Assembly (NCBI RefSeq): GCF_009725235.1
Contig: NZ_WJFC01000022.1
Coordinates: 37,559-101,558 of the forward strand
Direction of reading: 5' to 3'
Source of the DNA: Scytonema sp. UIC 10036
GTDB taxonomy: Bacteria; Cyanobacteriota; Cyanobacteriia; Cyanobacteriales; Nostocaceae
Length of the DNA stretch: 64,000 bases
Positions 1 to 64,000 of the stretch are shown one piece after another. The notes beneath the pieces are model-generated. The model worked only from the letters and a program-made list of their open reading frames with translations, did not search any database and was not told the origin of the DNA. The position numbers and the translations under genes were made by a program. Positions within the stretch are counted from its first letter, which is position 1, and the number at the start of each line of letters is the position of its first letter.

Positions 1-317
1 AATAAGCAACTTCGAGCTAACTTAACCCTTGGCACGTCCTCTTCGCGAAGAAGGAACCAGGAATGAATTACCGCAATATCTGGCAGCCACGGAATTAAGT
101 TAACAAATTTATTGACCCATTGAGCTAAACGCTCATCATCTCCTACTTTTAATAAGAAATAACCACCAATTATTGCCTCTAGCGTTTCTAAACGTTCCTC
201 GGATAACAATCTTTTAACAAATTGCTCTCCCACCACTTTTGCACCTCTAATATTCAGTAAATCACAAAGTTTTTTCAAGCGTTGTGGATATGCGTATGCT
301 AATGTTGCAATCAGCAC
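1..317 (-). CDS. Unrecognised protein, 3' end beyond the window
   Basis: An open minus-strand frame runs from a possible GTG start at 317 off the left edge, about 105 residues without a stop. It overlaps the 3' end of the DUF6262 gene by roughly 55 bases in another frame, a common arrangement inside a cyanobacterial transposon operon. The readable part is helical, with a Pro-Gln-Arg-Leu-Lys-Lys start, a GEQFVKRLL stretch and a WLPDIAVIHSW stretch. I do not recognise the family. A fragment of a caspase/CHAT-associated protein is possible but only a vague resemblance. The coding character is supported by frame length and composition; start and function are uncertain. Confidence 0.45.
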   Translation of the reverse strand, partial: MLIATLAYAYPQRLKKLCDLLNIRGAKVVGEQFVKRLLSEERLETLEAIIGGYFLLKVGDDERLAQWVNKFVNLIPWLPDIAVIHSWFLLREEDVPRVKLARSCL

Positions 318-864
318 TATATTTATAAACTAAACTTATAACGTTATTTAATTCCTGATTCTGATATTTTAACTTTTGGACTGATTCAGTTAGCTTTTGA
401 TTATTAATAATTGATTCATTCAGTTGATTTTGAGTCATCTCTAATGCCTCATTTAGCCGCTTATTCTCTGCTATAAAGTCATACTTTTCTATCTGCTGAG
501 GTGTCAGGCAACTACCTCCAACTAAATTGGTAAGAATATTGATTTCTTTTTGTTGTTGCTGGATTTGATAGCGGAGTGCATCAATAATTGCTATCCTTGA
601 AGCATCAGAAGCTTTTTGGTTAATTGGTGGAAAGTTTTTAGGTTGATTCCGAGATTTTAAGCTATTAATTCGCTCTCTTAACTGAGGGTATTTGTACAAA
701 AACGCTCTTGATACCCCTGATGCTTTAGCAACAGATTCAAAAGTAATAGGAGTCTTTTGAACTAGCAACTTTTTGATACCATTCTCTACTTTGTCGAAGG
801 CATTTAAATGCTTTAACTGAGCCGTATCTTTTAGTCCTGAAACATTCCGAATAAAATTATTCAT
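262..864 (-). CDS. DUF6262 / TnpC-like transposon accessory protein
   Basis: This 200-residue protein has the layout of DUF6262 proteins, which accompany Tn554-type tyrosine recombinases. An N-terminal helix-turn-helix-like region contains the hallmark VAKASGVSRAFLYKYPQLRERI (about residues 43-65). It is followed by a Gln-rich coiled coil (about 95-185) with no catalytic motif. TnpC of Tn554 influences orientation and efficiency of transposition; a similar DNA-binding accessory role is inferred here. The ATG at 864 overlaps the stop of the preceding DUF6262 gene (861-864), indicating translational coupling. No intact recombinase lies next to it, so the gene is probably a stranded part of a decayed element. 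Confidence 0.75.
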   Translation of the reverse strand: MNNFIRNVSGLKDTAQLKHLNAFDKVENGIKKLLVQKTPITFESVAKASGVSRAFLYKYPQLRERINSLKSRNQPKNFPPINQKASDASRIAIIDALRYQIQQQQKEINILTNLVGGSCLTPQQIEKYDFIAENKRLNEALEMTQNQLNESIINNQKLTESVQKLKYQNQELNNVISLVYKYSADCNISIRISTTLEKTL

Positions 865-1304
865 GTTTTTTCACCTAGCCGATTATTCAAATGTTCAATC
901 GTTTCTGCTTGCTGTCGTATTAATCCACCCCAAACAGCTAGTTGTTTTTTCAGTTGTTTAATTTCTGAATCTTGGTCTCTAATTCGCTGTTTTAAATTGT
1001 CGCTGATCTGGCTACTCGAAACACTACGGCGCTGCAATTGTGGTAATTCTACAACCTTTTCTTGTTGCTTCATTAAAGTCCGAATACGTTCCACTAGTTC
1101 TGGTTGTTTATAGAGCCATCCTAAAGTCACTTTGGCAGTTTGAGAGACTATATTAAAGTTGATGTCTTTGTTCTCTTTAATCAGCAGCTTAATGGCTTTT
1201 TCAGTACGCTGAAAACACTCCTCACGCTTGCGTTTGGCATTCGCAACTAAGCCATTTGTATTACGTTTCCAATTCTGCTGCATCTGGCACATCCTGTAGA
1301 GCAT
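861..1304 (-). CDS. Second DUF6262 / TnpC-like protein
   Basis: This 147-residue protein is a divergent relative of its downstream neighbour. It has an N-terminal basic segment, then a helix-turn-helix-like region ending in VTLGWLYKQPELVERIRTL, which matches the same signature in the neighbour, then a coiled coil to the C terminus. Two DUF6262 genes in a row, overlapping by 4 bases, are unusual for a Tn554-type operon with a single TnpC. The ATG at 1304 lies inside a short remnant reading frame of a recombinase N terminus (1261-1404), so the gene order recombinase, TnpC-like, TnpC-like is preserved although the recombinase is deleted. ATGs at 1292 and 1283 are alternative starts. Confidence 0.7.
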   Translation of the reverse strand: MLYRMCQMQQNWKRNTNGLVANAKRKREECFQRTEKAIKLLIKENKDINFNIVSQTAKVTLGWLYKQPELVERIRTLMKQQEKVVELPQLQRRSVSSSQISDNLKQRIRDQDSEIKQLKKQLAVWGGLIRQQAETIEHLNNRLGEKT

Positions 1305-1404
1305 TAATAAAGCTCTCGATGACGATGATGGGTAAATAGTTATTATCTAGCACCATCCAACTCTTGATGCCAGTTGACGAATTGACAACCATTTCGACTT
1401 TCAT
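1261..1404 (-). pseudogene. Tn554-type tyrosine recombinase, N-terminal remnant
   Basis: A 47-codon minus-strand frame starts at ATG 1404 and stops at 1261. It contains SWMVLDNNYLPIIVIESFI, which resembles the beginning of Tn554-family TnpA/TnpB-like integrases (Trp, then Leu-Asp-x-x-Tyr-Leu-Pro, then the first helix of the SAM-like domain). The protein ends abruptly with DAAELET, inside which the next gene starts. The simplest reading is an internal deletion that fused the first ~38 codons to the last few codons of a recombinase gene, removing the core-binding and catalytic domains. Assignment rests on motif resemblance only. Confidence 0.5.
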
Positions 1405-1521
1405 TGTGCAGTTTACATAGTTCAAACACTAACACTACATAAATACTACATAATGTATTAAATTACAAGTATGCTGATACGTTGATTACATAAAATAGTG
1501 GAAACTATCGAGTACTTATAA

Positions 1522-1572
1522 ATGCGCGAACCCACACATTACTAAAAATTATTTCTTGGGAAAATTTAGTAA
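1522..1572. repeat. Candidate end of the Tn554-like element
   Basis: ATGCGCGAACCCACA at 1522-1536 matches the outer edge of the inverted repeats at 8653 and 9112, which read TGTGGGTTCGCGCAT and ATGCACGAACCCACA. It sits upstream of the recombinase remnant, where a transposon end is expected. A separate imperfect palindrome follows: TTACTAAA at 1539-1546 and TTTAGTAA at 1565-1572. Whether these mark the true end is inference. Confidence 0.4.
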
Positions 1573-1598
1573 CAGATGCTATCTATTATTTGACGCTT

Positions 1599-1823
1599 AT
1601 GACAGCAAAGCAACTAGCTCTTACAGACTTAGAAACACTCGATGAAGTTATAAGTTGTTTGACTGAAAATTTTGGCTCTTGCGTACTTAGCGTGCTAAAA
1701 TTGTCGAAAAATAAGCTTAAAACTATTGCTGGGCTTACCTTACAGCCATTATTAGTTTCAAAACGGGATTCCTTGCTCAAATTTAATCCGCGAGTGCCTG
1801 TAAGCTTTGTAAATAAAGCATAA
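1599..1823 (+). CDS. Small hypothetical protein, doubtful
   Basis: A 74-codon frame starts at ATG 1599 and contains no recognised domain. Leucine-rich amphipathic stretches (LTDLETLDEVISCLTE, LSVLKLSKNKLKTIAG) suggest a short helical protein. It lies between the Tn554-like remnant and a truncated integrase, both on the other strand. No clear ribosome binding site precedes it, and a comparable frame exists on the opposite strand, so it may be a chance reading frame or a gene remnant. Confidence 0.25.
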   Translation: MTAKQLALTDLETLDEVISCLTENFGSCVLSVLKLSKNKLKTIAGLTLQPLLVSKRDSLLKFNPRVPVSFVNKA

Positions 1824-1921
1824 CTATAGATTTTAATTAAAATTTAGCACGCTATGTACGAAAGAACCAATCTAATTGATTTTTGAGCGATAGTTAAGAT
1901 TTTCTCGAAACAATTGTATTC

Positions 1922-2389
1922 TCAGTTACAATTTATCGGGTTTTTGAAAACTTTGCGATTTACTGAAGTTCGATCGCTATCAAAATGGTACTGACACCGC
2001 TTGAGGTTACGCCCCACCTTAATGAGATATTTAATAGCAGCTAGATAACGATTGATGGTCGCCGCCTTCCTACCCTCTGCCACCAGATGTTTCTTAAACT
2101 TAAGGATTAACCCGTTAGCCGTCTGGTCATCTAACGCCCAAAACTCTTCAATATCTCTTGGCGTTGGTTTTCTTTGCAAAAAATACTCAAAAAATATCTT
2201 GATATTGCCAGCATACCCCCTCTGGGTAGTTTGAGCTTTCTGCTGCAACTCCGCCAAAAAATCGTTCGCCGATTGCAGTTGACTGGCAACAGAGGTAATA
2301 GGGGAGAAATTTCTTCCTTGTATTACATGGAAAACTCTAGAAATGAGAGACTTCAATCCCAGATCTAATCCAAAAATGGGCTTTTCCAT
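1922..2389 (-). pseudogene. Tyrosine recombinase, truncated to the core-binding domain
   Basis: The 155-codon frame contains the N-terminal SAM-like, core-binding domain of a phage-type integrase: about residues 35-125, with TQRGYAGNIKIFFEYF, ILKFKKHLVAEG and KAATINRYLAAIKYLIKVGR. The catalytic domain with the Arg-His-x-x-Arg and Tyr residues is absent; the frame ends about 30 residues after the core-binding domain in a sequence unlike an integrase. The protein therefore cannot catalyse recombination. It is the second decayed recombinase in the first 2.4 kb. A site resembling the palindrome of the later arrays occurs inside it near 2315-2332, probably by chance. Confidence 0.65.
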
Positions 2390-2445
2390 CCGTTAAATGT
2401 TAAGCAATATTTCGCCAACAGTGTCTACGTTATATCTACCCCTAC

Positions 2446-4509
2446 TTAATGCTTCATAAATTGGCGAAAGTATAGTTGATTCTCAGCATTTCGCTGGGCG
2501 CTTTCTGCCATTCGGCGTTGATTCTCAGCATTTCGCTGGGCGCTTTCTGCCATTCGGCGTTGATTCTCAGCATTTTGCAGGGCGTTTTCTGTATTTTGGA
2601 CTCGATTCTCAGCATCTTGCCGGGCGCTTTCTGACGTTCCGACTTGATCCTTAGCATTTTGCCAATCTTTTAGCGCTTGATTTCTATCTTTCTTGGCTTT
2701 ATCAGCTTGAACTGCTGCTAACTTAGCCTTATCATTTGCCACGGTTGCTTGCCGTGTCGCCTGTTGTAATTCTTGCTTTTTCTGGGTTACGTCCTGAAGA
2801 GCTTTGTTTAATTTAGCTTGTGCCTGAATAAATTTCTCTTTTGCTTCTTTGGCTTTCTGCATTGCCGCCTTCTGTGCATCTATCGCTTTCTTCTGCTCTG
2901 CTTGTGCCTTATCGCGTTCTAATATTGCCTGAGACTGCTCTGCTTGTGCCTTATCGCGTTCTAATATTGCCTGAGACTGCTCCTGCTTTGCCTTGTCTCG
3001 TTCTAATATTGCCTGAGACTGCTCCTGCTTTGCCTTGCTAGCAACTACTAATGCAGCTATTGCCCCAACTACAGACAACGCTAAAGACAACACTAAAACC
3101 CCAACCCCAAGGCGAATCTGTCGCTGAGTTTTGCGTTGCGCCTCTGCCAAGCGCTGTTGCGTCTGTTTTAAAATCTGATTAGCTTCTGTTTGCGCATTTA
3201 AGGCACTCTGTACCTGGACTTTTTCAAATTCCTGACTGGCAGCTAAAAACTGTTCGTCCAAATTGCTTAAACTTTTACCAGTTCGCCAAACCAGAGCATT
3301 CTGCAAAGCTTGCCCACGCAATAGACATGATTCATCTTGATAATTTGCCGCCACCCAAGCAGTAAAAGCTTCAGAATAAGGACGTAGTTTGTCCAGAATG
3401 TTTTTACACCAATCCTGGTTAAACACCTCCTGATATATACGGTTATAAATTCGCAGCTTACCATCCCGCTTCACTACCAATCCCGTCAGCCGCAGTTCTG
3501 TTTGTTCAGGACTGTCATCGGCTGCTACCTCACCCTGCTGCAAAATTTGCTGACACAACCCCAGCAATCGCCCAGTCCGCTGTTCCCCACTTCGTAGTAT
3601 CCTATCTCGAATTGTCTTCAGGTGTTCTGGCTCATCCTGCCCTTCCCAATTTTCTATAATCCACTTTCGTACCAGACCCTCAACCCACTCACCATTTTCC
3701 GCTTGCCCCTTATCTCCCCATCTCCCCACTTCAAAAGCAGATTGTAGCACTAACTTACAAAGCTTCTGTGTCAAAAACGGCTGTCCCCCCGTCCACTCGA
3801 GAATAATTCTTAAAACCGCTTCTGGGTTCTCTGCTTTGCCGATTAATCCTGGTATCAAAGGTTGCACTTCTTCCGGTTGGAAGCCTTCTAGGGCGATCGC
3901 TTGTCCAATATTAAACGGTGTGCGGCTTTTATCTTGAATCAAATCGGCAGGGGTAGCAACGCCCAAAAGGGCAAAGGTGAGGCGCTGGTATTCCGACTGT
4001 TCTGTTCTCTGCTCATGAAAAGCCCGAATCAGAGCAAAGAAATCGTCTTTGAAATCGAATTTAAATACACTGTCAATTTCATCAAAAAACAGCACAATGG
4101 GTTGCGAAATTTCCACCAAGAGTACAGTTTCAATAAATTCTACAAAGCGTTGCAGAGGGGGAATATCTTTTCGTTCCAGCCACCAGTCAAGATACTGAAT
4201 TTTGATTCCTAGACTGCTTTTTAACCGTCCGATAATACCCTGATACCAACCTGCCACTGTTGCGTTGTGGACTTCCATAAAGTTGAGGTTGACGACACCA
4301 CAGGCAATCCCCTCTGCCCGTAATCGTTGGGCTGTGCGGTTCTGCAAGCTCGATTTGCCCATTTGCCGCGAGTTGAACACATAGCAAAACTTACCCGCTT
4401 TTAGAGATGCATAAAATTCCTCATCTGCCTGTCGCACCACGTAACTGGGAGCTTTGCTGTCTAGCCCACCCCCTACTTTGTATTCGTAATCTTGCGGTGG
4501 TGTAGTCAT
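2446..4509 (-). CDS. Membrane STAND-type AAA-like ATPase with coiled-coil tail
   Basis: The start is placed at ATG 4509, 8 bases after the stop of the upstream gene; a longer in-frame start inside that gene is less likely. The first ~400 residues form an AAA-like (AAA_35 type) nucleotide-binding module. A P-loop variant RQMGKSS follows FNSRQ, a Walker B-like IVLFFDEID is present, and WTGGQPFLTQKLC is a sensor/winged-helix motif typical of this family. A transmembrane helix (LGVGVLVLSLALSVVGAIAALVV) is followed by ~200 residues of coiled coil rich in QSQAILERDKA and NAENQRRMAESAQR repeats. In many cyanobacterial relatives this module is followed by WD40 repeats; here the protein ends in coiled coil. 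It probably forms an operon with the CHAT-TIR-STAND gene. A role in signalling or abortive defence is inferred. Confidence 0.75.
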   Translation of the reverse strand: MTTPPQDYEYKVGGGLDSKAPSYVVRQADEEFYASLKAGKFCYVFNSRQMGKSSLQNRTAQRLRAEGIACGVVNLNFMEVHNATVAGWYQGIIGRLKSSLGIKIQYLDWWLERKDIPPLQRFVEFIETVLLVEISQPIVLFFDEIDSVFKFDFKDDFFALIRAFHEQRTEQSEYQRLTFALLGVATPADLIQDKSRTPFNIGQAIALEGFQPEEVQPLIPGLIGKAENPEAVLRIILEWTGGQPFLTQKLCKLVLQSAFEVGRWGDKGQAENGEWVEGLVRKWIIENWEGQDEPEHLKTIRDRILRSGEQRTGRLLGLCQQILQQGEVAADDSPEQTELRLTGLVVKRDGKLRIYNRIYQEVFNQDWCKNILDKLRPYSEAFTAWVAANYQDESCLLRGQALQNALVWRTGKSLSNLDEQFLAASQEFEKVQVQSALNAQTEANQILKQTQQRLAEAQRKTQRQIRLGVGVLVLSLALSVVGAIAALVVASKAKQEQSQAILERDKAKQEQSQAILERDKAQAEQSQAILERDKAQAEQKKAIDAQKAAMQKAKEAKEKFIQAQAKLNKALQDVTQKKQELQQATRQATVANDKAKLAAVQADKAKKDRNQALKDWQNAKDQVGTSESARQDAENRVQNTENALQNAENQRRMAESAQRNAENQRRMAESAQRNAENQLYFRQFMKH
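2466..3040 (-). repeat. In-gene tandem repeats of the coiled-coil tail
   Basis: Two sets of near-identical DNA repeats lie inside the STAND gene. At about 2466-2580, repeats of ~51 bases encode NAENQRRMAESAQR. At about 2890-3040, repeats of ~42-45 bases encode QSQAILERDKA(K/Q). Identity at silent positions shows recent tandem duplication, so tail length is likely to vary between strains. Confidence 0.75.
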
Positions 4510-4517
4510 GGCGATCG

Positions 4518-6686
4518 CTACCCTTTGTCTTGTAAATGGTCGCGAAAATACGAGCGGTACAAATCGCAACGAATCATAGCTTGATTGCCCTGCAAACTAA
4601 CTAATCCCATGCTTTCCAGTTTAAATGCTGATTTTGAGTTCAATTCTGTGGGTTTACTTTTGATCGCAACTTGGCGCAGGGCTTCAGTTAACTCAGGATA
4701 GCACTGTAAATTCAGTAAGTGCCGACGTAAATGGTCAATATAAATGCCTGCTTCTGTGGGTGCTTCCAAAAGCAGTTGCTCCAATGTCACATCTTGACGA
4801 CGCAGATGATACAATGCCTTACGGACGAGGTAGGGATGCCCACCTACCAATTTTACGAGTTGTTCTACTTGTTGCCTACCCCATGTCAGCCCGTAGCGTT
4901 GTGCTAAATCTTGCACCTGATTGGAGTTAAATTCCGGTAACTCCACAGTCATCCCTACATTAAACGGCGATTGGTTAATGTTGAGGGGAATATAAGCTTC
5001 CGTCGAATGCACCACCACCAGCCGCAGCTTTGCCCACAAATCGCTAGAAGCATCACCATACCGCGCCGCTTCGTACCAGGAACGGAGTAATCCAAAAAAA
5101 TCATCGGCAACTTCGCGGTGGGGAAAGACCAAATCCACTTCATCCAATCCCAGCGCGATCGGGCTATCAATTTCCTCTAAGATGCACTCTTCTAAATAAG
5201 TAATGCACTTATCCTTACTGTTGTCTCCCTTCCAGTAATCTTCTAACTGATTCAGTCGTTTTAATCGCCGCCCAATTTGCTCGCAGAACCAGCGTAAAAA
5301 TTGATCTAAGTTCGTAAATGATTTATTATCCGCCCTCTGAAAGCTGATGGGAATTGCCTGATAGCCTTGCTCTTTGGCATAGTTCAACACTCTTGCCATC
5401 AACGAAGTTTTGCCCATCTGTCGGGGAGCTTTGATGCGAATCAGTGCGCCAGATTGCACAATCTCCCGGTAACAATCTGTTTCTTTGGGAGGGCGCTCAA
5501 TATACAGTCCCGAAGTTAACGGTATCGATCCCCCAGGCTCTCGGTATACCTCTGGTTCTGCGATTGGCAAAGGAGGATGGTCTGGACTATCTTCGTAAGG
5601 GATGACTGGCTCAGAGGTAACAATTGCAGGCGAATGTCCTGTTGATAACAGAGTCAGCACTTCTTTTATGAGTGCGGGTGTATCCAGAGAAGATTGCCAT
5701 TGCCGTTGCTGAATATTCTGTAAGTACCCCCGCAGATCGTAATTCAAAGGAGAATTCATCGGAAAGTTCACCCGAATTGGCAAGATTGTTGGGCGCTGAT
5801 CGGCACGACTGTCACGCCAGCGCTTTGCCCGCCGCACTTCTTCTGTCACCATTTCGCTGATGGCTGATTGCTCAGACAGCAGTAACAAAAAGTAATCACT
5901 TCGTTCTAATTCAGCATCAATTCTCTGTGGCCAGGTTTCGCCCAGACGGATGCTTTCTCCTGCCATAAATGCTTCATATCCTGCTGCCGTGAGTGCTTGA
6001 AAAAACTGTTGAGCCAATTCGAGATCGGGGGATTGACTGCGGTAGCTAATAAATACTTTGGTTGTCCCAGTGGAGGGAGAGACGGCTTTTACCTGGTCGG
6101 ACTGAAACTGCTTGCGTTTTGCCTGGGAAGGCTTTCTCAGCTTAATCACAGGTGTAGAAGACTCCGGGATACTTTGGAGATCGATTGAATTACACCCAAA
6201 CTCGAAAGCTTCTTTGTAAGTCTTGTCAGTCCCCAGCGCCCGGTAAAAGCCTTTAGCAAACTTAATGGCTGCAACGTCTCCAATCGCCTGATTCATTCCC
6301 ACAACACAATTAATATACTGAGAAATCGCTTTTGCCTGTTCTTCAGAATAACAGGCGTTCAAAAAGACGCATTCTATGTGTGTCCTGAACAACTTAAATA
6401 ACCCTGCTAACGCTGTAGAACTGACGAGTTGCATCTGCCCGATTTCGTTTTCCAGTGCTAACCCCTGGCTTCCCTCACCGTGCCCTGAGAAATGCACGAT
6501 ATCAGGTGTGTGCTCTAAGAGAATTGGCTGTAAATCATCTACTTGCACTGCCCAACGAGTCATAATTTCAAACTCGTTCCTGTTTTTGCACTGATCCAAC
6601 GCCGCTTGGATTGCCCGTACTTCTTCACCCAGGCGTAGTTCGTTTGTATTTTTTGGGTTCGCACTCAGAATTAAGATTTTCTTCAC
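4518..6686 (-). CDS. CHAT-TIR-STAND three-domain signalling protein
   Basis: Three modules are visible in 722 residues. An N-terminal CHAT caspase-like domain (1-180) has His69 in HFSGHG and Cys112 in NACYS, the expected protease dyad. A TIR domain (about 209-350) starts KVFISYRS and has SEMVTEEVRRA, where Glu283 fits the catalytic Glu of TIR NAD hydrolases; the usual Trp of that motif is Met. An AAA_35/STAND ATPase (about 385-710) has the P-loop PRQMGKTSL and a Walker B-like LGLDEVDLVF. Two potential effectors, protease and NADase, are thus joined to one sensor ATPase. The gene lies directly upstream of the membrane STAND gene and is divergent from the TIR-like gene at 6946. A programmed-death or antiphage role is inferred, not shown. 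Confidence 0.85.
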   Translation of the reverse strand: MKKILILSANPKNTNELRLGEEVRAIQAALDQCKNRNEFEIMTRWAVQVDDLQPILLEHTPDIVHFSGHGEGSQGLALENEIGQMQLVSSTALAGLFKLFRTHIECVFLNACYSEEQAKAISQYINCVVGMNQAIGDVAAIKFAKGFYRALGTDKTYKEAFEFGCNSIDLQSIPESSTPVIKLRKPSQAKRKQFQSDQVKAVSPSTGTTKVFISYRSQSPDLELAQQFFQALTAAGYEAFMAGESIRLGETWPQRIDAELERSDYFLLLLSEQSAISEMVTEEVRRAKRWRDSRADQRPTILPIRVNFPMNSPLNYDLRGYLQNIQQRQWQSSLDTPALIKEVLTLLSTGHSPAIVTSEPVIPYEDSPDHPPLPIAEPEVYREPGGSIPLTSGLYIERPPKETDCYREIVQSGALIRIKAPRQMGKTSLMARVLNYAKEQGYQAIPISFQRADNKSFTNLDQFLRWFCEQIGRRLKRLNQLEDYWKGDNSKDKCITYLEECILEEIDSPIALGLDEVDLVFPHREVADDFFGLLRSWYEAARYGDASSDLWAKLRLVVVHSTEAYIPLNINQSPFNVGMTVELPEFNSNQVQDLAQRYGLTWGRQQVEQLVKLVGGHPYLVRKALYHLRRQDVTLEQLLLEAPTEAGIYIDHLRRHLLNLQCYPELTEALRQVAIKSKPTELNSKSAFKLESMGLVSLQGNQAMIRCDLYRSYFRDHLQDKG

Positions 6687-6945
6687 AGCAATAACTCTGA
6701 AGGGGGATGATTAAAATATACAAACAGCTAGCGCTCCATTTTGGTTTTTCATTAATTCTTAAGGATTTCCGCCAAAATTCTCCATTAAAAAGGTGAGAAG
6801 GGTGATCGCATCATCAATTAAGCTACGGGTTCGAGATAGTCACAGCAGCCCGGTCCACCACGGTTTGACCTCTAGTCGGTTTTACTCCCAGCCCGACTTG
6901 ATCGAGGAAGCGAGCGAATGCCGGAATTGGAATTGCGCTTATATT
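6687..6945. promoter_or_regulatory. Divergent intergenic region
   Basis: This 259-bp gap separates the starts of the CHAT-TIR-STAND gene (minus) and the TIR-like gene (plus), so it should hold both promoters. I cannot assign -35/-10 elements with confidence. A frame read through it from GTG 6793 has poor coding character and was not used as the gene start. Confidence 0.5.
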
Positions 6946-8433
6946 ATGCTTATCCCGGAACCATTTACTGCTGCCCCAGTAGCTGCTGGTATTCTCACCA
7001 ATATTGCTAGCGATCTTCTTAAATATCATGCACAGTCTCTTGAAGGCACTCTGGCAGGAAAGGCGTTAAAGTGGGCTGGATTAATTGAGCCGAATTTATA
7101 TGACAGCTTGCGTGAAAGCCTGTCGAAAGCTTTAGACCTCTACTTTAATAAATATCCTCAACATGATTTGCTTGGTATAGATAATTTTTTCCTCGACGCA
7201 GAAGTTGGTGGGCAAGTTGGCGGTTACATACTAGAGCGCAAAGCCATTGATTGGGTTAAGGTTCAGCAAGCTTTTGACCGAACAGTAGGAATATATGAAA
7301 ATTCTAAGAAGCAGATTGAACAACAAAATTTAAACTCCAAGCAGATAATTGAAGACTTTATTGAGTGCTATCGCCAGGTATTGAGAGAGCAACTTAGCCT
7401 ACCGCAAGTAGTTGTTTTATTGGAGCTACTCAACCAAAACGACAGCTTTATTGCAGAGTTGCGTGCCAGTGAACAAAGAATACAGCAGTATATCGCCGAA
7501 TTAAAACAGAACCAACTATCCCCTCAAAGCTTAAACGCTGCTTACCAAAGTGGACAACAACAACTAGCCCTGAGTTTTACTGAAGAATTAAATAATGTTG
7601 GTTTAGTTAACGAACAACAGTCCTTGCAGGTTATTCAAGCACGACTACAACCTATCCCTGCCTTATTTGAAATGGGATTGTGTAAGGGGCGTTTATTATC
7701 TCCTAAGCCTAATGAGTATTTTGTCTCCCACGGATTTACACCCGATTTATTGGCTGACTGGCGAGAAACCCTTACTAATACATTAGCTAAGGCTAGTAGC
7801 AGTCAGGATGCTATTCAACCGTATTTTTCAGGGGATAAGTTGCTAGGTGGTTTTCGTCTGTGTGGTATTTGCGATAAACTTTACACCACACGTTTCAGTA
7901 TGTTCCTGCTGCCACCATCCCAGGATAGAAACGTTTACCTGGAACTGGGTATTGCTATTGGTTTAGGAGCGCCGTTTTTCCTAGTACAGCATCATGAGGC
8001 TAAGATTCCACCTGTATTAGATGCGTTAAGTCGTTATACCAAAGGAGGCTTATTCCGCACAATGCGGAAGGAACTAGCGGGACAAATTGAGGAATATGAC
8101 TTTGGGGTAGTGCATTTTATTGCAAATTTACCACCTGCTGGTAGCCAGCCCCAGTATTTAATTGCAGGAGGTGGATTAATTGAAGATGAGGACTTTGAAG
8201 GAAGTATTACCGATGCACTTGGTAGCAAGTATCCCAACTTAGCTGACTTTTCACGGGATGTGGAAAGGGAAGAGTGGTTCGCGAGGTTTAGTGGCGAACC
8301 ACTGCCTCATCATTTTTTGTATTTAGAGGTTTCTTCAATTAAATCTTTCAAACCTTGGTTAAGAGTTTCAACAGAGCGGTCTAAGGCATCAATTTTAGAC
8401 CGAGCCGTAATTTGTTCAAGGGCCTCCATGTAA
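6946..8433 (+). CDS. Protein with C-terminal TIR-like/nucleotide-hydrolase-like domain, 3' end replaced by insertion
   Basis: The start is ATG 6946 (MLIPEPFTAAPVAAG). Residues ~1-60 are Ala-rich and helical, ~90-230 are coiled-coil-like, and ~235-420 form a compact alpha/beta domain. That domain opens YFVSHGFTPDLLADW and contains NVYLELGIAIGLGAPFFLVQ. The Glu-Leu-Gly-x-Ala-x-Gly pattern is typical of TIR-like and nucleoside deoxyribosyltransferase-like folds, where that Glu is catalytic. The gene is divergent from CHAT-TIR-STAND and may be a partner effector. An 890-bp element begins at 8275; from about 8284 the frame reads element DNA antisense to the gene at 8310-8651, giving a spurious tail. 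Joining across the element gives a natural stop at 9210-9212. Confidence 0.7.
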   Translation: MLIPEPFTAAPVAAGILTNIASDLLKYHAQSLEGTLAGKALKWAGLIEPNLYDSLRESLSKALDLYFNKYPQHDLLGIDNFFLDAEVGGQVGGYILERKAIDWVKVQQAFDRTVGIYENSKKQIEQQNLNSKQIIEDFIECYRQVLREQLSLPQVVVLLELLNQNDSFIAELRASEQRIQQYIAELKQNQLSPQSLNAAYQSGQQQLALSFTEELNNVGLVNEQQSLQVIQARLQPIPALFEMGLCKGRLLSPKPNEYFVSHGFTPDLLADWRETLTNTLAKASSSQDAIQPYFSGDKLLGGFRLCGICDKLYTTRFSMFLLPPSQDRNVYLELGIAIGLGAPFFLVQHHEAKIPPVLDALSRYTKGGLFRTMRKELAGQIEEYDFGVVHFIANLPPAGSQPQYLIAGGGLIEDEDFEGSITDALGSKYPNLADFSRDVEREEWFARFSGEPLPHHFLYLEVSSIKSFKPWLRVSTERSKASILDRAVICSRASM

Positions 8434-8651
8434 TTTTTGCTTCCTGGTTTACCTAAGTGTTTATATTTAGAAAGCTTACCTTCAGTTAAAGTGGGGAATA
8501 TTGGCTCAGTTGCTTGTAGTTTATAGTACCAATAAAATCCCTGACGCCCCTTTGCTAGGTAACGAGCAATCCAACAACCAGGAGGGGCTGGTGTAAGACT
8601 TGTCTTAATTGCTTGAATTTCTTGCTCTAAGCGCTCTTTAAAAGATGCCAC
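8310..8651 (-). CDS. Element-borne protein of unknown function
   Basis: The 113-residue frame starts at GTG 8651 at the inner edge of the left inverted repeat. It is basic, with CWIARYLAKGRQGFYWYYKLQATEPIFP followed by KLSKYKHLGKPGSKNYMEALEQI, a pattern I associate with small cyanobacterial hypothetical proteins but cannot name. The TYW-like aromatic stretch followed by a conserved KYKHLG suggests a small nucleic-acid-binding fold. No catalytic residues of a recombinase or DDE transposase are visible. It is the only gene of the 8275-9164 element and could be a recombination accessory protein or passenger. Its 3' part overlaps, in antisense, the read-through tail of the plus-strand gene. Confidence 0.65.
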   Translation of the reverse strand: MASFKERLEQEIQAIKTSLTPAPPGCWIARYLAKGRQGFYWYYKLQATEPIFPTLTEGKLSKYKHLGKPGSKNYMEALEQITARSKIDALDRSVETLNQGLKDLIEETSKYKK

Positions 8652-8652
8652 T

Positions 8653-9112
8653 TGTGGGTTCGCGCATAAGATGAAATTCTAAGAACGAAGTTATAGGGGT
8701 TTCAGCCACCCTAATTCGCGCATAAAGTGAAATCGACCTTAGTGTAAGGGTTTTAGCCCTCCAGTAAATTCGCACATAATATGAAATTTTCCGACGCGTG
8801 GATTTAACTCTAGCCCAAATGCTTTTTAAAGCTCACTTTTGAGGTGCGATCGCATTGCCAATGCACTCATGATAAGAAGGTAGTCAAGTAGCTTTCCTAT
8901 AGAATGGACAGAATCTTATGTACAAAATGTTGTCAGTTTTCTACAAAATTCCGTGAATTTCCGTGATTAGATGCAAAATTTCAACTTATGTGCGAATTGG
9001 GTAGGAGGCTAAAACCCTTACCCCAAGGTCGATTTCACTTTATGCGCGAATCTCGTCGCCTGAAACCCATGTAAATTCGTTGTTCAAATTTCATGTTATG
9101 CACGAACCCACA
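8653..9112. repeat. 138-bp inverted repeats with six phased 19-bp motifs
   Basis: Segments 8653-8790 and 8975-9112 are imperfect inverted repeats of equal length. Each holds three copies of TTCGCGCATAANRTGAAAT: plus strand at 8659, 8715 and 8769; minus strand at 8978-8996, 9032-9050 and 9088-9106. Spacing is 54-56 bp, about five helical turns, and mirror-symmetrical. This looks like protein-binding sites at transposon ends. The 184 bp between the arms (8791-8974) hold a GCGATCGC site and no gene. Confidence 0.8.
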
Positions 9113-9209
9113 TGTCTTTCATCATCAAAAAAACCAGTGGTTCGCCATGAATACTCGCGAACCATATTCCCAGAGAATAAAGCACACTTGTGAAATCAAG
9201 ATATTGATT

Positions 9210-9402
9210 TAAGATTTCGGTGTAGTAGCCAACCCTGACACAAAGTTTCTAGTTTTAACCACCCTCGCCACAACACTTGTATTCCAATTGCAGTTTTAGG
9301 AACAAGTTAGAACCAATCAGCAAACTCTGTAGTACATAAAACATATCTACTGAGTCTGTCCTGTGTGACAGTTGCGAGAAGTTTTAATAAGGAGTCAAGC
9401 CA
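9210..9402 (+). promoter_or_regulatory. Leader of the ParM operon
   Basis: The region lies between the inferred original stop of the interrupted TIR-like gene (9210-9212) and the ParM start. A good ribosome binding site, AAGGAG at 9390-9395, precedes ATG 9403. No operator could be assigned with confidence. Confidence 0.4.
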
Positions 9403-10674
9403 ATGCCACGCAAAAAGGACGAAACAGCGACACAAACGACAACGTCAGTACAAGAATCCCAAGAAAGTGATGTGACAGTTGAAAGTGCAGAGATTACCGC
9501 AAACACAGAAAACACTGAGGATACGGAGAAACCATCCAAAACCAGAAAACCGCGTATGAGCATCCCCAAACAAGAAATCATTATTGTGATGGACTGCGGG
9601 CGTTCTCGTATTAAGGCTATGTCCATTGTTAATGGAGTTGCTGCATCTTCTATCGTGCTTGATTCGATTGTGTGTGAGGTCGATTCCCCACCCTTTGGGG
9701 AGATGGGAGCCTTTAGCATGAGTCGGGAAAAGGTAGAGGTAGAGGGGAAGCTACGCGACAAGGTCGAACATTGGGTGGTTGGTCGTTCAGCCAAACTGCA
9801 AGGCGCTGAATGGATAGCGATGTCAGATGATGACGACAACAAAGTACGCTATTTCCCAATCCTTGCCCTTGGTGCGATCGCATCCCTCCCCAACCTTTAC
9901 CAATTCTCTACCGGAACCAACGAGAAAAACAGAGCATTGACCATCCGGTTGGTGACTCTAAGCCTTGCCAATCCTTTAACACTCAAAAAAGCAATCGGTC
10001 AATGCAAGTGGATGGTTGTAGATGGGATTAAGTATCGGCTTTCCTTCTCTAAAGACGCTCTTAACTTCCCAGAGGGTTATGGGGCTGCCTTGTACGGGCA
10101 AGGTAACAAGCTAGAACCCCCTACAATATTTACTTTTGATATTGGGTATGGAACAGCTTGTGTGAGTGAATACAGCAATATTGGCAAACTGCCCAAGCGT
10201 GTTGCCCACGAGCCAAATGGTGGTGGTGGAGTATCGCAATTAATCAAAGAATTTGCCAAAGCAGTGGCGAACACCGATTCTTCCAAGGTCATCAAGCCCA
10301 GCCAGTTACGGGAAGTACTAGAGACAGCCAAATTTGAGGATGGCAAAGTATCGGCTATTGCGCCAGATGGACGTGACATCGGGCTTGCACTAGAAGCAGC
10401 TATCAAAAACTGGATTGTGGACAGTCCGCTCACCTTTGCCCTTGAGTCACTAGGTACGAGCGCTCGTAGATATCCAGTTGTGTTGTGTGGTGGAGGATTC
10501 GCCATCAAGCCAGCACAGCACTTGATTAAAGACCAAATGTTACGCCAGGGTATACCACCAGAGCATTTAATTGAAGCTCCCGACCCTGGAATGGTTGCTT
10601 TGGCAGAACTGAAAAGACTTTATGTAAATGAACAGGAGGAGATTACCGATGCAGAGCTTGAACAAGCGGCTTAA
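9403..10674 (+). CDS. ParM/StbA-like plasmid segregation actin
   Basis: A 423-residue actin-like ATPase. After a polar, Thr/Glu-rich N-terminal extension (1-55), the actin signatures appear in order: phosphate-1 IVMDCGRSRIKAM (Asp64), phosphate-2 FDIGYGTACV (about 245-254), and the adenosine motif LCGGGFAIK (about 362-370). ParM-type proteins form ATP-driven filaments that push plasmid copies apart, through an adaptor bound to a centromere. ATG 9403 has the Shine-Dalgarno AAGGAG. The 3' end overlaps by 26 bases a 51-residue ribbon-helix-helix gene, the likely ParR-type adaptor. The N-terminal extension is longer than in classic ParM. This is one of two ParM-like genes in the window. Confidence 0.8.
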   Translation: MPRKKDETATQTTTSVQESQESDVTVESAEITANTENTEDTEKPSKTRKPRMSIPKQEIIIVMDCGRSRIKAMSIVNGVAASSIVLDSIVCEVDSPPFGEMGAFSMSREKVEVEGKLRDKVEHWVVGRSAKLQGAEWIAMSDDDDNKVRYFPILALGAIASLPNLYQFSTGTNEKNRALTIRLVTLSLANPLTLKKAIGQCKWMVVDGIKYRLSFSKDALNFPEGYGAALYGQGNKLEPPTIFTFDIGYGTACVSEYSNIGKLPKRVAHEPNGGGGVSQLIKEFAKAVANTDSSKVIKPSQLREVLETAKFEDGKVSAIAPDGRDIGLALEAAIKNWIVDSPLTFALESLGTSARRYPVVLCGGGFAIKPAQHLIKDQMLRQGIPPEHLIEAPDPGMVALAELKRLYVNEQEEITDAELEQAA

Positions 10675-10804
10675 CTGGGACATACCCAAAGAGCTAGCCC
10701 CAAAGGTTCGACTGCTAGCAGATATGGATGGAACAACCCCAGCCTATTTGTTAAGGAAAATACTCGAACAAGCAGTCAACGAACGGCTAGGCAAGAGTGC
10801 ATAA
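10649..10804 (+). CDS. 51-residue ribbon-helix-helix protein, likely ParR-type adaptor
   Basis: The ATG at 10649 has a strong AGGAGG at 10634-10639 and lies inside the end of the ParM-like gene. The product has a beta-strand-like LNWDIPKELAPKVRLLADMDG and helices TTPAYLLRKILEQAVNERL, which fits a minimal ribbon-helix-helix (CopG/ParR-like) fold. Small RHH proteins next to ParM genes bind the centromere and link it to filaments; that role is inferred here from position and fold. No C-terminal filament-capping tail is visible, so it may instead be only an autorepressor of the operon. Confidence 0.7.
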   Translation: MQSLNKRLNWDIPKELAPKVRLLADMDGTTPAYLLRKILEQAVNERLGKSA

Positions 10805-10831
10805 GCGTTGTTACTAATTTGCACAACCCAT

Positions 10832-11044
10832 ATGACCAACCAACAATTCACTCAACAACTCCAATTCGTATTGCGCTCGCTTGAAACCCTCGGACAGTAC
10901 CCCCAATGGCAACACCTTTGCAATTGTGCTGAAGATGCCAGACAACTAACACTTGCTGACGCAACACAAGCTATTGAATGGGCAGTCTATTCCGAGACTG
11001 AACCCGCTTACATACCAACAATTGAGGAGATTTTTGGATGTTAG
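10832..11044 (+). CDS. Small hypothetical protein of the ParM operon
   Basis: The ATG at 10832 gives 70 residues; an upstream TTG at 10808 is less likely. The protein is helical and acidic (FVLRSLETLGQ, LADATQAIEWAVYSE) with two Cys near the middle (LCNCAEDA). No domain is recognised. It lies 27 bases after the RHH gene, and its TAG overlaps the ATG of the next gene, so it is part of a tightly packed operon. Confidence 0.6.
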   Translation: MTNQQFTQQLQFVLRSLETLGQYPQWQHLCNCAEDARQLTLADATQAIEWAVYSETEPAYIPTIEEIFGC

Positions 11045-11280
11045 ATTGTACAGAACTGAGCAAGTCCAAGCTGTATACCATCTCAGGCAAACCGGGACAA
11101 TGGCACTACTCGCACAGTGTAAATGAGGTAAAGTCCAAACGCTATGTATTCTGGCGTTATGCAGTGAAAGACTCTAACCGTCGCGTGACCGTATCCCTCA
11201 GTCAAGAACAAACCAGAAGAGATGTCACAGAACGCCAACCCCTTGAAATAAGCCATCTTGAAGCATTTAGAGGACTGTGA
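11038..11280 (+). CDS. Small hypothetical protein
   Basis: An 80-residue basic protein starting ATG 11038, overlapping the previous gene by 7 bases (ATGTTAG). It is rich in aromatic and basic residues (KPGQWHYSHSVNEVKSKRYVFWRYAVKDSNRRVTVSLS) and looks like a small beta-rich, possibly nucleic-acid-binding protein. I do not recognise it. Its stop TGA overlaps the next start. Confidence 0.6.
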   Translation: MLDCTELSKSKLYTISGKPGQWHYSHSVNEVKSKRYVFWRYAVKDSNRRVTVSLSQEQTRRDVTERQPLEISHLEAFRGL

Positions 11281-11513
11281 TGGACCATCAGTTGAGTAAA
11301 GAACAATTGAACTTTCTGACTTCAGTACAAGCACTCGACGACTGGCACTGTGAAGCATTTCAAAAAGTGGTGCAAGAGCATCATTTCTTAGCTTCATCTC
11401 CACAAGTTGTTGAGGGAGCAATTCAATTTTTGTCAGGAATGAGCATTGACCAAATCGTTGAACTGCAAATGGCTCTCGACATTCTGGGAGCGGTAGTTGG
11501 GGAAATTGTTTGA
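11280..11513 (+). CDS. Small hypothetical protein
   Basis: Start ATG 11280 shares its A with the previous stop codon; a GTG one codon earlier is possible. The 77-residue product is acidic and helical (LSKEQLNFLTSVQALDDWHCEAFQKVVQEH, MSIDQIVELQMALDILGAVVGEIV). No known family. The overlapped junctions of this and the two previous genes indicate translational coupling. Confidence 0.6.
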   Translation: MDHQLSKEQLNFLTSVQALDDWHCEAFQKVVQEHHFLASSPQVVEGAIQFLSGMSIDQIVELQMALDILGAVVGEIV

Positions 11514-11605
11514 GATGGAGTGATACCCACGCATATTGGGTATCGCCCTCCCCCACATGGACATCTACCGCCGCAAACGATAGACAACACAAAGGATTAT
11601 GGACC

Positions 11606-11893
11606 ATGACTAAGCCTGTAGGGTATTATGCTTCATCTGACAGCAGTCTCATTGATGAGATGGTTGACTATTTTGGCAGCCAGTTCGAGAACATGACCCC
11701 AGTGGAGAAATGCTGGTTGCTGTACCGGATCGGACACGTTCTCTGGTTGCACGATGCAGAGGCTGGGGATGTGAGAGACGAGATAGAGAATGCCATGAAT
11801 CGCATCGAGCAAGAACTATCAGCAGGAGAACGATTGAGCCTGATGGATGCAATTGTGAATCAGCTAAAAGTTCAGTTAAAGAATATGCTCTAG
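11606..11893 (+). CDS. Small hypothetical protein
   Basis: ATG 11606, preceded by AAAGGA, gives a 95-residue acidic helical protein (SSLIDEMVDYFGSQFENMTPVEKCWLLYRIGHVLWLHDAEAGDVRDEIENAM). A longer frame from TTG 11510 exists, but its extra 32 residues have low coding character. No family is recognised. It lies 92 bases after the previous gene in the same operon. Confidence 0.55.
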   Translation: MTKPVGYYASSDSSLIDEMVDYFGSQFENMTPVEKCWLLYRIGHVLWLHDAEAGDVRDEIENAMNRIEQELSAGERLSLMDAIVNQLKVQLKNML

Positions 11894-11949
11894 GACTTTG
11901 TTAAAGCGGTTATGGGTTATCCATAGCCGCATCCATACAAGTGAGGTAT

Positions 11950-12375
11950 ATGGTGTACCAAAAGCAAATAAGGCTTGCACTCATAGGTGTGACCATCTGC
12001 GTCATGCCCGTAGTCTTACCGCTTATCCCCCGAATTGGTGCATACGCTGAAGCCCAGAGGGTACGGGCAGAGATGGAATTGCGAGTGCAAAACTTAAAAA
12101 CCCAAGAAGAGTTTGAACGCTCGCGCATCGCAGAACGTGCATTGACCTCTGAGCAATTGTACAAAGCAGGTATTGCACCAAACGCCACCAAGTTAAGAAT
12201 CAGACGGTATCTGGACAATCAAAACCAAGACCCCAAGCCAGACACAACGGGATGGGGTACTGATGAGGTGGTGTACGTGTACGATTCGGCAGGCGTATGC
12301 GTGGGAAGGATTGAACAAAACCAATGGTATTGGAAGCACAAGTACGACAACGCTTGTGACGGTAGACCCAATTAA
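11950..12375 (+). CDS. Membrane-anchored hypothetical protein
   Basis: The product (about 141 residues from ATG 11950; GTG 11941 is an alternative) begins with a short basic segment and one hydrophobic helix (LALIGVTICVMPVVLPLI). A helical stalk (AEAQRVRAEMELRVQNLKTQEEFERSRIAERAL) follows, then a compact C-terminal domain with YVYDSAGVCVGRIEQNQWYW. This fits a type II membrane protein with a coiled-coil stalk. It ends 12 bases before the next membrane-protein gene, which has an unusually strong ribosome binding site. Function is unknown. Confidence 0.6.
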   Translation: MVYQKQIRLALIGVTICVMPVVLPLIPRIGAYAEAQRVRAEMELRVQNLKTQEEFERSRIAERALTSEQLYKAGIAPNATKLRIRRYLDNQNQDPKPDTTGWGTDEVVYVYDSAGVCVGRIEQNQWYWKHKYDNACDGRPN

Positions 12376-12387
12376 AGGAGGAGGAGG

Positions 12388-12894
12388 ATGGCTTTTAGTT
12401 CAGATAACGCGCCTAAGGGCGGTTCCAGTACTAGCAACAAACAACCACCGAAGCGTTCAATCGGTCAGATTATTGATTTTATAGCCAAGATGATTGTTTT
12501 GGTGGTGGGAATGCCCATTAGGTTTGCAGCTGCTATCGTTGCTCAGTTTGTTGGCAATGGTGGTGTGGGGCGAGCGGTTGTAGGTGGGTTGTTGTTCATC
12601 TTGGGTTCTGCTATCAGTGCTGATAGCATTTGGCAAACAGTGTTTCAGCAACGCCCCCTTTTCCCCTGGTTCGAGGCTGGTTGGTCATGGGCAAATGTTC
12701 CGCTAACGGTGTTCAATCCCTTCTTCTATCTGGCTTTCTTGATAGCAGTAGGGTTGCAGGTAGTTGAAGCATACGCTTTGCGGGGTAAGAATCCTGATTC
12801 GGCACGGAGAGAACTTCAAGACCACATGGTTTATGACTTGGAAGCCAAGCCCAGTGGCAAGATTGACCTAGTGACGGAGCTGTGGAAGGACTAC
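12388..12894 (+). CDS. Multi-pass membrane protein, exon 1
   Basis: ATG 12388 follows a long purine run (AAAGGAGGAGGAGG), a very strong ribosome binding site. Exon 1 encodes 169 residues with hydrophobic helices around IAKMIVLVVGMPIRFAAAIV, AVVGGLLFILGSAI and PFFYLAFLIAVGLQVVEAYAL, ending ELWKDY. A group II intron starts at 12895 exactly on a codon boundary. The second exon (15312-15515) continues in frame, so the mature protein should have 236 residues and about five membrane helices. Without splicing translation reads a few intron codons and stops at 12918. No family is recognised; its place before a membrane-anchored ATPase suggests they work together. Confidence 0.75.
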
Positions 12895-13519
12895 GTGCGA
12901 TGTGAAGTTGTATTTTAGACTGAAGAGCCGACTCTTCCTGGGTATCCTTTCACCCTGTCCCCGCATAAAAGGGTCATTGACCCCGCTTACGGTAGGAGTA
13001 AGTAATGAAACTACTGGAATGCAAAGCATGAAAGGCTTCCTAAGGGGAATATCACCCGACAAAAGCCAAGGGGAAAGTCGATAAAGGGTTAGCGCAAGCG
13101 AATCATCTGCTTAAAGCTTCGTAAGCCACAAAGAGTGAAAATGACTCCCAGTCATATTGATATTGTATACACTCTAACCAAAAGGTAAGTAGGTAAGGTT
13201 CGGTGCGGGTAGTCGGTACACGAACGAAAGGACATCCTCAATGGATAACCCTACCGGAGCATAGATGGAACCCAATCGATTGAATGTCTAACGTACAAAA
13301 CACAGTAAGCCCCAATGGTTCTTATAGATAGGTCGAATACTATAAGTAGGTCAACCGCAAGGAAGACGGAATTATCAGGGGGGTAAAGGAGATTGGAGAA
13401 AGCGAATGCCTGGGGTAATGCCTGGGATAGGAGTTGAAACATCACTCTACGCTGAAAATGCGGCTGACTTCCAATTGGTCTTGGATGGTAAAAACTGAGT
13501 AAAGGAAATTTAATCCTCG

Positions 13520-15238
13520 ATGAAAGATAGATTCAGCAATGAAATCGGAAACCGGGAGCGATTCGTTGATTGGAGGACAGTTAACTGGAAGAAAGTCAAC
13601 AAAATCGTTAAAAATCTGAGACAAAGAATTTACCGTGCAACCCAGAATGGTCAATGGAATAAGGTTCGGTCCCTTATGAAGTTGATGATAAGAAGTTTCT
13701 CCAACCTGCTATTAGCAGTGCGAAAAGTAACTCAAGTAAATATTGGAAAAAGAACAGCCGGAGTCGATGGACATAAAGCTCTTAATCCAGAAGAAAGAGT
13801 GAAACTGGTAACTGAAATGTTGGATTACAAAATGTGGCAAGCGCAACCAACTAAGAGGTTATACATTCCTAAAGCGAATGGAAAATTAAGACCACTAGGA
13901 ATACCAACAATTCGGAACAGAGTCGCACAGGCAATTGTCAAAAATGCTCTAGAACCAAGTTGGGAAGCTCTCTTTGAAGCTCACAGCTACGGATTTAGAC
14001 CAGGCAGAAGCGCACAGGATGCAATACAACAAGTACACCTCAGGTTCAGTACAGGTAAAGATGAATGGGCGCTAGATGCCGATATTAAAGGAGCGTTTGA
14101 CAATATAAACCACGAATATTTACTCAAGACTATTGGGAATGTTCCAGGTCGAGAGCTAATAAAACAGTGGCTAAAAGCCGGATATGTGGAAATGGGACAA
14201 ATTCATTCGAGTCCAAGTGGCACGCCGCAAGGCGGGGTCATTAGTCCCCTACTAGCAAACATTGCACTTCATGGGTTAGGAGAGTTCTTAGAACAATTCA
14301 TAACAAAAAAAGTGATGAGAGATGCAGTAGGGAAGAGACTCTGGCAGAAAACATCCAATCGCTACGGATTTATAAGATACGCTGACGATTTTGTAATAAC
14401 TGCTAAGAAGAAGGAGGACTTAGAATTTATCCTTCCATACATCCAAGGATTGTTAGAAACGCGGGGTCTGGAATTGAACCAAGAGAAAACTCGAATCGTA
14501 CATATATCCGATGGATTTAATTTCCTTGGATATAACATTAAACGATATAAGAAAGTACACTTGGTCAAACCTCAAAAAGAAAAGGTTCTCAATTTGATAA
14601 GGGGACTAAGGGAATGGTTAAAAACTAATTCTAATGCCACCCCCGAACAAGTTGTAGAACACTTTAACCCGATACTCCGAGGATGGGGAAATTACCACAG
14701 AACTAATTGCAGTGGAAAGGCATTCAAATATGTGGATTGGAAAGTATGGGAAATGCTATATAACTGGGCGCTCAAGAGACATCAGAAACGCCATAAACAG
14801 TGGATAGTACAAAAATACTTTACAACCAATGGCATCTGGAAATTCAAAGCCAAAGGAATAGATAGAAGGGGAAACCCAACTACTAAATATATCCTTAAAC
14901 TTTCAGAAGAGATGCACATACTCAGACACGCAAAAGTGAAAGATAAAGCATCACCGGATGACCCAACATTAAAAGCATACTGGAAGCAGAGACAGACACA
15001 ATACGGTAAGCTCAGATTCGCTAAAGGAAGTCTCTATTACAAAATAGCCGTAAATCAAGACTGGAACTGCCCGGTATGTGGGGAATACCTTTTCAATGGA
15101 GAAGACTTAGAAATTCACCACAAAGTAATGGTAAAAGCAGGAGGAAAAGAAGATGTTAACAATTTGGTACATCTACACAAAGCCTGCCACAAAAACATAC
15201 ATAGTGGAAAACAATCTGGGGATGTTACCGAGGCTTGA
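13520..15238 (+). CDS. ltrA: Group II intron reverse transcriptase/maturase with HNH endonuclease
   Basis: The 572-residue protein has the full intron-encoded set. An N-terminal RT-0-like segment is followed by the fingers-palm RT domain with YIPKANGKLRPLGIPTIRNR, SYGFRPGRSAQDAI, SGTPQGGVISPLLANIALHGL and the catalytic RYADDFVI. Next is the maturase X domain (FNPILRGWGNYHRTNCSGKAF). The C-terminal HNH domain has CPVCGEYL, LEIHHKVMVKAGG and HKACHKNIH. It assists splicing of its own intron, nicks the target second strand and reverse-transcribes the intron RNA. Its TGA (15236-15238) overlaps the first bases of domain V. Confidence 0.93.
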   Translation: MKDRFSNEIGNRERFVDWRTVNWKKVNKIVKNLRQRIYRATQNGQWNKVRSLMKLMIRSFSNLLLAVRKVTQVNIGKRTAGVDGHKALNPEERVKLVTEMLDYKMWQAQPTKRLYIPKANGKLRPLGIPTIRNRVAQAIVKNALEPSWEALFEAHSYGFRPGRSAQDAIQQVHLRFSTGKDEWALDADIKGAFDNINHEYLLKTIGNVPGRELIKQWLKAGYVEMGQIHSSPSGTPQGGVISPLLANIALHGLGEFLEQFITKKVMRDAVGKRLWQKTSNRYGFIRYADDFVITAKKKEDLEFILPYIQGLLETRGLELNQEKTRIVHISDGFNFLGYNIKRYKKVHLVKPQKEKVLNLIRGLREWLKTNSNATPEQVVEHFNPILRGWGNYHRTNCSGKAFKYVDWKVWEMLYNWALKRHQKRHKQWIVQKYFTTNGIWKFKAKGIDRRGNPTTKYILKLSEEMHILRHAKVKDKASPDDPTLKAYWKQRQTQYGKLRFAKGSLYYKIAVNQDWNCPVCGEYLFNGEDLEIHHKVMVKAGGKEDVNNLVHLHKACHKNIHSGKQSGDVTEA

Positions 15239-15311
15239 GCCGGATGATGAGAAATTGTCAAGTCCGGTTCTTAGGGGAGGAAGGAACAGCGATGTTCCGA
15301 CCTTACCCGAC
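15237..15311 (+). ncRNA. Group II intron domains V and VI
   Basis: Domain V is 15237-15270, a 34-nt hairpin with GAGCCGGAT paired to GTCCGGTTC, an AGC-type catalytic triad near its base and a GAAA-like loop. Domain VI (15271-15311) is a second hairpin (GGAACAGCGATGTTCC core) with an unpaired A near the 3' end, the likely branch point. Base pairing was read by eye. Confidence 0.85.
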
Positions 15312-15515
15312 AAAACAGCAGGTCTGCGCGATCGCAACACGACCGGGCTAATCAGTTTGGCAATCTGGGTATTTGACTTGGTAACAACTTTCGCGGCTCG
15401 CAATCCATTCTCTTACACTGTGCCGATGACCATTATTCTGTGCATTCTATTTAACATCGGTACAATGCTGGCGGGTGAGATTGGTTTTGCAATCTGGCGG
15501 CTCACTAAAGATTAA
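15312..15515 (+). CDS. Multi-pass membrane protein, exon 2
   Basis: These 67 codons plus TAA continue exon 1 (12388-12894) directly after the intron. They start KTAGLRDRNTTGLISLAIW and contain two further hydrophobic helices (GLISLAIWVFDLVTTF and VPMTIILCILFNIGTMLAGEIGFAIW), ending RLTKD. The phase is correct for direct joining, which supports the intron boundaries. It lies 66 bases before the ATPase start. Confidence 0.75.
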   Translation, partial: KTAGLRDRNTTGLISLAIWVFDLVTTFAARNPFSYTVPMTIILCILFNIGTMLAGEIGFAIWRLTKD

Positions 15516-15581
15516 AAACAGTATTCCCCAATGGGTTGTTCCTTTGGGGATACTCAACTGCAAGGAAATCACTTGGAAATC

Positions 15582-17465
15582 ATGGAAAATAATATCCCGA
15601 AAATTACTACACGAGAAACAGAGTATTTACGTAGTTTTTATCCTTCCCTGAGTCATCTGGAAGCCGGGAGGGTAGCGGAATGGTTGCAAGAGAGGAAAGA
15701 CCAATTATTAGAGCAAGCACAGACCGCAGAAAACGAAGCGGATGCAGCTCGTGTGCTGGGACTGCTTGCTGCTGGTGTTGGTACTGTCTGTTATGCCGTC
15801 AATCCTTTTATGCTTGTTGGCGGGATGGTTGGAGGTGCAGCATGGCTGTGGTTTGTTGTGGACCATTACAACCGCACCAAAGAAATTGCACCGCTGCCTT
15901 TTGTACGAGGTAACTTTCTGGATGCTTTATCCCGTGCTGGAGATTATGACGCAAGACAGGATTACAGAATCAACCACTTAGCCGAAACAATCAAATTTCT
16001 GCCACGGCACAACGCCCAAGAGTATGTTTTCCTCTACAGCGATTACTTTGAGACGGTAATTGACTACCTATCACAGGTAGAACCAGGAAAGCGCTTTTAC
16101 GCTTATCGTTGGTTGCTTGGTTGGTTTGAGAAATTTCAAGGACGAAGTCTCCCCAAAAAAGACCAACTAGACACCCACCTACAGACCGTCACCATTGACA
16201 GCAGGGTGAAAGTCGAGGAGGTTCGGGCAATTCAAGAGACCGTAGTCCCTCGGTTTGTGGACTTGCCAAAACCCAACCTTGTAGACCTGCCACACGCACA
16301 AAACCAACCAGCCCTAAACGCAACAACCAACTCGACATTACCCCCAAACTTGGGGACAATGCCTCTAGACGAACGAGGCTTAGCCGTAATTAACGCCCTG
16401 CAACTGAGCGGTTTCAAAATTGATGAAATGATGGGTTCACAAGTGATTGCGATCGCAGGGACTCAGAGAGGGGGAAAGGGAACTCTAGCAGCAATACTGG
16501 CGATATTGTCGTCAGCACTTGACCCCAACCTAAACACGCAATACTTCACGGCAGGTGTGGATGTTTACCCCTTTGCTTGTAAATTGCATTCTGCCCTTAA
16601 GTACTCAGATAAAGATTCAGATACAGCAGATAGATTTATAGCTCAGGATTTGTTGATGTTCTTAAAAGGTCTGGATGGTTCGCATCCTTATTCCCACAAA
16701 AACCTGCTGTTAGTTATTGATGAAGCAATGCGGCTTTTGTCCTTGCTTGAGGAATCAGACCGGACTTGGGCAATTCAATACCTGCTCTCTCGGTTTGCTA
16801 AAACAGGAGGAACGCTCATTATTGTTCTGCATGGTAGTAATCTAACTTCAGTTGTGGGCAAGGCAACAGCAGGGTTGGCAAACACCTTTAAGCAGAGTGT
16901 TTCTTTCATTGGGTGTGTCGCCAAATCCGTTAATGTTGGCGGACTGCGTAAAATCAATGTCGCTAGTGGGGAGTATTTCAAAGCCAATCCCAATGATTTT
17001 GGCAGTCCTGTAGCAGGTGGACAGTTGGGTGCAGTTCCCGAATGGCTGAAGACAGAATTGCACCCAGGGAACGGACAACCAGACCCAGCCAGGACGTTGC
17101 TTAAGTTATTCCCAGAGCTACAACAGCATCACACAGCTTCAGAGTCCCCCTCTCCTATTCCTAGGGGAGAAAAGCTTGCCCCCAAAGATGCCGTTGCACA
17201 TCTTGAAAGCGTTTTCAAAAAAGAAGCAGTTGAGCCTGAGATTGTGGAAGTGGACGATCCGCTTGATGACTCTGCCCTAGAGAAAATTGTAGAGATTGTT
17301 CATAGCGCAATAGCTCTTCCAGTGAAGTTTGAGTCGATTCGCAAAAGCCGAAAGTGGGACAAAAACAGTCCAAGTGTCCCACAACTCAGAAAAGCCCTTT
17401 TAATGCTCGTAGAAGCCAAGAAACTGCATGGCAACGAAGAAGTTGGCTACGAAATTAAATCTTAA
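15582..17465 (+). CDS. Membrane-anchored P-loop ATPase, possibly coupling-protein-like
   Basis: From ATG 15582 the product has 627 residues. Two hydrophobic segments (about 55-95: VLGLLAAGVGTVCYAVNPF and MLVGGMVGGAAWLWFVV) anchor the N terminus. The ATPase core has Walker A GTQRGGKGT (about 290-298) and Walker B LLLVIDEA (about 374-381), followed by TGGTLIIVLHGSN, which resembles a sensor strand. The C-terminal ~70 residues resemble a winged helix (SIRKSRKWDKNSPSVPQLRKALLMLVE). N-terminal membrane helices plus a GxxRGGKG P-loop recall type IV coupling proteins and HerA/FtsK translocases, but it is too divergent for a firm call. It is the last gene of the ParM operon; a role in DNA movement or plasmid maintenance is inferred. 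Confidence 0.65.
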   Translation: MENNIPKITTRETEYLRSFYPSLSHLEAGRVAEWLQERKDQLLEQAQTAENEADAARVLGLLAAGVGTVCYAVNPFMLVGGMVGGAAWLWFVVDHYNRTKEIAPLPFVRGNFLDALSRAGDYDARQDYRINHLAETIKFLPRHNAQEYVFLYSDYFETVIDYLSQVEPGKRFYAYRWLLGWFEKFQGRSLPKKDQLDTHLQTVTIDSRVKVEEVRAIQETVVPRFVDLPKPNLVDLPHAQNQPALNATTNSTLPPNLGTMPLDERGLAVINALQLSGFKIDEMMGSQVIAIAGTQRGGKGTLAAILAILSSALDPNLNTQYFTAGVDVYPFACKLHSALKYSDKDSDTADRFIAQDLLMFLKGLDGSHPYSHKNLLLVIDEAMRLLSLLEESDRTWAIQYLLSRFAKTGGTLIIVLHGSNLTSVVGKATAGLANTFKQSVSFIGCVAKSVNVGGLRKINVASGEYFKANPNDFGSPVAGGQLGAVPEWLKTELHPGNGQPDPARTLLKLFPELQQHHTASESPSPIPRGEKLAPKDAVAHLESVFKKEAVEPEIVEVDDPLDDSALEKIVEIVHSAIALPVKFESIRKSRKWDKNSPSVPQLRKALLMLVEAKKLHGNEEVGYEIKS

Positions 17466-17492
17466 ACAGCCCTATCCATAACTAGTCAAAGG

Positions 17493-17536
17493 GCAGTTAC
17501 TTTCTCAAAAAGAAGAAAAATTAGGAGAGTAACTGC
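17493..17536. terminator. Hairpin after the ATPase gene
   Basis: GCAGTTACT at 17493 pairs with AGTAACTGC ending at 17536, with an A-rich loop. It lies 28 bases after the ATPase stop and just downstream of the opposite-strand gene cluster, so it could end transcription from both sides. No long T run follows on the plus strand. Confidence 0.5.
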
Positions 17537-17547
17537 TTAAATGTGTG

Positions 17548-17646
17548 TTACTGTTCTCCCCTAGCAATCCGTAGCACGCTTGCTGTACCCACTCCATCAA
17601 CTGCTCTATTGCGGGCCAGTTCAATTGCCTGTTCCTCAGTCAGCAC
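17548..17646 (-). CDS. Very small protein, 32 residues
   Basis: GTG 17646 overlaps the stop of the upstream frame (17636-17638). The product begins MLTEEQAIELARNRAVDGVGTASVLRIARGEQ, a helical, well-formed peptide with good codon structure. It is the last member of a three-frame minus-strand cluster. It may be an independent small protein, or the C-terminal end of a longer gene broken by frameshifts. No family is recognised. Confidence 0.4.
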   Translation of the reverse strand: MLTEEQAIELARNRAVDGVGTASVLRIARGEQ

Positions 17647-17827
17647 GGTGCAACTCCTCAATGAATCGGTCAAGTGCTTCTTTAATCCGCTCTTTCTTCT
17701 CCGGTGCTTTGGCAACACGCCAGGTTTTGAGTATACGATCGCGCAGTGCTTCCAGTTCCCCTCTAGCTAGCCCAAGAGATTGGGAATCTCTCAGGCGACT
17801 AACTCCCCCAACGCTGACTGTAATTTC
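17636..17827 (-). CDS. Small protein frame without a clear start
   Basis: An open frame of about 63 codons encodes SRLRDSQSLGLARGELEALRDRI-type sequence and LKTWRVAKAPEKKERIKEALDRFIEELHRAD, clearly protein-like and helical. It is open from a stop at 17828-17830, but no ATG, GTG or TTG occurs in its first 20 codons. It overlaps the end of the 17791-17961 gene in another frame. Either it starts from a rare codon, or a frameshift has split one longer gene into two or three parts. Confidence 0.4.
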   Translation of the reverse strand, partial: EITVSVGGVSRLRDSQSLGLARGELEALRDRILKTWRVAKAPEKKERIKEALDRFIEELHRAD

Positions 17828-17961
17828 TCATCAAATTCTTGTCTTACGCCGTCCAACAATTGTCTTACCTCTGTCATCAGTTCAGCTTTCAATTGTTGCG
17901 AGTCCAATGTCTTACTAGCCGTCTTACTCTCTGTCTTACTGATAGGAACTTCCACGCTCAT
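17791..17961 (-). CDS. Small hypothetical protein
   Basis: The start is placed at ATG 17961 because GAGGGG lies 5-10 bases upstream. A longer frame from ATG 18000 runs through a perfect hairpin (CCTCACTC/GAGTGAGG, about 17970-17993) that looks like a leader or terminator. The 56-residue product is polar then helical (SQQLKAELMTEVRQLLDGVRQEFDEKLQSALGELVA), probably a coiled coil. It begins a minus-strand cluster of small frames downstream of two RHH-type genes on the same strand. Function is unknown. Confidence 0.5.
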   Translation of the reverse strand: MSVEVPISKTESKTASKTLDSQQLKAELMTEVRQLLDGVRQEFDEKLQSALGELVA

Positions 17962-18205
17962 TTGACCCCTCACTCCAAAAATTGAGTGAGGATTTTTCAT
18001 CTTTCAACCCAATCGGGATCAACAAAAATCCAACCACTGGGCATAATAGTATTGTGGTAGAAAGCACCATGAGCAAGCAATGGAAAGATGCCCAAATGCC
18101 TAATGGAAAGCTCACTACACCTGATTGATTCTATATCGAGAGCCGAACCTTTTTTGATACACTAGGAACAAAGGTTCATTCATGTCAAGAAGGTGCTTCT
18201 TGAAT

Positions 18206-18814
18206 TTACTGGCTGATAGGATGATACAAACCATCATCCTTATACCGCCAACCCGTTTTACTTGTATCCCGACCTCGAGACCACTTCTCAAACTCTGATT
18301 CGCTCAAACTTTTCCTTTGTTTGATTAGGGTGGATACATCAACTGCCAATCGGCGAGCTAGATTTTCTTCAGTAAAGGGCTGAAGTTCGAGAGCTTGCGG
18401 TACGTAGGGATTATTGTACGGTGTTCTGTATGCCTTTCTTTGACCGTACTGTTTCTGCACAACGGCTGATTCCAGTATGGCGAGCTTGAGTGTAACGGCT
18501 TCGAGCTTCTGTTCCAAACTGCCCAAGGATTTCTCTAACTTTGCTGACGATTGGTTATCGGTATCGCGATTTGAGTCAGCCAACCGGGATTCCAACTCTT
18601 CTACCCGGAGTGCCAGTTGCTTTACTTCACTATCAGTCCCAAAATCGATATCGCTATTGCTATCAAGATTCGCTATCAACTCCTGTAACCCCTGAAGCAG
18701 GGCAATGGTTAGACCCTCCCTATGCAGTCGAGCCAACTCCTTCACCACAGGAATCAGCACGGTGGGGACGCGGAGCATTTGACTGGGTTGTGACTTCTTG
18801 TCTTTAGAGTTCAA
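18206..18814 (-). CDS. Hypothetical coiled-coil protein, possibly DNA-binding
   Basis: The 202-residue protein has an N-terminal segment LRVPTVLIPVVKELARLHREG that looks like a strand followed by a helix, as in ribbon-helix-helix proteins. A coiled coil (about 62-120: VKQLALRVEELESRLADSNR, LEKSLGSLEQKLEAVTLKLAILESAV) follows, and a C-terminal domain with LARRLAVDVSTLIKQRKSLSESEFEKWSRGRD resembles a helix-turn-helix. I have seen similar small proteins on cyanobacterial plasmids but cannot name the family. An inverted TTGATAGC repeat lies just upstream, and two more copies of that octamer lie inside the gene, suggesting self-recognition of its own DNA. Downstream are the small minus-strand frames. 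Confidence 0.6.
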   Translation of the reverse strand: MNSKDKKSQPSQMLRVPTVLIPVVKELARLHREGLTIALLQGLQELIANLDSNSDIDFGTDSEVKQLALRVEELESRLADSNRDTDNQSSAKLEKSLGSLEQKLEAVTLKLAILESAVVQKQYGQRKAYRTPYNNPYVPQALELQPFTEENLARRLAVDVSTLIKQRKSLSESEFEKWSRGRDTSKTGWRYKDDGLYHPISQ

Positions 18815-18826
18815 CGCTGACCTACC

Positions 18827-18860
18827 TTGATAGCGTATTTGCTTGCAATCTTGCTATCAA
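18827..18860. promoter_or_regulatory. Candidate operator TTGATAGC-N18-GCTATCAA
   Basis: Perfect inverted octamers TTGATAGC (18827-18834) and GCTATCAA (18853-18860) lie 12 bases upstream of the start at 18814. The same octamer occurs twice more inside the gene (18659-18666 and 18672-18679). Four copies within about 200 bp suggest an autoregulatory or centromere-type site. Confidence 0.5.
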
Positions 18861-18877
18861 AATAGGGCTACCAAAAT

Positions 18878-19537
18878 TCAAACATCAGGTGAAGATGGTG
18901 GTGTAGATTCACCTGTTGTTGGTTCCACTTCTGCAATGAACTTATCCAACACCTTCACAGCAGTTTTGTACTGAGGAGATGTGGTAGCCACCTTGTTTTT
19001 ACCTTGAGTCAGCGATTTGAGGATGCGCGAGCGTATTGCCTGTAAATCCGGTAATGGGGTTGCAGCTCTTTCCTGAGCTTCCTTATTATTCAGTCTCAAA
19101 AGTAACTCCTGATTCTCTACCTTGAGTGCTTCTATTTGTGCAAAAAGCTGCTCGTTCTCAGACGGCATTGTCTCTACCTCCATTGGCTGTTGTTGTGCTG
19201 ATTTCTGCAACTGTTCTCGCTTATCTGTACGCTCATCTAGAGCAGATTCTAGATGGCGGAGATTGCCCTGTAGTTCTTCTAGTTTCTCCTCTAAAATCTG
19301 AACCAAACGCCATTCTAGATTTCTCTCTCGCTCGTCTAGAATGGTATCTAGATTGGATGGAAGTTGTGGTTGTACTTGGATTCTAGCTTCAATCCGAGAA
19401 TCTATAATAGAATCTAGATTATCTAGATGAGTGCTTCTTTTGGTGTCAGCAGCAATTCTGTTTCCAGACCGATACCAGCAAATGAAATCAACCAGCACAG
19501 CCGAGGCGCTCGACCCCTCTGCTTTTGCCTGTGCCAT
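18878..19537 (-). CDS. RHH/coiled-coil DNA-binding protein, 5' end apparently frameshifted
   Basis: From ATG 19537 the product has 219 residues: a helical N terminus (GSSASAVLVDFICWYRSGNRI), a long coiled coil (about 40-160) and a C-terminal motif ending SPQYKTAVKVLDKFIAEVEP. The same tail pattern (APGYKAALKALNDFIAAL) ends the RHH protein at 22638-22982, so the two are probably paralogues. Upstream, the frame continues as QFLATFRINQDEWKDF, which looks like the missing strand of an RHH domain. An ATG reading MSERTV at the edge of the large inverted repeat is out of frame with it, so the original 5' end seems to have been damaged by rearrangement. The coding strand has seven or so CTAGAT/TCTAGA copies in 200 bp. 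Confidence 0.6.
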   Translation of the reverse strand: MAQAKAEGSSASAVLVDFICWYRSGNRIAADTKRSTHLDNLDSIIDSRIEARIQVQPQLPSNLDTILDERERNLEWRLVQILEEKLEELQGNLRHLESALDERTDKREQLQKSAQQQPMEVETMPSENEQLFAQIEALKVENQELLLRLNNKEAQERAATPLPDLQAIRSRILKSLTQGKNKVATTSPQYKTAVKVLDKFIAEVEPTTGESTPPSSPDV

Positions 19538-19581
19538 AAAATCCTTCCACTCATCTTGATTAATGCGGAAGGTGGCTAGAA

Positions 19582-19834
19582 ACTGTACGTTCGCTCATTT
19601 TGTGAGGGCGAGAGGAATTAATGCCTTACTGTATAAGGAAAAAACCATTATCTGGATCTGATGGCGGTCATACCGTGTAATACTTGGGAAAGGGCAAATG
19701 AAATTAAAGGTGTATTATGTGGTACGAGGGAAATCAACCGTCCCGTGTAATACATGGAAACACAGAAAATTCACAAAAAAGACTGCGATCGCAAAGCGCA
19801 AGCTGTACCCAGCTTATCGCCCTTGGCGCAAGCC
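19582..19834. repeat. Left arm of a 253-bp inverted repeat
   Basis: Positions 19582-19834 are repeated almost base for base, inverted, at 23182-23434. The arm starts ACTGTACGTTCGCTC, contains GAGAGGAATTAATGCC and three array palindromes, and ends at GCGCAAGCC. Similarity resumes after an insertion, at 20461-20635 against about 23020-23181. Confidence 0.9.
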
Positions 19835-20866
19835 GTACCCGGCTTATCGCAAAGCGCAAGTGTATTGAGACAATAAAGTCTTACACTGGCGTAGCCCATT
19901 CGCCTTAATCTTACGTTAGCCAAAAAAACTGGTGTACAAAGAAAATGATTAGCTGAACTGGAGAATAATTAGTTGAACTAGAGAATAATTAGCTGAACGA
20001 GAGCAGAGGTACGCGCTCGCGCTACAATATGACGGTTGTGTTTGCTACAGCCACAATCCACAAAGTTTTGCTGTAACACCAGTTCAAGTTTTTATTCTCC
20101 TAGCTCAAACTTATGTATGTAGAATAAAACTGCCGAGTCTAGGTAATTATTTTTGAGTGTGTCCTGAACTAGGGACGTAAAATTCGCGCTTTGGGAGCAT
20201 CTTAAGTTCAGCTAACTATTCTCGTTGTACAACTGGATTGACAATAAAGTTTTACCAACAGACGCTTGCCCATTCCTTTTGTCAGAAGCGAGAGTGACAA
20301 TAAAGTTTGACACCAAGTTTGTGAAAATGCTTGAGAATAAAGGCCTATCATACAAAATCTAGTCGCAAGCGTACCAAACTATGGATGGTTCCAGTGTAGA
20401 ACTTTATTGTCTGGGGTAAGGGTTTATTGCCAAGAGTTGAACTTTATTGTTTTTATACAGCAAGCCTTAGATGTGCTTATCGCACCAGCTTTCGGTGTAA
20501 TACACGGAAAAGGGAACGGACTTTTCTCCATGTATTACATGAAGGGATTTGCGACCGCCATCCTGGCGTCATCCCGTGTATTACATTTTGAAATTCGGCA
20601 ACGTCAGGTTAAACTTACGATGTAATACACGGGAGAAGAGTCATGGGAAAAGGTGGAGGGGAGTAACGGTGTAATCTATGGAAAAAGCCCCCGAAGGCTT
20701 CCGTGTATTACATGGGGAAGGAATTCCGAGCACGCTTGTGTTACATGAAGACAGGTGATTCTGTGTAATACAGGGTACGGTCGCCCTATTTAAAGTTGCA
20801 CCTCCGGTGTAATACACGGTAAGAGTTCATGTTGAAATGGGATGGCAATGAGCGTGTATTATTATC
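19673..20866. repeat. Palindrome array A-left
   Basis: Variants of the odd-centred 15-mer CCGTGTAWTACACGG occur near 19673, 19709, 19743, 20493, 20528, 20573, 20618, 20667, 20701, 20738, 20761, 20804 and 20851. Spacing is mostly 34-49 bp, and the spacers are not conserved. Half-sites often alternate in orientation. The array is interrupted by an insertion at 19835-20460. It lies upstream of the RHH-type gene at 18878-19537 and has no open frame of its own. Repeated protein-binding sites are the most likely explanation. Confidence 0.85.
19835..20460. mobile_element. Nested MITE-like insertion
   Basis: About 626 bp interrupt the left copy of the repeat relative to the right copy, and the hexamer CAAGCC occurs on both sides (19829-19834 and 20461-20466), possibly a target duplication. 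Inside are repeated copies of GACAATAAAGT: direct near 19866, 20241 and 20295, inverted near 20398 and 20437. GACAATAAAGTCTTACACTGG at the left and its near-exact inverse at about 20390-20412 look like terminal repeats. A short direct repeat around GAGAATAATTAG (about 19955-20000) is also present. No gene is seen. Confidence 0.6.
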
Positions 20867-20882
20867 CATGCCTATGGTATAA

Positions 20883-22588
20883 TCATGCTGAGCTACCCAC
20901 CGAATCTACCTGATAAAGGGAATCGGGCATTCTCATTAAATCAAGAATTTGTTTTTGTAGCTCAGACAAAGGCGTCACGAAGATGGTAGAATCAGGTAAA
21001 AAATAGAGAGTTAAATGACAAAAAGCTTTGAGCATTTTCTCTGCTGATGGGCGTTCAGTTTTGCGCTTGGGATTGCCATCGTAAAGACCAGCCAACGATT
21101 GTTGAGTTTCTATAAGTGCCTGCCGCACTACAAACTCCATCAAAGTAAATACCCGTAAAGCAATGTTCAGCAAGAACATCAAGCCAGTGATTCGGTTTTG
21201 GTCAGTGAAGTAAATGGGTAGGGCGGGTAGAGAACCGCGTTTAAAACGGTGAAACCCTCGCTCCAATACCCATTCATTCCGGTAATACATGACAGCAAGT
21301 GATAGACTTAGTTGAGCAAGGGGTGCGTTAGTGACGTACAATCGCCATCCTGCCAAAGTTTCTGCTTTCTTGATTGCAGCATCTTGAAGCTGGATCTGAA
21401 GTTGAAGACAAATACTGGTTACCAATTCAGTGGGAGAATTTTTTGATGGTCGTCCTCGTCCGACATGACGAGTTTTTTGAATGATTTGTTCTGTAATTCT
21501 GGTCTTGAAGAAATCTTTAACACGATAACGCTCAAGAATGTTTTCTACTTTATGCGCTAGTACTTGTGGATCTTCTCCTGGTTTAGTGGCTAATTTATTG
21601 AGAGCTGTTCTCGCGCTCGTTATGCGTTGCTGTTGACCACGGATAGCAGATGCTGCAAGGCTAGTGGAATAAACTACCAAATAGCGTTCATGCCAACGTA
21701 CCCATTTGTTGGTTTCTGGGTTTAACCAAAACTTGCCTAACTCCACTTCAAAACCCTTGCCCACATCCGGTTCATCTTCATCCTGATGCGGGAAACGAAT
21801 GGACTGAATTTCTGTAGGTGGGTTTAGTACCCATTGCCTAGTTGTTGGGGGTGTTGTCCACTCATGGGAACAGGGAAACAATAAATACCGCCACTTGCTG
21901 CCATAGCACCGCGAGTTGCAATCGCACCGGCTTTGCAATCAGCAATGAAGACGAACTTTTTATGCCCAATCACTCTCACCATTTTTTCCCAAGTGGGAAA
22001 ATATAATGGGTCATCGGCTCCATTACCTTCAACGGTAGCGCTCACCAATGGCATTCCCATTGGGTCGAGGGTCGCTAATAATTGACGGTATTGCAGTAAA
22101 TCTGGGCGAAAGTCTTTGGAATAGCCATAACGCAGTAGGTTTTCTTCAACTGACTCTCCTGGAGTATGATTCACACTAAAACTACTTGTATCCGCTCGTG
22201 CTACAACAGTTGGCAATTCGTAGGCACGAATCAGATGCCGTCCTAGCTTTACCTCAATTTCCACTCTGGCGTGTGATTGCTTCCCTAGCTCTTCGACTAC
22301 CCTTGCCAATCGGTCATCAGTGGCATCTTTTTCCGCGATTGACCATCCCGTAGTTAACTCTAAAATCTTTCGATGTGTTTGCACCCAAGGTTCCACAGCA
22401 GACAACCGATGGTCTGACTGAGTGATGATGTATGTTAGTAACAATACACCCAATTGACCGTAACTCAGCCCTTTGTGATTTCCGTGTGGTTCACTGAGTT
22501 TTTGGTCAATACATTTGGCAATCTCCATCTGTTTGAGCCACTCCACTATCACAGGAATATCGTCGATGCGCTCAGAAGTTATTTCCAT
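20883..22588 (-). pseudogene. IS1634-type DDE transposase, frameshifted
   Basis: Two overlapping frames, 21824-22588 and 20883-21938, make up one IS1634-family (IS4-like) transposase. The first has the DUF4277-type N terminus and the DDE residues in ADTSSFSVNHT and FIADCKAGA. The second has the glutamate region LERGFHRFKRGSLPALPIYF. The frame changes near 21840, where PMSGQHPQQL should be followed by QWVLNPP. No classic A-rich slippery heptamer is there, so decay is more likely than programmed frameshifting, although a C5 run is close by. Terminal repeats of the insertion sequence could not be fixed by eye. Confidence 0.8.
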
Positions 22589-22637
22589 TGTTGTTTCTGC
22601 CAGAGTTTATGTTGGCGAACACGGATTGTTACGTATA

Positions 22638-22982
22638 CTAGCTTGAGAGTGCCGCAATAAAATCATTGAGGGCTTTAAGTGCTGCTTTATAACCAGGAGC
22701 TTGCTTACCCAATTTTAATCGTAGTAAAACTTGGTCACGTACATTTTCAAGTGTTACCACCTGTCGTGGCGTAGTCGTAGGTTCCACAGCAGTAGCTTTG
22801 GCTCGATCTATTGGCTCTTTTTCCCGTGTAATACTTGGGCTGGCATACCCCCTCATCAAATGTTCCAAGTAGTCAGATCTACTCATTCCCAAGCATTCAG
22901 CCGCAATCCCCATAATCTTCCAAGTTTCGTCAGTTAATCTGACTGAACGCACTTGACGATAATCATCATTTAAAGCGTGCAA
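22638..22982 (-). CDS. RHH DNA-binding protein next to the palindrome array
   Basis: The 114-residue frame starts at TTG 22982, with AAGGGA a few bases upstream. Residues 10-50 (QVRSVRLTDETWKIMGIAAECLGMSRSDYLEHLMRGY) have the strand-helix-helix pattern of ribbon-helix-helix proteins. The C-terminal part (about 78-114, ENVRDQVLLRLKLGKQAPGYKAALKALNDFIAAL) matches the tail of the 18878-19537 protein. The upstream DNA is array A-right, and one array-like site (about 22823-22837, CCCGTGTAATACTTGG) lies inside the gene and encodes PSITRE. A self-regulating or partition-like protein binding the palindromes is a reasonable inference. Confidence 0.65.
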   Translation of the reverse strand: MHALNDDYRQVRSVRLTDETWKIMGIAAECLGMSRSDYLEHLMRGYASPSITREKEPIDRAKATAVEPTTTPRQVVTLENVRDQVLLRLKLGKQAPGYKAALKALNDFIAALSS

Positions 22983-23018
22983 ACTTCCCTTGAATGTCCC
23001 GCTTCAACATAACTCGGC

Positions 23019-23343
23019 TTCGGTGTATTACACCGTAAATTTAACCTGACGTTGCCGAATTTCAAAATGTAATACACGGGATGACGCCAGGATGGCGGTC
23101 GCAAATCCCTTCATGTAATACATGGAGAAAAGTCCATTCCCTTTTCCGTGTATTACACCGAAAGCTGGTGCGATAAGCTAAGGCTTGCGCCAAGGGCGAT
23201 AAGCTGGGTACAGCTTGCGCTTTGCGATCGCAATCTTTTTTGTGAATTTTCTGTGTTTCCATGTATTACACGGGACGGTTGATTTCCCTCGTACCACATA
23301 ATACACCTTTAATTTCATTTGCCCTTTCCCAAGTATTACACGG
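23019..23343. repeat. Palindrome array A-right
   Basis: Copies of the palindrome lie near 23019, 23067, 23111, 23145, 23261, 23297 and 23330. Most of the segment is an inverted copy of array A-left without the nested insertion. Segment 22983-23571 has no gene; the stretch 23435-23571 shows nothing further recognisable. Confidence 0.85.
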
Positions 23344-23434
23344 TATGACCGCCATCAGATCCAGATAATGGTTTTTTCCTTATACAGTAAGGCATTAATT
23401 CCTCTCGCCCTCACAAAATGAGCGAACGTACAGT
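23182..23434. repeat. Right arm of the 253-bp inverted repeat
   Basis: Inverted partner of 19582-19834. It ends on ATGAGCGAACGTACAGT, which at the left arm carries the displaced start codon of the RHH-type gene. The segment therefore looks like a duplicated upstream region of that gene. Confidence 0.9.
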
Positions 23435-23571
23435 CCTTAAGTTAAGAGCATCTTTTTCTAGTAATTTTTGTAGTTCATCTTTGTTTGTACTTTGAGGTAC
23501 AGCAATTGGCGACAGTGATGTTTAAACTCCCCTAAGTAAGTAGGGCAAGCGAACAAGCGCCTGATCCCTTG

Positions 23572-24204
23572 TTACCGCTTGCGTTTTAAAGCACAAGTAG
23601 CACCAAGAGCACCAAAGGTTAACAAACCTAAAACAGAGATAGGTTCAGGTACAGACTTTGTTGTATTAAAAGTGAAGTTGTCTATAGCAATTTGTTCTCC
23701 ACGACCTCCAACACCTGCATAAGTCCCACCAGATGAAGTAAACTTCAGCCGATCGATGCCTTGGAAGTCGAAGTTAAACAATGTAGGAGCTACAGTATTT
23801 ACGGTTACTGTTTTTGAATACTTAGTAACACCACCATTGAAGCCCTCAACTAGAATATTTAAACCGTTATTCCAAGCTGCTGTTAGATAGACACTATTAA
23901 AATCAAATTGTCCCTTAGCAACACTTATAGTGGCAGGTTTAGCAAATGAATTATATGCAACATATTGTCCTGATACAGTTCCCTTGTTATATCCGGATCT
24001 TGGAGACGCTACTGAATTGTTTCGCACAGAAAAATGATTCCAATTTAATCCACCATAACCATTGAAGATAACTTGTTGATCGGCAGTAAAAATGTCATCA
24101 AAAGTCAGAGTGGCAGCCCGCGCTGTACCATTGATTCCCAGAAAAATTACCACCGCAAGCGCTGTAGCCCTTGATAACTTTTTCAAAATAGACAAAGTAA
24201 GCAT
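23572..24204 (-). CDS. PEP-CTERM exported protein
   Basis: A 210-residue protein with a signal peptide (about 1-30, ending in the AxA-type site GTARA-ATL). A mature domain begins TFDDIFTADQQVIFNGYGGLNW, and a C-terminal PEP-CTERM signal has SVPEP at about 187, a hydrophobic helix (ISVLGLLTFGALGATCAL) and the basic end KRKR. PEP-CTERM proteins are exported and processed by an exosortase, usually into extracellular polymer or outer layers. The mature domain is beta-rich with an NVYLTAAW-like pattern (FNSVYLTAAWNNG) resembling sugar-binding-like PEP-CTERM proteins. No exosortase gene is in the window. Confidence 0.88.
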   Translation of the reverse strand: MLTLSILKKLSRATALAVVIFLGINGTARAATLTFDDIFTADQQVIFNGYGGLNWNHFSVRNNSVASPRSGYNKGTVSGQYVAYNSFAKPATISVAKGQFDFNSVYLTAAWNNGLNILVEGFNGGVTKYSKTVTVNTVAPTLFNFDFQGIDRLKFTSSGGTYAGVGGRGEQIAIDNFTFNTTKSVPEPISVLGLLTFGALGATCALKRKR

Positions 24205-24466
24205 TTTTCTGATTGCTCCAAAACAACAATAGAATTGACGTAAAACTATTTGGTAAATGCAAGTGCCGCCTAGTTTGTTCTTTTTCGTACTTTGGCATTA
24301 TCTTGAGAGTACCCGCAAGAAGTTCAATACTCTATTCATTGAATCAATACGCTGACATGAACTTCGTTATAAGTACTAAAATGATTAAAACTATAGATAC
24401 TTAATAGTGCGTAGATGTTGAGAGAAAATGGTTAAGCATTTAATGAAGAGTAAAGTCTTCAATGCA

Positions 24467-25138
24467 TCATGGGGTAGTGTTAAGGACACCCTGCCAAGTC
24501 CCTCTTTTATATTGTTTATCAAATTTAAAAGGGAATGGTTGTGATGGAACATCCTGCAGGGTTAGGTTGCACAAAAAATCCCACTGGGGATTTTCAACCA
24601 GATTCCACTCAACCAGGTTCAAACCATACTTTTGAGCTAATTTTCTTGCCTGTTCTAAGTGATTCCAGTAGCAATTGATGAAACGCTCTCGCTCAAATGT
24701 GAGTCCACCATACAGATACCAACGAACTTGTTGTGTAAAAGGGTCAAGCGTACTGAGTGGTCTGCTCTCAAACCAGACTTGACATGCCTCCAACCAAGAT
24801 TCAATTTCTCTTACCGTTAGCACAAAAGTAGCATCCAGAGGTAGCAATCCCAGCCTAAACCAAAAAGCGACGGGGGTATCAGTTAACACATCAAAATCAA
24901 GAATCCAAGCAAGACTTGTCGGAAAGTGCGCGGCTCTATACCCCAGCATATGCATCGCAGTAGCAGCCGTATAATTTCCTGTGGCAGTGAGTCCGATGAA
25001 AAAATATTTAGATGAGAATTTGTTAGGAGAGAGCATGGAGTCAAGTTGGATTAAAGTATTTTCGCTCTGATCGCAGCGAGCAATAGCAACTGAGTCTTGG
25101 GAAGCTCGTTCTTTGAAATCGTTGCTTCCCAATTGCAT
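24467..25138 (-). CDS. Sulfotransferase-family protein
   Basis: The 223-residue product resembles the P-loop sulfotransferase family. A 5'-PSB-like loop FFIGLTATGNYTAATAMHMLGY (about 46-67) is followed by DFDVLTDTPVAFWF and a strand-helix FVLTVREIESWLEAC typical of the 3'-phosphate-binding region. The loop departs from the usual RTGTT, with Ala in place of Arg and Asn-Tyr after Gly, so PAPS binding may be altered. The substrate is unknown. It lies divergently, 260 bases from a GT2 glycosyltransferase, suggesting a glycan-modification pair. Confidence 0.65.
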   Translation of the reverse strand: MQLGSNDFKERASQDSVAIARCDQSENTLIQLDSMLSPNKFSSKYFFIGLTATGNYTAATAMHMLGYRAAHFPTSLAWILDFDVLTDTPVAFWFRLGLLPLDATFVLTVREIESWLEACQVWFESRPLSTLDPFTQQVRWYLYGGLTFERERFINCYWNHLEQARKLAQKYGLNLVEWNLVENPQWDFLCNLTLQDVPSQPFPFKFDKQYKRGTWQGVLNTTP

Positions 25139-25399
25139 AATGGCTTGCTTGTTTTAGATAAAACAACGAGGCTTCTACGTAAGAGATACTAAATCTTTGA
25201 TGACAAATAAGTAAGACTACTGTTATTGACCGCGTAATTGTGTTGATAAACTCTAAAGTCAGGGTTAAATATAACAAAGCTAAATAATGTGTTATCTGAT
25301 GTTTAGACAATTACAGTCTGAAATCCCAACACTTTAATAAGTCATGAAATATACATAGGGCTTCAAATAAGCCGAAGTTTGTACCCTAGCAAAGACTTT

Positions 25400-26158
25400 A
25401 TGGAAAAATCGATTTCTATCATCATGACGGTGTACAATCGGGAGCGCTATCTTGCTGACGCAATTAAGAGTGTCTTAATACAAACTTGCCCCGACTTTGA
25501 ACTGTTAATTTGGGATGATGGTTCCACTGACCGTTCTGTTGAAATCGCTCGTTATTTTGCTCAAATTGACCCACGGGTGCGTGTAGTAGCAGCAGATCAT
25601 CAAGGGCGAGCACGCTCTTTGAAGGCGGCGATCGCACAAACAACTTGTCCCTACTTTGGGTGGGTAGACAGTGATGACTTATTGGCACCGACTGCCCTAG
25701 AGGAAACGGCGGCTGTACTTGATGCGCGAAAAGAAGTTGGACTAGTCTACACCGACTATCAAGTCATCAATGAACGCAACAAAATCATGGGATACGGACA
25801 GCGCTGTCGCATTCCCTATTCTAAAGAGCAATTGTTGGTTGATTTTATGATTTTCCACTTCCGGCTACAGCGTCGATCTGTCTACGAGCAAGTGGGCGGC
25901 ATCAACGAGCAATTTGAACTAGCTCAAGACTATGACTTGTGTTTGCGACTATCTGAAGTGACGGAGATAGAACACTTAGCAAAACCCCTCTACTACTATC
26001 GGCGACACTCTGAGAGTGCGTCCCATCAAAAGCGAGTTGAGCAAATACTGGCAGCGCGGGATGCGATAAACCTTGCTCTAGAACGTCGGGGGCTGAACGA
26101 GCGTTATGAATTAGATGTGGAGATTGTAGGGCGGTACAGCTTGCGTCCAAAGGTGTAA
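25400..26158 (+). CDS. Family 2 glycosyltransferase
   Basis: From ATG 25400, 252 residues form a GT-A fold. The N-terminal SIIMTVYNRERYLADAIKSVL and WDDGSTDRSVEIA are the nucleotide-sugar-binding strands. WVDSDDLL is the Asp-x-Asp-type metal site, and YYRRHSESASHQKR is the usual C-terminal region of this subgroup. It transfers a sugar from a nucleotide donor to an unknown acceptor, probably in surface polysaccharide or glycoprotein synthesis. A TTG 21 bases upstream is an unlikely start. Confidence 0.88.
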   Translation: MEKSISIIMTVYNRERYLADAIKSVLIQTCPDFELLIWDDGSTDRSVEIARYFAQIDPRVRVVAADHQGRARSLKAAIAQTTCPYFGWVDSDDLLAPTALEETAAVLDARKEVGLVYTDYQVINERNKIMGYGQRCRIPYSKEQLLVDFMIFHFRLQRRSVYEQVGGINEQFELAQDYDLCLRLSEVTEIEHLAKPLYYYRRHSESASHQKRVEQILAARDAINLALERRGLNERYELDVEIVGRYSLRPKV

Positions 26159-26198
26159 CTGGCAGTCTACATTACTTTCCATCTTGAGTCGGTGGTAA

Positions 26199-26363
26199 TA
26201 CTCCTGTCAATTGGGCTACTTTACACAACTTTTTCATTACGAGCGCTCGTTTTCTTTGTTTCAAACTATTCCTCAAGCACAACGTGCCCTCTCCAATCAA
26301 CTTCACAATGAGGTCAGAGCAAAGCTCAGAGACCTCGTTACCCAAACCTTCGATGAGGGCTAA
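26199..26363 (+). pseudogene. Gene fragment after the glycosyltransferase
   Basis: An open frame without a start encodes about 54 residues ending in TAA, with the protein-like ALSNQLHNEVRAKLRDLVTQTFDEG. It overlaps the end of the opposite membrane-protein gene. It looks like the C-terminal stub of a lost gene; the family is not recognised. Confidence 0.3.
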
Positions 26364-26913
26364 ACCGTTGCAATAACCAGACTAGTACTCCTCCTGTAAT
26401 AGCCCCGCTTACAGCACCGAAGATAATTCCAAAAATAACTAATGCCCCGAAATTGCTGTTAGTATCGAGCAACTTCCAATGTACAGCGCTGCTCAAAGCA
26501 CCACCCAATGCCCACCCCAAAGTACTAGTTATTATCCAGACTATCCACAAGCCAGGGAGCGAAATATGTCTTCTGAGCAATAACCATTGATGTGTTCCAG
26601 TAATAGCGCCGCCCATAGCACCACCAATAGTGTAGGTAACAACCCAACACACATTAGTATCTGCATACCTGATACAAAAATAGCTAAAGCTACTACCAAA
26701 GAATAGATAAAAACTCACCAGCCCAGTTACGAAGAAGCCTACAAAACTAGTTAGTATCCACCAGGCGCTAATCCTCGCAATCTGCCTTCTGAGAACGAAC
26801 CACTGAGCTACCCCTAGTACAATTGGAGTTAGAAAACAGCTTGCACAAAAGCTTGTAGCATTGACAATCACCCACTGTGACCAAAATTGAACGTTGAATT
26901 GCGGATTCGACAT
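26338..26913 (-). CDS. Multi-pass membrane protein with two internal repeats
   Basis: The 191-residue protein has five or six hydrophobic helices. A motif of the form Gln-Trp-x-x-Leu-Arg-Arg followed by a Trp-containing helix occurs twice: QWFVLRRQIARISAWWILTSFVGFF and QWLLLRRHISLPGLWIVWIITSTLGWALG. A third LRR-free but similar glycine-rich end follows (GVLVWLLQRF). This is a duplicated two-helix unit seen in cyanobacterial membrane proteins of unknown function. The start ATG 26913 is unremarkable, and no operon partner is evident. Confidence 0.7.
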   Translation of the reverse strand: MSNPQFNVQFWSQWVIVNATSFCASCFLTPIVLGVAQWFVLRRQIARISAWWILTSFVGFFVTGLVSFYLFFGSSFSYFCIRYADTNVCWVVTYTIGGAMGGAITGTHQWLLLRRHISLPGLWIVWIITSTLGWALGGALSSAVHWKLLDTNSNFGALVIFGIIFGAVSGAITGGVLVWLLQRFSPHRRFG

Positions 26914-27094
26914 GAAAGTTCAAGCCTTGTAAGGTAAAGCGATAATAGTAAGTCACTCAATAGCGCAACTTATATTTACTAGAGAGAATATGCAATTCTC
27001 AAGGTATCTGAGTTGGTTAGCCCTCTATTATTTTGCCCAGATGCCAGCAATAAATCCACAAATGCTACAAAACCTCTCACAAACCTCACAAAAC

Positions 27095-27127
27095 AAATCC
27101 TCCCCTGTTTTATTAGGGAAGGATTTT
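27095..27127 (-). terminator. Rho-independent-type terminator of the giant gene
   Basis: On the minus strand AAATCCTTCCCT and GGGGAGGATTT form an 11-12 bp stem around AATAAAACA, followed by GTTTTGT. It begins 16 bases after the stop at 27143. Confidence 0.7.
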
Positions 27128-27142
27128 TGCTGATGGTCTACA

Positions 27143-30100
27143 TCAAGTGGTGACAAAAATGTCACTAGTGCCAATTGTTGGTTTATTTGATAGCGTCGCT
27201 ACCTGTACCGCCCCAAATCCCGTCTGGTTACCATCGGCATCAAAGAACAGAGCGCCTGTAGTGGTGTTGTAGATAAATCGCTGACTAGAGTTAGTTGCTG
27301 CCACTGCACCGCTACCGATGAGAAATTGGCTTGAGGTAATGGTAGCACCGAAAGTTAACCCACCACCGAAACCAGCAGCAGAAACACGGAGTGTATCATC
27401 AACTGCCGAGAAGTCGGTAATACTATCAACTCCAGTGTTTGGATTGTTGAGAACGAAGAAATCAACTCCAGTACTACCCGTGAGTACATCATTGCCAAAA
27501 CCGCCAATGAGGGTGTCATTGCCCGATCCCCCAATCAAGGTGTCATCTCCTGTACCACCATCAAGCAAGTCATTACCAACACCTCCAGTCAGGTTGTCAT
27601 TGCCGTCATGACCGAAGAGGTTGTTACTGACACTGTTTGCCGTAATCGTGTTATTGAGAGCATTACCGATCCCGTCAATGGTACTATTACCCGTTAGGGT
27701 CAAATTCTCCAAATTATCCCCCAGAGTCCAACTTATAGAGGAATTGACGGTATCTGTACCAGCATTAGCAGCTTCAGTAATACTGTCACTAGCACTGTCA
27801 ACGTAGTAAGTGTCATCTCCATCGCCACCAGAGAGAACATCGTTACCCGTGCTACCATCGAGGGTATCGTTACCCGCACCGCCAATGAGGGTGTCATTAC
27901 CCGCACCACCATTTAAGGTGTTATTTTGGGCATTTCCAGTGATGACGTTGTTGAGTGAGTTACCAGTACCGCTGATAGCGCCACCAGTTAGTGTCAAGTT
28001 CTCTACGTAGGTAAGCCCAGCTATAGAGAAGCTCACAGAAGCCTCGATGGTATCAGTACCGCTACTAGCATTCTCAATGATAATATCGCTTGTAGTATCA
28101 ACAACATAAATGTCATCGCCAGTGCCACCATCCATTGTGTCATTGCCAGTGCCACCAATGAGAGTGTCGTTACCAGCACCACCAATGAGAGTGTCGTTAA
28201 GAGCGCCACCATCTAAGGTATTGTCGAGGGCGTTTCCTGTCATGCGGTTGTTGAGGGAGTTGCCCGTACCACTGATAGCATTACCAGTTAGTGTCAGGTC
28301 TTCGATGTTAGTGAGCGCGGCGATTGAAAAGTCAATAGTAGCTTCGACAGTATCGGTACCTTCTGAAGCATTTTCAGTTATGGTGTCGTTGAGTGAATCA
28401 ATAATGTAAGTATCGTTACTTACGCCACCGATGAGAGTATCGTTACCAGCACCACCATTTAAGATGTCATCACCGCCACCACCATTTAAGGTATTGTTCT
28501 GGGCGTTGCCAGTCATGCGGTTGTTGAGGGAGTTGCCCGTACCGTTAGTGGCATTACCAGTCAGTGTCAGGTTTTCTACATAAGTAAACCCGGCGATTGA
28601 AAAGTCAATGGCAGCTTCGACAGTATCGGTGCCTTCTGACGAATATTCAGTTATGGTGTCGTTAAGTGAATCAATAATGTAAGTATCGTTACCTACACCC
28701 CCGATGAGAGTATCGTTACCAGCACCACCATTTAAGATGTCATCACCGCCACCACCATTCAGGGTATTGTTGAGGGAATTTCCAGTGATGACGTTGTTAA
28801 GTGAGTTACCAGTAGCGCTAGTGGCACTACCAGTTAGTATCAGGTTTTCTACATAAGTAAACCCGGCGATTGAGAAGCTAACAGAAGCCTCGACTGTATC
28901 AAGACCGCTGCTAGCATTCTCAACAATGGTATCAATGGTGTTGTCAACGATGTAAGTATCATCACCAATGCCACCTTCCATTCTGTCATTGCCTGTACCG
29001 CCATCAAGGATGTCATTACCAGTAGCGCCAATGAGGGTATCACTGCCAACACCTCCATTCAAGGTGTTGTCGAGGGCGTTTCCAGTGATGACGTTGTTTA
29101 AGGAGTTGCCAGTAGCGCTAGTGGCATTACCAGCCAGTGTTAGGTTTTCTATATTCAATAGTCCAGCGATTGAGAAGTCAATAGAAGCAATAACTGTATC
29201 AGTACCGCTACTAGCATTCTCAATAATGGTATCGGTGGTGTTGTCAACAATGTAAGTATCATCACCGCTACCACCGTCCATCGTGTCATTGCCAGTACCA
29301 CCATCCAACGTGTCATTGCCCGTACCGCCAATGAGGGTGTCTTTGCCCGCATCACCAATTAAGGTGTCATTGCCGCTATCGCCATTCAAGGTATTGTCGA
29401 GGGCATTCCCTGTCATGCGGTTGTTCAAAGAATTCCCCGTACCGCCGATGGCACTACCAGTTAGTGTGAGATTTTCGATGTTGGCTAACCCAGCAATTGA
29501 GAAGTCAATCGAAGCAATAACTGTATCAGTACCGCTATTAGAAAACTCAATGATGGTATCAGTGGTGCTATCAACGATGTAAGTATCATCACCAGTGCCA
29601 CCTTCCATTCTGTCGTTGCCTGTACCACCATCAAGGGTATCATTACCAGTACCGCCAATGAGAGTATCGTTACCGTCATTGCCAAACAGGTTGTTTCCGT
29701 AGTTGTTGCTCCTAATTGTGTTGTTGAGAGCATTACCCACACCAGCGATGGTGCTTGTACCCGTTAAGGTTAAGTTTTCTAAATGAGAACCAAGCGTCCA
29801 ACTGACTGACGAACTAACGGTATCTGTACCAGCATTCGCTGCTTCCAAAATGCTGTCGGAAATACTGTCAACAGAGTAGTAGTCATCCCCATCATCACCC
29901 GCGAGGACATCGTTACCCGTGCTCCCATCAAGGCTATCATTCCCTGACCCACCGTTGAGCGTATCATTCCCCGCATCACCCCTGAGGTAATCATTGCCAC
30001 TGCCACCATTGAGCGTGTCATTGCCAGCGTTGCCATAGAGATAATCGTGGTCTGACCCGCCATCCAAAATATCATTTCCATCACCGCCATTCAGGCTATC

Positions 30101-33100
30101 GCTGCCTTCCCCACCATCAAGAGTGTCATCCCCAGCCTCTCCATAGAGGTTATCGTAACCAAGACCACCAGACAATATATTGTTAGCAGCATTACCCGTG
30201 ATTGTGTTGTTGAGTTGATTGCCCGTGCCATTAATGGAGTTGGAACCATAAAGCGTCAACTTCTCTAGATTTTCTCCAAGTGTCCAGCTAATAGATGACC
30301 AAACGCTATCTGTCCCAGCGTTTAACTCTTCGATGATAGTGTCTGCCGTGCTGTCAACATAATAACTATCGTTACCATTACCCCCAACTAAGGTATCGTT
30401 TCCTTCCTCGCCAGCAAGAGTATCGTTGCCCGCACCGCCAATTATGGTGTCATTGCCTTGTAAGCCATTGAGGGAATCATCACCTTCTCCCCCATCCAAA
30501 ACGTTATCGAGTGCATTTCCCTCAAAATAGTTGTTTTGGGAGTTGCCAGTACCGTTGATGGCATTAAGAGTTAGTGTCAACCATTCTATGTTGGCAAAGG
30601 AAGCTATTGAGTAGTCAACAGAAGCTTGCACCCAATCGCTAGTACCTTCAAGAGCATTTTCAACAATGGTGTCGTTGGGAGAATCAACAATGTAAATGTC
30701 ATCGCCTGTCCCCCCAATGAGAGTATCGTTACCCGTGCTGCCATCCAAAAAGTCGTTGCCAGCATCACCAATTAAAGTATTGTCAAGAGAGTTTCCGAAG
30801 ATCCTGTTATTGAGAGAGTTGCCAGTACCGTTGATAGCGTTCAGAGTGAGTGTTAAGTGCTCTATATTAGCAAGCCCAGCGATTGAGTAGTCAATCGAAG
30901 CGTCAATCCTGTCATAACCTTCGTTCGCATTCTCAACAACGGTATCATTGAGCGAATCAACAATGTAAATGTCATCACCAGTACCGCCAATCAAGGTATC
31001 GTTACCCGCACCGCCAATTAAAGTGTCATAGCCAGCGCCACCACTCAAGACGTTGTCTAGATCGTTCCCTGTGATGCGGTTGCTCTGGTAGTTACCAGTC
31101 CCGTTAATGGCATTAAGAGTTAGTGTCAAATGTTCTACATTGGTCAGCCCAGCGATTGAGTAGTCAATCGCCGCCTTAATTGTATCGGTTCCTTCATTAA
31201 TATTCTCAGTAATGGTGTCGTTAACTGAATCAACAATGTAAGTATCATTGCCACTACCACCAAGCATTCTGTCATCACCAGTACCGCCATCAAGAGTGTC
31301 ATTACCTGTATAACCATACAGATAATCGTTGCCGACACCGCCAATTAAGGTGTCATCCCCTTCATAGCCATCAAGGGTATCGTCGCCTTCTCCCCCATCC
31401 AGAACGTTGTTGAGTGCATTTCCACCAAGATAGTTGCCGACTGAGTTGCCAGTACCTCTGATAGCATTACCAATTAGTATCAAATTTTCTACATTGGCAA
31501 ATCCAGCTATTGAGTAGTCAACAGAAACTTCGACTGTATCATAACCTTCTGCCGCATTTTCAACAATGATGTCGTTAGGCGAATCAACAATGTAAGTGTC
31601 ATGACCATAACCACCGGACATTATGTCATCACCTTCCCCACCATCCAAGGTATCATCGCTGTAACCGATACCACCACTCAAGATGTTATTCTGAGCGTTT
31701 CCTGTGATGCGGTTGCTCAGGTTGTTACCAGTACCACTGATGGCGTTACCAGTTAGGATCAGATTTTCTATACTCATCCCATCTATCGAGAAGTCAACAG
31801 AAGCTTGGACTGTATCAGCACCGCCACCCGCATTCTCAATAACGGTATCGGCGACGCTATCAACAATATAGGTGTCATTGCCGCTGCCACCGTCCATGGA
31901 GTCATTGCCAATACCACCATCCAACGTGTCATTGCCCGTACCACCAATGAGGGTGTCATTACCCGCACCGCCAATTAAGGTGTCCGAGCCTTCTCTACCA
32001 TCTAAGGTGTCATTCCCATACGCGCCAACCAAGGTATCGTTGTTGGGAGTACCGATGAGGTTAAGCGGAGTGTCATTGTCTTTAATTATGAAGGTAGCAG
32101 TGCTTTGAGTCCCAATTGTCGCACCTAGAGTCGGGCTGCTTAAGGTGAGGTCGATCGCCTCATCACTTTCAGAGACCGTATCGTTAACAATTGGGATGAC
32201 AACAGTCTTAGTTGTTTCTCCGTCAGCAAAGTTTACAACTATAGATGTACTGTCGTAATCAGTCGGGGAAGTGGCAGTACCATTACTGAGTGTAATAGTG
32301 GCACTGACTGCTCCAGAGCTTCTGCCAGTACGGATGACTGTGACAGCAGCCTCTTGTGTGCCGTCTTCGATGGCGCTAAATGTTGCAGCACTAAAAGCTA
32401 GCTGCACATCATCATCTACAATGGTGACGGTAGCGCTGTTTTGACCGCCAATGGTCGCACCGCCCGTGGGGTTGCCCAGAACTAAGTTTAGCTTCTGTGC
32501 GCTTTCAATTAACGTATCATTGACGATGGGGATGAGCACTGTTTTGCTTGTTTCTCCCGGCTCAAAGGTGACAACAATGGGAGTGCTGTTGTAGTCGGTT
32601 GGAGAGATAGCGGTATCATCACTCAGGGTAACAGTGGCGCTAATTGAACCAGTCGTGCCATCGGTACGGATGATGGTCACTGCATGAATCGGTGTGCCAT
32701 CTTCGCTAATACTGAACTCACCAGCACCGAATGCCAGCGTACCAGGGTTACCACCAGCAATGGTCGTAGATGCTTGAGGACTCTTCGGAGCATCTTCAGT
32801 ATTGCCCGCGTTGTCACGGGCACGGCTGTAGAAGGCGTAGCTGTGACCAGCAATGCCTGTGAATGCGGCTTTGGTGAGAGTGGTGTTTTCCAGCCAAGGA
32901 ACAAATGCTCCGCCATTGTCTGAGACGTAGATAGTAAAACCAGCCAAAGCTGACCCACCCGTATTGTCACTACCAGACCAACTGACTGAGAAACTGGTGT
33001 CGTTAGTCGCACTTGGCAATGCACTAACAGTGCTTGTAGGTTTACTCTTGTCAATGGTGTTGAAAATTGCTGGTGTATCGATGGGTTCGTTAATATCGAA

Positions 33101-36100
33101 GATAATGCGTGCTTGGGCGTCAATAACTGCACCGTTCTCAACACTCGATTTGGGTTTTACGGAGTAGCTGACAAAGCCGTCCCCTTCAGGTTTGGTGATG
33201 TTGGGTGGCAAGAAACCTTGCAAGGGATTGGTTGGCTCTACTCCAGTGGTTGGGTCTATGGATGTCAGTTCCCAGAAGGCTTGACCTGTAGCAATATCAA
33301 TACCCGCGACTACATCTACGTAGATTCCTTTAGTAGCAGTTAAGTCCAGGCGGGTTTGATAGAAAGCTCGGTTGTCTGGTACGTCAATAAATGTGTCGCC
33401 AAAGCCGAAGTCACCCACGCGGAAGGTACGGAAGTCGAGGTCGCTGTCAAGTTGTTGGGTAATGCGTACAACTTGGGCAGGCGCAGTCGCAAAAACTGGG
33501 TCGTTTTCAAAGCGGATAGTGTAATTTAAGGGATCAGATGTTACCCAATGTTCTGCACCAAACCCTTGAGGACCAAGGATGTCGTTGGGGTCGCGGGAAA
33601 CAACAACATTGGTAACACTGTTTCCCGGGTCGAATGGATTGAAGGGATTTAGTGGATTTCCTGGTTGGTTTGAATTGTTTGGTGAATTGTAAGATGTTGG
33701 CGGTAGAGGTGGCTTCTTAGGTGGATAATCATCAGGGATACTGACGGAGCCTGAAGTTATTTCATCAATCTGAAAACTAAAAGTGAAAGGTTGACCATAA
33801 CCATATTGTTGAGTTAGCCACAGATACTCAAAAACTACAGGGTCAATACCACTTCCTCTCCACAAAGAATTTCTTGCATTATCACGGTCATCATTTTGCC
33901 AAGAGTATGAATCAACTCCGTAGACAGAGACATCAGCTTGGTAGTTTCTTCTGTTAGAAGATTCTGTAATTTGAATTGAATTAACAACAGCATAAAGTCC
34001 TTCTGTTTTGGAATTTTCATTTTTCTGATAACTGACTTGACCCAGAGTTAAAAGTACATCAGTATCTTGAAAAAAATCACTTGGTTCATTTGAACTATAA
34101 TATATACCCCGAAGAGGAATAATAGGAGCTTTATTAGGGTTCTTGTCAAAATCGAAAGTGTGGCTATTTTTACCCGTTGGTACTTGAATATTTATTATTG
34201 TTGGTCCATAAGAGCTTCCTTCAGGTATCGTAAGGAAGAAACCACGCTTAACAGCTGAATCTAATTGTTTCTTCAAAAAATCAATCTCTGATTTATACTC
34301 TTGGCTTTCAGAGATGTCCTTCACAATGTTATTGGGGATTCTTGCTGAATCAACATTGGGGACAACTATTCCCAGTGCGGAATCATCATCTATATGCACG
34401 TGACCTGTAGGGTTAGGAGCAAAGGGATAGGTGGGATTAAATGTCTTCCACACTGCTCCATAGTTTTTACCAACTTCAATAACTTTGTTAATGAACCAAA
34501 AAGGAGCTTTGGGATTTGTCGCGGATATAGCTTGCTTTACACTTTCCTCGTAGGAGTTCACTAGGTTTTCAGGTGTGGAACCGAGTTCACCTACAAAATG
34601 CCTTAAAGCAGCACCAGCAGTTGGTGCAGGTGGTCGCTTAATCAATCCAAAAGGTTCACCTAGTATCGGTATTGTTGTATTTCCACCATTCTCAAATTGA
34701 TCTGCAGTTGCTAATATTTTTTGCTCTACCCGTTGCATTAAAGTATCAAAAGCACCAGGGTAAGAAGAAAGTAAAGCTAGTAAATCTGCAATGCTGTCTA
34801 AACCAAAATCTATCTGCAGCGCTGCTCGCTGCGCTAAAGTATCAGAAGCAGCAGGATATGGTTCAAGTAAAGCAAGCAAACCTCTGATGGTGTTTTTATC
34901 AACATCAACAGATTTTGCAATGGATAATGCATGGGAACTTATATCTACCGCTGGATTTACTCCCGTTAAATCATCTAATACATCTGCTAATGTGGGATTT
35001 CCAATATCATTTAAAGAAATAGTGAAATCAAATGATGAATTCGGAGCAGGTCCTGTTCGTCCAATAGGTTCAACACCGCCTGGTACTTTTATTCCTACTG
35101 CGGCATCTTCTGGGTAGCCAAATACTTGAGCTATAGCCTCCACTACTTCAAATATTTGACCTTGAGGAAAGTAAGCTGTCTGAGCTAGATTGGTTGATAA
35201 ATCTTCATTCAAAAACTGAGAGCTTGACTCAAGACTAAATGACTGAACATTATTGTTGACTTCTGAAAAACCATTTTCGATTGCAATAGTATTTTTCAAC
35301 TGAACACTACTGCTAGTATCCAATATACTGTTTTCAATTAAAGGTGTTGCATAGTCATTAGAATCAGTCCTACCCCAAGCATCTAGAGCAACATCAGTCC
35401 ACAGTTCAGTAGCAGAGTGAGTGTAGTCGCCAATCTCAGCTAACTCCGTAGCACGCTCAGCTAAACCCTTTTCAAAACTAGTCCAAGAATTACCAAACTG
35501 ATTGCGTAAAGCCCCCGCCGCATCTGCCCACGGCTTGGTTGAAACATCACCGCCCAGGTACTCGATAAAGTCGTTGTAGTTGATTGGGGAGCCATCGTCT
35601 ATCATCTGGCGAGCACTAATATTGATTGGTCCGGTAGTCGAAGGCGCTGTCCCCCGGAGGCGAATGATACCCGTTTCACCAGGACGAAGAACACCAGCTG
35701 GTCCTTCATTGCTAGTCCCGAGCAATGCCATTGAACCAAATTGGGCAAACTCATCTCCATCTTGAATATTTTCTAAGCGAATGTCGGAACTGGCATTCAA
35801 AACAATTACGGGTGCCGTAACATCATGAGTACCGCGATTGGCGTAGGAAACAATGATGTCGAAGCTTTGTCCGGGAGATACAGCAGGTGTCGAAGTCACT
35901 GAAATCAGGACATTATCTTGACGGGCATCAACTACAGAAAACCTATCTTCCAAAATATCTGAGATGATGGGCGCAATTTCTCCATTAGCAGTTTGACTGT
36001 ATGAGGGCTGTGTCAGCTTCAGGTCATAAGTTCCTACAGCAGCATTTCTCAGGTCAAAAGTCGCGAATACCTCAGTAGAATCTTCAAACCAAATATTCTC

Positions 36101-39100
36101 AGCAACAATTGACTTACCAGTGCTATCAGTCAACTCTGCTGTCATGAACGAATTAAACTTGGCACCATCAATCTCCAGAGTCATCTTACCACCGCGATCG
36201 CCTACTGTTTGACCGATGGATGTGATACCAAAGTCAATCGTCTTAGCCTCAATCGTGTAGTTATTTCCCAATCCAGAAACGGTAGTATTCTCATCTATAA
36301 CTAGACGAGGAATCCACTCTGGAGCTTTGATGGCACGGGCAAGAACATAGTAAGTGCCAGCTTCGGTAAAGGGTACGACAATTTGCTGGTCGGCAGAGAC
36401 ATTCTCAAATCCATAGTCAAACTCTGTTTGGGAAGGCATTTCACCGTAGCGAATGTAGAGTTCGTTAAACGCATTATCCGCAACAGAATCAAAGGTGACT
36501 TGTAGCGTCTCTCCCAGGGCGACATCAATCTTATAGTAGACAGATTGTCCTTGGAAGAGCGTTCCAGTTTTTGAGACATCCAATTGCAGTGACTCGACAT
36601 CAATTGATACTTTGTCTAAAGAACCACCAATGTTGTTATTTTCATCGTTTTCTACAATGGCGTTGCGAATATCGCTCTTGACAATAACGTGATAGTCGCC
36701 CCTGACTACACCGGGTAAGGGAGCTGTTATACTATTGTCGTAATAGCTGTAGTCATTGCCTGGAGCAGCTACGTAGCTTACTGGTGCTTGGCTACGTCCA
36801 AAGAAAGTATCATTTATATCCCACTTATCATCAGCAGAAAGGTAGATTGAGTCATACCAAATACCTTGAGCCGCATTTGGTCCTGTGTTGTTAATTCGGT
36901 AACTGATGGTGGCATCAAGCCCTGGAACGGCATTGACAGGGACAGTGATAGTACCGACACTCAAGTCAGCAGGGTTCGGCAAACTCACCTGTACGGAGTT
37001 CCGGTCATAGTTCAAATTGTTGCCCACCGTGTTGCCTTCTCCACCGCGTTCGTATACCTCATTGCCACCATCAGTGACAACAAAGACGTAGAATGGACCA
37101 GACAACCCAGAGGGGATTTTGAACAGTTGGTTTTGTTGCGTGTACGTCTCTCCAGCTGCTAAACCGCCAACACGGTATCGGTAGTCGAGGTAGATATCGC
37201 TACTGCGGTCAAAATTTTGGTCGCGAGAGAGGTAGATGGCATCGTACCAACGCTTGTAGCCAGTAGCAGCACCATCGTTGCGGACAGTCCAAGTGAGATT
37301 AAATAGCTGACTGCTAATAGCATCAATGGGTGCATCAACACTTTCCACCACCAAGTTAGGAACTTCACCTAGGGTAATAGCAGTGGTGTTGCTGGTTGCT
37401 TTGTCGTTGTTATTTTCTAAAGAACCTTCCAAAACCCGGTCATTATACTCGCTATTGGCACTGTTATCTGTGCGGACAATGACGTGATAATTACCCTTAA
37501 GGTCTATTGGCAGGTTAAAGGTACCAGAACCGTCATAAGAGCCGAATTGGTCTAGAGCACCAGAATGGAAAACTTGTCCCAAGTAAATGTCTTGTTGAGA
37601 GTTGAGTTGAGTGTCGGTAGAAAGGTAAACGCTGTCGTACCAGGAGTAGGCATTGGTGCGACCAGTTCCGAAGTTTTTCACCGTCCAATTAACAGCGAGC
37701 TTGTCTGTTGATGATACAGAAGGTGTCGCATTAACTCCAGTCACTTGCAAATCGGGAGTGTCTCGATTGACGGTAATTAATTGGGATTTATAGTTATTGC
37801 CAAGAGCATTTGCTTCATAGACCTGAGCGTTAGCATCAGTCACAACAAACAAATGGTACTGACCTGACAAGGTGAAGGGAATGGTAACCAGTTCGTTGCG
37901 TTCGGAGAAATCCCCAGGGTTCAACAAACCACTTCGGTAAGTACCGTCTATCAAACTTAATGTATCGCTGTGGTAGAAAGAACCTAAAACAACGTCATCG
38001 TCGTTGCCTAAATTTGTATCACCAGACGCAATTATGCTGTCAGTCCAAGCCCTGACAGCAGTGTCACCAGTTCCAGTGTTAGCAACAGTCCATTTGATAC
38101 GGCTCGCAATGCCTGCCTCAAGAGTTGTGGGAACATCGATCGCCGAAACTACCAAATCTGCCGGACGCGATGAAACTGTAACAACTCCGACATTATTACC
38201 AACATTGTTGTAATTATTAACATTATTGTCATTATTCAGTTCAAAAACGTCATTGCGCTGGTCAGTAACAACAAAGACGTGGAAAGTACCACTCAGCCCA
38301 TCAGGTAGAGTGAAGGTCACAGAACGGTCATCGGGTATACCGGCGTCTAAATAGCCATACTGCGTAACTTCACCCAACAATCTATCCGTGTTGAGGTTGA
38401 AATTAGCATCCTGGGATAGATAGAAAGCATCAACCCAGGAATAGTTAGGAGTTGCGGTTGAGCCATAGTTGGTAACGCGGTAATCGATGGTCAGGGCATG
38501 GCTAGCCAAAGCTTGAGTTGGAACGTCTACCAACTCGACTTCCAAGTCTGGCGGTGGTGTGAGGTTAACAATAGTAGGTGTAGGTTGGGCAACAATGTTA
38601 TTGGCGTCGCCCGCAAATTCCAAAACCTGATTGCCAGCATCAGTTCTAACAATGAAGTAGAAATTTCCACTCACTCCTATTGGCAAAGTGACATCCAAAC
38701 TGGTGGTGTAGCTGCTAGTAGCTCCATTAGTGCTGTTAGCATCATAAACATCAAGGTCGCCGTAGTGGTAACGAGAACCCAGGAAGTACTCCTCATCGCC
38801 ATTGCCTGGGTAGGGGTCAGCTGACATATAAACTTCGTCATACCAGCTGTGCTGAGAGGTTTTGCCAGAACCATTATTGACAACAGTCCAATTCAGGGTC
38901 ATCCTCTGACCTGAGAACACTGGGGAATGTTCGTTGACAGTCAACTGCAAGTCTGGCGGTGGAGTCAGTTCAATGTTGGTGGGTGATTCTGTGCTCCGAA
39001 AATTGTCATCCTCCTTTTGATATTCGTAGACATTATCGTAGTAATCAGTTTTAACAACAAAGTAGTAGTTGTTGCCCTCAATGTTATCAGGCAAGGTAAC

Positions 39101-42100
39101 CTCTAAACTATTGTTATAGCTGTGTATGCCGCTACCATATTTATCCAAGTAGCTAAAGTTAGAAGTTTGACCCAGGTATGTTTCTTGACCGTTTAAAGAC
39201 AGGAAAACGGCGTCGTACCAAATTGGAGCGCTAGTTGAGCCAGTTCCTGTGTTTTCTACTACCCAATCAAGTGTGATTTTCTGACCGGAGAAAGCTGAAT
39301 CGGTTCGAGCAGTAACGCTGGATACTTTCAGGTTCGGAAAATCGCTCTTGCTAATATCGATAGGATTGGAGGAAATAAGAGTATTGTTGCTCTCTTGACC
39401 GTGTTCGTAGACATCGCCACCAGCATCCGTCTTAACAACTACCCAACGCTCGCCTTCTAGATCGATAGGCAAGTCAATGAACTGTCTGCGCTCAATTGGC
39501 TTGCCTGCTTGAATTGTTCCTTCAAAGGAAAAAGATGCATAAAAATCGTCGTTTCCGACACTTCCGTCTTTCGACAGATAAACGTTATCGTGCCATACTC
39601 CAGTGGCATCTTTATCCCCTCCATTGTATATTGTCCATACAATTTCCAGTTTTTGTCCGGATAGTCCCTCAAACGGAGTCACAACACTAGTGACCTGCAA
39701 ATCGGGTATGGTCGGTAATGTCAGGTTAATAGGTTGGCTGAATTTGGTGTTGTTGTTTTCATTAAATTCCACTTGATTGTATGAAGTATCTGTCTCCACC
39801 CAAATATAGTAAGTCCCGTTGGAGAACTGCGGATTTAATGGTAAAGGTACGGTAACTGTTTTGGAATAAGAAGTACCAGAATTTAACGGTGTATCTCTCT
39901 CTACCGATACAGGTGTCAACTCAATTCTAGGGCTGTCAAGCGTTGATCCTTTGCAAAGCCAAATCCGATCTGTCCACCTCGAAGCAACAGTTGATGAACC
40001 AGGATCGCCAGCATTGCTGACAAAGTAAGTAACATTAATGGTTTGACCAAATTGGGCAGAGGTTGATGGAACAGCAGTTACCGATTCAACCACAAGGTCT
40101 GGCGCAGCTATAAAAATCGGTACTGGTTTTACATTGTTGGTTTCCAATAGACCTTTGGCTTCATTCGTTTCTCCTTGGTCTTGATTTGCGTCTGTTACAA
40201 ACAGTAAGTACTGATTTCCTCTGATGTCGTTACTATAGTTAGGTATGGTAATCAGTTTGTCGCTGATAGTGTAGCTTGCATAAGCAGCTAGAGGTGTTTG
40301 AGCGTCAATGTATTCACTGTATAAAAGCGTGTCTCCATTGAGCTTGTCGTCACTTGAAATATATACGCGGTCATACCAATTAGCTTTAGCATCTCCATCA
40401 CTTATATTTTTTACAGTCCAAAAAACTGGTATTTCCTGACCCCAACTAGCTGTCCAAGTGGTTGTACCTGGATTTGGTCTTCCAGCCTCTTTTACCGTTA
40501 AATCCGGTGCTTTGATTTCAATGGGAACTGCGTATGTATTGTTAGATTTATCATTTTCACCTTGGTCACCAGTTGCATTTGTAATAAACAACAGATACCT
40601 CGGCCCGGTCATAGTAGTGGGTATGAGGAGCTCTTTGTTTGCAATGGTGTAGTTACCACCAGGAGTTTGCTTAGAAATTTTTTCAGAGTCTACAAATGTG
40701 TCTGTCTCATCAAGGGTGGTGTCACTGGAAATATATACGCGATCGTACCAATCAGCATTAGCAGGGCTATTATTACTCTGATTCTTAACAGTCCAACTAA
40801 CCGAAATTGTCTCACCTAAAACGGCTGTATCTGGAGCTATGGGAGCAGATGCAAAAGATAAGTCTGGAGTGCTGATTTGAATGGGTACAGGATAAACATT
40901 GTTATATTCGTTGGTTTCGGATTGCTTTGTTTCCCAATAGTAACTATAGTATTCATAACTTTTATTATACCCATCAGTCACAAACAGTAGGTACTGAGGT
41001 CCTTCGGCTGTAGTTGGGATAGTAATAAATTTGTTTTGGATCTCGTAACTTTCCCCAGCAGCTAGCGGTGTTTGAGCAGTAATACTCTCACTAGTTAAAA
41101 GTGTATCTTGCCAGTATTCATAAGTATCATTGCTAGATAAATAGACGTAATCAGTCCAATCAGTAAAAGCTGTACCATTTCCTTGGTTTTTAACAGTCCA
41201 GGAGACTAAAAAACTCTGACCCGGAATGGCTGTGTCCAAGGCTTGGACTTCTGAAACTTTCAAATCTGGTGCTTTAATCTCTATCGGTACTGCAACGTAG
41301 TTATTGGCTTCATTAGTTTCACCTTGGTAATTATAGGACCCATCTGCCACAAACAGTAAATGCCCACTTCCATGAAACCACCCATTTGGTATGGTAATAT
41401 CTATAGTATTTTCGTAGCTAGCACCAGGTGCTAAGGGTGTTTGAAGATCGATATACTTACTGCCTATAGCAGTGTCATAGCCTAATTCATCGTCACTAGA
41501 AAGCAATACACGGTCGTACCACTTGGCTGGAGCGGCAGCCTCACCCTGGTTAATAACACTCCAAGACACTGAGATAGTCTCGCCCCAAGAAGCTTCAACC
41601 GGAGCTTGAGGAGCTTGGACGGTTGAAATTTGCAGATCTGGTGCTTTAATCTCTATCGGTACTGCGAAAACATTATTGGTTTCATTGGTATCGGCTTGGA
41701 AGTCACTTTTGTTTGTGATAAAGAGCAGGTATCGATCGCCAAGTTCTGTAATTGGAATAGTAATATTTTGTTTGTTGATAGTGTAACTAGCATTACCAGC
41801 TAACGGGTTATCAAAACCATAAGTAAAATTTTCAGTTACGTATGTATCGTTGTTATCAAACCGAGTGTCACTGGAAATATACACATAATCGTACCAACTT
41901 GCTGGGGCTGAAACATTACTCTGGTTGGTGACAGTCCAAGACAAAGAAATTTTTTCACCCAATATAACGCTATCTATACCTATGGGTGATGAAATAACCA
42001 AATCTGGAGCTTCGATTTCAATCGGTACAGCAAGGACGTTGTTAGATTCGTTAACTTCTCCTTGGTAATTACCACGGTAAATGCCATAGTAGTCATTATA

Positions 42101-43168
42101 GTACCCATCTGTTACAAACAGTAGATACTTTTGCCCTGGTGTTACCTTTGGTATACGAATATTTCCGGTAAGTTCGTAGCTACTATTAACAGCTAGTGGT
42201 GTGTCGGCGGAATGCCATTGGTTAAATAATTGAATATCGCTTGGATCGAGGGTAGTATTATCAGAGATAAAAATATTGTCTTCCCAGTAAGATGAAGTCA
42301 AACCACTTCCTTGGTTTTTCACACCCCAAGATACTGCGATCTCCTGACCTGTTATAGCAGTATTTGGAGCATTAGGATTTAAAACTACCAAGTCAGGAGG
42401 CACATTATTATTAACCCCAGTGTCAAAGTTGATAACCTGGCTTTTTTCTTCCTCAGTCATTCCCGCTAAAGCATTCATACCCAAAAGCGCAAGCTGATCT
42501 CCTTTTGCTAAGGCAGTCGCGACATCGGAATTGCGAGCAATAAAGTGCATGACAATCTGAGTTTCACCAGGAGCTAAATCCAGCTTATACGTAAAATCTG
42601 CTCCTGAGGAAGTGTAAACCTTGAAAGGTCGATAACCACCCGAACCGGCGATGACTTGAAGCATATCGAAGGTATTGTTAAGCGAACCTTCTTGATAGAT
42701 GCCATCGACTACAAGCCAGTTATCATCAAGCGTGAGAATATCGTCACCACTAGAGGTATTGACAACATTTGATTGCAAGTAAGGCAAATCATTGTCAACC
42801 GTAAAATCGTAAGTCCATCGTTGTGAATACGTATTTGTGACGATATCTAAAATCCGAACAAAGCCAGAATTTTCTGAAATGTAGATTTTTCGGGATACTG
42901 AAATTGGCAAATCACCACCGTATCCGCTGCCAACATATCTAGGAGCTATGACGACTTCACGACCATTATCTTCTGTATAAGCATCGGCGCTATGATAACC
43001 GTAATAATCATTACTCAATTTTCCATAAGATAGAAAATATTGCTCGCCTGTATCTGAGTTGGTTGCTATACGACCGTATTCCAATTCTCCGTCTGCTGTG
43101 ATTTCCCAGGGAAAAGCATCTCCATCAATCAAACTAAAGGGTAGGTTAATGGGATTGTTATTACTCAT
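27143..43168 (-). CDS. Giant CARDB/Calx-beta/RTX surface protein
   Basis: This 5,341-residue protein has no Sec signal. A unique N-terminal domain (1-~250) is followed by about 15 CARDB repeats (~255-2195; each begins near PDLxV and contains SWTVxNQG, WYDxVYLS and VVxTD). A PPC-like domain follows (~2195-2310), then bacterial immunoglobulin-like and unique parts (~2310-3190), a conserved segment starting DPNDILGPQGFGAEHW (~3190-3375), an FN3-like domain and two Calx-beta domains (~3476-3710). About 1,500 residues of RTX calcium-binding repeats GGxGxDxLxG/GNxxxNxLxG come next, and a C-terminal domain (GVDSITDFS...) typical of type I secretion targets ends the protein. It should be exported by a type I system and act in adhesion or as an outer layer. 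No exporter is adjacent; HlyD and a C39 ABC exporter lie 17 kb away. Confidence 0.92.
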   Translation of the reverse strand: MSNNNPINLPFSLIDGDAFPWEITADGELEYGRIATNSDTGEQYFLSYGKLSNDYYGYHSADAYTEDNGREVVIAPRYVGSGYGGDLPISVSRKIYISENSGFVRILDIVTNTYSQRWTYDFTVDNDLPYLQSNVVNTSSGDDILTLDDNWLVVDGIYQEGSLNNTFDMLQVIAGSGGYRPFKVYTSSGADFTYKLDLAPGETQIVMHFIARNSDVATALAKGDQLALLGMNALAGMTEEEKSQVINFDTGVNNNVPPDLVVLNPNAPNTAITGQEIAVSWGVKNQGSGLTSSYWEDNIFISDNTTLDPSDIQLFNQWHSADTPLAVNSSYELTGNIRIPKVTPGQKYLLFVTDGYYNDYYGIYRGNYQGEVNESNNVLAVPIEIEAPDLVISSPIGIDSVILGEKISLSWTVTNQSNVSAPASWYDYVYISSDTRFDNNDTYVTENFTYGFDNPLAGNASYTINKQNITIPITELGDRYLLFITNKSDFQADTNETNNVFAVPIEIKAPDLQISTVQAPQAPVEASWGETISVSWSVINQGEAAAPAKWYDRVLLSSDDELGYDTAIGSKYIDLQTPLAPGASYENTIDITIPNGWFHGSGHLLFVADGSYNYQGETNEANNYVAVPIEIKAPDLKVSEVQALDTAIPGQSFLVSWTVKNQGNGTAFTDWTDYVYLSSNDTYEYWQDTLLTSESITAQTPLAAGESYEIQNKFITIPTTAEGPQYLLFVTDGYNKSYEYYSYYWETKQSETNEYNNVYPVPIQISTPDLSFASAPIAPDTAVLGETISVSWTVKNQSNNSPANADWYDRVYISSDTTLDETDTFVDSEKISKQTPGGNYTIANKELLIPTTMTGPRYLLFITNATGDQGENDKSNNTYAVPIEIKAPDLTVKEAGRPNPGTTTWTASWGQEIPVFWTVKNISDGDAKANWYDRVYISSDDKLNGDTLLYSEYIDAQTPLAAYASYTISDKLITIPNYSNDIRGNQYLLFVTDANQDQGETNEAKGLLETNNVKPVPIFIAAPDLVVESVTAVPSTSAQFGQTINVTYFVSNAGDPGSSTVASRWTDRIWLCKGSTLDSPRIELTPVSVERDTPLNSGTSYSKTVTVPLPLNPQFSNGTYYIWVETDTSYNQVEFNENNNTKFSQPINLTLPTIPDLQVTSVVTPFEGLSGQKLEIVWTIYNGGDKDATGVWHDNVYLSKDGSVGNDDFYASFSFEGTIQAGKPIERRQFIDLPIDLEGERWVVVKTDAGGDVYEHGQESNNTLISSNPIDISKSDFPNLKVSSVTARTDSAFSGQKITLDWVVENTGTGSTSAPIWYDAVFLSLNGQETYLGQTSNFSYLDKYGSGIHSYNNSLEVTLPDNIEGNNYYFVVKTDYYDNVYEYQKEDDNFRSTESPTNIELTPPPDLQLTVNEHSPVFSGQRMTLNWTVVNNGSGKTSQHSWYDEVYMSADPYPGNGDEEYFLGSRYHYGDLDVYDANSTNGATSSYTTSLDVTLPIGVSGNFYFIVRTDAGNQVLEFAGDANNIVAQPTPTIVNLTPPPDLEVELVDVPTQALASHALTIDYRVTNYGSTATPNYSWVDAFYLSQDANFNLNTDRLLGEVTQYGYLDAGIPDDRSVTFTLPDGLSGTFHVFVVTDQRNDVFELNNDNNVNNYNNVGNNVGVVTVSSRPADLVVSAIDVPTTLEAGIASRIKWTVANTGTGDTAVRAWTDSIIASGDTNLGNDDDVVLGSFYHSDTLSLIDGTYRSGLLNPGDFSERNELVTIPFTLSGQYHLFVVTDANAQVYEANALGNNYKSQLITVNRDTPDLQVTGVNATPSVSSTDKLAVNWTVKNFGTGRTNAYSWYDSVYLSTDTQLNSQQDIYLGQVFHSGALDQFGSYDGSGTFNLPIDLKGNYHVIVRTDNSANSEYNDRVLEGSLENNNDKATSNTTAITLGEVPNLVVESVDAPIDAISSQLFNLTWTVRNDGAATGYKRWYDAIYLSRDQNFDRSSDIYLDYRYRVGGLAAGETYTQQNQLFKIPSGLSGPFYVFVVTDGGNEVYERGGEGNTVGNNLNYDRNSVQVSLPNPADLSVGTITVPVNAVPGLDATISYRINNTGPNAAQGIWYDSIYLSADDKWDINDTFFGRSQAPVSYVAAPGNDYSYYDNSITAPLPGVVRGDYHVIVKSDIRNAIVENDENNNIGGSLDKVSIDVESLQLDVSKTGTLFQGQSVYYKIDVALGETLQVTFDSVADNAFNELYIRYGEMPSQTEFDYGFENVSADQQIVVPFTEAGTYYVLARAIKAPEWIPRLVIDENTTVSGLGNNYTIEAKTIDFGITSIGQTVGDRGGKMTLEIDGAKFNSFMTAELTDSTGKSIVAENIWFEDSTEVFATFDLRNAAVGTYDLKLTQPSYSQTANGEIAPIISDILEDRFSVVDARQDNVLISVTSTPAVSPGQSFDIIVSYANRGTHDVTAPVIVLNASSDIRLENIQDGDEFAQFGSMALLGTSNEGPAGVLRPGETGIIRLRGTAPSTTGPINISARQMIDDGSPINYNDFIEYLGGDVSTKPWADAAGALRNQFGNSWTSFEKGLAERATELAEIGDYTHSATELWTDVALDAWGRTDSNDYATPLIENSILDTSSSVQLKNTIAIENGFSEVNNNVQSFSLESSSQFLNEDLSTNLAQTAYFPQGQIFEVVEAIAQVFGYPEDAAVGIKVPGGVEPIGRTGPAPNSSFDFTISLNDIGNPTLADVLDDLTGVNPAVDISSHALSIAKSVDVDKNTIRGLLALLEPYPAASDTLAQRAALQIDFGLDSIADLLALLSSYPGAFDTLMQRVEQKILATADQFENGGNTTIPILGEPFGLIKRPPAPTAGAALRHFVGELGSTPENLVNSYEESVKQAISATNPKAPFWFINKVIEVGKNYGAVWKTFNPTYPFAPNPTGHVHIDDDSALGIVVPNVDSARIPNNIVKDISESQEYKSEIDFLKKQLDSAVKRGFFLTIPEGSSYGPTIINIQVPTGKNSHTFDFDKNPNKAPIIPLRGIYYSSNEPSDFFQDTDVLLTLGQVSYQKNENSKTEGLYAVVNSIQITESSNRRNYQADVSVYGVDSYSWQNDDRDNARNSLWRGSGIDPVVFEYLWLTQQYGYGQPFTFSFQIDEITSGSVSIPDDYPPKKPPLPPTSYNSPNNSNQPGNPLNPFNPFDPGNSVTNVVVSRDPNDILGPQGFGAEHWVTSDPLNYTIRFENDPVFATAPAQVVRITQQLDSDLDFRTFRVGDFGFGDTFIDVPDNRAFYQTRLDLTATKGIYVDVVAGIDIATGQAFWELTSIDPTTGVEPTNPLQGFLPPNITKPEGDGFVSYSVKPKSSVENGAVIDAQARIIFDINEPIDTPAIFNTIDKSKPTSTVSALPSATNDTSFSVSWSGSDNTGGSALAGFTIYVSDNGGAFVPWLENTTLTKAAFTGIAGHSYAFYSRARDNAGNTEDAPKSPQASTTIAGGNPGTLAFGAGEFSISEDGTPIHAVTIIRTDGTTGSISATVTLSDDTAISPTDYNSTPIVVTFEPGETSKTVLIPIVNDTLIESAQKLNLVLGNPTGGATIGGQNSATVTIVDDDVQLAFSAATFSAIEDGTQEAAVTVIRTGRSSGAVSATITLSNGTATSPTDYDSTSIVVNFADGETTKTVVIPIVNDTVSESDEAIDLTLSSPTLGATIGTQSTATFIIKDNDTPLNLIGTPNNDTLVGAYGNDTLDGREGSDTLIGGAGNDTLIGGTGNDTLDGGIGNDSMDGGSGNDTYIVDSVADTVIENAGGGADTVQASVDFSIDGMSIENLILTGNAISGTGNNLSNRITGNAQNNILSGGIGYSDDTLDGGEGDDIMSGGYGHDTYIVDSPNDIIVENAAEGYDTVEVSVDYSIAGFANVENLILIGNAIRGTGNSVGNYLGGNALNNVLDGGEGDDTLDGYEGDDTLIGGVGNDYLYGYTGNDTLDGGTGDDRMLGGSGNDTYIVDSVNDTITENINEGTDTIKAAIDYSIAGLTNVEHLTLTLNAINGTGNYQSNRITGNDLDNVLSGGAGYDTLIGGAGNDTLIGGTGDDIYIVDSLNDTVVENANEGYDRIDASIDYSIAGLANIEHLTLTLNAINGTGNSLNNRIFGNSLDNTLIGDAGNDFLDGSTGNDTLIGGTGDDIYIVDSPNDTIVENALEGTSDWVQASVDYSIASFANIEWLTLTLNAINGTGNSQNNYFEGNALDNVLDGGEGDDSLNGLQGNDTIIGGAGNDTLAGEEGNDTLVGGNGNDSYYVDSTADTIIEELNAGTDSVWSSISWTLGENLEKLTLYGSNSINGTGNQLNNTITGNAANNILSGGLGYDNLYGEAGDDTLDGGEGSDSLNGGDGNDILDGGSDHDYLYGNAGNDTLNGGSGNDYLRGDAGNDTLNGGSGNDSLDGSTGNDVLAGDDGDDYYSVDSISDSILEAANAGTDTVSSSVSWTLGSHLENLTLTGTSTIAGVGNALNNTIRSNNYGNNLFGNDGNDTLIGGTGNDTLDGGTGNDRMEGGTGDDTYIVDSTTDTIIEFSNSGTDTVIASIDFSIAGLANIENLTLTGSAIGGTGNSLNNRMTGNALDNTLNGDSGNDTLIGDAGKDTLIGGTGNDTLDGGTGNDTMDGGSGDDTYIVDNTTDTIIENASSGTDTVIASIDFSIAGLLNIENLTLAGNATSATGNSLNNVITGNALDNTLNGGVGSDTLIGATGNDILDGGTGNDRMEGGIGDDTYIVDNTIDTIVENASSGLDTVEASVSFSIAGFTYVENLILTGSATSATGNSLNNVITGNSLNNTLNGGGGDDILNGGAGNDTLIGGVGNDTYIIDSLNDTITEYSSEGTDTVEAAIDFSIAGFTYVENLTLTGNATNGTGNSLNNRMTGNAQNNTLNGGGGDDILNGGAGNDTLIGGVSNDTYIIDSLNDTITENASEGTDTVEATIDFSIAALTNIEDLTLTGNAISGTGNSLNNRMTGNALDNTLDGGALNDTLIGGAGNDTLIGGTGNDTMDGGTGDDIYVVDTTSDIIIENASSGTDTIEASVSFSIAGLTYVENLTLTGGAISGTGNSLNNVITGNAQNNTLNGGAGNDTLIGGAGNDTLDGSTGNDVLSGGDGDDTYYVDSASDSITEAANAGTDTVNSSISWTLGDNLENLTLTGNSTIDGIGNALNNTITANSVSNNLFGHDGNDNLTGGVGNDLLDGGTGDDTLIGGSGNDTLIGGFGNDVLTGSTGVDFFVLNNPNTGVDSITDFSAVDDTLRVSAAGFGGGLTFGATITSSQFLIGSGAVAATNSSQRFIYNTTTGALFFDADGNQTGFGAVQVATLSNKPTIGTSDIFVTT
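27330..32045 (-). repeat. RTX repeat-coding region
   Basis: About 4.7 kb of DNA repeats encode haemolysin-type calcium-binding nonapeptides alternating with a ~100-residue unit (GDDTYIVDS, TIIENASSGTDTVEAS, SIAGLxNIENLTLTG, GTGNSLNN). The unit occurs about 15 times. Some neighbours are almost identical (for example 28430-28560 against 28690-28800), showing recent duplication. Confidence 0.9.
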
Positions 43169-43424
43169 AAGAATGCTCCTGAATTTAAAAATCTGTTGTT
43201 ATTGAAGTGAATAAAGCTGTAATCCTGTCCAAAAATTAGTAAAAATTTCTGCTAGTAGCTGCGGTGTTAAGTTTATAGCCTGCTGCTCGATGAGAAATAC
43301 AATCAGGACTTTAGTCAATGTTTTTAATAAAGCCTTTGATTTTTCTGATGGAATTTTGTGTGATTTTTATATTTTCTTTATAGCTCGGAAAGTTGATATG
43401 AATTGAATCCCGGAAAACTATCAG

Positions 43425-43667
43425 CTATTTTCGCAGAAACTCAAATCCCAAAGTTTCTGTCGGCAGCCAACAAAATATTAGCCCAAAATCTAGGCTGGAA
43501 TTAATTGCTACATAGCGAAGATTTCCGTAGATAAGTACAGCTAATGGTTTTTCACAAGCTCCAGATTTTTGGCGACACCATACTCTAGCTTCAGGGCGTG
43601 AAACGTTTACTAAATTGTTGTTACAGATAGAGATTTGAGTTTCAAGTGATAGATGCTTGAAACTCAA
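43425..43667 (-). CDS. Small hypothetical protein, doubtful
   Basis: An 80-residue frame between the giant gene and the 43811 gene contains SRPEARVWCRQKSGACEKPLAVLIYGNLRYVAINSSLDFG, which reads like a folded domain fragment. No family is recognised and no clear ribosome binding site is present. It could be a relic. Segment 43169-43424 upstream of the giant gene holds its promoter, with nothing assignable. Confidence 0.35.
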   Translation of the reverse strand: MSFKHLSLETQISICNNNLVNVSRPEARVWCRQKSGACEKPLAVLIYGNLRYVAINSSLDFGLIFCWLPTETLGFEFLRK

Positions 43668-43810
43668 ACACGTTCAAGAACCGCAATAGATTCACTTGCT
43701 CAAGCTATGGACGTTTTTTGGAAAATGACCAGCCCACTTATTGCTTATGGCTTCTTTGAAAGTAGTTTTTGGAATTTTTCAGTCATAACTATACGCTATT
43801 AAGCTGAGGC

Positions 43811-44536
43811 TCAGGCACTCATCGCAAATAAGCTTGGAACCACAGCAGAATTTTCAGATGCTCTAGCAAGAAACTTTGTGTTGATAATATCTTGGTAAGT
43901 TGACAAATCGGTTTGCCAATTATCAATGGCTTGATGGAGATGGCTGAGGCGTTCTGGTGCAGTTCCGCCAGCAATTTCATACCTGAAACTACTGCTGAAC
44001 ATCACAATTGGGGTCGTTGTTTCGTCTGGAAAACGCAGCGCTGCTTCAGTGATACTTAGATACAACGGACAGCGATCTAGGGAGTAAGCTAAATTAAGCG
44101 TCGCTCGCATCGGCGCGTTACCAACTTCTTGCCAAGTACCGGGTGACAGCAAAGTCTGTGCCATGTACTTGCTCGCCGCATCTTGTTCTCGTTCGAAAGC
44201 AACGTAACCGCGATGATTAATGCTGACCGCCTGATATTCAACATTGGACAGGGTTTCTACATATTTTTTAGCAACGCTCGGGCAAGAGATTTCTGCTGCT
44301 GCTTTTCCTGCAATAGTTTCTATGATTAGGACGCGATTTGGCTCAGACACAACACCAACGCCTGATGTGAACATGACTTGAGAAACACTATTGCTGCAAA
44401 TAGGGGGACGCGCCGCCTGCCATTCTTTTGGAACAGCACCAATATATTTAAGCAAATCTTCTGTAAGAGTGGCGGGATTATTCTCTTTGATAGCAAAGAT
44501 AATCGTAGATTCTTGATTAACTAAAGTTTGGCTCAT
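43811..44536 (-). CDS. Hypothetical cyanobacterial protein
   Basis: From ATG 44536 the product has 241 residues; ATG 44557 is an alternative. No signal peptide or membrane helix is seen. Features include IGAVPKEWQAARPPICSNSVSQVMFTSGVGVVSEPNRVLIIE near the N terminus and SINHRGYVAFEREQDAASKYMAQTLL in the middle, both with a mixed alpha/beta character. I do not recognise the family. It lies on the same strand upstream of the giant RTX gene, so a helper role in its production or secretion is conceivable but unsupported. Confidence 0.6.
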   Translation of the reverse strand: MSQTLVNQESTIIFAIKENNPATLTEDLLKYIGAVPKEWQAARPPICSNSVSQVMFTSGVGVVSEPNRVLIIETIAGKAAAEISCPSVAKKYVETLSNVEYQAVSINHRGYVAFEREQDAASKYMAQTLLSPGTWQEVGNAPMRATLNLAYSLDRCPLYLSITEAALRFPDETTTPIVMFSSSFRYEIAGGTAPERLSHLHQAIDNWQTDLSTYQDIINTKFLARASENSAVVPSLFAMSA

Positions 44537-44557
44537 TGAATTTATTTCTCTTTTCAT

Positions 44558-45336
44558 CCTAAAATTTCAGCATTTTTGTCTTGAACGGCACACAAATCTA
44601 CACCAGATAGCTTTGGGGTCTATCTGGTTTCTTAGTTCCCAATTTCTAGAGCGTTTGTACAGTCATCTCATGCCACCCAGTTTCTTTAAGTAATGGGAAC
44701 GAAAATTCGGTCTTAGCAGGGACAGAAACTGAGTTTTTTCTGCTCAATATTGAATAATGAACAGACGCTCTAGCAATTGAATCCAAACAATGAGTATTTC
44801 GGCGCGGTTACGGTTAACCGACTCATCAAATACTTTGAGCCGATTCAATTCTTATTCCTATTATTAAATGTCTCAATGGATAATAACAGCGAAATTTTAC
44901 TGACAAGTGTCCGGATGAGAAAAATTCAGTAGAAAGGCTGAAGTTGTTGCTTTTGTTTTTAAATTCTTCTCACAAATGTTTGGGCATTTTGTAAGAAAAG
45001 TGTAAAGTTCGAGGTAGCTAACAGTTCTGCTTTTCTCTTGAGTCATGCGTTGACGAGCAATAAGCCTTGTGCTTACAAAGTGTTCTATCTGTGGTAAACT
45101 TTGGGGAAACTGTTGTTCTCAATCGGTTTTTTGGATGCCTTGAGATTAACATAATTGTGCTTTGATTGTGTCAGTACATAATTTTGAGTCAGAACACTCC
45201 TGCCCTACCCAACTAACCAACACAATTCAATCAACTTTTTGACATCTACCTTACACACAGCTGCACGATTTTTAGGTGTACTGAATCCGCTTTTGCTATA
45301 TTTTTGTAGAAAATGCTACAGAAAAACTCTGAAACA
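44558..45336. other. Gene-free stretch
   Basis: About 780 bases between the 43811-44536 gene and the second plasmid-maintenance cluster. AT-rich, with no frame of convincing coding character on either strand, no tRNA-like fold and no large repeat. It should contain the promoter of the 44536 gene. Confidence 0.5.
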
Positions 45337-45795
45337 CTACCCAAAAAGGTTGTCCATAAAGCCAGAGTCCACCAGCCCAGGAATCAAACTAGAATCATCT
45401 TCAGCAGAAGAAAACGCTTCAGACACTTCCTCAAATGACGGTGGCGTACTGCCATTACCCCCAATCCCATCAACAACGGTAGGATTCGACAAGGGTTGAG
45501 GTACATACGCATACACTCGAGCATCCAAGCCCAACTCAACAGCCATAATGCCAAAGTGGTTCTCTGCCATGCGCCTTGCAATCAGGTAAGCTTCTCGTAC
45601 CTGCTTTTGGGTATGTCCGCTCTTGTGTAAAGCGAGTGGCAGCAAACACATCACTAGCAACTCCCGTATAAGTGTTGACCTCTCATCAGAGGGGAAATCA
45701 TTGTAGTAATCCGCAACAATCGCCAGTGAGGTGCCTTCATCAGGAGTGAAGCGAGGTAGGGACAAGCTTTTACGTACCCTCTTGCTGTTGGGCAT
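45337..45795 (-). CDS. Putative adaptor of the second ParM-like system
   Basis: The 152-residue protein overlaps the end of the ParM-like gene by 26 bases. Its N-terminal part is basic (NSKRVRKSLSLPRFTPDEGTSLAIVADYYNDFPSDERSTLIRELLV) and could be a strand-helix-helix DNA-binding domain. The rest is helical and ends in an acidic, Ser-rich tail with a hydrophobic tip (SGFMDNLFG). Small DNA-binding proteins downstream of ParM genes with a flexible C-terminal tail act as ParR adaptors, and this layout fits. The assignment is from position and general form. Confidence 0.55.
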   Translation of the reverse strand: MPNSKRVRKSLSLPRFTPDEGTSLAIVADYYNDFPSDERSTLIRELLVMCLLPLALHKSGHTQKQVREAYLIARRMAENHFGIMAVELGLDARVYAYVPQPLSNPTVVDGIGGNGSTPPSFEEVSEAFSSAEDDSSLIPGLVDSGFMDNLFG

Positions 45796-47077
45796 TTTGT
45801 ACCACCTCCTTCACCGTCTCCTTAAGCTGATCCATCATCCCAAAGGCATCAAGCAGTCGAAATGACAGCAGTTGGTTGCATCGAGAGTTATACCCAAACT
45901 GAAATATGCCTTCTATCTGGGTTTGGACATCGCTCAACCACACCAAATCGGAATGAGCTGAGAAATTCCGACCCTGGTATTGTTGGGGGCGTTCTCCTTC
46001 TCTACGATTGGGAGCGTTATAAGCTTTGCTTGCTTCACAGTTGAAATATTCTTCCAATTCTGGCTCTAGGAATACCGCCGCACCCCCACCCACAATCACT
46101 TCATCAGGTAGAAAGGGGATTTTAGAATCGAGCCACTTGCACACTCTGAACCAATAGTCAGGCGTTGCATCAATAATCGCTCTTGCAATGTCCTTGGCCT
46201 CACTTGCTCGCAGTTGTTCGTCACGAGCGGTTGCCAGCGATTTGATTGCTTCTAGATTCTCCCATTCCGGATGTTTGGTACGATTCTCCCTGTATATTTT
46301 GTGTCGAGAGCTGCATAACCCTGAAAAAATCGCCCTTGCCAATTGCTCTCGCTCTAGACCCGATACACGAGAACAAACGTCATCCAAAAAGTTGCTAAAT
46401 CCCAACAGAGGGCTATCCCCAACTTTGCGTATACCTTTTTCAAAATAAAGGCAAGTCGTGTTCCGATGCCCAAACATGAGAAGCAATACAGTAGACTCCT
46501 GAAACCAAGACTTACCTTGCTGCTTAATCCGAATTGCCAGCAATCCCGCCCCCTCCGGTCGGCACAAAAAAGTCTTTAGGGCAATATCCCACGCCACTCC
46601 TCGGAATTTGAAACTTTTGAGCATCAATTCCAACTGCTTGCGGAAACGCTCGTTGTCGTTGTACTCGTTCCACGGCAAGAGTATCGCCAAATGCAAGATT
46701 ATCTTGGGGGAAGAGGATTTGCGCTTCTTAGCGCCTACTTGATGCTTCTCCAGAATTATGCCAATAATCGCCAGTGTCTTGTACAGCGCATTCTCGTACT
46801 TGCGCTCCTTAATCCTATCTTGTGCTGCAAACTCAAGAGCAAAATCCCCCACCACATAGATACTGCCCTTCCATTCCAACCAAGCGTCATCCTCTGGCAA
46901 TGGGTCTCCCCTCCAAACTTGCAGGTCTTTGTAGCGCTTGAAATCTTCAAGGTTAACTTCCTCCAACCCAGGTGGCAGCATCATGTATTGAAGCTGACTC
47001 CCCCCAAATTGATAAATCACCTTACTACCAGACCCACCAAAATCGATTGACAAATTGAGAGTTAAGGACGCGGCCAT
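45770..47077 (-). CDS. Second ParM-like actin ATPase
   Basis: A 435-residue actin-like protein. Phosphate-1 is NLSIDFGGSGSKVIY (about 10-21), phosphate-2 is LLLMFGHRNTTCLYF (about 195-208), and the adenosine motif is EVIVGGGAAVFLEP (about 330-343). The usual Asp of phosphate-2 appears as Phe-Gly-His, so its ATPase may be divergent. It is closer in length and motif spacing to plasmid ParM/StbA relatives than to the one at 9403. The downstream gene overlaps by 26 bases and is the likely adaptor. The relaxase gene at 47676 is divergent from it, as is common on mobilisable plasmids. Confidence 0.7.
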   Translation of the reverse strand: MAASLTLNLSIDFGGSGSKVIYQFGGSQLQYMMLPPGLEEVNLEDFKRYKDLQVWRGDPLPEDDAWLEWKGSIYVVGDFALEFAAQDRIKERKYENALYKTLAIIGIILEKHQVGAKKRKSSSPKIILHLAILLPWNEYNDNERFRKQLELMLKSFKFRGVAWDIALKTFLCRPEGAGLLAIRIKQQGKSWFQESTVLLLMFGHRNTTCLYFEKGIRKVGDSPLLGFSNFLDDVCSRVSGLEREQLARAIFSGLCSSRHKIYRENRTKHPEWENLEAIKSLATARDEQLRASEAKDIARAIIDATPDYWFRVCKWLDSKIPFLPDEVIVGGGAAVFLEPELEEYFNCEASKAYNAPNRREGERPQQYQGRNFSAHSDLVWLSDVQTQIEGIFQFGYNSRCNQLLSFRLLDAFGMMDQLKETVKEVVQNAQQQEGT

Positions 47078-47675
47078 AGGCTGACTGACAAAAATGATTG
47101 CTCAACTTCCCCAATAAAACCACGTATCCTCTGAATCCGTCATCGCTAAAAACACCAGTATTTTCCCACCTATAGCAATCCCCCTTCAGCTGGCACAGCT
47201 TTCACGCCAAAAGTGTGACAGAACTGTGCCTAACCCTAGAGTCAGCTAGGAAAACTTGAGTCTCCAAATTGTGCCAAGCCTGTGCCACTGCACAACCCAA
47301 AGTTCAGCCGCCAAATCATCCCAAACCCTCACCACACAACACTTTCCGCCAGCGTGTCTATTCCCAAGCGTGGGCTACCCCAAAGGGGTTTCGGGTAGGG
47401 CAGTCAATATTTGACGTACTCACTACGGCTTTTTGCCCCAGAGGGGTGGCTACGCCATGCCTCGCTGTCGCGAGTCACAAAAAGCCTACGTTCGCCCGGA
47501 GGGGCTACTACCGCCAGCGTGTCGCGTGTGGTGTCAGGAGTTGTTGTGGTTCAGCAGCGCCTAACATCATCATTTATAAGAGTATAGTGCGGTGCCACGC
47601 TCACTTGCCCACACGAAAGATATCAACCGAAACTGGGAATACTCTTGAGTAGGGAACACAGACTTTGACCGAACA
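47078..47675. other. Divergent intergenic region with dispersed repeats
   Basis: About 600 bases between the ParM-like and relaxase genes. It holds short GC-rich cyanobacterial repeats with small hairpins (around 47340-47530, e.g. CCCCAAAGGGG and TTCGCCCGGAGGGG) and the oriT candidate at 47565-47600. A 127-codon plus-strand frame across the repeats has low coding character and is not called. Confidence 0.55.
47565..47600 (+). other. Candidate oriT nick region
   Basis: TTATAAGAGTATAGTGCGGTG (47574-47594) resembles the MobV/pMV158-type nick region, in which TATAAAGTATAGTGTG precedes the cut. It lies about 80 bases upstream of the MobV-like relaxase start. Resemblance by eye only. Confidence 0.4.
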
Positions 47676-48590
47676 ATGGCTTATGCGATCGCACGGCTGG
47701 CTAAACTCAAAAAGCACAATCTAGCAGGCAGTGCTTCTCATACTGCCAGAACACGACCCACGCCCAATGCCGACCTCACCAAACAAAACATTAGGTTTAT
47801 TGGCAGTACTGACCCAAACGAGAAATTCGAAGACCTCGTACAAGCCAAAATCAATTCCTACACCCAGAAGCGCAAGATACGTCCCGATGCTGTGTACTGT
47901 GTAGAACTTTTGTTGACTGCATCCCCCAGCTACTTTAGACCAGATGCCCCCACTAACGGTGGGTATTATGAAGAGGACAAACTCAAGGATTGGTTTGATG
48001 CTGCCCAAAATTGGCTCAATGATGAGTATGGCGATCGCATTGTTAGGGCAGAACTCCACCTCGATGAGATGACCCCCCACATCCACGCTTACTTTGTCCC
48101 ATTGGATGACCGGGGGCAACTGCGGTGCAATCACTTCTTCGATGGCAGGCAGAAGATGCGAGCTTTTCAGGATTCCCACTACACCGCCATGCAGCACTTG
48201 GGGTTGGAGCGTGGCATCAAAGGCAGTGTCGCCAAACATCAGGATATTAAGGACTTCTACAGAATTGTTGAGGAAGGTCGAGACCTTCAATTGGGAGAAC
48301 TATCAGCAGAACAACTGACAGCCAAGGCAGCTGATAGGGATAGGGCAGTCCAAAAGAAAAGCGAAATGGAGGAAACAGCCCTTCGGTTGGTGAAGGAGCA
48401 GGAACTCCTGCAACAACGGATTCAGCAGTTGTCAGCAGAAAACCAACAACTGCGTTCCTCGCAAGCGCAACTGGCTGACCAGCTGCGAGACCTTCCCTTA
48501 GAAGAAGTGGCATGGCAGTTGGGATTGACTCAGGATGCCAAAGGAGATGGTCGCTGGAAAGGTACAGGACACATCATTAATATAACGTGA
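47676..48590 (+). pseudogene. MobV-type relaxase, 5' part of a split gene
   Basis: The N-terminal domain is a Pre/Mob (MOBV) relaxase. AIARLAKLKKHNLAGSASH is the start typical of plasmid recombination enzymes. The metal-binding motif ELHLDEMTPHIHAYFVPLD (His-x-Asp-Glu-x-Thr-Pro-His-x-His) lies at about residues 129-147. A coiled coil follows from about 225 to 275. Relaxases nick one strand at oriT and carry it into the recipient. At 48586 an element interrupts the gene; the last codons before it read GHIINI. The rest of the protein is at 51201-52028. Confidence 0.85.
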
Positions 48591-48776
48591 GTTCGACGGA
48601 GCTAAAAACGTAGAAAGCATACTGTATAAAGTATTGAGCGTATGTACTGTATGTTGGCTCAGCTATTGTGAAGGGTGAGAGGAATTAATGCCTAACAGGG
48701 TAAGGAAAAACCGACGTTGAGGATGAGATTGTGCTTCTATCGTGTAAGACGCCCAGAAAGGGGGAAGGGAAATAAC

Positions 48777-49265
48777 GGTGTAATACACGGTATTGGCGAT
48801 CGCGCAGTTCCGTGTATTACATTGTCAAGGAATTCACTCGCTGTGGTGTTACATGAATCCAGGTGATTCCGTGTAACGCAGGTTACAGCAGCACAATTAA
48901 GTTGGCTCTACAGTGTAATACACGGTAGGGGCTTCAACATGACTGTGATTCGGTGTATTACACCGTAGAACGCGCTGATTGGTAAAGGGTAGAATGTAAC
49001 TTTGGAGCAATGCGATGAGGGTTTCTATGGAGCCAATGAGTGAGCGAGGCTGTTGCCGCCGCTGCGCGATCGCTTCGGCGCAAGCTGTACCCAGCTTATC
49101 GCCACCACTTGAAAAGCCAGTCCGAAAAAATATTTCTGACATTGCGGATTACGAATTGGGCATATTTACGATCGATAGCTACCATGTATTACACGGGAAC
49201 ACCTGATTTCCCCGATCCCATGTAATACACGCTCCCCTCGGCTTCTTTCACCAAGTATTACACGG
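48777..49265. repeat. Palindrome array B-left
   Basis: Sites near 48777, 48809, 48846, 48867, 48911, 48951, 49183, 49220 and 49251 match the array at 19673-20866 in motif and order, with different spacers. A stretch related to the start of that array (GAGAGGAATTAATGCC, about 48680) precedes it. Between 48970 and 49180 a dispersed repeat GCGATCGC/GCAAGCTGTACCCAGC is present. Confidence 0.85.
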
Positions 49266-49467
49266 GTGATGTTTTAGTCGCTCCACAATTCTTTTGAAAC
49301 CTTACCCTGTCAGGCATGAATTCCTCTCTCTGTTCCCAGCAGGAGCGAACGATTCGTATGTACAGAGAAATGGATAATACTTATGGCTAAGATTTATGGA
49401 GAAATAGGTAAAAAGTGACAAGAAAAAGCCAAGACTAAAAAATATCTATCAAAATCAGGTCTCGGCT

Positions 49468-50334
49468 ATGTCTGACATTGTATCTCGTCTTGACATTACA
49501 CATATCTTCTCCGACGTGGATGATTTCTGTAATCAATGGGATTCTTTGTGGCTTTCTGTGCCGCAGTTACCATCCACTAAAGGGGAACGTCGTTCTCAAT
49601 CCCGGATGCACTTATCAGAGGTGATGACAATAGTCATCGCATTTCATGGTAGTGGTTATAAGACTTTTAAGGAATTTTATACATTACACGTGCTACCTGG
49701 CTGGCGCTCGGCATTTCCAAACTTGGTCAGTTATACCAGATTTGTGGAACTCATGCCTTGGTGCTTAATGCTATTGTCTTGTTTTTTACATACGCTGACG
49801 GGAGAAATTACAGGAATTAGTTTCATCGACTCGACCCCAATTGATGTTTGTCATAACTGCCGCGCGCATTCTCATCAGGTTTTTAAAGGATTAGTGACAT
49901 GGGGAAAAAATTCTGTTGGCTGGCACTTTGGATTTAAACTTCATTTGATTATTAATGACCGTGGGGAACTACTTGCATTTAAGCTAACTCCCGCGAATGT
50001 TGATGATCGTCAGCCAGTTCCAGATCTAACTAAAGATTTAATTGGTAAGCTTTTTGGAGACAGAGGGTATATTTCACAAAAATTATTTGAGGAATTGTAT
50101 GAGCGAGGTTTACAACTAATCACAAAGTCTAAGAAGAAAATGAAAAATCGTTTGGTCAAACTGATTGACAAAATTCTTTTACGCAAACGCGCGGTAATTG
50201 AGTCGGTTAATGACTATCTGAAAAATGTGTGTCAAATAGAACATTCCCGTCATCGGAGTCCATTTAACTTTCTGGTTAATTTAATGGCTGGTGAGCGCGG
50301 CATACTGCTATTTACCGAAAAAACCATCTATTGA
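49468..50334 (+). CDS. IS982-family transposase
   Basis: A 288-residue intact DDE transposase. Family features include the N-terminal VDDFCNQW, LSEVMTIVIAFHGSGYKTFKEFYT and LVSYTRFVELMP. The catalytic Asp lies in FIDSTPIDVCHN (about 120), the second in FGDRGYIS (about 195), and the Glu in RKRAVIESVNDYLKN (about 248). The gene sits in the core of the element at 48586-51193. I did not find typical IS982 terminal repeats directly around it, so the outer ends at 48586 and 51193 may be the functional ends. Because the protein is complete, the element may still be mobile. Confidence 0.9.
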   Translation: MSDIVSRLDITHIFSDVDDFCNQWDSLWLSVPQLPSTKGERRSQSRMHLSEVMTIVIAFHGSGYKTFKEFYTLHVLPGWRSAFPNLVSYTRFVELMPWCLMLLSCFLHTLTGEITGISFIDSTPIDVCHNCRAHSHQVFKGLVTWGKNSVGWHFGFKLHLIINDRGELLAFKLTPANVDDRQPVPDLTKDLIGKLFGDRGYISQKLFEELYERGLQLITKSKKKMKNRLVKLIDKILLRKRAVIESVNDYLKNVCQIEHSRHRSPFNFLVNLMAGERGILLFTEKTIY

Positions 50335-50512
50335 TATTTATCCGAAAGATTTGCCTGCACTACCTCCTGCTATTTTTTAGACCCGTCGAGATCAGATCAA
50401 ATTTACCATATATTCTCAATAGTCTTCAGACATCATACTTCTTTTATAGTTCGTATGCACTATTTTTGGAGGTGTGACAATTGAGGGTGCGGAATATGGG
50501 CTAAAACATCAC

Positions 50513-51002
50513 CCGTGTAATACTTGGTGAAAGAAGCCGAGGGGAGCGTGTATTACATGGGATCGGGGAAATCAGGTGTTCCCGTGTAATACATGGTAGC
50601 TATCGATCGTAAATATGCCCAATTCGTAATCCGCAATGTCAGAAATATTTTTTCGGACTGGCTTTTCAAGTGGTGGCGATAAGCTGGGTACAGCTTGCGC
50701 CGAAGCGATCGCGCAGCGGCGGCAACAGCCTCGCTCACTCATTGGCTCCATAGAAACCCTCATCGCATTGCTCCAAAGTTACATTCTACCCTTTACCAAT
50801 CAGCGCGTTCTACGGTGTAATACACCGAATCACAGTCATGTTGAAGCCCCTACCGTGTATTACACTGTAGAGCCAACTTAATTGTGCTGCTGTAACCTGC
50901 GTTACACGGAATCACCTGGATTCATGTAACACCACAGCGAGTGAATTCCTTGACAATGTAATACACGGAACTGCGCGATCGCCAATACCGTGTATTACAC
51001 CG
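50513..51002. repeat. Palindrome array B-right
   Basis: Inverted copy of array B-left, nearly identical base for base, with one apparent single-base length difference in the outer half of the arms. It has the same nine palindromes in mirrored order. Confidence 0.85.
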
Positions 51003-51200
51003 TTATTTCCCTTCCCCCTTTCTGGGCGTCTTACACGATAGAAGCACAATCTCATCCTCAACGTCGGTTTTTCCTTACCCTGTTAGGCATTAATTCCTCT
51101 CACCCTTCACAATAGCTGAGCCAACATACAGTACATACGCTCAATACTTTATACAGTATGCTTTCTACGTTTTTAGCTCCGTCGAACTCACGTTAATATA

Positions 51201-52028
51201 GATGGACACTCGTGGTATGACTTTGCCCCTAGTTCCCACTCGGGGGGTGGTGGTGCGATTGACTTGGTGATGTATGTCAACAGTTGTACCTTCCGAGAAG
51301 CTCTAGCCTGGTTGAATGATAGATTTGGAGAAGGGGGTATGCTCAAAGCTGCCACTCACCATGCCAGGATACAAGCGCAACAGATTGCCCAAACAGAACC
51401 AACACCACAGTTCATACCACCCGCTGTTGATTCTAGCCAGTGGCCATCTGTTGAACGCTATCTCACCCAACAAAGGGGATTGCCAAAAGAAATGGTGCAA
51501 GCCCTCCACGGTCAGGGGTTGGTTTATGCTGACTCCAACCAAAATGCTGTATTCAGAATGCGCTCGCTCACGGGAGAAACCACCGGGGCATTCTTGCGCG
51601 GCACCAGGGGTGAAGACAACTCTTTCATGGGATACGCTCGTGGCACCAAACGAGATGCAGGTTGGTTCTATCTCAGATGGGGTGGACAGCCTGATGGTGA
51701 TATCCAGCGAGTTGTGCTGACAAAATCCCCCATTGATGCACTATCACTGGTAGCGATTGAAGGAATCCCCCAACAAAGAACCATGTATCTGGTTGCTGAT
51801 AGTGCCAAGAGCCTGCCTGTGGAATACTTCAGAACCATCCCAAAAGTGATAGCCGCTTTAGATAGTGATGCATCTGGGAATGAATTGGCTCAAGCGATTC
51901 GGGAGCAGCTGCCAGAAGCACAGCGGGTACGTCCTGCATTGAAGGATTGGAATGAGGAGCTGTTGGCTAGGTTGCGACAACAGCAACAGCAAAACCAGAA
52001 ACAGAAGAACCGGGGAATTGAGCGATAA
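51201..52028 (+). pseudogene. MobV relaxase, 3' part (DUF3991/TOPRIM-like)
   Basis: After the element the relaxase frame resumes as DGHSWYDFAPSSHSGGGGAIDLVMYVNSCTFREALAWLNDRFG, a zinc-finger/primase-like CHC2-DUF3991 region. A TOPRIM-like part follows: VVLTKSPIDALSL with the acidic pair, YLVADS and IAALDSDASGNELA. A helical Gln-rich end closes the protein. TOPRIM-type tails are common on cyanobacterial mobilisation proteins and suggest a primase or strand-processing step after transfer. Segment 51264-52028 could still be translated from GTG 51264, giving a separate 254-residue product. Confidence 0.8.
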
Positions 52029-53004
52029 ACAACCAACCGACACAATTAGGGTAGCTGCCGAGATACGTGCAAAAAGAGACACGTTGTAAATAAATATTGC
52101 AAACAATCCCTTGTTGATTTACTAACTTGCCCAAAAATGATATCGGGCAAATCAAATTTTTGCATGGTAAAACCAAGCTTTCACCTCTTTTTGTCCCTGA
52201 CACTTGCCCAAAAATGACCCTTTTAGGGAATGTCTTCATTTAAATGGTTAAGTAATGGTTGAGGCTGAAACAACGGTAAATCAAGGTTTTTGACAATTAG
52301 ATTTACAAAACTTTACAATATGTCCCATTTTGCAGGTATCTCGGTGGCTACCCTACTTCAACGACAACCGCTGTTTTTCTCTAAATGCACGATCGGTAGA
52401 AGGACACGGTGGTGACGATCGCACACCTCTGTGCAAAACACCGTGAGGAGAAATCGCTTACCAGTTAGGCGGTGCAGAAGCTTTAGCCGTCCTAGCCGAA
52501 CATGAAGCCCAATTTATTGAACCCAAAGGCGATGTTTCTACTCAGAAGATTGAAGAAACTAAAGTAGCACTACAAGAATTGGGATTGCACGGCAATATTG
52601 AGAAGGACTTAGATTAAGTAGATTCAATTTTGATTTGACGATCGCGTATTGCAGTAAATAAAATTAATTTATTAAGTAGGTAGGTGAGAAAAAACGAACT
52701 ATGTAAAGATATTTAAATATGCTAGAACCCCTACAAATGACAAATGACAAATGACAAATGACAAATGACGATCCTCACTAGTTAGCTTTATTTGTGACAA
52801 TCTACTTATATCGGTCACAAGAAATATTTTCCGAAGCTTTACCAAAACTTCAAATATTAGTATTTTTACTGACATTCAATTTCTAGCGGTCGCAAATCTA
52901 AATTCTGTGCCTTCTTTACAATCCAGTCCGCATAGGTGGACTTAGTTTGTATAGCCGCGATTTCCAATCACCGAAGCTAAGAAAGATTATAAAAACAGCA
53001 AATT
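52029..53004. other. Degenerate intergenic stretch
   Basis: About 975 bases without an intact gene. It holds a relic frame (52447-52617), a heptanucleotide tandem repeat (about 52735-52768, CAAATGA x5) and several GCGATCGC-type or AT-rich tracts. Nothing else is recognised. Confidence 0.5.
52447..52617 (+). pseudogene. C-terminal relic of a lost gene
   Basis: A 56-residue frame preceded by a stop reads EIAYQLGGAEALAVLAEHEAQF and TQKIEETKVALQELGLHGNI, clearly protein-like. It begins GGA immediately after TGA and has no start codon. The family is not recognised. Confidence 0.35.
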
Positions 53005-53379
53005 ATGAAAATCAAAAAAATATCTCATCTATCAGCCATAGGATTCTCTATTTGTATTTTTACTACTTCTACTACTAGTATTTTTGCCAACACATCTTTT
53101 GTTCAAGCACAGAAGACAGCTAAATTCCCTCAAATTGCCACTGTTACAGGTATCACAAATGGAGATATTTCCTGCTACGTTGATTTAATAGATAGCAAAA
53201 GGAAAAAATATCAAGGACTGTACGCATCTTATGACATTTGTGAAAAGGAAAAAACTTTTTTAAATAAGAAAGTGCGTTTATTTTACGGACTAGAAAAAGT
53301 GAATGATTGTCAGAGTGCTGAACCTTGCGGTAAAAGTAAGACAGTTACCTCAATCAAGAGAATGCAGATTGTTCGTTAA
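53005..53379 (+). CDS. Small secreted protein
   Basis: A 124-residue protein with a signal peptide (MKIKKISHLSAIGFSICIFTTSTTSIFA, cleavage near NTS or VQAQ). The mature part has four Cys (SCYVD, YDICEK, NDCQSAEPC), probably forming disulfides, and ends TVTSIKRMQIVR. A small OB-like or SH3-like beta domain is possible. It converges on the CHAT-TPR gene, 13 bases between stops. Function unknown. Confidence 0.65.
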   Translation: MKIKKISHLSAIGFSICIFTTSTTSIFANTSFVQAQKTAKFPQIATVTGITNGDISCYVDLIDSKRKKYQGLYASYDICEKEKTFLNKKVRLFYGLEKVNDCQSAEPCGKSKTVTSIKRMQIVR

Positions 53380-53392
53380 AATATCTACAAAA

Positions 53393-56032
53393 TCAAAACC
53401 AATTTCCTACAAGAATAAAGGATGCCCAATGATAAGGGCGGTTATAATCTGTGCTAGAAAACTCTGTTAGGAAAGTACGTTGGACATTTCGCAATGCTTC
53501 TGCTTTCGTAATTTGAGGATTCTTCAACTCTTGATAGAACTTAATCATAAATTGAGCAGTTGAGGCATCGTTGACTTGCCACAAGCTAGCTAGTGTACTG
53601 CGTGCGCCTGCTTTGATTGCTACTCCTGCTAGTCCCAAAGCTGCTCGATTGTCTCCTGTTGCTGTCTCGCAAGCACTCAGAATAAGTAATTCAATGGGTT
53701 TGGAACTTCTTTGATAATCTAAATTCAGTAAGTTATCAAAATCCTTAACTTTGATACGTTTTTGCCAATCTAAAATAAAAGTTTGCTCTGGGTTAGAACT
53801 GAATTTACCGTGAGTTGCTAGGTGAACGATATTATAGGGATTGGAATTAATTTGTTTTTGGATGTTTTGCTGGAGAAATGTTTGATTTTCCAACATTTGT
53901 GTATGCTGAACGCTTTTCTTGACCCCCTCTAGTTCTACCGCTACGTTACTGATGGCTCCTAAACCTTCCTTTTCAAAACTGGGAGCATCTATAGCACCAC
54001 CTACTAAAACACTAAGCGATTTTCTCTGAAGTGGTTTGGGTTCGAGAAGTTGCAAACCAGAGGTGACACTCACAGCATATCTTTCTACGAGATATTTTGT
54101 TCCGTCATGGAGAACTGCCATTGGTAGATTACGCAACGAACCATCTAGAACAAATACCAAATTTTTTACCTTGCTTTCCTCTCGGTTTTTGGTACTCTCT
54201 AATTCAGCTTCAAAAGGTTTTATGAGCCAATTATAAATTTGTTGAGCTTCTTTTTTAATCTGACTGGGGCTGGTGCTGCGTCTTTTTAAAGATTGTCGCA
54301 GTTGTTTGACAGCTTCGTCTACTTGAGTGTCAGAAACATTTTGATTTCCGTAATGACGTAAGTTATCAGTGCCTGGTAATTTGATAACAACTTCTAAACG
54401 GTTTGGTAGAATAATTGGGTAGATAACAGCTGCATGCGGATCTAAATCGTCAATTTTGACTTGTTCTGGTTTGGCACAAGCATCTCCAAAAAAGTTATCT
54501 AGTTCTGCTAACTGGAGCGCTTCTATCACGTCACGGGCTTGAATCAAGCGATCTCGATTGGGGTTCTGTCGCAAAAGTAAATCGACTAACTGGCGATACA
54601 CTGGTTCTACAGTTTCTCGAAAGGAAAACTGTACTTCAGGATTGAGAACAACTAAATCGCTCCGTAAATTATTCAAAGTCTTAAATGCTTGAGTGTAGTA
54701 ACTAACCGCTTTGGTGTCAGCATTTTTGTTGTGATGTGTCCTCTCGGCTTGCATTTGAAGCAACCGCCCTATTTGCCATTGCCAGCGATAGGCAATATCA
54801 GGTGCATTTGTCGCCTGAGCAATAACTAAAGCCGAGCGAGTAAATTCTATCGCCTTTGCCCAGTCTAAAGTACTTTCATATAACTCACCAAGCGTTCCCA
54901 AAGCATAGGATTCTGCTCTTTGGTCTGTTAAGTTTCTTGCTTGCTCAATGGCAATATTAAGTATTTGAGTTATGTTTTCTTTTCTGTCTAATGACCATTT
55001 GATTAAACTTTGAGCAAAATTTACACGGGCATATATGGAAGCTCGACTCTTGGGTAATTTCTCTAAGGAAATCCTAATTAGTGGAAGCAAAACTGCAACA
55101 GAGGAATATTGCTTATTTTCAAGCAAGACAGAAAGTTGATTGAGATTTGCTTGAACTTTTGCCGTTGGTGAGATGGCAAGATTAGCTGCTTGTTGATAAG
55201 AACTTAAAGCTTTTTGAGTGTAAGTTTGAGCATTTTCTTCATTTTTTAAGGTTTTTGCATTTCTAGCCAGTGCTATCTCAGTATTGCCCAAACTTAGCAA
55301 AACTTTACTTTGAACTTCAGGCGAGCGCATTTTTTGAGCCACGTCTAGCCCTATCTGTAAAATTTTCTGAGATTGTTCCAAATCTCTCCCCTGTCTGCGA
55401 ATCTGACCGAGGTTTAGTAAACCAGCAACTTTGAAAGAGGGATCGGGTTCTTGATAAATTTCTTGTTCTATCTGAGTGAGAATTTTATCAGCACGACGGT
55501 AAAGCCCTAAAACTTGTAGTGCTAAAGCTTGATTGATTTGACTTCCAAGAATTCCCACGCGATCGCGAATTTGCCTGTAAAGTTTCTCTGCTTTTTGCCA
55601 CGTTTCCAAAGCAGTTTCAGTATTGCCCATAGCAAGTAGCAAATGTGCTCGAGCATTCAAACTTAAAGCACGAACTTGAGTTATGTCTTGACGGTCAGGT
55701 AAGGTTTTTAACAAAGATAAACTAGTAGAAATACTTTGTTCAGCTTCTTGTAATTGCCCTAATTTTTGTTGAGCTAAAGAAGTAAAACTCAGTGCTTGAG
55801 CTTGGTTGAGAGTTTCTCCTGTTGCTGCGTATATTTTTGCTGCTTGTTGCAAGGTTTTTGTAGCCTCAGCAAATAGTCCTTCATCATAGCTTTTTTTACC
55901 TGCTTGCAACAATGCGATCGCAGATTGCTGGGTGACAACAGGTTGCTGTGCAGTAGCAGAAAATAATGTTGAAATGTTTAGGCTGAGTATAAAGCTGAGA
56001 GCTGCAACCAAAATAACTCTGAAACATGACAT
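53393..56032 (-). CDS. TPR-CHAT domain protein, exported
   Basis: The start is set at ATG 56032 (MSCFRVILVAALSFILSLNIS), which gives a signal peptide; the longer frame to 56152 merely reads through a dispersed palindromic repeat. Residues ~30-480 are tetratricopeptide repeats. The C-terminal ~350 residues are a CHAT domain, a caspase-like peptidase, with catalytic His in HLATHGKFSSN and Cys in ILSACETATGDNRA. Cyanobacterial CHAT-TPR proteins are often encoded beside filamentous-haemagglutinin-type exoproteins, as here, where they may process or regulate secreted proteins; the exact role is not known. Confidence 0.85.
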   Translation of the reverse strand: MSCFRVILVAALSFILSLNISTLFSATAQQPVVTQQSAIALLQAGKKSYDEGLFAEATKTLQQAAKIYAATGETLNQAQALSFTSLAQQKLGQLQEAEQSISTSLSLLKTLPDRQDITQVRALSLNARAHLLLAMGNTETALETWQKAEKLYRQIRDRVGILGSQINQALALQVLGLYRRADKILTQIEQEIYQEPDPSFKVAGLLNLGQIRRQGRDLEQSQKILQIGLDVAQKMRSPEVQSKVLLSLGNTEIALARNAKTLKNEENAQTYTQKALSSYQQAANLAISPTAKVQANLNQLSVLLENKQYSSVAVLLPLIRISLEKLPKSRASIYARVNFAQSLIKWSLDRKENITQILNIAIEQARNLTDQRAESYALGTLGELYESTLDWAKAIEFTRSALVIAQATNAPDIAYRWQWQIGRLLQMQAERTHHNKNADTKAVSYYTQAFKTLNNLRSDLVVLNPEVQFSFRETVEPVYRQLVDLLLRQNPNRDRLIQARDVIEALQLAELDNFFGDACAKPEQVKIDDLDPHAAVIYPIILPNRLEVVIKLPGTDNLRHYGNQNVSDTQVDEAVKQLRQSLKRRSTSPSQIKKEAQQIYNWLIKPFEAELESTKNREESKVKNLVFVLDGSLRNLPMAVLHDGTKYLVERYAVSVTSGLQLLEPKPLQRKSLSVLVGGAIDAPSFEKEGLGAISNVAVELEGVKKSVQHTQMLENQTFLQQNIQKQINSNPYNIVHLATHGKFSSNPEQTFILDWQKRIKVKDFDNLLNLDYQRSSKPIELLILSACETATGDNRAALGLAGVAIKAGARSTLASLWQVNDASTAQFMIKFYQELKNPQITKAEALRNVQRTFLTEFSSTDYNRPYHWASFILVGNWF

Positions 56033-56241
56033 ACCCCCCTTAATCCCCCCTTGGAAAGGGGGGAAACTAGATTTCCAGTTCCCTCCCCTTTCCAAGGGGA
56101 GGGTTAGGGTGGGGTAAATCAGCTTAAACCGTTTACATTTCATAGTAGACACAAATTAGATATACCCCCTTAATCCCCCTTGGAAAGGGAAATTGGATTT
56201 CCGGTTCCTCCCCTTTGCAAGGGGAGGGTTAGGTGGGGTAA
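56033..56241. repeat. Two copies of a dispersed palindromic repeat
   Basis: About 56033-56118 and 56160-56241 both contain CCCCCTTAATCCCCC...TTGGAAAGGGG and CCCCTTTCCAAGGGGAGGGTTAGG. This is a typical cyanobacterial small dispersed repeat with stem-loop potential. It forms the gap before the CHAT-TPR gene and may act as a terminator or spacer. Confidence 0.75.
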
Positions 56242-56262
56242 ATCAGTTCAAATAGTTTATTT

Positions 56263-58683
56263 TCATAAATTTGCCCTCAACTGTAGGCAATCCAAAGGAG
56301 ATAACCAAGTTCCTTGAGATGTTACCACAGCAGGCTCAGCCGTAAGAATCACTGTACCATTTGTACTTCTAACCCAACCTTGGGCTTCAATAATATTTGT
56401 AGATTCTTTTTCATTTAGTCGGTCATTTCTTGCACTTCTTGTCTTATCAGATAAAGCTGGTTGTTGTACAATGCGCCAATCTTCCCAACTAGCATCAGGA
56501 TTGAGGGCTTCATAAGGAGAGGAAGGCAAACCTCCACGACCTGTTACAGTAAATTCACTACCTCGATTGGCTGCAACGCAAAGATTTTGATTAATTAATC
56601 CTGTCACATCAACAATATCTACTGGTAGTTGAACTAAAGCTTGTGTTGGATCTGTATCAGGTGTGTTGGTAATAACTTGACCGCTAAAGGAAGGGTTTTC
56701 TTGGGAAATCGCTGTAATGTCATTACTAGATAGTCTACTTGAGTCCAAGTCTCGCGATCGCTCGGCATTCAACAACGCCTGCAACTCTTGCCTACTGAGC
56801 GACCTTAATCCAAAAATGCCTTGGGCTGTAATTTGAACTTTACCACCTCTGCCAGTAAAAGCGTTAGCAGTAATGTCACTATTTTCATTTGAGGCAGCAA
56901 CAATGAACGGAGCTTCAATAGTGATGTTACCACCATCACCACCAGCCCGTGCTGAACCCGCCGTAGTGGATATGGTACTGTTCCGGCGCAAAAGCAACAA
57001 ATTTTGCAATCGTAATATGATATCTCCTCCTTGACCTGAAGAAGTCGCTGCAGTAATTTGTCCTTTGTTATCCACACGAACAGACTGTGCTGTCACTTCT
57101 AAAGAACCCGCACCTCGAGCGTTAGGATCTTCACTCCTACTATTAACAGTTACTGCTGCACTATCTTTAACAGTCAAGTTTCTTGTTCTAATTGTTAAAT
57201 TTCCACCACGCCCTGTAGCAGGTGCTGACTCTCCTTGTCGGTTAACTTCTCTCAAATTGCCAACTTCAGCGACTATTCGGCTGCGAATTTGTTCGTTGGT
57301 ATTGAGCACTTCTACAGAATCTAGAGCATTGACTTCCACACTTCCCCCATTCCCTGCACCAAACGTAGAAGCAGAAAGTTCTGCCCCATCCCGGATCGTT
57401 AAATTCTTGGTATTGATGACTAATCTTCCCGCGTCTCCAGAACCTGTTGTCTGTACAGACAATCCACTAGAACGTAACCCTCCCATGGCGTTGAAAATCC
57501 CGATTAATTCTACAGAATCAGCAGCATTAACAGTTATGTTTCCTCCTCGTCCTTGTCCTGCATTACTCGCTGATATTCTTCCTCCCGGTCGGATAATCAA
57601 TTGTCTTGTATTTATTGTCAGTTCTCCAGGAATATCTCCTATTTCTCGATTGTCCACAGACAGAGAACTAGGAAATCTTCGGTTATCTCCAGGATTATCG
57701 GCAGTTGTTCCGCTTAGTTCTACCACATCTGAAGCAGTTACCGTCAACTTTCCACCAAAACCCCTTTGCAAGCGAGTCGCTTCAATTTGGGAACCATCCC
57801 GAAGTACCACTCGTTTGCCTCTGATTTGAATTTCACCGCCACCCTCACCACTAGCGTCCACTGCTGCAGCTTTCAACAGTTGAATATCTCCAAAATTATT
57901 AACACCTTCGTAACTTAAAGAAAATCCTTTCTCCACAGCAGTCAAACTAACATTACCAGCACCAGCAACACTACCCAATTCGATTCGTCCGCCCGCAGTT
58001 TTCAATGTCCCGCCTTCAAAGGTAATATCTCCACCCACTAAAGCTAGGGTTCGAGCGGGCTGTATGCGTAAAGCATTATTTGTATCAATGATAGGATTTT
58101 CCTGCCTTCTTAAACCTCGACCATTCCCCCGAACTACAATTCCTTGTGAATTACCTGTAAATTGCAATCCAATTGGAACGCTAACGGTGAGTAAAGAAGA
58201 GTCTTGGGAAGGTGTTGCACTGAATTGAGTACTATCAGCAAAATTCAGACTACGAGCAGTACTTGCAATAAACGATCCTCTAATATCCAATCTGGCATTT
58301 TGACCAAAAATAATACCGTTGGGATTGATGAAAAATAAATTGGCATTGCCATTGACACCTAATGTTCCTAAAAGATTTGAGGGGTTAGTTCCCGTGACTC
58401 GGCTGATAATGTTTGTAATTCCAGTGGGGTTATTGAAATAAACTCTTTGCCCTTCGTTAATATTAAATTCTCGAAAACTATGAAAAAGATTGTTCCCTCG
58501 TGTTGCTCCACCTTCTATGCGATCGCCTCTCACACCTTGTCTAATTTCAACATTTCGCACGAGCGATGAGCGTTCTGTTCCTATTTCATCTGGATTAATC
58601 TGAGCCAATACACAGTTCCCAGATAAAATATTGACAAAACATCCGGTTAATGTATATTGAAGAGCGCTCGCAATTTGCCGCAT
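56263..58683 (-). CDS. Filamentous haemagglutinin-type two-partner-secretion exoprotein
   Basis: An 806-residue protein with an N-terminal signal peptide (about 1-27, ending near VLAQ). It carries a TPS/haemagglutination-activity domain with INPDEIGTERS, HSFREFNINEGQRVYF, SRVTGTNPSNLLGTLGVNGNANLFFINPNGIIFGQNARLDIRGSFIAST, the hallmark NPNG motif. A right-handed beta-helix of repeats such as GNGGSVEVNALDSVEV and GRGGNLTI follows, ending in a conserved cap QGWVRSTNGTVILTAEPAVVTSQG. It should be translocated by an Omp85-type TpsB pore, not present in the window, and act in adhesion or surface layer formation. CHAT-TPR lies immediately downstream. Confidence 0.9.
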   Translation of the reverse strand: MRQIASALQYTLTGCFVNILSGNCVLAQINPDEIGTERSSLVRNVEIRQGVRGDRIEGGATRGNNLFHSFREFNINEGQRVYFNNPTGITNIISRVTGTNPSNLLGTLGVNGNANLFFINPNGIIFGQNARLDIRGSFIASTARSLNFADSTQFSATPSQDSSLLTVSVPIGLQFTGNSQGIVVRGNGRGLRRQENPIIDTNNALRIQPARTLALVGGDITFEGGTLKTAGGRIELGSVAGAGNVSLTAVEKGFSLSYEGVNNFGDIQLLKAAAVDASGEGGGEIQIRGKRVVLRDGSQIEATRLQRGFGGKLTVTASDVVELSGTTADNPGDNRRFPSSLSVDNREIGDIPGELTINTRQLIIRPGGRISASNAGQGRGGNITVNAADSVELIGIFNAMGGLRSSGLSVQTTGSGDAGRLVINTKNLTIRDGAELSASTFGAGNGGSVEVNALDSVEVLNTNEQIRSRIVAEVGNLREVNRQGESAPATGRGGNLTIRTRNLTVKDSAAVTVNSRSEDPNARGAGSLEVTAQSVRVDNKGQITAATSSGQGGDIILRLQNLLLLRRNSTISTTAGSARAGGDGGNITIEAPFIVAASNENSDITANAFTGRGGKVQITAQGIFGLRSLSRQELQALLNAERSRDLDSSRLSSNDITAISQENPSFSGQVITNTPDTDPTQALVQLPVDIVDVTGLINQNLCVAANRGSEFTVTGRGGLPSSPYEALNPDASWEDWRIVQQPALSDKTRSARNDRLNEKESTNIIEAQGWVRSTNGTVILTAEPAVVTSQGTWLSPLDCLQLRANL

Positions 58684-58712
58684 AGTTTTAAACTTGTTTC
58701 CCCTTCAAAAAT

Positions 58713-59237
58713 TTAGTTAAAATCAAACTCTTGGGCAATAGTTTCTAGAGGCAAGAAAAGAGACAGGTGGTTATCTTGAAACGGAATAAACTCGTGTTTG
58801 AGATAAAATTCCTTTGCTTGTAAATCTATGGCATCAACTCTCACTGCAAAAATACCAATTTCTTGAGAAGCTCGAACAATACGATATAGCGCGTCTGATA
58901 AAAGCTCACCTCCTAAACCTTGTCCTTTAACAGAATTATCCACTGCTAACTTACCAATTAACGTAGCAGGAATGGGATATGCAGGTAACCTTTTTCTGTA
59001 TAATTCCGGAAGAGATTCATACTCAATAATACTGGCACTTATGGTATAATAACCATCAACTTTAACTCCGTCTGATTCCAAAAGAGCAACAAAAGTTTTA
59101 GCAATCCCTTTTTGATGGTTTTGCCGAGCATATTTTTTCAGGTATTCGTTCAGCGCTTGATAACCACAATCAAAGGAATCTTTTTTATATTTCTTTTCTA
59201 TTGGTACAAAATTCCACCTCCTCTCACTATTTGTCAT
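58713..59237 (-). CDS. TacT-like GNAT acetyltransferase toxin
   Basis: The 174-residue protein is a GNAT-fold N-acetyltransferase with FDCGYQALNEYLKKYARQNHQKGIAKTFV at the N terminus and the acetyl-CoA loop VKGQGLGGELL at about 100-111. TacT-type GNAT toxins acetylate charged tRNAs and block translation. The immediate upstream DUF1778-type gene, overlapping by 11 bases, is its antitoxin. The paired arrangement, with antitoxin first, is standard. The specific target is inferred from the family. Confidence 0.85.
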   Translation of the reverse strand: MTNSERRWNFVPIEKKYKKDSFDCGYQALNEYLKKYARQNHQKGIAKTFVALLESDGVKVDGYYTISASIIEYESLPELYRKRLPAYPIPATLIGKLAVDNSVKGQGLGGELLSDALYRIVRASQEIGIFAVRVDAIDLQAKEFYLKHEFIPFQDNHLSLFLPLETIAQEFDFN

Positions 59238-59511
59238 ATTTCTTCCGGAACTTTTGCAATGTAGTTTTAAGTTTTCCCTTAAGTTCCGGGGGATTTTCCA
59301 TCACAGACATGAATAAATCTCGATCTCGATCTGATAGCACTAGCCTTTCTTGGGAATCTATATCTTGTCTAGCAATGGGAAGAAGATGAAAAAGGGTATA
59401 AGCACTCAAGGAAACTCCTTTGAGGTTTGCAGCTCTTTCTAAGAGTTCTTTTTGTTGTTGTGTCACCCTCAAATCGACTCTACAGTCTTTAGGTGGAGAA
59501 GTTTCTGACAT
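59227..59511 (-). CDS. DUF1778/TacA-like ribbon-helix-helix antitoxin
   Basis: The start is placed at ATG 59511 (MSETSPPKDCRVDLRVTQQQKELLERAA), because DUF1778 proteins begin with this strand-helix segment; an upstream ATG at 59577 adds a poor-quality extension. The C-terminal part (LFMSVMENPPELKGKLKTTLQKF) resembles the toxin-binding tail, with NPPELKGKL before the end. It should bind its promoter through the RHH domain and neutralise the GNAT toxin encoded next. Confidence 0.8.
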   Translation of the reverse strand: MSETSPPKDCRVDLRVTQQQKELLERAANLKGVSLSAYTLFHLLPIARQDIDSQERLVLSDRDRDLFMSVMENPPELKGKLKTTLQKFRKKYDK

Positions 59512-59599
59512 TTCAGTAATATGGCAAGCGTCTTTAACATATAATCCTAGCATTTTAGGTGGACAATGTCCACACAAATCAAAGAGACATCTCCTCCCC

Positions 59600-59827
59600 C
59601 TGCATCCCCTGCATCCCCTGCATCCCCTGCTTGCCTCTTTTTTACACCTGAATCCTTACGTGAGAATTAATTCTCAGGGAAAGGTGCTAAATAAATTCTG
59701 GATGCCTGCCGATTTTTATGACACGGGTATCTCTGGATTTTTTGTGACGTTGGAATCGTCTGAAACTAGCCGTTATCCCACTGGAACTATCGTGATGCAA
59801 AGTAACTCATCTGCCAAGATCGATTAA
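59600..59827 (+). pseudogene. Short repeat and gene relic
   Basis: A tandem repeat of the nonamer CCCCTGCAT (about 59598-59630) is followed by a plus-strand frame without a proper start. It reads GKVLNKFWMPADFYDTGISGFFVTLESSETSRYPT and stops at 59825-59827. It looks like the tail of a lost gene; the family is not recognised. Confidence 0.35.
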
Positions 59828-59833
59828 AATATC

Positions 59834-61339
59834 TTAAAAATCAGCGATTAATTTTGCTTTTCTCAAGAAGAATTGTAATACAGTTTCTTCGCGAGAGATA
59901 ATATCTGCTCTACCTTGCATTCCCAAACTTATTTGGCATTGGCTTTTGCCTTGAGATAGCACCAGGTTTTCTGGTTCTACACTCACCTCGTAGAAAGCAC
60001 CACCCGTCATCATCTTGCTAGCAGTCGTCCCGCTATTGGGATTAGCACCTTGGGCTTGAGGTGAGATGGCATCTGGGGAAATGGCTGTGACCTTACCTTT
60101 AAGAGTGCCGTAATCTGGATGAGGACACGCAGATATCCGCAGGTGAACTTGTTGACCAACTTTGACTTTACTGACGTCCCCTGCACTCACTGCACTCTTA
60201 GCTACTAGTTTTGAGTTGCTAGGAGCAATTTGGGCAATTTCCTCTCCCGATCGCACGGTTTGACTGGAGTTTCGCAAGTTGAGTTTAAATATAGTCCCGT
60301 CAGACGGAGCAGTGACGATTGTTTGTCTAATATCCATTCCCAGTTGTTGCAATTCGCGGATATCGCGGTCTAACTGTTTTTGAGCTTCAATCCTTTGTGC
60401 TATGAGAGCTTGACGTTCTTTATCCAATGTAGCCAAGCTAGCTTTTCCGGCTGCTTTTTCTTGGGCAATACGTTCTGTTGCGATCGCGACTTCTGAATGG
60501 CTGGGGTTCAGAGCAACTTGTGCTTTTTGTCGCCTAGCAATAGATGCAGAAACAGCTTGTTCGAGGCGAGTGATGGTTTGTTTTTGTGCTTCAACAACTG
60601 CTTTTTGTGCTTCCACTGCTTGTTCTTGTTGGCTAGCAGCGAGTTGTGCTTCTTCTAACTGGTCTTTTGACAGCGCTCCTGCAATAGCCGCCATTTCATA
60701 TCGATTTTGTTTGGAGCGTGCAGCTATCAAGGCTGACCCAGCAGCATTTAAATTTGCTTGTGCCGATCTTAACTCTGCATGAGCCTTGTGTAATTCCTCT
60801 TCAGATATCCCAACATTTGCTTCGGCTTCTTGAGCTTCTGCAACAGTAGTCATTCTTTTATCTTGGTATGAGCGAACGCGCCCACTGAGTTCAGCTTCGG
60901 CGGAAGCAATAGTGCGATTTATACGGTCAGTTTCAGCGTGGATTTGATTGTTGAGAGCACGAATTTGGGAATTAATTTGAAGAAGTTGTAACTTCGCTTG
61001 TTGAATATTGCTTTGCAGTTGGCTTTTTTTAGTTTGCAGGCGGGAGTCGTCAATGGTCGCTATGACATCTCCTTTTTTAATAGGTTGATTTTCTTGAACT
61101 GAAATTCTTATAATTTGACCTTCTGTCGCTGCTTGAACAATTCGCAGTTCACCTGCTGGGCGAATAACAGCTTCTGTTTTAACAACCTCTTTATATTTAC
61201 TAACAGAAGCAACTGGCACTGCTAAACTTATGACACCTAAGATGAACATTCCACCGTAAGTTGTCCAACGACTAATAGGGGGCAGAAAATCATTTTCTTG
61301 GTTGAAGGCTATAGACTCTGATTTGAAGTGACTAAGCAT
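59834..61339 (-). CDS. HlyD-family membrane fusion protein
   Basis: A 501-residue periplasmic adaptor of a type I exporter. One N-terminal membrane helix (about 27-46, YGGMFILGVISLAVPVASV) follows a short cytoplasmic part. A lipoyl-like half (VQAATEGQIIRISVQENQPIKKGDVIATID) precedes a very long coiled coil (about 95-330) and the second lipoyl half (TIVTAPSDGTIFKLNLRN). A beta-barrel domain and the typical end FLRKAKLIADF complete it. It bridges the inner-membrane ABC exporter encoded upstream to a TolC-type channel, which is not in the window. The two are separated by 174 bases holding a heptamer repeat. Confidence 0.9.
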   Translation of the reverse strand: MLSHFKSESIAFNQENDFLPPISRWTTYGGMFILGVISLAVPVASVSKYKEVVKTEAVIRPAGELRIVQAATEGQIIRISVQENQPIKKGDVIATIDDSRLQTKKSQLQSNIQQAKLQLLQINSQIRALNNQIHAETDRINRTIASAEAELSGRVRSYQDKRMTTVAEAQEAEANVGISEEELHKAHAELRSAQANLNAAGSALIAARSKQNRYEMAAIAGALSKDQLEEAQLAASQQEQAVEAQKAVVEAQKQTITRLEQAVSASIARRQKAQVALNPSHSEVAIATERIAQEKAAGKASLATLDKERQALIAQRIEAQKQLDRDIRELQQLGMDIRQTIVTAPSDGTIFKLNLRNSSQTVRSGEEIAQIAPSNSKLVAKSAVSAGDVSKVKVGQQVHLRISACPHPDYGTLKGKVTAISPDAISPQAQGANPNSGTTASKMMTGGAFYEVSVEPENLVLSQGKSQCQISLGMQGRADIISREETVLQFFLRKAKLIADF

Positions 61340-61440
61340 AGGATTTTAGATTTTAGATTTTGGATTTTAGATTTTGGATTTTAGATTTTAGATTTTGGAT
61401 TTTAGATTTTGGATTTTAGATTTTAGATTTTGGATTTTAG
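61340..61440. repeat. Heptanucleotide tandem repeat
   Basis: About 14 copies of GATTTTA/GATTTTG in tandem (roughly 61343-61440) lie between the HlyD and ABC genes. Short tandemly repeated heptamers are characteristic of filamentous cyanobacteria. A shorter example (CAAATGA) is at 52735-52768. Confidence 0.85.
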
Positions 61441-61513
61441 GTTATGCAAACCATTCACTTGAAGGAACTAGCAAACTCTGAAGCTCCACTGTTCATCGGT
61501 CACTGTTTACTGT

Positions 61514-63700
61514 TTACCGATCGCTGGTCACTGTTAATAATGACCTTTGAATGCTAACTTCTTCTAAGAAGTGTAAGTGTTCGCCAGGAATTTGTCGGAG
61601 ATATTCTGGAGTTCCTTGGATTTTTAAGCGACCTTGTTCAAGGAGTACAATCCAATCAGCTCTTTGAATCACTTTGGGGCGATGGCTAATCATTATTGTG
61701 GTTTTGCCTCGTCGATGGCGTAACAGTTTATTTAGAACTTCGGCTTCGCTAACTGGGTCGAGAGCACCCGTAGATTCATCTAAAATAAGTACGGGTGGGT
61801 CAGTAACAATCGCTCTGGCTATAGCTAATCTTTGCTTTTGCCCGCCTGAAAGATTTGCGCCAAATTCTCCTAAAACTGTTTGGTATTTATCGGGTAGTTT
61901 GTTGATGAATTCATCTGCACCAGCAATTTGGCAAGCTTGTACAATTTGTTCAAAAGTAATGTTGGGGTAACTGAAGCGGAAGTTGTCAATGATTGAACGG
62001 CTCCAAAAATGGGGTTCTTGAGGTACGAGTACGATTTGCTGTCGCAAGCATTCTAAAGATAGGTCTTGTTGGTTGTATATGCCATAAGCGATATTACCTG
62101 ATTGAGTCTGATACAAAGCAGTAATCAATTTAGCTAAGGTGCTTTTGCCACAACCTGATTTACCAACTAAAGCAATGACTTGACCGCCAGGAATAGTGAG
62201 AGAAAAGTCTTGCAGTAGGTCTACTCTACCTGCATGGTGGAAGTTGAGGTTGGTGCAGGTGATATCTGCATTACCGGGAATTTCTGCCCAAGGTTTTTTG
62301 AAGTCGTTTTCGTCTTCTGGGGTGGCGTCAATAACTTCTGTCAGGCGCTGAATGACAACTTGGGCGGTAATAAATTCATCAACTAAGCCAATTGCCGAAC
62401 CTAAGAAACCGAGAAAGTTACCACTCATACCGTTAAACATTAAGAGTTGACCAATTGTTAAAGTATGATTAATGACTAAGTAACTTCCTAGCCAAAGTAA
62501 GGCAATATTGGTGAACGTGGAAATAAGACCGGTGATAGTGCCACTGTATAACCCCAGTTTCATCGTACTCCACCCCAGGTTTGCAAGGCGGCCATAATTT
62601 GTTTGATACTCTTCCCATGCTTGGGGGGTTGCTTGAGTTGTTTTTAGCACTTGGACACCGCGAAAAGTTTCTACAAGAAAACCTTGATTTTCTGTTCGTA
62701 AAACGATGGATTTACGGGTTTTATTCCGCATCATCGGTAGAAAAAGCAGGTTAACGCAGGTCAGGACGAGAAATGCAAGAAAAGAAGCTAAAGACAGTTG
62801 CCAACTGTAGAACAGCATAATCCCCAAGGAAACCACAGCAATAAAAAATTGGCTGGGTAAACCGAGAACAATTTGGGAAACAAGGGCATTGATGGCATTT
62901 ACGTCAGAAATGCGGCTGACGACTTCCCCACTGCGACGACCTTCAAAGTATGACAAGGGTAAGTGTAAAAGTTTGCGTCCGTATTCTAAAATTAATCCGA
63001 ATTGCAAGCGCTGACCAAAGTGACCAATGAGGTGAGATTGTACTAATGCGATCGCACTTCTAATAAAATTCATACTAATGACCCCAATTGCGACAGTGGT
63101 TAGCAATTGAGTATCTCCCCGTACCAACACATCATCAGTTAGCAGTTGCATCATCAAGGGAGAAGCAAGCGAGAGGAGACCAACAACTATATTAATGGCA
63201 GTTGCCTGAGCAAGAATAAAGCGATAAGGCCAAGCACGGGCAATAAAACGTCCAAATCCACCAATTTTATCTTCTGGTTGTTCTAGAAAACGGCTGTAGT
63301 CTGGTTCTAGCAAGAGCATTACGCCATTAACCCAACCTGTAGTTAACTCTTTGCGAGTAAGATAACGCATACCAAGGCTAGGGTCAGCAACGATGTATTT
63401 TTTACCTTTTTGACCGTACAATACAACCCAGTGATATCCTTTCCAATGAATAATTGCTGGTAAAGGTACTTCGTTTAAACGCTCAAGCATTTCAGGATTA
63501 GCTTTTACCTGACGAGCATTAAACCCCAGTGCTTCTGCACCCCGTTTCAAACCCAGTAAGGAAGTGCCTCGCGAACCAGTACCCACAGCTTCTCGTACCC
63601 GACTGATGGCAAAAGTACGTCCGTAATATTTGGCAATAGTGGCAATACAGGCAGCACCGCAGTCTTCTTCACTATGTTGTAAAACAACTTGGTATTTCAT
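61514..63700 (-). CDS. C39-peptidase ABC exporter
   Basis: The start is ATG 63700 (MKYQVVLQHSEEDCG). A C39 peptidase domain (1-~140) has catalytic Cys14 in DCGAACIA, His in HWVVLYG and Asp in VADPS, for cleaving double-glycine leaders. Six membrane helices (~160-460) are followed by an ABC domain with Walker A GKSGCGKST, the Q loop, signature LSGGQKQRLAIARA, Walker B VLILDESTGALD and the His switch in ISHRPKVIQ. It is a bacteriocin/microcin-type or HetC-like exporter that processes and secretes peptides or proteins with its HlyD partner. The substrate is not identified. About 300 bases upstream (63701-64000) show no gene. Confidence 0.93.
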   Translation of the reverse strand: MKYQVVLQHSEEDCGAACIATIAKYYGRTFAISRVREAVGTGSRGTSLLGLKRGAEALGFNARQVKANPEMLERLNEVPLPAIIHWKGYHWVVLYGQKGKKYIVADPSLGMRYLTRKELTTGWVNGVMLLLEPDYSRFLEQPEDKIGGFGRFIARAWPYRFILAQATAINIVVGLLSLASPLMMQLLTDDVLVRGDTQLLTTVAIGVISMNFIRSAIALVQSHLIGHFGQRLQFGLILEYGRKLLHLPLSYFEGRRSGEVVSRISDVNAINALVSQIVLGLPSQFFIAVVSLGIMLFYSWQLSLASFLAFLVLTCVNLLFLPMMRNKTRKSIVLRTENQGFLVETFRGVQVLKTTQATPQAWEEYQTNYGRLANLGWSTMKLGLYSGTITGLISTFTNIALLWLGSYLVINHTLTIGQLLMFNGMSGNFLGFLGSAIGLVDEFITAQVVIQRLTEVIDATPEDENDFKKPWAEIPGNADITCTNLNFHHAGRVDLLQDFSLTIPGGQVIALVGKSGCGKSTLAKLITALYQTQSGNIAYGIYNQQDLSLECLRQQIVLVPQEPHFWSRSIIDNFRFSYPNITFEQIVQACQIAGADEFINKLPDKYQTVLGEFGANLSGGQKQRLAIARAIVTDPPVLILDESTGALDPVSEAEVLNKLLRHRRGKTTIMISHRPKVIQRADWIVLLEQGRLKIQGTPEYLRQIPGEHLHFLEEVSIQRSLLTVTSDR

Positions 63701-64000
63701 AATTGTAATAATATTAATGTACAAAAACTTTCTGAGGAAATTTTCAGTAAGATTGTGAATTCCCTGTCAGAAAGCTTTTTGGTTGCTTTCTGTTGTTAGT
63801 ATGATTGATAATTTTGTATAGAAGTTGAGCTAAATTCAGAAGCTGCTCAATACATTTTTTGGTTAATAAGTCAGAAAAAGTCAGAAAATTCAGGTAAGTT
63901 CAGCTTTGCCCTGCTTGTTCGTAGGAATGTATGGTCAGCCAATTCAAGTAAAATTTTATACATTTTTACATTCTGTTAGACCTATTTATATTTCACAAAT

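Follow-up and report, generated by a model that had tools for sequence, protein, structure and literature searches.

CopG is an RHH repressor that adjoins the Rep gene in rolling-circle plasmids, and known partition loci take the form of an RHH protein plus arrays. To our knowledge, the self-restraint of insertion sequences is understood in only a few model elements. In cyanobacteria, Arc_1, Arc_2, and CvkR have been described as small RHH (or MerR) regulators in Tn7-like V-K CRISPR-associated transposons, with Arc_1 and Arc_2 being 53–72 aa long and encoded upstream of cas12k in reverse orientation (PMC9938897). TrcR (All0854) of Anabaena PCC 7120 is an RHH autorepressor that regulates tRNA and translation genes; at its own promoter, the operator includes GTATTAC and overlaps the −10 region (PMC10272220).

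The RHH proteins considered here resemble Arc_1, Arc_2, and CvkR, as described in that source, in being putative small regulators encoded within cyanobacterial transposons. However, by length and neighboring genes they fall outside the V-K Arc_1/Arc_2 group as that source defines it (PMC9938897): they are 90–177 aa long and lie beside IS1634, IS1182, or TnsAB/TnsC genes. Unlike Arc_1 and Arc_2 as described there, they also have a linker, site arrays, and sites within the gene, and the main family has a conserved C-terminal tail. Like TrcR they are cyanobacterial RHH proteins with an operator, here putative, that has GTATTAC and lies at the protein's own promoter (PMC10272220), but TrcR is a host regulator, and its printed motif, compared with ours by description only, spans 18 bp rather than 15. 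Some distant members adjoin Rep_1 genes, as CopG does; in contrast to CopG, the present systems have multisite arrays and operators in coding sequence, and their main branch lives in transposons. The transposase type and inverted ends are those of the IS1634 and IS1182 families, to which a regulator gene and arrayed ends are added. A literature search found no earlier description of such a package of RHH gene and palindrome array, in line with the preliminary description, which had regarded the family as new.

The window (the whole 64,000-nt stretch of DNA analyzed) holds 32 matches to the 15-bp palindrome CCGTGTANTACACGG at up to three mismatches, where 1.3 are expected (100 shuffles: mean 1.26, largest 6); the repeats are confirmed as real. 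The core in RHH-bearing elements is GTAWTAC. The preliminary description had counted about 20 palindromes spaced about 35–50 bp apart; 17 matches fall inside 19582–23434, one of which (22482) lacks the GTAnTAC core, and gaps between neighboring sites inside the window clusters are 35–83 bp plus a single gap of 113 bp. It had passed over the transposase, the ends of the transposon, and 14 further sites at 48776–51002, within the inverted repeats of element 2 (Table 1). The same search gave no match between 2331 and 19672.

Table 1. Features of the two elements and their surroundings (window coordinates)
Feature	Position	Strand	Remarks
Possible remnant	2316–2421		single palindrome adjoining IS1182-type end word CTGTTGGCGAA (2411, minus strand)
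Second RHH-like gene, 5′ part removed by element 1 insertion	18878–19582	−	bystander
Element 1, IS1634-family transposon, decayed, carrying RHH gene plus palindrome arrays	19583–23433	−	ends CTGTACGTTCGC...GCGAACGTACAG match complete relatives
Left outer arm	19582–19837		inverted copy of 23179–23434, 256 nt, 99% complementary; sites 19673, 19743
637-bp insertion, left arm	19838–20474		missing from right arm; own small inverted repeats
Inner left arm	20475–20645		inverted copy of 23008–23178, 171 nt, 95% complementary; sites 20493, 20528, 20574, 20618
Original transposase-3′-end array	20701–20819		sites 20701, 20761, 20805
IS1634-family transposase, C-terminal part, different frame	20883–21938	−	76% identity to L001 residues 239–564
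IS1634-family transposase, N-terminal part (DUF4277)	21824–22588	−	Pfam PF14104, E 9e-7
Element RHH gene, 114-aa frame	22638–22982	−	alignments; 312 homologues at E≤1e-3, of which 120 listed
Palindrome within RHH coding sequence	22824–22838	−	PSITR codons; same codons used in relatives
RHH-gene upstream region	23008–23178		sites 23021, 23065, 23111, 23146
Right outer arm, RHH-side end	23179–23434		sites 23259, 23329
Element 2	48585–51193		695-bp perfect inverted repeats with 14 palindromes, surrounding IS982-type element
Nonautonomous (MITE-like) unit in element 2	48646–49364		IS1634-type ends and arrays; inverted pair 85%
IS982-family transposase	49468–50334	+	NCBIfam NF033520, 242 bits, cut-off 130

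Within element 1, the palindromes are found at both ends, in the promoter, and inside the RHH gene; tblastn identified the transposase and RHH homologies of the element. The N-terminal transposase part is 81% identical to residues 1–250 of the transposase of a complete relative (L001), and the gene is broken by a frameshift. The RHH frame is also disrupted near its 5′ end, since relatives start about ten residues earlier. As the preliminary description had stated, one array site (22824) lies inside the coding sequence of this RHH gene. The sites upstream of the gene occupy the position at which each of the 71 distinct RHH genes surveyed has its upstream site, and the transposase-3′-end array is placed similarly to those of the relatives L012, L005, L008, L009, and L011. 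For the L012 RHH protein (128 aa), the palindrome word CCGTGTAATACACGG is a candidate binding site. Comparison of the flanks gave no target duplication at this copy of element 1.

A second RHH-like gene lies just outside, and its open frame runs on to the element border (FLATFRINQDEW...). Its C-terminal tail does resemble that of the element RHH protein (E 3e-6), as had been noted, but the proposal that the two genes flank the array as partners was abandoned: one is inside the element, whereas the other is outside it and interrupted at its 5′ end. Because the search found no palindrome between 2331 and 19672, what remains of this gene has no site. It is a bystander interrupted by the transposon, and joint action of two RHH proteins on the array is therefore unsupported.

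Element 2 splits a relaxase gene into a Mob_Pre part (47676–48590) and a Toprim/DUF3991 part (51264–52028), and TAATATA, read by eye, stands on either side of it. The end-like sequences of the nonautonomous unit within it were likewise identified by eye, and tblastn found neither RHH nor IS1634 transposase matches in this unit.

The array-bearing unit is a mobile element, as shown by 15 near-identical copies in Nostoc carneum and by the fact that 16 of 25 insertions carry 5- to 7-bp target duplications, compared with 11 of 600 mispaired flanks (one-base offset allowed). Eight of the 15 copies are on contig C1, the chromosome, and the array moves with transposons on both chromosome and plasmids. 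The ends read CTGTACG..CGTACAG, with the terminal inverted repeats and target duplications of the IS1634 family, and the protein of the complete relative L001 is an IS1634-type DDE transposase (NF033559, 290 bits, cut-off 100). This complete 2.7-kb unit is filled by its RHH and transposase genes. Copies of this type measured 2.6–3.0 kb, barring one mispaired 4.2-kb entry and the 3.9-kb copy in the window.

One RHH family and one palindrome accompany IS1634-family, IS1182-family, and Tn7-like transposons as well as Rep_1 replicons. The IS1182 assignment comes from L003 (NF033551, 340.6 bits, cut-off 270), with other members recognized by tblastn to L003. The Tn7-like case, L048, has a 908-aa protein that unites TnsA-like_N, rve, and Mu-transpos_C and lies beside a TniB/AAA protein, corresponding to a TnsA/TnsB-type transposase with a TnsC-type ATPase; its own RHH frame is broken by stop codons. 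We kept 80 of 94 confirmed loci. Core sites were present in 6/6 RHH-bearing IS1182 loci and absent from all transposase loci without an RHH gene (0/29 for IS1634, 0/24 for IS1182), so that the tie between array and RHH gene put forward in the preliminary description, with its likeness to a multi-operator locus, was supported. Moreover, every one of the 71 distinct RHH genes identified has a site directly upstream. After removal of 16 genes outside the length bounds, 45 of the 55 full-length genes also had in-gene sites, far more than synonymous codons would give, in a test covering RHH genes whose N-terminus fitted the search pattern. An IS1634, IS1182, or Tn7-like transposase lay within 700 bp in 45/55 distinct genes.

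The divergence of the spacers had been taken as a sign of selection on the palindromes. On the window copies alone this argument fails, because the left arm is a 95–99% inverted copy of the right, and we rejected the independence of these copies. It recovers in five related elements, where transposase-3′-end sites are 83% identical vs. 62% for the spacers, and this comparison shows that the palindromes are under selection.

We consider it reasonably probable (about 0.6) that the RHH protein is an autoregulated repressor that also coats its own element and so provides a built-in control on how much transposase is made. By its β-strand, its two helices, and its RHH sequence pattern the protein belongs to the Arc/CopG/MetJ superfamily, and its dimers would bind each 15-bp palindrome. 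On this reading, several unrelated mobile elements of cyanobacteria have acquired a small RHH gene that bears its own operator array. Its own promoter would be shut first, the operator beginning just past a −10-like hexamer, and the protein could then spread to neighboring sites in the gene and element ends, which are often 33–36 or 44–46 bp apart (55 and 23 of 117 spacings in 38 chosen loci). Transcription through the element would thereby be damped, including that of RHH, of the downstream or neighboring transposase, and read-in from outside, and the module would limit transposase supply. The package therefore probably works as a built-in brake, and its apparent union with IS1634, IS1182, and Tn7-like transposons and Rep plasmids suggests that the brake is general and exchangeable. 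The operators inside the gene seem to be a clear example of DNA-level selection shaping a protein linker.

The bound ends may have a further role in transposition itself, which the repressor reading does not need. A bolder version, which we hold only tentatively, would make the package a self-contained transposition governor exchanged between unrelated elements, with one nucleoprotein assembly on promoter, gene, and ends controlling both transcription and transposition. That such control would act through end access or pairing, or through copy counting by pairing in trans, is likewise speculative. It is also conceivable, if doubtful, that the operator array is written in the linker codons so that the binding platform is carried with the gene.

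Rather unlikely, in our judgment, is that the RHH protein is an architectural transposition factor: once bound, the arrays close to the element ends would bend these or bring them together, promoting or licensing synapsis, and would be needed in cis for movement. Sites do occur at both ends of IS1634-type elements and of several IS1182-type elements of different gene order, among them L046, L040, and L084; those at the transposase 3′ end match the terminal repeats in conservation; the spacing clusters are about one helical turn apart; and short units without RHH (L004, element 2 of the window, probably L212 and L213) retain sites. However, three unrelated transposase families share the RHH protein, and RHH-less relatives of the transposases exist, some in multiple copies (G125 has seven copies of the same score, of which the one examined, L090, lacks RHH). 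Moreover, the IS1182-type L055, L067, and L069 lack sites close to the end on the transposase side, the sites of the Tn7-like L048 are confined to one end, and Rep_1 plasmids have no ends. The outer palindromes fall within the IS1634-type terminal inverted repeats, which would suit a model in which the transposase or some host factor binds them and the RHH gene is a passenger. We disfavor this as improbable: RHH-less relatives of both transposases lack core sites, one palindrome is common to unrelated transposases whenever RHH is present, and sites lie both inside and upstream of RHH genes that adjoin Rep_1 genes instead.

The preliminary description had likened the locus to a centromere. On such a reading a ParR/ParG/Omega-type RHH protein would act on the array in plasmid segregation, and the combination of RHH gene and arrays is that of known partition loci. 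Related RHH genes do lie on large plasmids and on a small Rep plasmid with six sites. We nevertheless rejected this very improbable reading on the transposon setting, given the target duplications, the chromosomal copies in N. carneum, and complete units that are taken up by RHH and transposase and lack any annotated partner; by gene annotation, L001 has no ParM/ParA NTPase beside its array. A function of the repeats in RNA, as hairpins serving for attenuation or termination, is very improbable and was disfavored. Perfect copies can fold into a small stem (two words gave −6.3 and −4.9 kcal/mol), but the common in-gene variant CCAAGTATTACACGG has none (0 kcal/mol), and a variant from the unicellular lineage reaches only −0.5 kcal/mol.

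Beyond the window, samples of 195 to 388 genomes were drawn from the order of G001. As regards arrays apart from an RHH gene, the outcome was mostly favorable to the tie: a two-site pattern occurred in 10/195 genomes, five of them with an adjacent RHH gene. Among the remaining genomes, two lack a full site and one has a three-site locus where no RHH was recognized; two of the five look like remnants, judged by a Tn7-type or IS1182-type end sequence. An RHH alignment matched 64/388 genomes at E≤1e-8, including tail-only and partial matches, and is not a count of modules. A distant alignment matched 32/386 genomes across the phylum, including weak matches in 290- to 320-codon frames, and was not used as a tally; frames viewed there at a guessed position were TetR-type. 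Among perfect even and odd palindromes at eight divergent loci, no other repeated one was found. Sequence searches of solved structures matched no RHH chain, Foldseek gave no match at E≤0.001, protein searches of a phage collection gave no match, and PADLOC returned nothing for two element RHH proteins. The motif offers a simple annotation route for proteins of unknown function, several hundred in number, and for their nonautonomous relatives. The elements are compact, some are multicopy, and they are present in named strains, among them Nostoc carneum NIES-2107 and Fremyella diplosiphon NIES-3275, which makes binding, repression, and transposition directly testable.

The 64-kb window contains 32 copies of the palindrome CCGTGTANTACACGG (≤3 mismatches), compared with a mean of 1.26 and a highest count of 6 in the dinucleotide-shuffled window at the same threshold. 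Seventeen of these matches lie within 19582–23434, one of them, at 22482, without the GTAnTAC core. This stretch is element 1, an IS1634-family transposon with a gene for a small ribbon-helix-helix (RHH) protein; because its arms are inverted repeats, six of its nine matches on the left duplicate, in inverted orientation, sites of the right arm. Its outer borders, CTGTACGTTCGC and GCGAACGTACAG (19583–23433), are the same as in complete relatives, and the two transposase frames each correspond to one part of a single intact IS1634-family protein, with 76% and 81% identity, respectively. This copy has decayed: a frameshift breaks the transposase gene, comparison with relatives shows a disturbance of the RHH frame close to the 5′ end, and no target duplication is visible. 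The insertion that breaks the left arm has inverted pairs around ACAATAAAGT / ACTTTATTGT and is possibly a nested small element.

Features of the two palindrome-bearing elements in window coordinates
Feature	Position	Detail
Element 1, outer inverted repeat	19582–19837 vs 23179–23434	99%
Element 1, inner inverted repeat	20475–20645 vs 23008–23178	95%
Element 1, insertion breaking left arm	19838–20474	637 bp
Element 1, transposase in two frames	20883–21938 + 21824–22588	between arms
Element 1, RHH gene	22638–22982	between arms
Element 2, IS982-family transposase		enclosed by 695-bp inverted repeats

The preliminary description had likened the array and two flanking RHH genes to a centromere or multi-operator locus. 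The second of these genes, at 18878–19537, has an open frame that extends to 19582, the border of element 1, reading FLATFRINQDEW, an RHH-like start truncated by the insertion of element 1. Its C-terminal tail is similar (E 3e-6) to the tail of an element RHH; a third tail-bearing stretch lies at 17651–17791 (E 5e-4). No palindrome with ≤3 mismatches occurs between 2331 and 19672 of the window, and the RHH-like gene at 18878–19582 is a bystander to element 1. The tail of the element RHH, LKxGKQxxxYKxAxKxLxxFI, occurs at 17651–17791 and 18926–19093 in two further genes next to element 1 and may represent a module that is common among plasmid proteins of cyanobacteria.

An intact IS1634-type unit in Nostoc carneum NIES-2107 encodes a 568-aa IS1634-family transposase (NF033559, 290 bits) with a 128-aa RHH gene upstream; its ends are inverted, and sites (matches to the 15-bp palindrome, core GTAWTAC) lie at both ends and within the RHH gene. 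In that genome the IS1634-linked RHH type is present in 15 near-identical copies (13 of equal score, two slightly lower), and all 13 such loci fetched carry the full-length transposase at 100% identity. Matching 5–7-bp flanks were found at 16 of 25 IS1634-type insertions vs. 11 of 600 mispaired flanks. Because the N. carneum copies are near-identical and the flanks match, the IS1634-type unit with its RHH gene is mobile and transposed recently. At two Tolypothrix campylonemoides loci (G002, L005–L006), the RHH frame has one TAG and continues as a 711-codon frame, which suggests an RHH stop in frame with the transposase that follows.

The same RHH family occurs in other mobile elements. A scan of GTDB genomes gave 94 confirmed RHH loci, of which 80 were retained. 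The loci then available yielded 55 distinct full-length RHH proteins, and for 45 of them a transposase lies no more than 700 bp away. It is of IS1182 type in 31 cases (upstream on the same strand in 21, convergent in 6, divergent in 3, and otherwise placed in 1), of IS1634 type in 10, and Tn7-like in 4; none of these three lies within 700 bp of the remaining 10 genes. Proteins scanned at the Tn7-like locus L048 include a TnsA–TnsB fusion and a TnsC/TniB ATPase. In the RHH tree, one clade (support 100/99) unites the IS1634-linked genes and four rows without transposase; the locus L050, which has fragments of both transposases, falls outside. The Tn7-linked and divergent-IS1182 groups need one change each, with weak support. 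The same sites also accompany more distant RHH genes, which adjoin Rep_1 genes (L176, which also has a KilA-N gene, and L184) and a ParE toxin gene (L185); an RHH gene adjoins a group II intron-type RVT_N gene in L166, and a 4,522-bp Planktothrix Rep plasmid has one distant RHH gene and six sites. One genome (G284) has seven copies of a distant RHH gene; the four fetched (L176–L179) lie in similar, rearranged stretches with sites, perhaps integrated Rep elements. At L185 2406–3728 and L186 3208–4513, the ParE-type toxin gene (tested in L185) neighbours a distant RHH gene that carries the same operators, and this RHH might be an antitoxin or repressor of its locus. In the 'Nostoc azollae' plasmid pAzo02 (L002), a gene whose annotation is TnsA N-terminal domain overlaps an RHH remnant (7682–8065, 8002–8115); this is probably the RHH module in a decayed copy of Tn7-like type.

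Sites accompany the RHH gene. Among 30 IS1634 transposase loci returned from 195 genomes of the order, one has RHH and sites and 29 have neither, 9 of these aligning over ≥510 residues (closest 64% identity) and the others being fragments or distant. RHH is present at 6 of 30 IS1182 transposase loci, all six with 2–4 sites; core sites are absent from all 24 RHH-less loci, one of which has a single three-mismatch word without the core. By a hand calculation that assumes independent loci, which these are not wholly, this split is one arrangement in ∼590,000. Genome-wide, a two-neighbouring-site pattern occurs in 10 of the 195 genomes (reversed control pattern, 3), with RHH adjacent in five. The remaining five comprise two that lack any full 15-bp site, a three-site locus where RHH was not recognised, and two apparent remnants bearing Tn7-type or IS1182-type end sequence.

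Site placement points to selection on the sites, although the elements are related and their counts are not independent trials. A site lies ≤80 nt upstream of all 71 distinct RHH genes chosen by N-terminal pattern (shuffled upstream regions, mean 0.10) and ends 8–12 nt before the start codon in 57. A −10-like hexamer (commonest TAAACT), a pattern picked after the sequences had been seen, starts exactly 8 bp ahead of this site in 50 of the 71 and was not found in 14. Within the genes, 45 of 55 have sites (≤2 mismatches; 67 sites), compared with 7.0, and at most 16, under random synonymous recoding. These are all in frame, mostly coding P-[S/C]-[I/N]-T-R, fall in a linker of low confidence in the AlphaFold model (residues 57–83), and often recur 11 or 21–22 codons downstream. 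In-gene sites are absent even at three mismatches from 9 of the 55, 8 of them from a unicellular lineage in which, by eye, several loci have a site directly after the RHH gene instead; there the outer letters become CCAWGTAWTACWTGG, with the GTAWTAC core unchanged. In a further set of 12 RHH genes, most of them distant and two shared with the 55, in-gene sites occur in 9 (recoding, 1.7; maximum, 5) and an upstream site in 10. Because these in-gene sites occupy varied codons in all three frames, selection acts on the DNA. At the transposase 3′ end of five IS1634-type elements, sites are 83% identical, terminal repeats 82%, and spacers 62%; neighbour spacing in 38 chosen loci peaks at 33–36 bp (55/117) and 44–46 bp (23/117).

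The best-supported reading is that the element RHH acts as an autoregulated repressor, given the promoter operator, the sites within the gene, the module's portability, and two cyanobacterial precedents: the V-K CAST regulators Arc_1/Arc_2 (PMC9938897) and TrcR, whose motif ATACTACACTTGTATTAC overlaps its own −10 box (PMC10272220). What promoter repression by itself chiefly leaves unexplained is the conserved array at the transposase 3′ end, where no gene starts. This array could block transcription coming in from outside or, alternatively, could act on transposition. A universal role at the ends is disfavoured, since three IS1182-type loci (L055, L067, and L069) have one end without nearby sites and L048 has sites only at the RHH gene. 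This distribution favours autoregulation as the common core, with end arrays as a probable elaboration in some transposons. A search of full-text literature that includes few subscription papers and no ISfinder entries turned up no account of IS1634, IS1182, or non-CRISPR Tn7-like elements that carry an RHH gene together with an operator array; transposon-encoded repressors are already known, and the shared array module and in-gene operators appear to be new.

A second set of 14 sites (48776–51002) lies within the 695-bp perfect inverted repeats of element 2, which as a whole interrupts a relaxase gene, with TAATATA at both flanks (read by eye). Its left arm and the sequence just past it hold, also by eye, a short unit with IS1634-type ends and neither RHH nor IS1634 transposase, hence a non-autonomous derivative. 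A lone site stands at 2316, with an IS1182-type end word ∼95 bp away, at 2411. At 52052–52350, short inverted ends GGTAGCTGCCGAGATAC / GTATCTCGGTGGCTACC ∼290 bp apart, without palindromes, look like those of a small IS1182-type non-autonomous element.
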